Assembly: GCF_022548875.1 (NCBI RefSeq)
Contig: NZ_JAKZEW010000021.1
Location: forward strand, 36,548-70,475
DNA: 33,928 nucleotides
DNA from: Glycomyces sp. L485
GTDB taxonomy: Bacteria > Actinomycetota > Actinomycetes > Mycobacteriales > Micromonosporaceae
Reading direction: 5' to 3'
Part shown: piece by piece, positions 1-33,928 of the stretch
How the letters are laid out: each line of letters opens with the position of its first letter
Position numbering within the stretch: position 1 is the first letter of the stretch
Notes under the pieces: generated by a model
Database searches by the model: none
Seen by the model: only the letters and a program-made list of their open reading frames with translations
Told to the model about the DNA's origin: nothing
Made by a program: the position numbers and the translations under genes

Positions 1-103
1 TGCAGGAGGAGTTCGGATCGATGGGTACTCAACCATATCGAGGCAGTCACTGACAGCGTCTTCGCGGACACGAACCGGGATCAGGCTCGCGGCCCGCGGT
101 GCT

Positions 104-409
104 TCACAGCAGCCCCCCTTGCTCCAGCAATCTACGCCAGGTGTCCACATAGCGCCCCTTGCGGTCCCTGCGGTCGAACGCGTCCGGCCCCATGACGACC
201 TCGATGAGTTCCGGATACCGCCTACCGAGCACGAAATCATTGAAGAACTCGACGGCGCCCATATCGAACTCCCAGGTTTCGATCTCCTCTGGATGGGAGT
301 AATAGAAGGCGTAGTCGTCACCGTTGAGGTAGTAGACACCCCCGTCCTCTTGGTCGACTCGAATCACCGGTTCGCCTAGGAAGCCCGGGATGTCATCAGG
401 CATAGTCAG
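104..409 (-). pseudogene. SUKH (SMI1/KNR4)-like protein, 3' part, cut off by insertion sequence
   Basis: This is the C-terminal half of a gene whose 5' half lies at 1857-2158. It reads from the target duplication to a TGA at 104-106. The tail (FFNDFVLGRRYPEL, then DTWRRLLEQGGLL) resembles SUKH/SMI1-KNR4 proteins, many of which are immunity proteins against contact-dependent or polymorphic toxins. The frame equals that of the 5' part. Removing the element plus one target repeat (1,455 nt, a multiple of three) restores a 600-nt, 199-aa reading frame. The family assignment rests on the tail pattern only and is moderate; the interruption itself is seen directly. Confidence 0.6.
402..409. repeat. 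Target-site duplication, left copy (ATAGTCAG)
   Basis: ATAGTCAG lies directly outside the left inverted repeat and is repeated exactly at 1857-1864. Eight base pairs fits the 8-10 bp duplications known for ISAs1-family elements. The perfect match suggests a recent insertion. Confidence 0.88.
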
Positions 410-429
410 GCAGGGCGCCTGCGTGTGTG
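410..429 (+). repeat. Left terminal inverted repeat of the ISAs1-family element
   Basis: It begins GCAGGGCG and continues CTGCGTGTGTG after one variable base. The reverse complement of 1837-1856 matches it at 19 of 20 positions. Confidence 0.85.
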
Positions 430-555
430 TGAATTGAGTGGATGTTCCCGGTTGCTTGGTTTGCCTGGGCTGCAACCGGTTCGGGTGCATGCATGACGGG
501 CATGTGCCGTCGGTGATCATGAAGGTGTTGAGCCAGTTGATCATCGAGAGAGCAC

Positions 556-1833
556 ATGCCCGCCTGTCTATCTTCTCCCGAGCCTCCTGCGTTGAAGCAG
601 CTGGGGGCGTTGTATGCCGAGCTGGGCGCTGACCTGCTCGCCTGCCTTGAACACCTCCCCGATCACCGGTCCCGCTTCGGGCGGCGCTACCCCTTGAGCG
701 GCCTGCTGTGCGTGTGCGCGGCGGCGATGACTGGCGGGAACACCCATCCGGTGGCGATCGCCGATTGGGCCGCCACCGCTGCCGAGGTCACGCTGGAGGT
801 CCTGGGTCTGGCCTCCCGGTCGGTGACCGGGGCGTTGCGCCGCCCGGACGCGACCACTATCGCCCGCGCACTGACCGGGCTCGACGTCGCGGCGTTGGAA
901 ACGTTGGTCGCCGCTCGCGCCGCCGACGCGGCCCTGGCCGCCGGATCGATCGGATGCGCCTGTGACCCAGACGAGCCCGATCTGGCCGACTCGGCGGCCG
1001 AGCAGATCGAGCGTGACTGCTGCGCAGGAGCGCTGCCGCAGCTGTGCGTCGACGGCAAGTACCTGCGCGGCACCGGGAACAGCGCCGCCGAACAGGAGAA
1101 ACTCGTCTCCGCGTTCGAGCCTGCCCGCGGCATCACCCTCGCTCAGGTACCGGTTCCCGAGGGTACAAACGAGACCACGTGCTTCGGCCCCCTGCTCGCA
1201 CCGCTCGACCTGAGAGGGACCGTCGTCTCGGCCGACGCCGCCCACACCACCGCCGCCAACGCCCGCTGGCTGGTCGAGGACAAGCGCGCCCACTACCTCT
1301 TCGCGGTCAAAGCCGACCAGCCGACGCTCTTCGCCCAGATGAAAGCCCTGGACTGGACCGCCGTCCCCGACCGCTCCCGCCGCAGGCGAGCGGCCCACGG
1401 CCGTTGGGAACTGCGCAGCATGCGCACCATCGAACTCGACGTGGCCGTCGGATCCTTCCACCTCCCGCACGCGGCCACCGCCATCCGCATCATCCGCACC
1501 CGCACCGTCAAAGGCAAGACCACCCGCGAGACGGTCTACTACGCCACCAACCTGACCTGCCCGGACACCACTCCAGCCGCCCTGGCCTTCCACATCAGAC
1601 GGCACTGGGCGGTGGAGAATTCCAGCCACCACGTCCGCGATCGCACCTTCGCCGAAGACGCCTGCACCACCCGAAGCGTCGCAGCACCCCAGGCCCTGGC
1701 CGCCCTGCGCAACCTGATCATCGGCCTGCTCCACTGCGCCGGAGAGACGAACCTGGCCTCCGCCACCCGCCGCTACAACCGCGACGAGCCCGCGACCCTA
1801 CATCTCCTGGGAATCAACCCAAAAACGACCTAA
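556..1833 (+). CDS. ISAs1-family DDE transposase
   Basis: A 425-aa transposase that cuts and rejoins the ends of the surrounding element. The N-terminal associated domain is visible at about residues 35-70 (DHRSRFGRRYPLSGLL). The DDE catalytic core has candidate residues Asp166 in VDGKYLRGT, Asp227 in VSADAAHT and Glu354 in RRHWAVENSSHH, the order seen in ISAs1/H-repeat transposases. Length is normal for the family and there is no internal stop or frameshift. The ATG at 556 is preceded by a weak purine-rich stretch (GAGAGAG). The gene ends 3 nt before the right inverted repeat. Confidence 0.92.
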   Translation: MPACLSSPEPPALKQLGALYAELGADLLACLEHLPDHRSRFGRRYPLSGLLCVCAAAMTGGNTHPVAIADWAATAAEVTLEVLGLASRSVTGALRRPDATTIARALTGLDVAALETLVAARAADAALAAGSIGCACDPDEPDLADSAAEQIERDCCAGALPQLCVDGKYLRGTGNSAAEQEKLVSAFEPARGITLAQVPVPEGTNETTCFGPLLAPLDLRGTVVSADAAHTTAANARWLVEDKRAHYLFAVKADQPTLFAQMKALDWTAVPDRSRRRRAAHGRWELRSMRTIELDVAVGSFHLPHAATAIRIIRTRTVKGKTTRETVYYATNLTCPDTTPAALAFHIRRHWAVENSSHHVRDRTFAEDACTTRSVAAPQALAALRNLIIGLLHCAGETNLASATRRYNRDEPATLHLLGINPKTT

Positions 1834-1836
1834 AGC

Positions 1837-1856
1837 CACACACGCAGCCGCCCTGC
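1837..1856 (-). repeat. Right terminal inverted repeat of the ISAs1-family element
   Basis: Inverted partner of 410-429 with one mismatch. It is followed immediately by the second ATAGTCAG. Confidence 0.85.
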
Positions 1857-1864
1857 ATAGTCAG
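1857..1864. repeat. Target-site duplication, right copy (ATAGTCAG)
   Basis: Exact copy of 402-409 on the other side of the insertion sequence. Confidence 0.88.
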
Positions 1865-2158
1865 GTGCATGAACCCGATGTCGAGCGGATTGCCCAGCGG
1901 ACATACAGGGTCGACCTCGCGGTCCTGCCATGCCTCAGCACTGGCGATCGACTCCGGCCGCACGAATCGCAGACAACTGCCTTGGAGCACCCGGAACAGA
2001 CGGAACACGGCCGTGACGTCTTCCGGCACGCCTTCGAGCGGTTGCAGCCTCTCGCCCGCGGATACGACAACGTCGGGGGCCTGCGCTCCCTCAAGACGTC
2101 GGAGCCGGTCGACCTTGTGCTGGATCTTGCTGAGCGCATCAGCTCGTTGGTCGCTCAT
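1857..2158 (-). pseudogene. SUKH-like protein, 5' part, cut off by insertion sequence
   Basis: This is the N-terminal half of the gene completed at 104-409. The likely start is the ATG at 2156-2158 (MSDQRADALSKIQHKVD), preceded by AGGGTGG about 5 nt upstream. About 100 codons remain before the target duplication, after which the frame runs into the element and soon stops. The N-terminal sequence alone shows no motif I recognise; assignment to a SUKH-like protein comes from the 3' half. Joined across the duplicated ATAGTCAG, the two parts give a continuous 199-aa frame. Confidence 0.6.
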
Positions 2159-2326
2159 CAAACCACCCTAACCATCACAGGTGTGCCCTCGGGAACATCA
2201 CGAAGGGAGCTGTCTCGCCCGTCGTGGATGATGACCGTCCCCCAAGCCGGTGCCGTGTCGAAATCGCTTTCGGCCGCCTGCCTGACCTAGATGCGGTCGC
2301 CGATCACGGTGACCAGTAGGTCGCCT

Positions 2327-2686
2327 GCTCAGGTCGTCGCGGCCACCATCATCGGCGCGGTCGCCGACATCGACCAGTTCGACTCCCACAACGCTCTGGC
2401 CGCTTTCACCGGAGCCGCACCCAGGCAGATCGCCTCGGCAGAGAGCGAGCGTCAACGCCTCAACCGCAACGGCGACCGCCGCATGCGATACGCCCTGCAC
2501 ATCGCCACCATCGTCCAATCACGACTCAATAACGGCCCCGGCCGGACCTCCTACCTGAGGAAACGCGAAGAAGGGAAAACCCACCGAGAAGCGCTGCGAT
2601 GCCTCAAGCGCCTGCTGGTCCGAGTCATCTACCGCACCATGAAACGTGGTGCAGAACACCAGCGCTCAATCACACTAGCGGCTTGA
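2327..2686 (+). pseudogene. IS110-family transposase, C-terminal remnant
   Basis: About 120 residues match the C-terminal Transposase_20 region of IS110-family transposases: a degenerate helix-hairpin-helix lead-in, then DSHNALAAFTGAAP, a NRNGDRRMRYALH segment and a K(T)HREALRCLKRLLVRVIY tail. The N-terminal RuvC-like DEDD half is missing. Upstream sequence at 2162-2326 does not continue the homology in any frame, so this is a truncated, non-functional remnant. With the intact ISAs1 element next door, it marks the left flank as a site of repeated insertion. Confidence 0.72.
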
Positions 2687-2769
2687 CGAATATAGAGGAA
2701 CCACCAGACCGAACCCCCTTCAGGAAGCAGTGTTGGGTCCCAGCCCTCCTACTTGGCCAAAGCGGAGTC

Positions 2770-3060
2770 CTACACCGTCTGGTCCGGATCCGTGTTCATC
2801 ATGATCTCGCAGTCGCAGTAGCCGCCGAGCTCCCTCAACCCTGCCAGTACCGCCTCCGTGTCGACCTGATACCGGCCTTCAAGCCACTCGATTGCAAATC
2901 GCTGCGAATAGTCACAGCCGCTGGTGTTCAACCGGGAATCGACGAACTCGTACAGCTGGTCGAGCTGCTCCCGATCGAGGCCCAAGGTCGCCCACTGTTC
3001 CAGCCGCTGCTGCTCCTTGAATGCCCAGCGCAACTCTCGCCGCCGGTCCTTGCTCGGCAC
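2770..3060 (-). CDS. DUF2695-like small protein
   Basis: A 96-aa soluble protein. The C-terminal GGYCDCE signature (residues 79-85) is typical of DUF2695, whose function is unknown. The GTG at 3058-3060 is chosen because AGGAGG lies about 6 nt upstream; a GTG further up at 3093 lacks such a site. No transmembrane segment is present. It stands alone between transposase debris and a small membrane ORF, so the neighbourhood gives no clue to function. Confidence 0.65.
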   Translation of the reverse strand: MPSKDRRRELRWAFKEQQRLEQWATLGLDREQLDQLYEFVDSRLNTSGCDYSQRFAIEWLEGRYQVDTEAVLAGLRELGGYCDCEIMMNTDPDQTV

Positions 3061-3321
3061 AGTAATCCTCCTGCCCAGCCTCTTCAAACACACGGATACC
3101 GAGTCGGCTCCTCAACAAGTCCGATCACGGCCTCGAAGAGCTGACGAGATACAAGAGTATCGGTGCGAGAAATCGTGAGTGCCAGCTGCGGCTCTGGCGC
3201 TGGACCACAACTGGCAGAGCGCATTGAACCACAGCAGGCGATTCACTACCTTCGTCCGCCTCGATACCGGTTATCCCAGTATCGGATCATCTGGTAATTC
3301 CTCAGTTTCTTCCCGAAGTTG

Positions 3322-3573
3322 TCAAAACGGTGCTGGAGCCGGTGGAGCACCGTGAATTTCGGCTCCGAGCCAGAGGACCTCCGGGCTCCGCTCGCACACC
3401 TCGACCGACACCACTGTGGCGTGATGGTACGAGTCCGGGGCGGGCGCCGACCAGTACAGGAGGACGATGTTGATCGCCATCGAAACCGGAATCATCGTCA
3501 CAAGCGTGTTGACGAAGACGAACGCCGCCTTGGGATCACGGATCCCGCGCAGAAAGAACCGTTTCGGAATCAC
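3322..3573 (-). CDS. Small membrane protein, hypothetical
   Basis: A possible 83-aa protein with one hydrophobic helix at about residues 17-42 (AAFVFVNTLVTMIPV onward) and a proline/alanine-rich C-terminus. The GTG at 3571-3573 is chosen for a GAGGAA stretch 7-8 nt upstream. It overlaps the end of the 2'-5' RNA ligase-like gene by 38 nt, which fits coupled translation. No family is recognised. The short length and overlap leave real doubt that it is expressed. Confidence 0.4.
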   Translation of the reverse strand: MIPKRFFLRGIRDPKAAFVFVNTLVTMIPVSMAINIVLLYWSAPAPDSYHHATVVSVEVCERSPEVLWLGAEIHGAPPAPAPF

Positions 3574-4126
3574 TCGTCCGCTTCCTCTGCCCCTTCCGTA
3601 ATTTGCTAGCCAGAGGGAATTCGGTGCGGCGATGCCAGCGGCTGCCGTCACTGACGAACAGGCTGATCGACGACACCACCGCCGAAACAGGAAGCTGCGT
3701 CTCCATGGCGGCCTCGACCTCGTCGAAGATTTCGGGTTGCTGCCCGTTGGCCACCGTCAGGTGCGGGGTCACTTCCGCGAACTGGCCACCATAGGGCGGT
3801 GCCTCGGGCCACCTGGCCGACACCACTTCGGTCAGTTCGCGGAATCGATGGTCGGGCGTCGGCACGAGATACCGTACGTCAGGGAATCGCCCGATCCTGT
3901 CGAATTCGACGCTGAACCGATTCTGCCGCGCGAACAGCGCGGTCAACTCGTCGAGCACCACCTCATCGATCCGATCGAGGTCCAAGAACGGCACCAGCAC
4001 CGTGACGTGGGCGGGCATACCCGCTGCCGCAGATGAATTGAATCGCTGCCGCCAACGATCTACGAGCAGCTCGACATCATCGACTACCGCCACCAGCGCA
4101 GTTTGACCTATCTTGTACTTCGACAT
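3536..4126 (-). CDS. 2'-5' RNA ligase/phosphodiesterase superfamily protein (two HxT motifs)
   Basis: A 196-aa cytoplasmic protein of the 2H phosphoesterase superfamily. Two catalytic motifs are present: HVTVLVPF (His40, Thr42) and HLTVANG (His122, Thr124), about 80 residues apart as in the family. Such proteins act on 2'-5' or cyclic phosphodiester bonds in RNA or nucleotides; the substrate here is unknown. The start at 4126 (MSKYKIGQ) fits the usual N-terminus, though no clear ribosome binding site is seen. The last 20 or so residues (basic, after RTEFPLA) extend past the normal domain end and overlap the next small ORF. Confidence 0.8.
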   Translation of the reverse strand: MSKYKIGQTALVAVVDDVELLVDRWRQRFNSSAAAGMPAHVTVLVPFLDLDRIDEVVLDELTALFARQNRFSVEFDRIGRFPDVRYLVPTPDHRFRELTEVVSARWPEAPPYGGQFAEVTPHLTVANGQQPEIFDEVEAAMETQLPVSAVVSSISLFVSDGSRWHRRTEFPLASKLRKGQRKRTSDSETVLSARDP

Positions 4127-4439
4127 CGCACGATTGTCTCGAAGGCTGAGCGCAACCCAGAACCCCTCCCTCGCTGACACGTGACTCGTAAACGGCTCAG
4201 GACTCACTCCGGCACCGATCACGCCGTCGCCCTCGGTTTGCTATGCGCCCCAATCCTCGGCGGGTGGTGCGACAGCGCTTGATGTCTACCGCTCCGCGGA
4301 TCTCCAATGCGGTGCGGGGACCGGGCTCCGTGTTCGGGAAGGATTTCGCCATCGTCATCAACTCCAACGGTATGCTTCCACGTCGGTGTAGCCAGTATTC
4401 AGCGCTTCGTGGCCGACTTCGACTCCGACCATGCCGCAG
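4127..4439. other. Gene-free spacer at the left edge of the DISARM module
   Basis: About 310 nt between the 2H phosphoesterase start and the hairpin after drmC. Frames in both directions are short and lack recognisable protein motifs or convincing ribosome binding sites. I see no tRNA, no direct repeat and no insertion-sequence end. It probably holds the phosphoesterase promoter and the 3' flank of the DISARM transcript. Confidence 0.4.
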
Positions 4440-4464
4440 GCGGAAAGCCTCGATGAGGCTCCGC
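4440..4464 (-). terminator. Hairpin after drmC, possible transcription terminator
   Basis: On the minus strand, 17 nt after the drmC stop, GCCTC-ATC-GAGGC forms an inner 5-bp stem and GCGGA/TCCGC an outer 5-bp stem separated by a TT bulge. No U-tract follows, which is common for actinomycete terminators but leaves the function unproven. Confidence 0.35.
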
Positions 4465-4481
4465 TCGCCAGGGGTGCGGGG

Positions 4482-5234
4482 TCAGATCCGTTCCAGGGTG
4501 CCATGCCTGACCAGGGACCGTAGATACGCGGCCGCTCGTGTGGGGCCGGGCCCTCCGGTGAGGAGTACACCGGCCTCCAAATTGTTCGTCAGGCCCGAGG
4601 CGGTGAAGTTGGCGCTGGTCACCAGCAGAATGTCGCCGTCTGCGAGGGCGAGCTTCGCGTGCAGTTTGGCGTCCTCGGGGCGGGTGCGGGCCGGCCAGCT
4701 GTAGAGGCGGGCGCCGTCGAGTTCGGCGAAGGCGTGGGCGGGCTCGGATCCGGCGATGGCCGATCCGGCTCCCGCGAGGGTCTCGACCGCGATCGAGACG
4801 GCCACGTTTCGGTCCAAGGCTCGGGTCAGCGCTTCGAGCAGCGGCCGGTGCGGCCTCGCCGAGTAAGTCGACAACCACAGTTCTTGTCTGCTGGTGTCGA
4901 TGACATGCACCAGTGCGCTGAGGGTCGTGCGGAACGGGACGTTGCGTTCGGTGGGCCCGGTCAGTACGATCTCGGCCGCCTGGTTCCTTTCCTGGGCGGC
5001 GTCGCACAGCCCGTACAAGTAGGCCTCGGCCCGTCCGGGTCCCCAGGTGTTCGCGGCCGTTGCGAGTTTCGCGATGGCCTGGGCGGCTTCGGGCCTGCCG
5101 ATGCGGGCGGCGATGATCGCCGGTTCGGTGCCCGAGACGATGTCCGCGGCGCAGGCGGCGAGGGCCGCGGGTCCGATGAGTTCTCGCACCCGTCCGGCGC
5201 TGGCGGCGAGTGCTTGGCGGTCGCTCAGTCCCAT
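4482..5234 (-). CDS. drmC: DISARM protein DrmC, phospholipase D-like
   Basis: A 250-aa protein with one HKD phosphodiesterase motif near the C-terminus: His192, Lys194 and Asp199 in LHAKLALAD, followed by TSAN at 206-209. A single motif implies that two subunits form one active site, as in small PLD-family nucleases. The N-terminal 100 residues are alanine-rich and helical. The ATG at 5232-5234 overlaps the end of drmB by 10 nt (ATGGGACTGA), so translation is probably coupled. In DISARM, DrmC is a conserved accessory member whose individual role is unsettled. Last gene of the drmA-drmB-drmC run. Confidence 0.88.
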   Translation of the reverse strand: MGLSDRQALAASAGRVRELIGPAALAACAADIVSGTEPAIIAARIGRPEAAQAIAKLATAANTWGPGRAEAYLYGLCDAAQERNQAAEIVLTGPTERNVPFRTTLSALVHVIDTSRQELWLSTYSARPHRPLLEALTRALDRNVAVSIAVETLAGAGSAIAGSEPAHAFAELDGARLYSWPARTRPEDAKLHAKLALADGDILLVTSANFTASGLTNNLEAGVLLTGGPGPTRAAAYLRSLVRHGTLERI

Positions 5235-7072
5235 GGCGTGAAGAAGGACAGGCCGTCGCCGAGATCGACGGTGAAGCGGCGGTCCAGGAATCGGTTCCCG
5301 CGTTCGCAGGTGGTCTCGGAGACGAACAGGCAGGAGTGGCAGGCAGCGCCGTGGAGGGAGTCCGACGGTTCGGCGGGCAGGTGGTCGGCGCACACCGGAT
5401 CGCCCGAGCACCGTTGGGCGTCGGTGAGGGCTCGCCGGACGATTCGGGTGAGCCGGTCGGGTTCGGCGAGACTGACCAGGCCGCCGAGTGTGCCTTCGGC
5501 GTCGGGGACGGCGGTGTAGATGAGGATGCCGGCGCGGTCGTCGCCGTTGCTGTAAATGCGTTCGGCCAGGCTGGCGGAGTTGTAGCCGCATTCGAGGGCG
5601 ATGGTGCGTATGAGCAGGTGCGAGAGGGTGTGCAGTACGACGTAGCCGGCGCCGGGCCATCCGGCGGACGGGTCGAATTCGGCCTGGAGGCGGCCGGAGT
5701 ATCGCTTGGTGCGGAAGGTGGCCCACGCGCTCCGCAGTCTTTGGACGGCCGGAGTGGATTCGATGCGGCTTTCCCATGTGCTCAGGGCGTCGGCGTCGAT
5801 GCGCAGGAAGATCCCTTCGCCGAAGACTTCGCTCGCGGGGGCCCAGGTGGGTTCGCCGCGGCTGATGGGTGCGGTGGGCACCAGGTCGGGTTGCTCGGGG
5901 TCGGGGGCGTCGAGGCGGGTGAAGCCGTGGAATGCGCGGACTTCGCGGAGTCGCTCGGCGCGGACCACGTCGGTGAAGTAGGGCCTGAGTCGGGCCGGTA
6001 CGCCTCCGGGTTCGCGGACGGCGGTGAAGTAGGCGTCCTCAGGCAGGCGGGCCGCGGTGAACGCCTTCCACTCGGGTTCGAGCAGGTCGGGGATCTCGTT
6101 GCCGGCCGACGGGGTCGGCGTGTGGGCGTCCATGGCGGCGCGGAGGTCGGCGGCGTCGAATTCCCGGAACGGCTTGAGCTCCGGCAGCGAGCGCATGAGC
6201 CCTGCGATCTGTTCGGCGGTGAAGTTCTCGACGATCTGGAGGCTCTCGGCGTGTTCGGCCACGAGCCCTTTGAGACGGTCGGTGTCGTCGGGAGGAACGG
6301 ACAGCACCGAGACCGTCTGGGGGAACCAGAGGTTGGAGGCGCCGACGATGAGCGGCTGGAGCTCCTCGCGGCAGTTCGCGGGGGTGCGCAGGTGGGGGTG
6401 GCGGCCTCGGCAGGCGGGTAGGTGGTCCCTGCCGGCGGCGCCCATGGCTTCGCGGAGGTTCCTCTCTGCCGAGCACGATTCGCACTTGATGCGGACGTTG
6501 ACCGCGCGGTTTCCCGCTCGGTCGTCCATTCGCAGGTGCGGGTGCTCCGCTTTCGGACAGGATCCGCCTTTGTGGACGAACCATTCGTATGGGAACTCGT
6601 CGAGGTGACCCGAGCGGCACGCGAGCAGGAAGCGGGCCGGGACGGCCTTGGCGGTGGTCTTGCCGCCGCAGTTCCGGTGCACGAACCTGGCTAGATCGGG
6701 CCGGCCGCGTTTGCTGTTGACGTAGGTGAAGAACTTGCTGTGAAGGGAGTTGAGCCGGTTGCATTTGGTGCAGCGCAGCCAGGCCGGGAACGGCTGCACC
6801 GGCACGCCGACTGCGCTGCGCTCGTCCTCGTCGGACAGCGGCACGAGTCGCAGTTCTCTGACGCTGCGGCCGAGACGGCGCCGGGTCTCGGCCAGCAGGC
6901 GCGGTTCGATCACCGCGCGGTTGTCGTCGCGGTAGTGCGGTTCCCAGTCTTCGAGCCCGCCGACGAGCGCGGCGACGTTCGGGAGGTCGATGATCGCTCC
7001 GATCCCGCCGGTGAACATGAGGTGGCTGGGCCGGGCCGAGCCGACTTCGCGGATGGGTGCTTTGGAGGTCAT
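5225..7072 (-). CDS. drmB: DISARM protein DrmB (DUF1998)
   Basis: A 615-aa partner of the DrmA helicase; DrmA and DrmB are known to form a DNA-binding complex in DISARM. The C-terminal DUF1998 region covers about residues 470-600, with LSHLLIRTIALECGYN, then Cys555, Cys561, Cys578, Cys581 and Cys589 in an ACHSCLF...TTCERGN pattern. An N-terminal zinc-type cluster (Cys101, Cys104, Cys135) and more cysteine pairs (Cys197/Cys200, Cys221/Cys234) suggest several bound metals. The start lies 3 nt after the drmA stop, with AAGGACGGGG upstream. No helicase motifs are present, as expected. Confidence 0.92.
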   Translation of the reverse strand: MTSKAPIREVGSARPSHLMFTGGIGAIIDLPNVAALVGGLEDWEPHYRDDNRAVIEPRLLAETRRRLGRSVRELRLVPLSDEDERSAVGVPVQPFPAWLRCTKCNRLNSLHSKFFTYVNSKRGRPDLARFVHRNCGGKTTAKAVPARFLLACRSGHLDEFPYEWFVHKGGSCPKAEHPHLRMDDRAGNRAVNVRIKCESCSAERNLREAMGAAGRDHLPACRGRHPHLRTPANCREELQPLIVGASNLWFPQTVSVLSVPPDDTDRLKGLVAEHAESLQIVENFTAEQIAGLMRSLPELKPFREFDAADLRAAMDAHTPTPSAGNEIPDLLEPEWKAFTAARLPEDAYFTAVREPGGVPARLRPYFTDVVRAERLREVRAFHGFTRLDAPDPEQPDLVPTAPISRGEPTWAPASEVFGEGIFLRIDADALSTWESRIESTPAVQRLRSAWATFRTKRYSGRLQAEFDPSAGWPGAGYVVLHTLSHLLIRTIALECGYNSASLAERIYSNGDDRAGILIYTAVPDAEGTLGGLVSLAEPDRLTRIVRRALTDAQRCSGDPVCADHLPAEPSDSLHGAACHSCLFVSETTCERGNRFLDRRFTVDLGDGLSFFTPWD

Positions 7073-7075
7073 GTG

Positions 7076-10000
7076 CTAGTCCCCGTCCTTGCTCTGGCCG
7101 GCGGCCTGCGGGTACGTCCACTGCGGCAGCCCGGTCGGCGGCGCGAGCAGTTCTGCCGGTCTGGGGAACACCAGTTTCGCCTCTCCTTCGGTTTCGCGCA
7201 TCGAGTTCGCGACGGTGCGAGGGCCCCACTCGGAGCCGTCGGCGGGTTCGAGCAGGCCGTTGCGGTTGGTCTGGCCCTGTCCGGCGCGGTAGACCAGGCC
7301 GCCGCGGCTTCGCTCCTCTTCCCAGGCGTTGAACAGGAATTCGGCCCGCTCTCGCAGGTAGCTCCCGGCGGCTCCGGTCACGTCCTCGGCCCGTTCGGCC
7401 AGGAGGTCGACTGCGAGTCGCACCTCCGGGGAGGTGCGGTCGAAGGCGGCCGCCGCCGGGTTCGGCGAGGCGTCGCGGCTGCTCTGGCGGATCGCCGCGA
7501 CCAGGGTGCCGGTGGCGCCGCGGTCGAGCGAGCGGCGGGTGAACGGCGTGACCGACAACGCCTCGACCTGCCGGTAGAAGCCGGCGTGGTAGTGGAAGAA
7601 GTCCTCGAAGTGGTCGAGGTCGCGCGGCCGGGTCCAGTTGTAGAGGGTCACCACGAGCCCGGGCCGGGCGGCGTCGCGGCCGACGCGGGAGGACGCCTGG
7701 ATGTACTCGGCGGTGTTCTTGGGCTGCCCGGTGACGACCATGAGCCCGAACCGGGAGACGTCGACGCCCACTTGCAGCATCGATGTCGCCAGTACCGCGC
7801 CGGTTCGCGGTTCGCGTTCGCTCAGCTCGACGGCGCGTGGGTCGGTCTCGCGGCGTTGGCGTCTGGCCTCCATCCGCTCCGAGCGCCAGCCGCGTTTTCG
7901 AACGCTGGTGTCGCACTCGGGATCGAATCCGACCTCCAGGTCCGCGAGGGTGGCGGCGATGTCCTTGGAGGCGATGCGCGAGGTCAGCTCGGTGACCTTG
8001 AGCGTTTCGGAGCCGATCAGTCGCTGCGGGAAGCCGTCGCGGGAGCGGTGGATCCTGATGGACACGTCGTCGTCGAGGTAGCGGCGCATGCCGGCCAGCT
8101 CGCGGGTGGCGTTGAAGTAGCCGACCGGTGTCATGTAGGGGTCGGCGGGCGCTCCGTAGCGGTCGAACTGGGCCTGCCCGGCGATCAGAAGCGTGTCCCA
8201 CAGCCGGATCTCGGCCTGCTTGAGCCGCACGCCGTGAGCGCACAGCCCGAGGTAACGGCGCCCGGGGGTCTCCTCCGAGACCGGATCTTGTCTTGAGAAG
8301 AACGTGTCCTCGATGTCGAGCACCGGGGGCGGGAACAGCGCCACGTCCCGGTTGTATATGCCGCGCACCTGCGAGGCCGATCGTTTGGTGGTGGCGGTGG
8401 AGGCGACGATCTTCGGGCCCGCGGTGCGGCCGTCGGGAAGCGGCCATTGCAGCAGGTAGTCCACGGCCGACTCGAACAGGGCGACACTGGTGCCCAGTGC
8501 CCCCGAGATGAGGTGCAGCTCGTCTTGGATGATCAGGTCCCACGGCCGAGGCCGCACGACCGGTTCGCTGGTCACGGCCGGGTGGCTTCCGGCGGCGTTG
8601 TGGCGGCCTCCGCAGTCGACCTTGCCGTCGAGGTCGGGATGCCGGTAGCCGTGGCGGGGGCAGCGGCTGTCGACCAGGCCGAACAGCATCCCCGCCTCGC
8701 CCTTCCACGGCAGTTGCGCCAGCTTGTCGACCGTGGCGATCATGAACGCGGGCAGGAGCCGGTAGATCTCCTCGTCCACGCTCACCACCGGGACACCTTC
8801 GCCAGGGGAGTCCCGCCTCGAGAACGGGCAGCGGTCGGCGCTGCCGTTGTTGCGGGAGCAGTAGACCAGGACTCGCTGGCGGACCAGGTCCACTTCGATC
8901 GTGTTGGGGTCGAACGGCTCTCCGCACCAGGGGCACGCCTGCAACTGGAGGACCCTCGACCCGGTGGTGCGGCCGGTGTCCTTCATTTCGGCGATGTCGT
9001 CGGCGGCTTCCTGGAAGGTGTTGGGCGTGACCTTCATGCCCACCCACAGGCCGATCCGGAACGGCTCCTCGCCGTACACCGCCGGTTCGGACCGGCGCTG
9101 CAGCTCTGCCGCGCAGACGAGCGACGAGGCCCGTTGGAACTGCTGAGAGGTGAGCAGGCGCAGGGTGTAACGCATGAACACCGCTACCCCGGCGGCGGCG
9201 TCGCGGGCGTCCTCCCCCGACCCGGTGACGCCCTGGAGGCGGCGCATGGCGAGGGTGAACGCCGCCAGGCCGAGATAGGCCTCGGTCTTGCCGCCGCCGG
9301 TCGGAAAGAACAGCAGGTCGACCAGGCCCTGGCGGGTGGCCTGCCGCTCTTTGTGGCCCGGGTCGGCCAGACCGGCCAAGTTCAGCAGCAGGAACGCCAG
9401 CTGGAAGGGCCGCCAGGAGGCGGCTCGGGCGCCTTTCGCCTCGATGGCGGCCAGCGCGGTCGGGAAGTCCTCTCCGGTGGCGGCCCGCCGTGCGGCGACC
9501 TGGGTGTGGATGCGCTGATCGAGCATGGCCTTCTGTGCGAACCTGAACGCCCGCAGGGAGTCGTGGTGCAGTTCGAGACCGTCGTCGGTGAGCAGGTGGA
9601 CGCCCGCGGCAATGCGTTTCGCGATCTTCCGGGCCTTGAGCAGGGCCTCCTCGGCGTGTGGCCGTAGCTGTGCGGGCAGCGCGTCGAGGCGGTCGGCCTG
9701 CTCGTCGAGCCATGCCGCGTACCCGTCGGCCAGCGGTGCGAGCCCTGTCTTCAGGGCGGCGGTGTCGGCTTCGGCGAGGGCGGCCATGGACAGCTCCAGG
9801 CCCGCCAGGTGCTCGGACTCCTCAGGGGACGGTGCCGAGGTGCCGGGGACGTCGGTCACCGGGACCCATTCGGTGACGAGCCGGTGGGCCCGGCGGCCGT
9901 TCTCGACGGTCTCGGCCCTGGCGGCCACGTTGCGGCCCATGACGTATTGGAGCCGGTTGCGGTAGAGCAGGCGCAGGTGCATCTCTTCGGCGTCCTCGGT

Positions 10001-10789
10001 CGCCGCGTCCGGCACCTGGTCGGCCAGCGGGTCGTCCAGCGGCAGGAAGATCGGCGCGGCGCCGTCGCGGGCGCGGATGGTCAATCGGGGCTGGAACAGC
10101 CAGGCCTCGTCGGCGTTGTGGCGGGGTTCGCGTCGGCCGTTGACGAGGCTGACGTCGACCACGGCGCAGTCGTCGCGGTGGCGGGTTTCGATGTGGAGGA
10201 GCACGCAGGCCTCGTCCGGGGACGAGCCGGTCAGCGCCAGGCGCCGGGTTCCCGGTTCAAGCGGGATCTCGCGCTCGTATCGGACCGGGGTGCGCTGCCA
10301 GGTGCGCCTGCCTTTGCCGTCCTCGTCTTCTACGGTGACCTTCTCGTACTGTCCCCAGTCGGCGGTGACGTGGACGGAGTCGGTCTCTCGGGAGACCTTG
10401 AACGACAGGCCCATGCTGGAGGCCCAGAGGCGTCCGGCGTCGACGGGAGGGGTCCGGTCGGGAAGCTCGGCGTCCTCGGTTCCGGCGGTGCCGCTGTCAC
10501 CGTCGTCTTGCTCGTCGGGGTCGTTGGCGGGGTCGTCGTCATCGGTGGGGGCTTCGCCGCGGAGGGTCTTGGGGCCGAGTTGGCCGACCAGGTAGCGTCC
10601 GCGCGGGGTCTCGTTGCGGAATGTCTCGGTGTCGCCGTCCCAGGGGCCGAGGAGGTCGCGGTTCAGGTATTCGATCAGGCCGTCGCGGACGCCGAACGAG
10701 GTGGCCTCCTCGAAGTGCTGTGCGCCGTGCAGCATCTCGGCCGGACTGGGCTGCGGATTGGGATCTGGGGGCTGAGATGGGCTGGCCAT
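7076..10789 (-). CDS. drmA: DISARM helicase DrmA
   Basis: A 1,237-aa superfamily 2 helicase, the central motor of DISARM. Visible motifs: Walker A FFPTGGGKTEAY (Lys501), Walker B QDELH (Asp756-His759), motif III STAT (797-800), a GVDVSRFGLMVV segment and motif VI QASSRVGRD (from Gln1031). A four-cysteine zinc-ribbon-like site (Cys619, Cys622, Cys644, Cys654) lies between motifs I and II. The N-terminal 480 residues are long and acidic. The ATG at 10789 has GGAGG only a few nt upstream; Met19 is an alternative with a poorer site. It starts the drmABC run, 6.7 kb from drmMI. A near-identical short piece recurs at 33809-33857. Confidence 0.93.
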   Translation of the reverse strand: MASPSQPPDPNPQPSPAEMLHGAQHFEEATSFGVRDGLIEYLNRDLLGPWDGDTETFRNETPRGRYLVGQLGPKTLRGEAPTDDDDPANDPDEQDDGDSGTAGTEDAELPDRTPPVDAGRLWASSMGLSFKVSRETDSVHVTADWGQYEKVTVEDEDGKGRRTWQRTPVRYEREIPLEPGTRRLALTGSSPDEACVLLHIETRHRDDCAVVDVSLVNGRREPRHNADEAWLFQPRLTIRARDGAAPIFLPLDDPLADQVPDAATEDAEEMHLRLLYRNRLQYVMGRNVAARAETVENGRRAHRLVTEWVPVTDVPGTSAPSPEESEHLAGLELSMAALAEADTAALKTGLAPLADGYAAWLDEQADRLDALPAQLRPHAEEALLKARKIAKRIAAGVHLLTDDGLELHHDSLRAFRFAQKAMLDQRIHTQVAARRAATGEDFPTALAAIEAKGARAASWRPFQLAFLLLNLAGLADPGHKERQATRQGLVDLLFFPTGGGKTEAYLGLAAFTLAMRRLQGVTGSGEDARDAAAGVAVFMRYTLRLLTSQQFQRASSLVCAAELQRRSEPAVYGEEPFRIGLWVGMKVTPNTFQEAADDIAEMKDTGRTTGSRVLQLQACPWCGEPFDPNTIEVDLVRQRVLVYCSRNNGSADRCPFSRRDSPGEGVPVVSVDEEIYRLLPAFMIATVDKLAQLPWKGEAGMLFGLVDSRCPRHGYRHPDLDGKVDCGGRHNAAGSHPAVTSEPVVRPRPWDLIIQDELHLISGALGTSVALFESAVDYLLQWPLPDGRTAGPKIVASTATTKRSASQVRGIYNRDVALFPPPVLDIEDTFFSRQDPVSEETPGRRYLGLCAHGVRLKQAEIRLWDTLLIAGQAQFDRYGAPADPYMTPVGYFNATRELAGMRRYLDDDVSIRIHRSRDGFPQRLIGSETLKVTELTSRIASKDIAATLADLEVGFDPECDTSVRKRGWRSERMEARRQRRETDPRAVELSEREPRTGAVLATSMLQVGVDVSRFGLMVVTGQPKNTAEYIQASSRVGRDAARPGLVVTLYNWTRPRDLDHFEDFFHYHAGFYRQVEALSVTPFTRRSLDRGATGTLVAAIRQSSRDASPNPAAAAFDRTSPEVRLAVDLLAERAEDVTGAAGSYLRERAEFLFNAWEEERSRGGLVYRAGQGQTNRNGLLEPADGSEWGPRTVANSMRETEGEAKLVFPRPAELLAPPTGLPQWTYPQAAGQSKDGD

Positions 10790-11166
10790 GGCCCTCCGTT
10801 CTCGATTGCCGACGGCTACCGTTCAACATTCTGCACGACCGGTCCGACATGCGTGGCCCGGATCGACATGGCGATGCTCGGTTGTGTCGCACTGCTGAAC
10901 ACGGCTGCTTAATCTGGTCCCCGTTCAGCCGTTCAGTCTCGGCCGATGTGGTGGCACTGCTCGTCGCCCATGCGAAACCTCGGGAGGTGGACACATGGAT
11001 CGGAGACTGTTCTCGGCCTCGGGCGAGCCGCCGTCTGGGAGCCGCGTCCGGGGCCTGGACGCCACCGAGCCGAAAGACGCCGCTGCCAGGTCCGTGCAAC
11101 CTGAAACCGCACTAGCGCTGAGCATTGTCGAAGGGAGCGAGAGGCTTAGGCCGACGGGCTGGACGG
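10790..11166. other. Upstream region of drmABC, no gene seen
   Basis: 377 nt between the membrane-protein stop and the drmA start. Frames are short and motif-free in both directions. It contains a tandem CGTTCAG repeat (near 10922-10935) and a weak inverted repeat, GTGTC...GAACAC, near 10885. Because drmA is separated from drmMI by cargo, this region probably carries an independent promoter for drmABC, but no clear -35/-10 pair could be picked by eye. Confidence 0.4.
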
Positions 11167-11832
11167 TCACAGCTCGGCAGCCTGAGCGATCGACTCGGCG
11201 AGCGAGGAGTGGGCCTTGAAGACCTCGTCGATGATGGCTTCGGTCTGTATGGGTTTCCCGATGATGCTTTGCAGTTCGATGGTCATGTTGTCGGCGCGGA
11301 AGATCGAGACCAGCTCCACCTGTTCGCCCCACGAGCGTTCGCTGGTCGATTCGTAGACCTCGTCCCAGGTCTTCGAAGGAGTCACCGGCTCGTATCCGAT
11401 GTCTAGCGAGTCGGCCGCTTCGCGGGCGTTCTCGTGGTACTCGACCCTCACGTACAACTGGTTCAGAATGGAGATCGGCTCGCTGTACCAGTCGATGCAG
11501 TCGTCGGACTGGACTTCGGCGCAGAGGTCTTCGGTGACGGTGGTCTGTGAGTAGCAGGTGACCGACGCGTACCCTGGCCGCTCGTTTGTATGCCGTTCGG
11601 TCGGCTCCCCCCAGGGGAGATAAATCGGTGCGATCAAGTCGCTGTACTGGTCGAGCTGGAGATCCTCGCACTCGGTGCCGGTCGAGCCGAACGCTCGATC
11701 GTCCGGCGATTCCTGCCCCTGTGGCCTCCAGGAAATACCTTCGTAGAGCACGGCAGCGACGATGAGCAGTGCCCCGGCGAGGAGCCCGAGCTTGAGCAGG
11801 CCGACCTTGGTGATCGAGAATTTGCCGGTCAT
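11167..11832 (-). CDS. Membrane-anchored extracytoplasmic protein, hypothetical
   Basis: A 221-aa protein with a basic N-terminus and one transmembrane helix at about residues 11-30 (LLKLGLLAGALLIVAAVLY). The rest is an acidic domain with several cysteines (TECED, VTCYSQ, EDLCAEV, DDCIDW) that could form disulfides outside the cell. There is no lipobox cysteine, so it is not a lipoprotein. Its ATG overlaps the previous gene's stop as ATGA. It is last in a set of three with the WXG100-like and 330-aa proteins, which points to a cell-envelope or secretion-linked role. No family is recognised. Confidence 0.7.
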   Translation of the reverse strand: MTGKFSITKVGLLKLGLLAGALLIVAAVLYEGISWRPQGQESPDDRAFGSTGTECEDLQLDQYSDLIAPIYLPWGEPTERHTNERPGYASVTCYSQTTVTEDLCAEVQSDDCIDWYSEPISILNQLYVRVEYHENAREAADSLDIGYEPVTPSKTWDEVYESTSERSWGEQVELVSIFRADNMTIELQSIIGKPIQTEAIIDEVFKAHSSLAESIAQAAEL

Positions 11833-12821
11833 CCGAACACCGAACCGGGTTCGGGAAGCGTTAGCTTGTACAGCGGTAGCCCCGTGAAGTCGGAGAAGTA
11901 CTCATCGATCTCCGACCGACTGGACGCGAACGCGTCATCAGCGGCCTCGATGATCCCCGCGATCCCCGAATCGATCTGGCCCAGGATGCCGTGCACATCA
12001 TTCGAGTCGAGGTTGACCTCCTCGGATTCCTTATTCACCAGGTCCGCGGCGGTTCCGATCAGGCTCACCACGGTCGCCTTGGTCATCTCGGCAGCGATCG
12101 CGGGGGCGGCGAATCCCGCGACGGTCGAGTAGGTGATCCCGGCATCGGGTTTGGCGTTGTCGGCGAGGTCGTGGCAAGCGCCGATCGCCTCTACCAAGAG
12201 GCGGTATACGTCCGAACGCGCGGTGTGCAGAGTGTCCTCGTAGATCTGCATGTGGGCGGCGAGGAAGCCCGCCGTGTTGTGGATTCGGGCGATGACGCCT
12301 TCGATCTCGTTCGTCACCATCTCGCGGAAGAGCCGTGCCCGGTCCGACTCCCAGTTCTCCTCATCGAGGTCGCTCTTGACATCGTCGATGACACGTCGGT
12401 TCGAGGACTCGGGCGCCTCCATGTCGAGCGCGCGCACGAATCTCAAGACGGCCTCGTGGGTCGCTGCCACATCCCCCTCTTCCTGCTCGGAGAACTCCTG
12501 GAACGCCCGGTGGACGCCCGAGGCGGCGGCGCTCCCGTCGGTGGTGTTCACCCCGGCGATCGTCTTCCCGTCCTCGAAGTCGACATACGGGTACCCGACA
12601 CCGTTGTACTCCGAGCCGACGAGGTTGAACAGGAAGTCCGAGACCCCTGGGATGTGGAAGTTGGAGGCGATGGTGTCGTTGGCCTTTCGTAGCGCCTGTG
12701 CGATGCAGGCATGCACGAACGCCTTGGAGAACTCGCTCCAGGCCAAGTCCATGTTGTCTTCCGAGTATTCGGAGTCAAGGTAGGGGCGGGACGGCGCGTC
12801 CGCCACCTTGTGTACTGGCAT
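11829..12821 (-). CDS. Large helical protein in WXG100-like gene set
   Basis: A 330-aa protein without signal peptide or obvious transmembrane helix. Most of it reads as long acidic alpha helices (for example FREMVTNEIEGVIARIHNT and the segment around residue 205), a texture like type VII secretion-associated or PPE/EspB-like substrates. A small glycine-rich hydrophobic patch (AGFAAPAIAAEM) lies at about residues 236-247. It begins 33 nt after the WXG100-like stop and overlaps the next gene by 4 nt (ATGA). No enzymatic motif is visible. A secreted-substrate role is inference from context. Confidence 0.68.
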   Translation of the reverse strand: MPVHKVADAPSRPYLDSEYSEDNMDLAWSEFSKAFVHACIAQALRKANDTIASNFHIPGVSDFLFNLVGSEYNGVGYPYVDFEDGKTIAGVNTTDGSAAASGVHRAFQEFSEQEEGDVAATHEAVLRFVRALDMEAPESSNRRVIDDVKSDLDEENWESDRARLFREMVTNEIEGVIARIHNTAGFLAAHMQIYEDTLHTARSDVYRLLVEAIGACHDLADNAKPDAGITYSTVAGFAAPAIAAEMTKATVVSLIGTAADLVNKESEEVNLDSNDVHGILGQIDSGIAGIIEAADDAFASSRSEIDEYFSDFTGLPLYKLTLPEPGSVFG

Positions 12822-12854
12822 TGGGGCTCCTCATGGCACCTGTATCGTTGCAGC

Positions 12855-13289
12855 TCAGTAGATTCGGACGTCGCCGTCCTCGGTCTCGACGACAGTGGCC
12901 TTGTCGGTGTCGTCGATCTCTGTTACGCGGGTGTCCTCGCGGTCGGCTTCGCTCTCCTCGAATTCGGTTCGCAATTCGTCGTATGCGATCCTGTCGAGTT
13001 CGCTTGCGCTTGCGGCGTCTGCGCCGTCGTAGGCATCTGCCTGGGTCTGAAGTGCCTCGCCGTGCTCTTGGAGGTTCTCGATGAAGGCCTCGAGGACGTT
13101 GCCGAAGCCGTCCCGAAGGTTTCGCCAGGTATGCAGCATTGAAGACTCCTCGGCTGCACCGCAACGGAACAGGGCCGGCTCGTCGTACTGCGTGAGGATG
13201 TCGGCGGCCGCCTCGACATCCTCCGCAAGCTCTTTGAGGTAGCGCCCTGCGTGGTGGATCTTCTCCGGGTCGGCCATGATTCCCGACAT
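12855..13289 (-). CDS. WXG100-like small helical protein
   Basis: A 144-aa protein that resembles a helical-hairpin type VII secretion substrate: helix 1 at about residues 8-35, a turn near Trp55 (TWRNLRDGFG, a degenerate WxG), helix 2 to about residue 85, then YDGAD (Tyr87 and Asp91), which matches the YxxxD/E export signal. An acidic tail of about 50 residues follows. The ATG at 13287-13289 has GAGGAGG 6-7 nt upstream and is preferred over upstream starts. It heads a three-gene set. No type VII ATPase or membrane core is in the window, so any secretion would depend on machinery encoded elsewhere. Confidence 0.7.
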   Translation of the reverse strand: MSGIMADPEKIHHAGRYLKELAEDVEAAADILTQYDEPALFRCGAAEESSMLHTWRNLRDGFGNVLEAFIENLQEHGEALQTQADAYDGADAASASELDRIAYDELRTEFEESEADREDTRVTEIDDTDKATVVETEDGDVRIY

Positions 13290-13850
13290 AGCGGCCTCCT
13301 CTTCGGGCGTGTGTGTCCGCTGGATCGCGGTGTATCGGCGGTTCTGGGGGTTGCATCCTGGAAAACCCGTGATCATGCTGATACACATCACCTGCAATGA
13401 ACTGGGTGTTCTTCCGACGACAGCAGGTTACCGCACCGGCACCGCTACAGGGGTACGAGTATCACTCGGTATGCCGAGCCGTTGCGGAGGAGACGATGGG
13501 CACCTGAATTAATGAGCGCCTCCGAGGATGGCCGTCCTCGCCGTGTGGACGGTCGCGATGATCGCCGCCCCGCACCGACCAGGACGAAGGCGGTGAGCCC
13601 ACAGGGTCTCCGCCTCCGTATGCGAAGGAGTTGTTCGAGGGTTCGGACATCTACGAAGCGCTCGTGGAAGACCTGCCACGCGACTATCTCCTAGAAGGAG
13701 CCGATACCCCGCCGGGCGGTTCGAACCGATGTGACTGGAGGTGCTCATCGGCCCGGAGACGCCTCTGCGCCGAGGGAGGGGGCGGGCGCGGCAACGTTGC
13801 GGCCGACCGCGAGCGACGACAACGGTCCGGCCCACCGGCGCACCCGAGTC
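13290..13850. other. Gene-poor spacer with a possible degraded reading frame
   Basis: About 560 nt upstream of the WXG100-like set. There is no intact gene with a credible start. Part of it holds a protein-like plus-strand stretch (13562-13735, listed separately). It probably carries the promoter of the WXG100-like set near 13300-13450, but no convincing hexamers stood out. Confidence 0.35.
13562..13735 (+). pseudogene. Possible remnant of an unknown plus-strand gene
   Basis: The frame opened by the TGA at 13559-13561 reads an acidic, protein-like stretch (PYAKELFEGSDIYEALVE, then DLPRDYLLEG) with G/C-ending codons. It has no start codon with a binding site and runs on into arginine-rich noise. 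It may be the C-terminal remainder of a lost gene, or chance. Confidence 0.2.
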
Positions 13851-14168
13851 TCAGTGCGCGCCGGGGCGTCCTTGCCTGGATCTGGCCTTGCGGACGATGC
13901 TGATCGTGTTGCTGTAGATGATGCGGGCCCAGCAGTCGCCTGCGTCGATCCAGCCTTCGAGCCACTTCGACTCGGGTGGCGGGAAGAGGCGGCCGAGCCC
14001 TTCGACCGTGAGGATGCGGTAGGGCTCCTGCGAGCCGTCGTCGAGCATGACGCGGACCGAGTTCGGGTCGTGTTCGTCATCGCCGTAGACGGTGAAGGTG
14101 AGCGAGTTCGCGAAGCGAAAGCCGCCGAGGCGGTGAGCGGGCTGCGGTTCTTCGGACTCGGCGCTCAC
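13851..14168 (-). CDS. Hypothetical 105-aa protein (second of a coupled pair)
   Basis: A small soluble protein of mixed beta/alpha character, with FRFANSLTFTVYGDD early and a basic C-terminus (VRKARSRQGRPGAH). Its ATG overlaps the stop of the preceding 105-aa gene as ATGA, so the two are almost certainly co-translated. No family, signal peptide or membrane segment is recognised. Paired small genes beside toxin-like neighbours could be a toxin-antitoxin or immunity pair, but nothing in the sequence proves it. Confidence 0.6.
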   Translation of the reverse strand: MSAESEEPQPAHRLGGFRFANSLTFTVYGDDEHDPNSVRVMLDDGSQEPYRILTVEGLGRLFPPPESKWLEGWIDAGDCWARIIYSNTISIVRKARSRQGRPGAH

Positions 14169-14482
14169 GGTCGGAATCCTCTCCGCCAGGCGGCCTCGGG
14201 GAACGGGTTGACCCGGTACCAGATGGCCGCGACCTGTTCGAGGACGATCAGCCGTTCTTCGACGTCGAGCAGCGCCGCGTGATCGGGCTCGACCCGCAGG
14301 CGCGGGTCGCTGTCGAGTTCGAGGACGACGCCGTACCGCGCGGGCCCCTCGGCAAACTCGATGAAGTCGATGCCGACGCCGTCCCCGGCGCGGGGCCAGG
14401 AAACCGTCGCCGGGTGACCGGCGATGTCGATCTCGCCGACTACATCGATCAGCAATCCGGTCGGTGTCCGTGGTCGCGTCAT
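14165..14482 (-). CDS. Hypothetical 105-aa protein (first of a coupled pair)
   Basis: A small acidic protein (VVGEIDIAGHPATVSW; DVEERLIVLEQVAAIWYRVN). The ATG at 14480-14482 is set by GGAGG 6 nt upstream; the longer frame above it has low-complexity, arginine-rich sequence and is not credible. It overlaps the next gene by 4 nt. The function is unknown. A beta-rich N-terminal half followed by a C-terminal helix suggests a compact single domain. Confidence 0.62.
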   Translation of the reverse strand: MTRPRTPTGLLIDVVGEIDIAGHPATVSWPRAGDGVGIDFIEFAEGPARYGVVLELDSDPRLRVEPDHAALLDVEERLIVLEQVAAIWYRVNPFPEAAWRRGFRP

Positions 14483-14926
14483 GGCGCCTCCGTTTGATCC
14501 TGGTGAAAACCGGTGAGGAGAGGCCCCACCAACGGCAGCGCCGAGCCGCCTCCCCTCACCGCGCCGACGCACCCCACCGCGCATCGACTCCTCGACCGTA
14601 CGGGAGGCGACTGCCGATTCCAAGCCTCTGACCTGGGGTTTAATTCGACACGGTTGGACACTATGCACAGTTCGGTTCAGGTGGCGGCCTGTGTTGAGCG
14701 CCTTCGCCGGGAGGTGTCGATGGTCGACACTGGAGGTGCGGAATCTTCGGATGGCTTGTCGTCGAAATAGCAGCCGAGACCTGCTGGCGCGGGCCCCGGC
14801 TGGGTTGCAGTGGATCTGTCTGGACTTGTCGGCGCTTCGGCTTGTACCGCCGGTTGCCTGGCCTCAGGCACCTGGGAGGTGTGTCAGCACCAGTAGGTGT
14901 CGGGGCCGATGGGTTCGACGCTGGTC
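14483..14926. other. Spacer between the 105-aa pair and the DUF397 gene
   Basis: 444 nt. Frames in both directions are short, with no recognisable domain. It lies downstream of the DUF397 stop and upstream of the 105-aa pair, so it should contain a promoter for the pair; a CATAGT hexamer near 14660 on the minus strand is a weak -10 candidate without a matching -35. Confidence 0.35.
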
Positions 14927-15112
14927 TCAGCGCTTCGCGTTGGCCAGCAAGGCGACGAAGTCGCCCTGGGCCAGCCCGAAGACCGGGGAGTCCTCGGACA
15001 GCTTGGAGTCGCGGACCTCGAACCCGGCACCGGTGGCACGGGCTTCAACGCAGTTGCTGCCAGCGTCGCCGTTGCCGGAGCGGCTGGACTTGCGCCACTT
15101 CGTTGTCGTCAT
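14927..15112 (-). CDS. DUF397 small regulatory partner protein
   Basis: A 61-aa DUF397 protein with the usual landmarks: WRKSSRS near the N-terminus (Trp6), NCVEA (20-24), VRDSK (33-37) and an FVALLANAKR end. DUF397 proteins are almost confined to actinomycetes and usually sit beside an XRE-DUF5753 regulator, with which they form regulatory or toxin-antitoxin-like pairs affecting development. Here the ATG overlaps the regulator's stop by 4 nt (ATGA), confirming the pair. Confidence 0.9.
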   Translation of the reverse strand: MTTTKWRKSSRSGNGDAGSNCVEARATGAGFEVRDSKLSEDSPVFGLAQGDFVALLANAKR

Positions 15113-15930
15113 AGCAGTTGGAAATCCTTAATCGGTATGGCCTTCTTGACGGACTCGTCGAAGGCGTTCTGGAACGAGGCGACCGTCTCGGCGACCTCGA
15201 AGTAACGAGCCCCTTCGAACGATTCTAGGTAGGCCGTCTTCGGGAACTCCCCGCCCTCGAACTCGAAGATCTCGAACGCGCTCCCGGCGCATCGGAATGC
15301 GCCGGCCCCGAAGGGGACCACCAGGAACTTGAACAGCGAGTAGTCCCGGTCGAGCTGCTTGAGGTGCTCCAGTTGGGCGGCCATCACCTCGGGCCCGTCG
15401 ATCTGACGCCGCAGGGCCGCTTCCGAGGTCATGTAGACGACCTCGGGGAGCCAGTCGCGCTCCATGAAGCTGATCTGGCGGTCACGCCGGAACCCGGCGG
15501 CTCCGGCAGGTCCCTTGCGGTCGGGTGCGTTGTCGTCGCGGATCGCCGCGTTGTAGTCCTCGGTCTGGAACAGGCCGGTGATGAGCTCGGACTCGCAGAT
15601 CAAGATCTTGGACGCGGTGAGCTCCATCTGGAGGAAGGTGAAGAACACCGAGGGAATCTTGAAGGAGTGGAACAGGTCAGGGGTCTCGGAGGATTCGGCC
15701 AGCCGCACCAGGTTCTCGGTCTCCTCCGGGCTGAGCCCGTAGAGGCGCGCGAAGCCGAGCATGTCGGTCCACCTGACCTGGGGCGAGCGGGCGTGCTCGA
15801 GGTCCCGGATCTTCGTGATGCTCATCTTGAGCTGATCGGCCGCGCGTTTGTGGGTGTACCTCGACCGCTGGCGGTACTGCACGAGCAACCGTGCAATCTG
15901 GATGTTGGTCAGGAAGGCCTTCGTGCTCAT
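15109..15930 (-). CDS. XRE-family regulator with DUF5753 domain
   Basis: A 273-aa DNA-binding protein. The helix-turn-helix lies at about residues 10-65 (LLVQYRQRSRYTHKRAAD, then the recognition region KMSITKIRDLEHAR). The rest (about 90-270) is DUF5753, a C-terminal domain common in actinomycete regulators, with FLQMELTASKILICES, LITGLFQTEDY and a PFGAGAF segment. The ATG at 15928-15930 gives the usual N-terminus; there is no clear ribosome binding site, so the message may be leaderless. It is followed by its DUF397 partner. Whether it controls DISARM genes or only itself cannot be told from the sequence. Confidence 0.9.
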   Translation of the reverse strand: MSTKAFLTNIQIARLLVQYRQRSRYTHKRAADQLKMSITKIRDLEHARSPQVRWTDMLGFARLYGLSPEETENLVRLAESSETPDLFHSFKIPSVFFTFLQMELTASKILICESELITGLFQTEDYNAAIRDDNAPDRKGPAGAAGFRRDRQISFMERDWLPEVVYMTSEAALRRQIDGPEVMAAQLEHLKQLDRDYSLFKFLVVPFGAGAFRCAGSAFEIFEFEGGEFPKTAYLESFEGARYFEVAETVASFQNAFDESVKKAIPIKDFQLL

Positions 15931-16102
15931 GACACGGATAGTGGCAGATCGACTACAACCACCACAACCCTCTGAACAGCGTTTCCGACACCCGGATCGA
16001 CGTAACCCGCCTACGTAACCCACGTCTTGTCGAGAATCCGACAGAGGCCGGTGACCGCTTCGCGGCGATCCCTCTGTGCGATACCGGTGCCCGGTCCACT
16101 CA

Positions 16103-16576
16103 TTACAGCCCTGGAAGCGCGCCCGTCTCCGGCCAGGGCAGGTACACCTCGTCGATCCACACGCCATCGACGAATCTCGTCTGGCCGTAACGACTCTGCA
16201 GCCGCCCATCGAGTGTCATGAGGACATCGCATTCACCGACCACCGCCGCCGCAAGGTGGATCGCGTCGGCCGGCTTCAGGGATTCGTGGAGCGCGTACCG
16301 GCGAGCGCGGATTTGGATATCGGGCCCCAGGTCGATCATCTTGAAGCAGGAGGCTTCGACCATTTCCATCGATCGGTCCTCGAATTCCTGGTCGAACGGC
16401 CGGGCCCGCGGCTTGGTCACCTCAACGTAGTGGAGGCCGCTCACGGCCGCCTCGTACTTCCCGCTGAGCAGCGCCTTCATAAGGCGCGGGACGTCGGGGT
16501 GGGGTTCTCCGTTGAGGTAGGCGATCAGGATGCATGAGTCAAGGTAGATGCGATTCGGGGGGTCAGGACGTGCCAC
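16103..16576 (-). CDS. PIN-domain protein (VapC-like ribonuclease)
   Basis: A 157-aa PIN-domain nuclease, expected to cut RNA with Mg2+ or Mn2+. Likely metal-binding acids: Asp13 (IYLDSCILIAYL), Glu52 (YVEVTK), Asp104 (PADAIHLAA) and Asp123 (TLDGRL). The start is the GTG at 16574-16576, which lies inside the end of the upstream gene (14-nt overlap) with GGAGGAG 4-5 nt before it. This tight coupling to a 265-aa gene is the layout of a toxin-antitoxin pair, though the partner is larger than a usual VapB antitoxin. Confidence 0.85.
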   Translation of the reverse strand: MARPDPPNRIYLDSCILIAYLNGEPHPDVPRLMKALLSGKYEAAVSGLHYVEVTKPRARPFDQEFEDRSMEMVEASCFKMIDLGPDIQIRARRYALHESLKPADAIHLAAAVVGECDVLMTLDGRLQSRYGQTRFVDGVWIDEVYLPWPETGALPGL

Positions 16577-17360
16577 GCAGCTCCTCCAGGTATTCGTCCA
16601 CAGTCTGCCCACCAGTGAGATCGGGGAATGCGCCGTCGAGGGCCGTCAGCGTCGAGCGCTCGGGGCCCTTCATGACCCGGAGGGAACGCAGCTTGATCGA
16701 TTGCGCCTGGCGCGTCCGGTCACGTTGAATCACGCCGCTGACCTGCACACGCTTGCGCAGCGCGGCCGTGACCTGGTCCGCTTGCTCGTCCTCGAACTGC
16801 ACCGTCACCGCCCGCTTCGGAGCCTCCAGCCACAGCCGGGCCTCGCGTTTCCCGTCGTGGAAGTTGACCGACTCGAGTCTCCCGGTCAAGGAGCCGATGG
16901 TCTCCATCTTGGCCTGGAGCGCCTTGTCGAGGTTCAGGCCCGCTTCCCGGGTGATGATGCAGGGCTCAGTCGCATCATCACCGATGACCTGAAGCTCTAC
17001 GCGCAGCTCTCCGAGCGCCTTGAACACCGTCCGAGCCTTCTTGGCGGCGTCGTAGTCCCAGCCCTTCGGGATGGACGCGTTCTCCTGGGCGAACTTCAGC
17101 CCCAAGACGAATAGAGGAAGGAGCGATTCGGCCTCTTCCAGCGACTGATTCGGTCGGGGTTCCTCGATCGCGGTGCAGGCATTGACGCTGCCGACACCGA
17201 GCTGAGTGAAGCGCCACTGGACGTGTTCGCTCTGATCCCTGAGCTCTGAGGCGTCGAGTTTGTCCAGAACGTCGAAGATGCCGTCCATGATCTTCAGCGC
17301 GCGCCGAGCATCACCCGAGGCCTGGGCACCCGGCAGGTAGATCTTCAGCTCGCTGGCCAT
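16563..17360 (-). CDS. 265-aa partner of the PIN protein (putative antitoxin or adaptor)
   Basis: A soluble protein with no domain I can name. The N-terminal half is helical; the C-terminal half has short beta-rich segments (ITREAGLNL, SLTGRLESVNFHDGKRE, RVQVSGVIQRD). The last 25 residues (DGAFPDLTGGQTVDEYLEEL) look like the flexible tails with which antitoxins wrap PIN toxins. It overlaps the PIN gene by 14 nt. The ATG at 17358-17360 is the best start. It lies 149 nt after drmMI in the same direction, so it could also be transcribed with DISARM. Confidence 0.68.
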   Translation of the reverse strand: MASELKIYLPGAQASGDARRALKIMDGIFDVLDKLDASELRDQSEHVQWRFTQLGVGSVNACTAIEEPRPNQSLEEAESLLPLFVLGLKFAQENASIPKGWDYDAAKKARTVFKALGELRVELQVIGDDATEPCIITREAGLNLDKALQAKMETIGSLTGRLESVNFHDGKREARLWLEAPKRAVTVQFEDEQADQVTAALRKRVQVSGVIQRDRTRQAQSIKLRSLRVMKGPERSTLTALDGAFPDLTGGQTVDEYLEELRGTS

Positions 17361-17509
17361 GAGTCGATGGTCCCACAGATGGTCACTGTCCGGAACCCCC
17401 GAACTACTGCGATCCCGTGAACTTCATGCTCGTCTGGGCAGTATCAGACTTGCAGACCGGAAGATTCCTTACTGGGCTACCGATACGTATTCGCGCCAGC
17501 TCCGCCGAA

Positions 17510-20500
17510 TCAGAACAGACTGCCCTGCCCGGGAGACTCAGGTTTGGCCTTGGCCGTCTTGCCTGCTGCCTTCTTCGGGGTCTTCTTGGAGTGGAGTCCT
17601 TGCTCGACTTCGATGGCATAGCGACGCTGGTTCTCTTCGAGCAACCGATCCAAGATCTCTTGACGGGGACCGGGCGCGATCGTGTACCGGACGCCCTGAC
17701 GAGTGTCGTAGTGATCGTGAGCGAGTTCGGGGATCAGATCATCCCAGCCGTAGCACCGGCACACCTCCTCATCGATCAGCCGGTGAAGCTCACGAAGGTT
17801 CGCGATGTCGGCATCGGCGTTGGCCCGGTCATGAACCATGTTGTAGGCGTCGGTGAGCCCAGCCTGCCGAGCCAGCATCAACTCCCGGCGCTCCGAATCA
17901 AGCCGATCACCGACCCTGCGGAGCTCCTCAGATATCTCGGGCCGCGGGAGCGTCTCGAACACATCGGATGGCGTGTAGTTTGTCCGAGTCTCTAGCGTCG
18001 AGCTGCGCGTAATGGCCCACCAATAATGCGGAGCACTGGAAAGGTATGCCAGAAAACCAGTGTCCTCGGAAGCGAAGACGACAATCCTCTCTGAAAACAC
18101 CTGCCCTGTCGGAACCATCATCGGCATGACCACCTTGCTCACCCGGGTAAGCACAATCACCCGATCCAACCCTGAGATCGTCTCATACAGATTGTCACGC
18201 GACCGCCAGTAGCGCCACCAAGGAAATTCGGCTACGGCGCTGTCAGCTTTGGCTAGCCGCTCTGATTTTACCTCTCGCTCCACCTGCGCGTAGCACTCTG
18301 GGTAGCCTCGGGCTTGCTCCTCTTCCCAATCATGGAAATTGATCACCCAGCGACTCGCAGATCCATCAGGGCGTTGATTCAGGTCTTGACCATTGAGATA
18401 GGGGAAGAGGATTCCGGTATTCTTTTGATCCTTCTCGATCAACGCTTGAGCATCTATAGGATCTAGAGTAAATCCCATACCTAGAACGTATGAACCGATA
18501 AACGATTGATCTTGATTAACAACCAGTCGATTTACATCACCGCGAACCCTAGAAATTCGATCCAGCGCTGAGCCAATACCTGTCACGTGCTGTCCATCAA
18601 GTAGCCGGAGTCCCTCAGCGCCAACCTTTGACTTGGAGGTCCATACAATGCAATACTCTAGAACCGCGGACCTTGATGGCCACCTTTCGCTCTTAACCGC
18701 CGATCGAATCGTAGCGCCCTCTGCTACAATCCTGTCAAGCCCCACTTCCCGAGTGTCACCTTGCGCCAACGTATTTGTCCCGATCAGACCTGCGTGACCA
18801 GTCGAAGAGAGAAGGTCCGCAGATTGAAGTAGGAAGTATGCAACCAGATCAGCATGTCCCCTCACTCCTCTCCCGACGCACTCGACAAGATACTCACGAT
18901 ATGCAGTCCCGACGTTCCCCGTAATCTTCTTCCCCCCAAGGAACGGCGGATTACCGACGATAGCGTCAAACCCGCCAGCCTCAAACACCTCTGGGAAAAC
19001 CAGGGGCCAGTGGATCGGGTCTCGGTCGAACGCCCCTTTCGGCTGGTCGATTCGCAACCACTGTGCCGCTTGGCGTTCCAGCTTCTCGCGCCCGAACTCG
19101 CTCTGATCGTTCCCCAGCTCGGCGGCGATGAGCCACAGGTTCTCCTTACGCCGGTCCTCATCCCTCGCGATGTCGTCGCGGCGGTTCGGGTCCTTCGATC
19201 CGGATCGCTTGACGCTCGCCGCGAGTCCGGCTCCGGTCAGGAGGTCGGCGTAGCGGCTCGCCTCTTCGGTGAGTTCTCTCGCCCGCGTGAGTAGCTCGCG
19301 CTTCCGTTCCTGGTCGGCCGTGCTGGAGTCGCCGATCTCGGCTATGGCCCTTCGCTTCTCCGCGGCTTCAGCCCTGATCTCGCGGATACGAGCCGTGAAG
19401 TCCAGGACGGTTCCCTCGTGCAGCTTCCGGCCTTCGGCCGGGTTGAGGTGCATGTACTCCAGCTGCTCGACCGTCGTGATGCCGAGCAGGCTGTCGCCGC
19501 AGACGAGCCGGTCGTCCAGGAAGGTGAACGGCCGGTCCTTGTCCATGGATACGAGCCACAGTGACAGCTTCGCCATCTCGACCGCGGCGGGGTTAATGTC
19601 GGCGCCGTACAGGCAGTGCTCGATGATGAGCCTGCGAGCCTCGATCAGGTTCGGGTCCTCGGCCGAGCCACCTTCGTCGCTATCCTCGGTGACCGATCCG
19701 CGCGGGTCGCCCTCGATCCGCCACGCCTCCAGCAAATGTTCGGCCAGGAACCGGCAGGCGGCCACGAGAAACGCGGCCGATCCCATCGCGATGTCGGCGA
19801 CTTTGAGGCTCAGGATGTCCTTGCTGCCCTTGGGCTTCCAAGCATCCTCATCGGCAGTCTGGAGCGGGCCCGGCTCATACACAAGCGGTTCCAGAGCGCC
19901 TTTCACGACTTCGTCGGCGAGCTTGCGCGGCGTGTAGTGCGCGCCGGTGTTGCCGCGCAGCGCCGACTCGGTCATGTACAGCGTCTCGGGCAGGACCACC
20001 GTCGCCTGCCCGCGCAGGTCGGCCCGGATGATCCCGTAGAACGGCAGCAGCTTCGCCGTCAGCTCCGGGTCGTTGTCCGTGACGGCGAGCAAGTCCCGCT
20101 CGGCCCGCTCGCGCTGCTCGCCGTCCATGGGCGCGAGCAGTTTGGCGATGGCCTTGGCCGTGCCGATCCCCGTCTTGTCGTCCTTCTCGAACCGTTCGTG
20201 CAGCGCCGAGGCCAGCGCTTCGACATCGTCGCCGACTCTCTCGCGCATGGCCTCCAGCTCGCGCAGGGGGACCTCGGCCTCCTTGCTCTCGGTGCCGATG
20301 AGCCCCACGACGACCTCGGTCGACCAGCGCCCTTCCCAGGCGAGCAGGCCTTCGTAGACGTAGCCGATCTGCTCGACGCCGAGACGGTCGAAGTTCACCG
20401 TCCGATACTCGCCCTTGGGGCGGCGCTTGGGGTCGGCGAGCTGGAGTCCGTTGAGGGATCTGGGAGACCGCTGCCGTCCGGCGCTCATCCAGACCGTCGT

Positions 20501-21751
20501 GACGGACTTCAGCACGTTGTGGATGGTCCGGTTGTCGATGTGAAGCGGCTGCTGCGGGTCGGTCAGCCACGGGTGCGCGTCGGGGTCGAACAGGGAGCCG
20601 CCGTATGCGGGGATGGACAGCTCGGCGGTGTCGACGCCGCGGTGGACGGCGTTGAACAGCCCGAGCAGCCGCATCCAGGCCCGGTGGCTCTGCTCCAGGT
20701 GGGCTTCACTGCCTGCGTCGGCCATGTCCCGCAGCAGTCTGGCGGCTTCGCTCACCGAATAGGACTCGGCGTAGAGCGGGTTGTCGGCGGGCAGGAGGCG
20801 GCGTTCCTCGGCGAAGAGCAGGAACACCAGGCGCATCATGATCGTGACCGCGCCGCGGTAGACCTCGTCGGCCTCGACCAGGCGGCGGGTGCCGTCCGGG
20901 GTCGCGACGGTGATGCCGACGCCGTCGCGGGCCTTCTTGGCCTTGTGGGCTCGGCCGATCGCCTCGACCAGGAGCTCGACGGCGCGGCGGACCTGGACGC
21001 CGAGCGTCTCGGTGAGTTCCTCCTCCTTCTCGGCCGATCGTCGGAACAACGCCGGGAGCTGCTGCTCGGGTTCGTAGTCGGTGAAGCGGCGGCGGTTCAG
21101 GAGGCTGAACAGCGCGCGCAGTACGAGCTGGTCGCCGCTTTCGACGATGGTCATGGTGTCGAAGACGCCGTAGGCGCTCGCGCCGTCGGCGGGGGCGTAG
21201 ACGAGGGCGAGGAAGCGGCCGTCGGTGGCGATGCCCAGTTCGGTCTTGTTCGCCGCGCACAGCCGCAGCAGGCGGTCGATCGGCGCGGCCGTCCAGGTCT
21301 CGCCGCTGATCCGTTTGGCGGGATGGTGGCGGGGCGGGACGATCAGGCCGACCATGCGGGGGTCGTCGCCGTCGTGCAGGGTGAAGTCGGGACTGACGGT
21401 GGTGTCGTGCTGGCCGATGTGGACCGGTTCGATGCCGTCGACCGCCTGGCCGGGCTCGGCCGGGAAGTGCAGCCCGGTCCCCCAGCCGAGGAAGTCGCCG
21501 AGGAGGGCCTCGATCCAGATCCGGCAGCGTTTCGGGTCGCCGGTGTCCTCGGCCCAGTCGCCGTGGGCCGCCCGCAGCTCGTCACGTCGGTCCTTCGGGA
21601 CGGCGTCGAGGTCAGGCCAGGTGTCCGTGAGCACCGGCAGCGACAGCCACGGGCCGTCGGTCTCGATGAGTTCGATCCAGTCCTGGTGGCTGCGGGTGCG
21701 GTCCGAGCCGGTCCTGCGGCGCTTGAACCTGGCGTTCTTCGGGCGGCTCAA
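17510..21751 (-). CDS. drmMI: DISARM N6-adenine DNA methyltransferase DrmMI
   Basis: A 1,413-aa Eco57I-type gamma-class adenine methylase. SAM-binding motif I is DIAMGSAAF (Asp653-Phe661); catalytic motif IV is GNPPF (Asn934-Phe937). A long N-terminal region and a C-terminal TaqI-like specificity domain flank them. In class 1 DISARM this enzyme methylates host DNA so that it is spared. The start is TTG at 21751, overlapping the drmD stop as TTGA, with GGGAG 5 nt upstream. The segment coding for residues of about 930-1250 is strikingly AT-rich compared with the rest. PglX of BREX is a related alternative, but no PglZ or BREX core gene is present. Confidence 0.87.
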   Translation of the reverse strand: MSRPKNARFKRRRTGSDRTRSHQDWIELIETDGPWLSLPVLTDTWPDLDAVPKDRRDELRAAHGDWAEDTGDPKRCRIWIEALLGDFLGWGTGLHFPAEPGQAVDGIEPVHIGQHDTTVSPDFTLHDGDDPRMVGLIVPPRHHPAKRISGETWTAAPIDRLLRLCAANKTELGIATDGRFLALVYAPADGASAYGVFDTMTIVESGDQLVLRALFSLLNRRRFTDYEPEQQLPALFRRSAEKEEELTETLGVQVRRAVELLVEAIGRAHKAKKARDGVGITVATPDGTRRLVEADEVYRGAVTIMMRLVFLLFAEERRLLPADNPLYAESYSVSEAARLLRDMADAGSEAHLEQSHRAWMRLLGLFNAVHRGVDTAELSIPAYGGSLFDPDAHPWLTDPQQPLHIDNRTIHNVLKSVTTVWMSAGRQRSPRSLNGLQLADPKRRPKGEYRTVNFDRLGVEQIGYVYEGLLAWEGRWSTEVVVGLIGTESKEAEVPLRELEAMRERVGDDVEALASALHERFEKDDKTGIGTAKAIAKLLAPMDGEQRERAERDLLAVTDNDPELTAKLLPFYGIIRADLRGQATVVLPETLYMTESALRGNTGAHYTPRKLADEVVKGALEPLVYEPGPLQTADEDAWKPKGSKDILSLKVADIAMGSAAFLVAACRFLAEHLLEAWRIEGDPRGSVTEDSDEGGSAEDPNLIEARRLIIEHCLYGADINPAAVEMAKLSLWLVSMDKDRPFTFLDDRLVCGDSLLGITTVEQLEYMHLNPAEGRKLHEGTVLDFTARIREIRAEAAEKRRAIAEIGDSSTADQERKRELLTRARELTEEASRYADLLTGAGLAASVKRSGSKDPNRRDDIARDEDRRKENLWLIAAELGNDQSEFGREKLERQAAQWLRIDQPKGAFDRDPIHWPLVFPEVFEAGGFDAIVGNPPFLGGKKITGNVGTAYREYLVECVGRGVRGHADLVAYFLLQSADLLSSTGHAGLIGTNTLAQGDTREVGLDRIVAEGATIRSAVKSERWPSRSAVLEYCIVWTSKSKVGAEGLRLLDGQHVTGIGSALDRISRVRGDVNRLVVNQDQSFIGSYVLGMGFTLDPIDAQALIEKDQKNTGILFPYLNGQDLNQRPDGSASRWVINFHDWEEEQARGYPECYAQVEREVKSERLAKADSAVAEFPWWRYWRSRDNLYETISGLDRVIVLTRVSKVVMPMMVPTGQVFSERIVVFASEDTGFLAYLSSAPHYWWAITRSSTLETRTNYTPSDVFETLPRPEISEELRRVGDRLDSERRELMLARQAGLTDAYNMVHDRANADADIANLRELHRLIDEEVCRCYGWDDLIPELAHDHYDTRQGVRYTIAPGPRQEILDRLLEENQRRYAIEVEQGLHSKKTPKKAAGKTAKAKPESPGQGSLF
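18000..18960 (-). other. AT-rich segment of drmMI covering the target-recognition region
   Basis: Hand count of 18001-18660 gives 342 G/C in 660 nt (52%), with a trough of 75 in 180 (42%) at 18361-18540. A line at 20101-20160 in the same gene has 45 in 60. The low-GC part begins close to the catalytic NPPF codons and covers the predicted DNA-specificity domain. The reading frame stays open throughout. Confidence 0.75.
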
Positions 21752-24700
21752 CGGTTCTCCCTTTCCGGTACGACGCAGACGATCGCGAGCGGGCTGCGGT
21801 GGCCGACCGGGTCGGCGTAGCGGGCGGTGACCGCTTCGAGCGCGCGGTCGCGTTCGGCGTCGATCTGCTCCAGGCGCTCGGCCCAGTGCCCCTCGTCGCG
21901 GCGGGCCTGCTGCAGCTCCAGTTCGGCCAGGCCGGCCAGTTCATGCTCGTCGGTCTGGCGGCCCTGGATGGCCTGTTCGAGGGAGGCGCGGAACTGCTCG
22001 TACTGGTCGCGCACGCGCTCTTGGTCCTCGGCGACCCGGTTGTCCAGGAGCCGGTGCAGGAAGTCCTCGCGGGTGGCGGTGCGCCAGTCGAGGGCGGCGC
22101 GCAGGCCGCGGTCGGCCTCGGGCCAGCGCTCGGCGAGCCGGAGCTTCGCGCCCGGCCCGGCCTCGACGCCGCCGTCGAGCGCGTCGTCGAGGATCTTCGC
22201 GGTGCGCCCGAGGTTCTCCAGGCGACGGAAGCGGCCGGTCCGGGAGTCGAGCCAGCCGCCGACGGCCATGATCTCCTGGTGCAGCTGCGTCGACTCGCCA
22301 CCGGTGAGCGTGTACTTGGCGTAGGCGGCGACGAACACGTCCTCCAGCTCGTCAGGGCCGACCACGGCGGTCACCCGCTTGAGGTCGACCCGGTCGGTGT
22401 CGGCGGCGGCCCGCAGCAGCCGCGCCGACATGTCGACCAGCGGGTGCGACAGGTGGGCGAGCACCACATCGTCGCGCCCGGAGGCGACGAGCGGATCGAA
22501 GCTCACCGGGCGCTGATACTTCTCCTCGCCTTCGGGCACGAACGGGGTCAGCAGGCCGTCGGTGGCGCGCACCCATTCGCCGGTCATGACCGGCACCTCG
22601 AACTCCGACGGCGGGTCGCCCTGAGCGGTCGGACGCGGCTTCAGCGGCATCTGGTGGGCCAGGTCGAGGGCGGTGTCGACGACCCGGCGGATCCGCTCGG
22701 GGTGGAGATGGAGTTCGGCGACGCTGTCGTCGTAGTGCTTGCCGAGGCGTTCGACCTGTTCGGACACGTCGGTCGTAGCCGCGACCTCGCCGGACTTGCG
22801 GCCCTTGGCGGTGCCGCGTTCGGCCAGCGCGTCGACATCGGGTACGGAGCTGTCGCCGGCGAGGCGTTTCTGGAGGGCTTCGGCGAGGACCGGGTTGACC
22901 GAGCCGAGGTCGGTCTGCATCCGGCTGACCTTCGCGGCGACGCGGGCGAGGAAGTCGATCTCGCCTTTGAACGCCGAGTCGCCCGCGGTCTGGGAGGGCA
23001 CGAAGTTGTAGATCTCGGGGCTGCGGCGCTGGCCGTACCGGTCGATGCGCCCGGCGCGCTGTTCGAGCTTGTTGGGGTTGAACGGGATGTCGTAGTTGAC
23101 CAGGCGGTTGCAGTGGTTCTGGAGGTCGATGCCCTCACCGGCGGCGTCGGTGGCCAGGAGGATGCGCAGCGGGTGTCCGGAGGGGTCGGCCTGGAAGGCC
23201 AGGCGGATCTCTTCGCGTTCGTCGATGTCCATGCCGCCGTGCAGGAGTGCCACCCGGTCGCCGCCGAATCCCTGGGAGTCGAGCAGGTCGTGCAGCCAGT
23301 GCAGGGTGTCGCGGTATTCGGTGAAGACGACGACCCGGTCGTTCCCCCATCGGCCGTCGGCTTTGCAGGTCGCTCGGAGGAACTCGAGGAGCCTGGCGGC
23401 CTTGGTGTCGGGGACGGCGAGGTGTTTGAGGGCCCAGTCGTTGATCTGGCCGAGCAGGGCCTGTTCGGCGGGGTCGAGGCGCTCCTGCTGGCCCGCCGAG
23501 CGGCGGAGGCCGTCCTCTTCGAGTTCGTACAGCTCTTCGTCGTCGAGTACGGCCGACTCGTCCCAGAACTCGTCGTAGTAGCCGGGGACCGCGTCACTGA
23601 CCGCCGCCGCTTCCTGCGGGAGCGAGCCCGCATAGGTGGCGTAGGTGTTGGCGAACGCCTGCGGGCTGGACAGCAGTCGCTTCTTGAGCAGCAGCGTGAT
23701 CAGGTCGGCGGCGGCGCGTCCTCGGCGGCCCTTGGCTCTTCGGGAGCGGCGGGCCTGGGTGAACTCGCTGAAGAGGCGGTGGACTTCCAGTTCGTCGTCG
23801 CCGTATTCCAGTTGCAGGTCTCGCACCTGGCGAGAGGGGAACTCGGGTTCGCCGTCGGAGCCGACGATCGAGGACTTGAGGCGCCTGATCACCACCTCCT
23901 GCTGGGCGGCCGGGGACGGCTCCACACCGCGAGCGAAGCGGGCCGGGTCGAGGATCTCCAGCAGCGCCGTGAACGACTCGGGGTAGCCGTTGTGCGGGGT
24001 GGCCGACAGGAACAGCCGGTGAGTGAAGTGCTTGGACAACTCGCGCATCGTCTTGGTCTGCTGCGAGTCGACCGCGTAGCGCTGCTTGGGGGCGGCCGGG
24101 GCGATGTGGTGCGCCTCGTCGAGGATGAGCAGGTCGAAGAACGGCTTGGTGTCCTCGGCTGCGCCGCGCAGCAGCTCGCCGAAGAGCAACCGCTCGGCTT
24201 TGGGTCCGCGCAGCCACGGCAGACTCACGATGGTGTGGCGGTAGATGTCGAAGGGGTTGGCGCCGTTGCCGCGCTCGCGGCGCAGATCCGTGTAGGTCTG
24301 GGCGTTGACGATGGTGAACCGCAGGCCGAACAGGCGGAACATCTCGTCTTCCCACTTGGTGGTCAGGCCGGCAGGGCAGACGATCATGACCCGCTTGGCG
24401 CGGTGGCGCAGGATCAGCTCGCTGGCGACCAGCCCGGCCTCTACGGTCTTGCCCAGGCCGACGTCGTCGGCGAGCAGCTGGTTCACGCGAGGGGCCCGCA
24501 GCGAACGCCACACCGGTTCGAGCTGGTAGTGCTTGATGTCGGCGCCGGAGCGGAACGGAGCCTGGAGGGATCGGGTGTCGGCGCTGGTGAGCGCCGACCA
24601 GCGCATCGCGTCGAGGAACGCGGCCAGTTGGCCGGGACGGTCGAAGCCGTCGCGGGTGACCTCCGGCAGTCCGGAGGCGGGCAGGAGCCGACGGCCCGGT

Positions 24701-24882
24701 TCGAGCTCCCACACCACTCGGAGCGTCTCGCCGAAGGCGTCGTCGGCGATGCTGTTGAGCTCGACGAGCGTGTCGTTGCCGGAGGCGTCGACGTCGGCGA
24801 CGATCCAGCGGGAGTCGCGCACCTCCACTCGGTCGCCGACCGACGGGACCTCGGAGCGGTCGGCGGTCGAGCTTGCGGGCAT
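21748..24882 (-). CDS. drmD: DISARM SNF2-like helicase DrmD
   Basis: A 1,044-aa SNF2/Rad54-type DNA translocase. Motifs in order: ADDVGLGKT (Lys145), DEAHH (255-259), LSATPHNG (292-299), VVFTEYRDTLHW, LLATDAAGEGIDLQNHCNRL and QRAGRIDRYGQ (608-618). The C-terminal 400 residues include coiled-coil-like helices. DrmD is the hallmark of class 1 DISARM. The ATG at 24880-24882 has GGGAGG 5 nt upstream. It overlaps drmMI by 4 nt. The 127-nt gap before it holds two GC-rich hairpins (for example AACCGC/GCGGTT), so drmD may have its own promoter or an attenuated link to the upstream trio. Confidence 0.92.
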   Translation of the reverse strand: MPASSTADRSEVPSVGDRVEVRDSRWIVADVDASGNDTLVELNSIADDAFGETLRVVWELEPGRRLLPASGLPEVTRDGFDRPGQLAAFLDAMRWSALTSADTRSLQAPFRSGADIKHYQLEPVWRSLRAPRVNQLLADDVGLGKTVEAGLVASELILRHRAKRVMIVCPAGLTTKWEDEMFRLFGLRFTIVNAQTYTDLRRERGNGANPFDIYRHTIVSLPWLRGPKAERLLFGELLRGAAEDTKPFFDLLILDEAHHIAPAAPKQRYAVDSQQTKTMRELSKHFTHRLFLSATPHNGYPESFTALLEILDPARFARGVEPSPAAQQEVVIRRLKSSIVGSDGEPEFPSRQVRDLQLEYGDDELEVHRLFSEFTQARRSRRAKGRRGRAAADLITLLLKKRLLSSPQAFANTYATYAGSLPQEAAAVSDAVPGYYDEFWDESAVLDDEELYELEEDGLRRSAGQQERLDPAEQALLGQINDWALKHLAVPDTKAARLLEFLRATCKADGRWGNDRVVVFTEYRDTLHWLHDLLDSQGFGGDRVALLHGGMDIDEREEIRLAFQADPSGHPLRILLATDAAGEGIDLQNHCNRLVNYDIPFNPNKLEQRAGRIDRYGQRRSPEIYNFVPSQTAGDSAFKGEIDFLARVAAKVSRMQTDLGSVNPVLAEALQKRLAGDSSVPDVDALAERGTAKGRKSGEVAATTDVSEQVERLGKHYDDSVAELHLHPERIRRVVDTALDLAHQMPLKPRPTAQGDPPSEFEVPVMTGEWVRATDGLLTPFVPEGEEKYQRPVSFDPLVASGRDDVVLAHLSHPLVDMSARLLRAAADTDRVDLKRVTAVVGPDELEDVFVAAYAKYTLTGGESTQLHQEIMAVGGWLDSRTGRFRRLENLGRTAKILDDALDGGVEAGPGAKLRLAERWPEADRGLRAALDWRTATREDFLHRLLDNRVAEDQERVRDQYEQFRASLEQAIQGRQTDEHELAGLAELELQQARRDEGHWAERLEQIDAERDRALEAVTARYADPVGHRSPLAIVCVVPERENR

Positions 24883-25009
24883 GAGGGCCTCCCATTAGTC
24901 GGCAGGTGCCGACGATCGATCGCGTCTTGGCGGTGACATCCGAGGTTACCAGCGGTGTAATGCCCCTGGGAGGGCACTGTGGAACCGCCTGCGGCGTCCC
25001 CTGCGGTTG

Positions 25010-26224
25010 TCAGGTGAGTTCTTCGAGCTGACCGGCCAGGTGATGGTTCCCGGCGTTGGCCGCGAGTGCGGCGAGGGAGTCCAGGCTCATCGGCTCGAAT
25101 TCGAGCTGGCGGGCGAACTGGTGGAGGCGGGCCTCTACCAGGTCCGGTTCGGGGTTGCGGGCCGCGCCCAGATAGCCGGCGGCGCGGTCGAGCAGGGCCC
25201 TGGTCCGGGCGTGAGCCGAGGCGCACCAGAGTTGGAACACGGTGTTCCTGGAGACTTTGTACTGCCCGATCTGCGAAATCGTCAGGCCGCCTTCACGGGT
25301 GAACTCCCGCTCGGGGAGGAGTACCCGCCAGGTCCGATCGACCTGCCGCACGTCCGGCCGCTGCCCCAGATCCTTGAACTCGGCCCACGCGGCGATGTTC
25401 TGCTCGTCGCCGCCCCCGAGGCCCTCGGTTTCCAGTTGCTCCATGTGGGCGCGGACGTACGGGTGCTGTTCGAAGACCTCGCTCAACTCCGGGTCATGGC
25501 CGGCGCTCGCCTGGGTGTAGGCCAGGTAGCGAGCCGGCCCGGCGGAGGGTTCGGCGCGGACCAGGTACACCGGCAGGTACGCGGGACGGTCCGAGCCGAG
25601 CGGGCGGAGGTCCTCGATGCCCTCGGGCAGGTTGAAGCGGTCACGGTCGCGGCGGTTCATCAGATCCTGCAGCGCGTTCGCCGCTCTGCCTATGGGGACG
25701 CCGATTCGCCGGAAGCGCACCCCGCTCTTCTGGCCGAGCAGGCGCACCGCGTCGAATTCACCGAGGATCGTAACGGTCTTGGAGTCGTAGTAAATGCGCG
25801 TCAGAGGCTGGGAGCCGAGGGCCTCGAAGTAGAGCACCCGTCGGTCGGCCTTGATCACCTCGAAGCGTTTGCCGTTCTCGACCGAGCGCCTTCCGAGCGC
25901 GGTCAGACTGTAGTGTCCGCCGGATTCGACCAGATGCCCGGTCCGGGCGAGGAAGCGCAGCACCCGGTCCACGAGGGTCTCATCGAGTGAGAGGAAGAGC
26001 GCGAGTTCTCTGACGGTGTCGAAGCCGGCGTCGGCGATCGCCGCTTCGAGGAAGCGGTCGAGGAGCTCGTACGGGCGGCCCTCGGTGACGGTCGCTTCGA
26101 CCTCGATGCGCCACAATGGAAGCAAGCAGGCGACGATGCGGGTCGGCATCAGTCCCATCTCGTGTCTGGCGTTGTCGACGACCCGCTCGCGCGGATAGGG
26201 GAATAGCTGGTCAGGTCGGGACAC
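25010..26224 (-). CDS. Winged-helix protein linked to the kinase-helicase operon
   Basis: A 404-aa protein. Residues of about 52-117 form a winged helix-turn-helix (RELALFLSLDETLVDRVLRF, then TGHLVES and HYSLTALGRRSV), so it probably binds DNA or docks on a partner. The middle part is beta-rich, and the C-terminal 130 residues are helical. The GTG at 26222-26224 is chosen because GGAAGG lies 8 nt upstream and it begins 4 nt after the helicase stop; a GTG at 26248 has no such site. It is third in the kinase-helicase operon and directly precedes drmD. I do not recognise the family. Confidence 0.75.
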   Translation of the reverse strand: MSRPDQLFPYPRERVVDNARHEMGLMPTRIVACLLPLWRIEVEATVTEGRPYELLDRFLEAAIADAGFDTVRELALFLSLDETLVDRVLRFLARTGHLVESGGHYSLTALGRRSVENGKRFEVIKADRRVLYFEALGSQPLTRIYYDSKTVTILGEFDAVRLLGQKSGVRFRRIGVPIGRAANALQDLMNRRDRDRFNLPEGIEDLRPLGSDRPAYLPVYLVRAEPSAGPARYLAYTQASAGHDPELSEVFEQHPYVRAHMEQLETEGLGGGDEQNIAAWAEFKDLGQRPDVRQVDRTWRVLLPEREFTREGGLTISQIGQYKVSRNTVFQLWCASAHARTRALLDRAAGYLGAARNPEPDLVEARLHQFARQLEFEPMSLDSLAALAANAGNHHLAGQLEELT

Positions 26225-26228
26225 GCGC

Positions 26229-29195
26229 TCACCCTTCCTTTTCGACACGGTCGAGCAAGGCCTGGATCTCCTCGAAGGACCGGACCTCGCCGCGGGCGGT
26301 CAGGTGCGCCTCCAGGTCTGCCATCAGGCTGCGGAAGGACTCGTCGCTGCTCGCGGTCAGCGTGGAGCGGTCGCCGACCATCACCAGTCGGAATCGGGCG
26401 CGCGTGAACGCGACATTGAGGCGTCGCAGCTCCGAGAGGAACCCGACCTTTCCCGCGCGGTTGCTCCTGGTGAATCCGTAGAGCACGACGTCGCGTTCGC
26501 CGCCTTGAAACGAGTCGACGGTTCCGGCGTTCAGCTCGATGGTCCCGGGGTCGGCGATGCGTCGGCGCAGGAGGCTTCTGACCAGTTGGAGCTGGGCGCG
26601 GTAGGGCACGATGAGGCACCAGTCCCCTTCCCCGGGAAGGTGGTGGTAGTGCGCGGCGAGCTGTGCGAGCAGTTCGGCCTCGGCACGGTTCACGTACCCG
26701 GGCAGGGACCACCGCTCGGCGGTCGACCCGCCGCGCTCCATGCGCCGCCGTGGAGGAAGTCCGGACGTGTCGATGAGGGTCATCGGCGTGTGCATGAGCG
26801 AGTCACGGTGGCGGCCCTTATGGACGGTTCGCAGTGTTGAGCCGTAGAACTGGTCCGACACGAAATCGGCGATGGTGGCCGGCATGCGCCGCTGCTCGGC
26901 GAGCGCCACCTGGTGGCTCTGGGGCAGTCGTGCGCTCAGGATCTCCAGGGCGCTCTTCGCGAGCATCTCGCGGACCTGCGAGTCGTCGACGGCGGCGCCC
27001 CATTGCCGCACTTCGCTGTCGAGGAACGGGGGCAATTGCTGCGCGTCGCCGACCAGCACGCCGCGTCGGGCCCGGGTGAGCGGGACCAAGACGTCGTTGA
27101 TACCGATCTGGCCGGCTTCGTCGATGACCGCGAGGTCGAAATCGATGCCCGACAGTTCGGGGCGGGACGCCGATCCGATGCACGTGGCGGCGATGACGTC
27201 GGCGTACCTGACGAACTCATTGCGAAGCTGATCCGTGGCCGAGGCGACGGCAGTGTGCCAGCGGCCGAGCAGGTTCCCGCGCTTCATGAGCAGCGGAAGC
27301 TCCCGCGCGATTCGGGCGTGCTCGCGTTCGAGGGCGGCGAGCGCACCGCTGGGGTCGTCTGCGGCGTCCCTCAGGCTCGGCGCGTGGACGGTCAGCAGGC
27401 CGCGGAGTGCCGTGCCGAGGTTGTCGGCGGCCTCGGAGGCGGCAGTGAACGCCGACTCGGCCCCGCTTCTCGACGCTCGGCTCTGCTCCCGCGACCGTTT
27501 CACGGCGGGATCGGACTCGACCTCTCGATCGCGTTCGGCGGTCGTCGCGCGGTGTTCCTCGGCCAGGACTGCCAACTCGGCTTCGATGCGCCTCCGGCGG
27601 CTCCCAGCCTGGTCCGCGAAACGGGCCAGCACCGCGTGTACGAATGCGAAGACCAGTCCCAGCAGAGGGATCGCGGTGCGCGCCCGCGCACCGGCCGACA
27701 AGGCGCGACGGCGCCGCTCGACGCTCCTCCGGCGTTCAAGGCCCGCCGATATCCGTTCGAGGCTTCGGGCAAGGTCGGCGAGGCGGGACTCGAAAGGCTC
27801 GGCAGCGGCCGACGTCGCCCGTTCGAGATCCAGTTCGGCGCCGGCGAGCTCGTCCGCTGCCCTGGCGTATCGACCGATCCGGGTGCCAAGCTCCCGGTGC
27901 CAGCTTTCGGCGGTGGCCAGGTCGCCGTACTGTCCCATGGATCGCGCGGTGGCGGCCTGGATCCGTTCGCGCAGTTCGCTCACGCGTTCTTCGAGCAGGT
28001 ACGGGAGTCCTTCGGGGGTGACCGAGTCGCGGTAGCCGACTCGGAGGACCTCCAGGTCGCGCGGCAGGCCGCCGAGCACATTGTCGACCGCGCGGTTCGA
28101 ATGCGAGGAGATCAGCACCTTCTGCTGGAAGTCGACGACCGCGGCGCGGGCCATCTCACTGATCGTGCGGGTCTTGCCGGTGCCGGGCGGACCGTGGACG
28201 AGCAGTAGGTCCTCCACGGTCATGGCTCTCTCGAACGCCCGGCGCTGTTCGGGATTGAGCGGTCTCCGCGGTTCGGCGTGGGTCTCGGGGATCTTGCGCA
28301 CCTTGTTCTCGACGACGGCGTCGAGCAGGTGCGGGTTCCGCGACTCGCGGTCGCGCAGCAGCGCGACCGCTTCGCGTTCGCTGCGGAAGACGGTGTCATT
28401 GGCGGCTTCGCGGAGTGCGCCCACGGCCGGGAGCGCGTCCCAGTCGATCGGCCGGTCGAACTTGACCGTGGCGGTCTTTCCGGCGAGCCGGGTGACTCGG
28501 CCGCGCACTTCGCCGTCGCCGACGATGTCGACGAACATCCCTTCGCCGAGCTGGTGGTCGTCCGCCAATTCGAACAGGTAGACCGAGCGTTTGCCGTGGC
28601 GCTCTTCGCCGGTGGAGCGCTTGGCCGTGTAGTCGCTCGCGCCGGAGGACTCGACTTGACGGCGACGGATCCTTTCGGCCGCATCGATCATGGAGTCCAA
28701 GTCGTCGAGGAAGTCGGTCTGCCTGTCGGTCAGCGGCCTCCTGCCGCGCTCGGCGGCCTGGCTGTCCTGCAGGCGTCGCCAAGCGGACATGACCTCCTCG
28801 GTGAACGACTGCGCGCCGGGTGGAATATCGGCGAAGGTGCGAACCACCCTCCATGCGCGGGTTTTCACGATGAGGCACGACTCCGCCAGCTGCCGGTGAT
28901 CCCGGTCGTCGAGCGGGCCGACGAAGCCGATCCGGTAGGCGTCGCGCCGGGAAGTGAGGTAGAGCCGGATCTTGAATTCCGGGGTGTAGGCGTACCAGTT
29001 CGGGCTGTCGCCTTCTTTCTGGAGAGGGACGGTGACCGGGATTCCGGCCGTCCGGGCGAGCTCGCTCAGCCGGTCTTGGATCTGTCCGGGGTCGCGTGGA
29101 ACGTTGGGATTCTCGCGGTGCGCCGCGCGGAGTCTGGCCTCAAGGTTCTTGTTCGGGACCATGATGATCGGCCCGTTCAGGAGGACAGAGTTCAC
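26229..29195 (-). CDS. SF1 helicase (Upf1/DNA2 type) with coiled-coil insert
   Basis: A 988-aa superfamily 1B helicase. Motifs: VHGPPGTGKTRTISE (Lys341), VIDEAGQ (Asp692, Glu693), VGDAQQLPP, EQRRMP, VDSFQGGERDVV (893-904) and LNVAFTRAR. Between motifs I and II there are about 200 residues of coiled coil, interrupted by an uncharged hydrophobic stretch at 509-526 (IPLLGLVFAFVHAVLARF) that could be a membrane helix. The N-terminal 300 residues are a separate region of unknown fold. The start is GTG at 29195 with GGAG 5 nt upstream, 9 nt after the kinase stop. Probably a nucleic-acid motor of a defence operon. Confidence 0.85.
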   Translation of the reverse strand: MNSVLLNGPIIMVPNKNLEARLRAAHRENPNVPRDPGQIQDRLSELARTAGIPVTVPLQKEGDSPNWYAYTPEFKIRLYLTSRRDAYRIGFVGPLDDRDHRQLAESCLIVKTRAWRVVRTFADIPPGAQSFTEEVMSAWRRLQDSQAAERGRRPLTDRQTDFLDDLDSMIDAAERIRRRQVESSGASDYTAKRSTGEERHGKRSVYLFELADDHQLGEGMFVDIVGDGEVRGRVTRLAGKTATVKFDRPIDWDALPAVGALREAANDTVFRSEREAVALLRDRESRNPHLLDAVVENKVRKIPETHAEPRRPLNPEQRRAFERAMTVEDLLLVHGPPGTGKTRTISEMARAAVVDFQQKVLISSHSNRAVDNVLGGLPRDLEVLRVGYRDSVTPEGLPYLLEERVSELRERIQAATARSMGQYGDLATAESWHRELGTRIGRYARAADELAGAELDLERATSAAAEPFESRLADLARSLERISAGLERRRSVERRRRALSAGARARTAIPLLGLVFAFVHAVLARFADQAGSRRRRIEAELAVLAEEHRATTAERDREVESDPAVKRSREQSRASRSGAESAFTAASEAADNLGTALRGLLTVHAPSLRDAADDPSGALAALEREHARIARELPLLMKRGNLLGRWHTAVASATDQLRNEFVRYADVIAATCIGSASRPELSGIDFDLAVIDEAGQIGINDVLVPLTRARRGVLVGDAQQLPPFLDSEVRQWGAAVDDSQVREMLAKSALEILSARLPQSHQVALAEQRRMPATIADFVSDQFYGSTLRTVHKGRHRDSLMHTPMTLIDTSGLPPRRRMERGGSTAERWSLPGYVNRAEAELLAQLAAHYHHLPGEGDWCLIVPYRAQLQLVRSLLRRRIADPGTIELNAGTVDSFQGGERDVVLYGFTRSNRAGKVGFLSELRRLNVAFTRARFRLVMVGDRSTLTASSDESFRSLMADLEAHLTARGEVRSFEEIQALLDRVEKEG

Positions 29196-29204
29196 ATCGT
29201 CTCC

Positions 29205-30740
29205 TCATTTGAGAGCGTCGGTGGCGGATTGGAGGGCATCGGCGAGCGTCTGGATGGGCGGACGTTCATCGGGCTCGTGCGACAGCGCCGACGTAAGAGC
29301 GGCTTCGAGTACGGCCGGGCAGTCCGGGTTCCGGGTTCGAAGCGGCGGCGCGGGCATCCGGGGCGGCGGGTGCCCGGCAGTGAGGTGGTAGGCGATCGCG
29401 GCGATCTGGTACACGTCAGTCGCGGGCCCGGGCGGGGTCGGCCCGCGCCGCCGCTGTTCGGGCGCGGTGTAGATGCAGGAGGTCTCCCCGTGCCGTGGTG
29501 GGCGTCCGGCGTTGCCGAGATCGCGGAGCACCAACGTCTGCGCATCAGCCATCACGATGCCATCGAGCGCCAGGTCACGGTGGCTCGTGCGGGACCGGTG
29601 CAGGGCTGACAGGGTCCGGCACAGTCCGGAGAGGCCCAGGTACGACCCGGCCGCCGCCCAAGGATCGAGCGGCCGCCCGTCATCGGTCGCAAGGACGCCG
29701 AGCGTCTCACAGGGGACGCGTTCACGCCCGGCCGCGGGCCAGATCAGCACCGAAGTGACCGTGTCGCCGGTGGAATCGAGCTGATCGACGGCGGGCAGCC
29801 CTCGAACCGAGCCGATTGCGTCCAGCAACCGGTGTTCGCGGCGCAGCGCCTCCCGGGTGGCGTCCGCGACGGGGCCCGGATGCGGACAACGGACCTGGCG
29901 TAGCCAGACGAATCGGCCACCGCGGCCACCGCTCGCATCGCGGCGCATAGCAACAGCGCGACGAAGGACGGCGGTGCCGTCCGGTGAACGCCGTTCGTCG
30001 ACGAGGAGGTCATAGAGCAGGAAGCGGCCGCGGCCGAGAGCGACCTCGGTTCCGGGCGCCCACGTGTCATGGCGAGGTGGCGCGGGTACCGGCTCGGCCA
30101 GGACGAATCCTAGGTCTTCCGAGCCCGGTTCGAGGTGGTCTACCGATTGGCCGATCGGTCCAGCGCCGCGCAGACGCCGGAAGCCCTCCGCCTGTTCAGA
30201 GCGCATCGACTCGACCATGTCGATGAGGCCGGCCTGCCCGACTCCCAGGTTCTCGAGGCGATCCAATGTCTCACTCGTCGTGTCGGCGAGGTGCCGGAAG
30301 ACCAGGTCCAATCGCTCGCGCAGATCGTCGGCCGCGCTTTCGAGCGCGGTATCGAAGGCGTCGAACCGATCGAGCAACCGGACCAGTCCGGCTTGCACCT
30401 GGAGCGCGTTCGCATCTCCACGCTCGAGCAGTTCGGTCAAGTCCGAGACCAAGGCCGCCTCGGCGGCAGAGCGCAGCTCCTCCTTCGGCTTACCGCGAAT
30501 GCGCTCGGCGCATCGCTGCGTGAGAGCCGTCAGTTGACCGGCGCCGATCCCGCCCGCTATGCCGCCGACCGCGGTCACGACCGCCCCTCCGCCGGCTATG
30601 GCGACAACGGCGGGGGCGAGCGCGGCCGATGCGAGCAACGTCAGCACGGCGGTGGCACTCCCCCGTCGCAGCAGCGACGGGGACTGCTTGACCGCCCGGT
30701 CGACCCCCTCGCGGGCCGACTCGGCCGAATCCGCATCCAT
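29205..30740 (-). CDS. Degenerate protein kinase with hydrophobic N-terminal segment
   Basis: A 511-aa protein. Residues 28-70 are hydrophobic and glycine/alanine-rich (TLLASAALAPAVVAIAGGG onward) and may insert in membrane. Residues of about 90-195 are helical. The kinase-like domain spans about 230-505: SHRDL (Asp389), RDLG in place of DFG (Asp407), YTAPEQ (activation-segment end) and TDVYQIA. The beta-3 lysine appears to be Arg281 and the metal-binding Asn after HRD is Gly394, so activity is doubtful. The start at 30740 is set by GGAAGGA 7 nt upstream. It heads the operon with the helicase and winged-helix genes. Confidence 0.78.
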   Translation of the reverse strand: MDADSAESAREGVDRAVKQSPSLLRRGSATAVLTLLASAALAPAVVAIAGGGAVVTAVGGIAGGIGAGQLTALTQRCAERIRGKPKEELRSAAEAALVSDLTELLERGDANALQVQAGLVRLLDRFDAFDTALESAADDLRERLDLVFRHLADTTSETLDRLENLGVGQAGLIDMVESMRSEQAEGFRRLRGAGPIGQSVDHLEPGSEDLGFVLAEPVPAPPRHDTWAPGTEVALGRGRFLLYDLLVDERRSPDGTAVLRRAVAMRRDASGGRGGRFVWLRQVRCPHPGPVADATREALRREHRLLDAIGSVRGLPAVDQLDSTGDTVTSVLIWPAAGRERVPCETLGVLATDDGRPLDPWAAAGSYLGLSGLCRTLSALHRSRTSHRDLALDGIVMADAQTLVLRDLGNAGRPPRHGETSCIYTAPEQRRRGPTPPGPATDVYQIAAIAYHLTAGHPPPRMPAPPLRTRNPDCPAVLEAALTSALSHEPDERPPIQTLADALQSATDALK

Positions 30741-30778
30741 GGGGTGATCCTTCCGGAGGGATACGCAGAGTAACGCGA

Positions 30779-30807
30779 ATCCTACCTTCAACGACGGTTC
30801 GCGTCAT
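30779..30807 (-). promoter_or_regulatory. Candidate promoter of the kinase-helicase operon
   Basis: On the minus strand, ATGACG (30807-30802) and TAGGAT (30784-30779) are separated by 17 nt. Each matches 4 of 6 consensus positions. The start codon lies about 38 nt downstream of the -10 hexamer. Confidence 0.35.
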
Positions 30808-30828
30808 GCCACAGGGGCCGGTCGGCCG

Positions 30829-30845
30829 TTCCGTCTGAAACGGAA
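30829..30845. promoter_or_regulatory. Perfect inverted repeat between divergent genes, possible operator
   Basis: TTCCGT-CTGAA-ACGGAA, 6-bp arms and a 5-nt spacer, in the 153-nt space between the divergent kinase and 30894 genes. The position suits a repressor acting on both promoters. The binding protein is unknown. Confidence 0.35.
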
Positions 30846-30893
30846 GGGGAATGAACCTGGTGGAATCGAACACGCTCTGCGACAATGCCGTTC

Positions 30894-31262
30894 ATGTCCA
30901 CACCCCTTGAACTCACAGAGCGCGGCCTGGCCGTTCTCCGCGAATACGCGGCCCGCGGCGAGACGCTCACCTACGGGGCCCTGAACCGCGAACTCGGGAG
31001 CCCGTTCAAGCACGGCGGCAACTTCCCCGGCCAGATCGGACGGCTCTGCGACGACGTCAACGCCCACCACGACGCCACGACGGGCCTGCCGTTCATGATC
31101 TCCGCGCTCGTCCACAGGGGCGACACTCAGATGCGTGGCGCAGGGTTCTTCGAACTGGCCGGGAACCTGCGGCTCCTGCCCCCCACCGATGATGAACAGA
31201 CGAAGCGTTCGTTCGTGACCGACCAGCTCAGTGCGATCTACGCTCACTATCAGCGCAGGTAA
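30894..31262 (+). CDS. Hypothetical 122-aa protein between the defence modules
   Basis: A small protein and the only confident plus-strand gene in the defence part of the window. The N-terminal 25 residues form a helix, then TYGALNRELG reads like a helix-turn-helix lead, followed by a loop and a beta strand ending RGAGFFELAG. I have a faint memory of similar YGxLxxxLG...GxGFF domains in actinomycetes but cannot name the family. ATGs at 30885 and 30894 are both possible; the second is preferred because GACAAT at 30881-30886 could be the -10 of a leaderless transcript. It is transcribed divergently from the kinase operon. Confidence 0.6.
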   Translation: MSTPLELTERGLAVLREYAARGETLTYGALNRELGSPFKHGGNFPGQIGRLCDDVNAHHDATTGLPFMISALVHRGDTQMRGAGFFELAGNLRLLPPTDDEQTKRSFVTDQLSAIYAHYQRR

Positions 31263-31273
31263 CGCCGCCCGTT

Positions 31274-31335
31274 TCCAATTTGCTGGCATTTTGCCACCAC
31301 TGGTTGTTGCACTTTGCCGCTGGTTTCTCTAGCGT
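31274..31335. repeat. Short recurring TTTGC/TTGC motif between convergent genes
   Basis: TTTGCTGGCA, TTTTGCCACCA, GTTGCACTTTGCCGCTGG follow one another in an AT-richer patch downstream of the 30894 gene. Repeats are loose and may be chance. No gene lies here (31263-31392). Confidence 0.2.
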
Positions 31336-31392
31336 TCTGCCGCGAAGTCGGCCAGGATGCTCAGCTGACGAGGGCCTCAATCGCCCCGGCCG

Positions 31393-33252
31393 CTAGGCCC
31401 CCGCCGGCGGGCCCGGCCAGATCTCGCAGACGAGGTCCGTGAGCCGCTGCGACCGTTTCTCGATGTCGGCGTCGGTCCACGCGTGGGGGTGGTCGACGAT
31501 CAGGTCCTTGGAGAGCGCGAGGAGGCTGTACTTGTCGAGCAGGCTTCGCTTGCCGAGACCGGACTCGCCGCCCAGCTTCATCCCCGCGGCTTCGTCGTCG
31601 GTCCAGGGCCGGTTGGACAGTGAGCCGTTGAGGCTCTTGGCCACGAGCGTGAGGTTGCCGAGCGTGTGTACTCGGTAGTCGCGTTCGGCGGACTCCTCAG
31701 GCGTCAACCGCGGCTCGGGGTTCCAGTAGATCTGCCACGTCTGCGGCATGACGTGCTCGATCTCCAAGCTGTCCGGCAGGGAGACGTCTTCATGGAAACG
31801 TGTTCGCAGCTTCCGTTCGATGGCGGAGAGCACTATGCGAAGCCGGTACTGGGCGACGTTGCCGTACAGCTTGAGCGACGGCAGCTGCGACTTCAGCACG
31901 GTGTCAGTCGGCCAGATCCGAGCGTCGGCGCTCTGTGCGGCCAGGAATTCGCGGACCGCGTCGCCCGCTTCATCGACCGGCACCTGGTCGAGCATCTTCA
32001 GGATCGAGACCATCGTCTTGTTGACGTCTTTCATGGTCATCCGCAGCAGTGTGCGTCGGATGATCCAGCTCTCCAGGGAGCGGAGCGCGGTCTCGATCTG
32101 GGGCTCGGGGACTCGGTGGTTGTCCGAGAGGAGCCAGAGTAGGAGCGGGCTGGTCGCGGCCAGCCCCATGGTCTCGATGACGCGGTGGTAGAAGGCGCCT
32201 TGGACTGAGTGCTCGGGGAGGTTCGCCAGCGCCCGGTAGGTGTCGGCGTCCTTGCGGAACTCGCTGAGGAGGCGTTCGGCGTGTTCGGGCTGGGACATGT
32301 GGGGTTTGGCGTATTCGGTGAAGATTCTGAAGACCTGCTCGGTCTTGACCTCGTCGTTGCGGCGCATGGTGAGCCAGTACTGGACGAAGATGTCGATGCG
32401 GGAGCGCTGCTGGCGGCCCTGGGTGATCTCGGTTCGCCACCAGTCGTCGTCGAAGTCGACCCAGTGTGTCTCCGACCAGCGTTCGACGTCGGCGCTGGCG
32501 CGCTCTCCCTGCTGGAACACCCAGTTCTTGATGAGGTCGGCTTTGAGCAGCGGCGTGCCCCGGTCGTTGAGCGTCTCGAAGATCAGCTGCGAGTCGTCGT
32601 GGCCGGCGAGGTTGATCGCCACGATGTAGAGGCGGTCGCGCAGTGTCGCGGACAGCGCCTGGGCCCGCTGCTCCTCCGTGCCCGGCGGCATGTCGCCGTC
32701 GTCGTCCGCTTCCCCGGTCAGCCAGGTCCGGGCTTCATTGGTGAAGAACTCGTGGGCGGTCGTGATGCGGTGTTCGCCCGCCCAGTCCGGATCGGGGTCG
32801 AGCGCCTGCGCGAAGGCGTCCCGGTCGTGTTTGGACGGCCAGAGTTTGAACCGCTCCGGCCTGCCGCGGAACGCCGACGAACGGTTGACGATCAACTCTT
32901 CGAGGTCTTCGGCGAGCAGTTCGTGGCCTCGTTCGGCGAGCACTGCGCGGACCGCGCCGATGATCAGTTGTAGGGTGGTGGTGCGCTGCTGCCCGTCGAT
33001 GATCTTGTGCCGGGTGACGTCGCCGACCCTCGGCGGCCTGGATTCGTAGACGACGGCGCCGAGGAAGTGGTGCGGGACGGCGGGCTCTTCGCCGTCTGCG
33101 GCGACATGGCTCTCTGCCACGCGGAGGATGTCGGCCCATAGTGGAGCCCACTGGTCCTCCTCGTTCCAGACATAGGGTCGCTGGAACGGCGGGACCTCGT
33201 AGTGCATCTTTCCGTCGAACAGTTGGCGGGGGCTGAGCGCGTCTGCTTTCAA
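31393..33252 (-). CDS. DUF262-DUF1524 protein (GmrSD/SspE-like putative nuclease)
   Basis: A 619-aa protein with both halves of the GmrSD-type architecture. N-terminal DUF262 has PPFQRPYVW (21-29) and IIDGQQRTTT (85-94), used in the family for NTP binding and hydrolysis. C-terminal DUF1524 has an HNH-like site: IEHVMPQTW (His500) and LGNLTLVAKSLN (Asn533). Relatives cut modified phage DNA (GmrSD) or nick DNA in phosphorothioate-linked defence (SspE); the target here is unknown. The TTG at 33252 is preferred: it gives the family-typical LKADALSPRQLF start, with GAAGGGA upstream. An ATG at 33318 has no binding site. Confidence 0.85.
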   Translation of the reverse strand: MKADALSPRQLFDGKMHYEVPPFQRPYVWNEEDQWAPLWADILRVAESHVAADGEEPAVPHHFLGAVVYESRPPRVGDVTRHKIIDGQQRTTTLQLIIGAVRAVLAERGHELLAEDLEELIVNRSSAFRGRPERFKLWPSKHDRDAFAQALDPDPDWAGEHRITTAHEFFTNEARTWLTGEADDDGDMPPGTEEQRAQALSATLRDRLYIVAINLAGHDDSQLIFETLNDRGTPLLKADLIKNWVFQQGERASADVERWSETHWVDFDDDWWRTEITQGRQQRSRIDIFVQYWLTMRRNDEVKTEQVFRIFTEYAKPHMSQPEHAERLLSEFRKDADTYRALANLPEHSVQGAFYHRVIETMGLAATSPLLLWLLSDNHRVPEPQIETALRSLESWIIRRTLLRMTMKDVNKTMVSILKMLDQVPVDEAGDAVREFLAAQSADARIWPTDTVLKSQLPSLKLYGNVAQYRLRIVLSAIERKLRTRFHEDVSLPDSLEIEHVMPQTWQIYWNPEPRLTPEESAERDYRVHTLGNLTLVAKSLNGSLSNRPWTDDEAAGMKLGGESGLGKRSLLDKYSLLALSKDLIVDHPHAWTDADIEKRSQRLTDLVCEIWPGPPAGA

Positions 33253-33657
33253 TTGGCGTCCCTTCGATTCCGGACGGTTTGGGCAAGGTGGGGGTGGAGC
33301 CGGTTTGCGTGTCGCCATCGGAGGTGAGTTCGCCGCAAGCGTTGAGGATTCGCTTCCGAGAGACGCTCATGGTACCCACCGGTGGGATTGGACTCAGCGA
33401 GCCGCAGAGACAACCCGGACGAACCGCTCATCGTCGATCCTCATACGACGGCGATCCTCTCCCCGGAGCTTTCTGACGCAGAAATTGCCGAGCCGCGTCA
33501 ACCAAATCGGTGCACAGGTGAAGTCAGACGGCGGATTCCTTGCAGGCGGAAGAAAGCCGCGAACTCGCTGAATCGGAGAGCTTCACCGGCGCAGGGACTC
33601 TGGTAGACAGTCGGAAATCTGGCACAGTCCGACACGGGTGCGACACGCGGGATGATC
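33253..33657. other. Upstream region of the DUF262 gene, no gene seen
   Basis: About 400 nt without a credible reading frame in either direction; frames are short and rich in arginine and serine. It contains the palindrome at 33375-33386. It should hold the promoter of the DUF262 gene, but I could not pick hexamers with confidence. Confidence 0.4.
33375..33386. promoter_or_regulatory. 12-bp perfect palindrome upstream of the DUF262 gene
   Basis: CCCACCGGTGGG, a perfect dyad without spacer, 123 nt before the TTG start (57 nt before the alternative ATG). It could be an operator; it could also be chance in GC-rich DNA. Confidence 0.25.
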
Positions 33658-33687
33658 TTGTAGCGAACTGCTCACGCTCTCTACAAT
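33658..33687 (+). promoter_or_regulatory. Candidate promoter for a leaderless transcript
   Basis: TTGTAG and TACAAT (5 of 6 consensus) are separated by 18 nt. The next ATG (33696) starts 8 nt after the -10, so transcription would begin at or just before the start codon, a common arrangement in actinomycetes. Confidence 0.45.
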
Positions 33688-33695
33688 TCGTCGCC

Positions 33696-33928
33696 ATGAC
33701 GGAAAGCGACGACGCGATCCCCGGCCCGCTCATGGAGCTGGCCCGTCGGCTCCTCTCAGAACGGACCCGGTCTCGGCCCGGGCATTCCAGGGGGTATGAG
33801 AAGACTGAGATCTTGGCGGGAGAAGAACGTGTCCTCGACGTCGAGCACCGGCGGCGGTCAGTGTCAAGTGCAGTTTGGTTCGAGACACTATTAAGGCGGA
33901 ACTGCAAAGTTGGGCATTCGAGTAAGGA
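33696..33928 (+). pseudogene. Start of a truncated or fused reading frame, runs off the window
   Basis: MTESDDAIPGPLMELARRLL looks like a genuine N-terminus behind a good promoter. From about codon 35 the frame runs antisense through a DrmA-derived scar (33809-33857) and becomes arginine-rich, so the original gene was probably cut there. It is still open at the window end. No family is recognised. Confidence 0.3.
33809..33857 (-). pseudogene. DrmA gene fragment (scar)
   Basis: Forty-nine nt match 8284-8332 of drmA at 44 positions. On the minus strand they encode PPVLDVEDTFFSRQD, versus PPVLDIEDTFFSRQD in DrmA. Weaker similarity continues for some 20 nt downstream (toward 33786) after a one-base shift. 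Outside this the two loci do not match. Too short to function; it is a leftover of another drmA copy or of a recombination event. Confidence 0.8.

Follow-up and report, generated by a model that had tools for sequence, protein, structure and literature searches.

Three closely spaced genes lie between a DUF262-DUF1524 nuclease gene and the DISARM gene drmD in Glycomyces sp. L485, and the locus raises the question of whether they form a defence module of their own and how such a module might act. The DNA analyzed here, hereafter the window, comprises 33,928 nucleotides, and its relevant features are listed in Table 1. The original prediction, made from the sequence, had placed all of these genes on one strand, and this location was confirmed, as all were found on the minus strand. 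The three reading frames of the trio are separated by only 9 nt (kinase-helicase) and 4 nt (helicase-winged helix, with the GTG start at 26224). These gaps and a gene order that is kept in 29 loci uphold the view that the trio is one unit.

Table 1. Features of the trio and its immediate neighbours in the window.
Feature	Coordinates	Strand	Remarks
Gene 1: candidate effector joined to pseudokinase, 511 aa	29205..30740	-	ATG start; longest ORF starts TTG at 30791
Gene 1 N-terminal helical region, residues 1-200, candidate membrane effector	30141..30740	-	hydrophobic stretch 27-65 and long helix 128-192
Gene 1 pseudokinase domain, residues 230-511	29208..30053	-	Pkinase 4.1e-5, under Pfam cut-off; HRDLAL, DLG
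Gene 2: Upf1/IGHMBP2-type SF1 helicase, MkoA-like, 988 aa	26229..29195	-	AAA_11 1.6e-39, AAA_12 3.2e-35, MkoA 8.7e-100
Gene 3: winged-helix protein, MkoB N-terminus-like	25010..26248	-	404 aa from GTG at 26224; longest ORF 412 aa
drmD of class 1 DISARM, neighbour outside trio	21748..24882	-	127 nt downstream of trio; NF038317 1247 bits, over cut-off
GmrSD-type (DUF262-DUF1524) protein, upstream neighbour outside trio	31393..33318	-	GmrSD_N 9.3e-33, GmrSD_C 1.2e-18

The proteins themselves were largely as predicted. The HRDLAL/DLG loop and the hydropathy agree with a degenerate kinase with a hydrophobic N-terminus, and the AAA_11 and AAA_12 matches agree with a Upf1/DNA2-type SF1 helicase. The winged helix assigned to the third protein is likewise in agreement with its predicted model and with weak fold matches to MarR/DtxR-type winged helices; the list of fold matches was full of winged helices and tells little about the C-terminus.

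The statement that no named system contains this set did not hold, as the Mokosh profiles of PADLOC matched all three proteins; an unnamed system without relatives is ruled out by these matches. The window helicase matched MkoA at 8.7e-100 (positions 429-1099 of 1112), the window kinase matched the kinase part of MkoA at 1.6e-9, and the winged-helix protein matched MkoB at 8.5e-14 (model positions 5-251 of 610). MkoB was also matched by all 14 trio winged-helix proteins of alignment A1, and an hhalign profile comparison of trio winged-helix proteins with four MkoB-type proteins gave 96.5% over 115 columns. Alone, the MkoA and MkoB profiles are unspecific, each of them also matching in 8 of 14 control genomes. 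Among 296 class genomes, the top MkoA scores belonged to seven fused proteins (L100-L106), followed by the 12 trio genomes.

In Mokosh type I, the kinase and helicase are fused in one MkoA protein. The trio resembles this type in its MkoA-family SF1 helicase, in the kinase fold of the preceding gene product and in the MkoB-type N-terminal domain of the following one, but the two are not identical. In particular, the trio kinase and helicase are encoded by separate genes in all 29 trio loci, the intact Ser/Thr kinase motifs are absent and the catalytic loop is degenerate, and the N-terminal domain of the trio kinase is exchanged between loci. The fused MkoA protein P0008, with kinase and helicase in one chain, keeps VAVK, HRDIKPQN and DFG as judged by eye. 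A PLD domain in the C-terminus of the winged-helix protein was considered and rejected, since neither Pfam nor PADLOC revealed one; none was found in the window protein (P0001) at E up to 1, in the same scan that detected PLDc_2 in the MkoB-type proteins P0007 and P0009 of fused systems.

Other known systems were more distant. MkoC of Mokosh type II is a single protein; the window helicase matched it at 3e-34, but the trio consists of three genes and PLD was not found. The kinase weakly matched mad6 (1.9e-7) and the helicase mad8 (6.7e-7) of the MADS system, and among the best 25 matches per protein of six neighbouring window proteins, generic methylase similarity was the only further resemblance to MADS. 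Inactive kinases occur in other actinobacterial conflict systems: as far as the consulted portion of PMC7159879 extends, the actinobacterial vWA-MoxR ternary conflict systems include catalytically disrupted kinases among varied effectors, but they are built on vWA and MoxR, and no helicase-winged-helix trio is described in that portion. Among the literature matches listed, which did not cover bioRxiv as such, we recognized no description of this trio.

Whether the three genes co-occur in other genomes was proposed as a check, and they do. The trio of kinase-like protein, SF1 helicase and winged-helix protein was found in 29 actinomycete loci including the window, and since the order is identical in all of them, the trio is more than a chance arrangement. 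These loci comprise the window, 14 strong loci, 13 loci from a pattern-limited scan and one from a Streptomyces search. With the winged-helix protein as the query, matches were found in 18 of 394 class genomes; the 20 matches were the window, the 14 strong loci (one of them in two pieces, L015 and L021, merged as L065), a fragment (L016), two loci beside fused Mokosh (L017 and L018) and one taken without its flanking sequence (L019). When the species-genome collection was scanned with three peptide patterns only, 28 loci were obtained, of which 13 were new trios. The other 15 were 10 repeats, one locus cut by a contig end (L076), one with helicase and winged helix in which the kinase was not found (L087), and three in which only winged-helix pieces were found (L078, L097 and L098). 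Of the 28 loci measured (L065 omitted), 24 had no more than 50 nt between the kinase stop and the helicase start, and all 28 had no more than 50 nt between the helicase stop and the winged-helix start. The distribution is patchy, with the trio present in 3 of 246 genomes of a genus taken as Streptomyces (one a fragment) and in 12 of 35 genomes of a family taken as the Frankia family. One Frankia genome carries two different trios (L056 and L057).

We found the kinase to be degenerate throughout the family. The catalytic loop of the window kinase, HRDLAL, lacks the Lys but keeps the HRD Asp, and DLG is also kept. None of the 29 trio kinases has the Lys, and 26 of them also lack the HRD Asp, which is retained in the window and two further Glycomyces kinases; because the HRD Asp is kept, activity of the window kinase is possible. 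An alignment of 34 sequences (24 of 30 proteins retrieved by means of the kinase domain, together with 10 loci) lacked the Lys in 34 and the HRD Asp in 30, while the Asp of DLG was kept in 34 of 34 by eye. When the 29 trio kinases were combined with 29 proteins, the loop was located in 56 of 58 sequences (all except P0024 and P0025), with the Lys in none and the HRD Asp in five. As read from these alignments, the pseudokinase is a shared scaffold with an eroded catalytic loop.

An unexpected difference between loci is at the N-terminus of this scaffold. The original prediction described a single degenerate kinase with a hydrophobic N-terminus, and the interchangeability of N-terminal domains across loci went unseen. 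Judged from sequence comparison, these domains are exchanged: the N-terminus is Mrr-like nuclease in 17 of the 29 loci, hydrophobic helical in three (the window and two other Glycomyces), PNP-type in two, short and possibly amyloid in two, and TIR, SEFIR, HNH-like, DUF4145 and unassigned in one each. The Pfam matches were TIR_2 (6.5e-31), PNP_UDP_1 (5.3e-32 and 1.6e-29), SEFIR (2.6e-11), DUF4145 (9.1e-7) and HNH_2 (8e-4). The Mrr-type motif G-D-x-G-I-D followed by W-Q-x-K-Y was present in the 17 loci, and Mrr_cat matched 6 of 12 N-terminal domains scanned (best 5.4e-4); the HNH assignment and, where a cut-off is shown, the Mrr-like assignments lie under the Pfam cut-offs. Compared with solved structures, the Mrr-like domain gave a best E of 0.055, to an unrelated structure. 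The N-terminus of L082 looked like a nuclease by eye but found no Pfam support, and it is left unassigned. A second sample, 30 proteins retrieved by a search with the kinase domain, which overlaps the trio set and is without genomic context, contained 10 hydrophobic, 8 PNP, 7 SEFIR, 3 short, 1 Mrr-like and 1 XRE-HTH N-termini, with SEFIR, PNP and HTH assigned by Pfam and the rest by hydropathy or eye.

The N-terminus of the window kinase reaches a hydropathy maximum of 2.29 over 19 residues, and its model consists of helices with pLDDT values of 59-90 for 10-residue blocks. No Pfam effector family was found in it, a homologue search with this domain returned only itself among 7,993 candidates, so that it was not found on another scaffold, and a fold search with the whole kinase model gave a list taken up by kinases and barely sampled the N-terminal domain. 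From the hydropathy and this middling model, we regard it as a candidate membrane effector. The two short N-termini resemble amyloid motifs by eye; their strings were absent from the portion of published amyloid peptides compared. Internal evidence comes from one locus only, L075, in which the gene just upstream, encoding a BTAD domain (2.5e-19), ends in a motif matching the kinase N-terminus over 12 residues, 7 of them identical. Only 3 of 10,000 shuffles were as good, but among 7,079 ORF C-termini one unrelated ORF equals the score, so this pair is suggestive at most of an amyloid link.

In a helicase tree of 36 rows, a single clade with support of 100/99 united the helicases from 26 trios with that of L087, apart from the fused MkoA proteins sampled; L065 and L079 were not entered and L076 was dropped as short. 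Six fused MkoA and three other helicases lay outside; these were what passed the filter, from 7 fused and 11 other loci. The fused MkoA proteins did not form one group, and the branch joining trio and fused forms was weak (74/66). On the 27-row helicase tree, the nine N-terminal classes required 8 changes, the minimum possible for nine classes, and the TIR member grouped with four Mrr-like members at 100/100.

These results bear on the alternative that the trio is a divergent Mokosh type I system in which kinase and helicase are merely split, which acts on phage RNA and in which the winged-helix protein stands in for MkoB. The Mokosh matches of all three proteins are consistent with it, and NERD and PLD domains are listed for Mokosh type I in the consulted part of PMC10952713, so that other nuclease domains occur there. 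As far as the excerpts seen extend, Mokosh is listed among systems of unknown mechanism in PMC12926258 and degrades viral transcripts according to PMC11291487. However, the loss of the HRD Asp from most trio kinases (26 of 29), the PLD domain that is found in P0007 and P0009 but not in the trio, the TIR, SEFIR and PNP N-termini, and the separate helicase clade argue against this alternative, which we consider unlikely.

That the trio serves class 1 DISARM as an accessory in certain lineages is less likely still. In the window, the trio lies directly before drmD on the same strand (at the distance given in Table 1). It also directly precedes drmD in three Frankia loci (L059, L062 and L064), and in Glycomyces artemisiae (L074) a broken drmD follows it after 1.4 kb, so that trios associated with drmD fall into two distinct regions of the helicase tree. 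Additionally, drmD was over the cut-off in 22 of 296 class genomes, namely 6 of 12 trio genomes versus 16 of 284 others, a comparison that assumes both draws to be the same and is confounded by Frankia kinship. In contrast, drmD adjoins the trio in only 5 of the 28 loci tested (L133 left out) and was not found beside it in the other 23, within 0.6 to 13 kb of downstream sequence (1.1 kb or less in L054 and L084). The trio therefore does not need DISARM, and an obligate DISARM component is rejected; the constant presence with drm genes that marks a class 1 DISARM component was not observed. This answers in the affirmative the question of whether the trio recurs without DISARM and supports the earlier view of the trio as separate from core DISARM. 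At a greater distance from the trio, DrmD-like SNF2 helicases are encoded in L053 and L095.

The DISARM set of the window (4482-24882) is of class 1, with drmD, drmMI, drmA, drmB and, at the position of drmC, a PLD protein. An interruption of about 6.7 kb separates drmMI from drmA; six ORFs were scanned in it, of which five had no Pfam match at 0.01 and one matched HTH_31 and DUF5753. Just after the PLD gene, a 2'-5' RNA ligase superfamily protein (2.7e-24) is encoded at 3536-4222, and the left end of the window (556-2686) carries transposase genes, or pieces of them, of the DDE and IS110 types.

To look for other defence genes nearby, 20 of the larger flanking ORFs from 13 loci were scanned; 6 matched PADLOC at 1e-20 and 14 did not. 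Two of the six encode SNF2 helicases that resemble DrmD only in part, and one encodes a general kinase. A type IIG enzyme lies beside one trio, and type I-E CRISPR genes cas3 and cas8e follow the trio of L055 after about 4 kb (L055:10733-15250). The 14 unmatched ORFs and the MarR/DtxR-like fold of the winged helix would fit an operon for regulation or stress signalling that plays no part in defence, but we judge this highly improbable given the patchy distribution, the Mokosh homology and the N-terminal domains of TIR, SEFIR, PNP and nuclease type, which are common immune effectors.

That the trio is a defence module, as first proposed from its location, is thus probably right in view of its Mokosh homology, recurrence and patchy distribution. 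On balance, we favour the reading that it is a three-gene Mokosh-related immune module, beside DISARM and not part of it, in which a sensor triggers an exchangeable effector borne by the pseudokinase and leads to abortive infection. In such a module, the SF1 helicase and its winged-helix partner would sense invader nucleic acid or an infection intermediate, and the pseudokinase would be a non-catalytic adaptor that docks to this sensor and carries the exchangeable N-terminal effector. Activation would cluster or free the effector. In the window, the hydrophobic helical domain may permeabilise the membrane, in an arrangement that recalls, by analogy only, the helical domain joined to a pseudokinase in MLKL. 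Judging from the domain families, relatives may use an NAD- or nucleoside-directed effector (TIR, SEFIR or PNP) or a nuclease effector (Mrr-like or HNH-like), and in others a short motif may recruit a separate effector. The outcome would be abortive infection.

More tentatively, the trio may represent a helicase-gated pseudokinase immune platform, in which one conserved sensor, the SF1 helicase with the winged-helix protein, acts by way of a catalytically dead kinase scaffold on effectors that can be exchanged, including an MLKL-like executioner (helical domain plus pseudokinase) in the window and, in other actinomycetes, a separate effector recruited by an amyloid motif outside any NLR. Bacterial NLR amyloid signalosomes, as treated in the part of PMC7889193 consulted, offer an analogy only, as short motifs link sensor and effector there but in the trio a helicase would take the place of the NLR as sensor. 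The motif pair of L075 bears on a question raised in that part of the same paper, namely whether there is amyloid signalling beyond the NLR pathways. A Mokosh-related branch with a constant helicase and swapped effectors would separate sensing from killing, and a constant sensor with exchanged TIR, SEFIR, PNP, nuclease-like and membrane-type domains would make the sensor testable by effector swaps. If true, this reading would add a helicase-tied pseudokinase adaptor to bacterial immunity.
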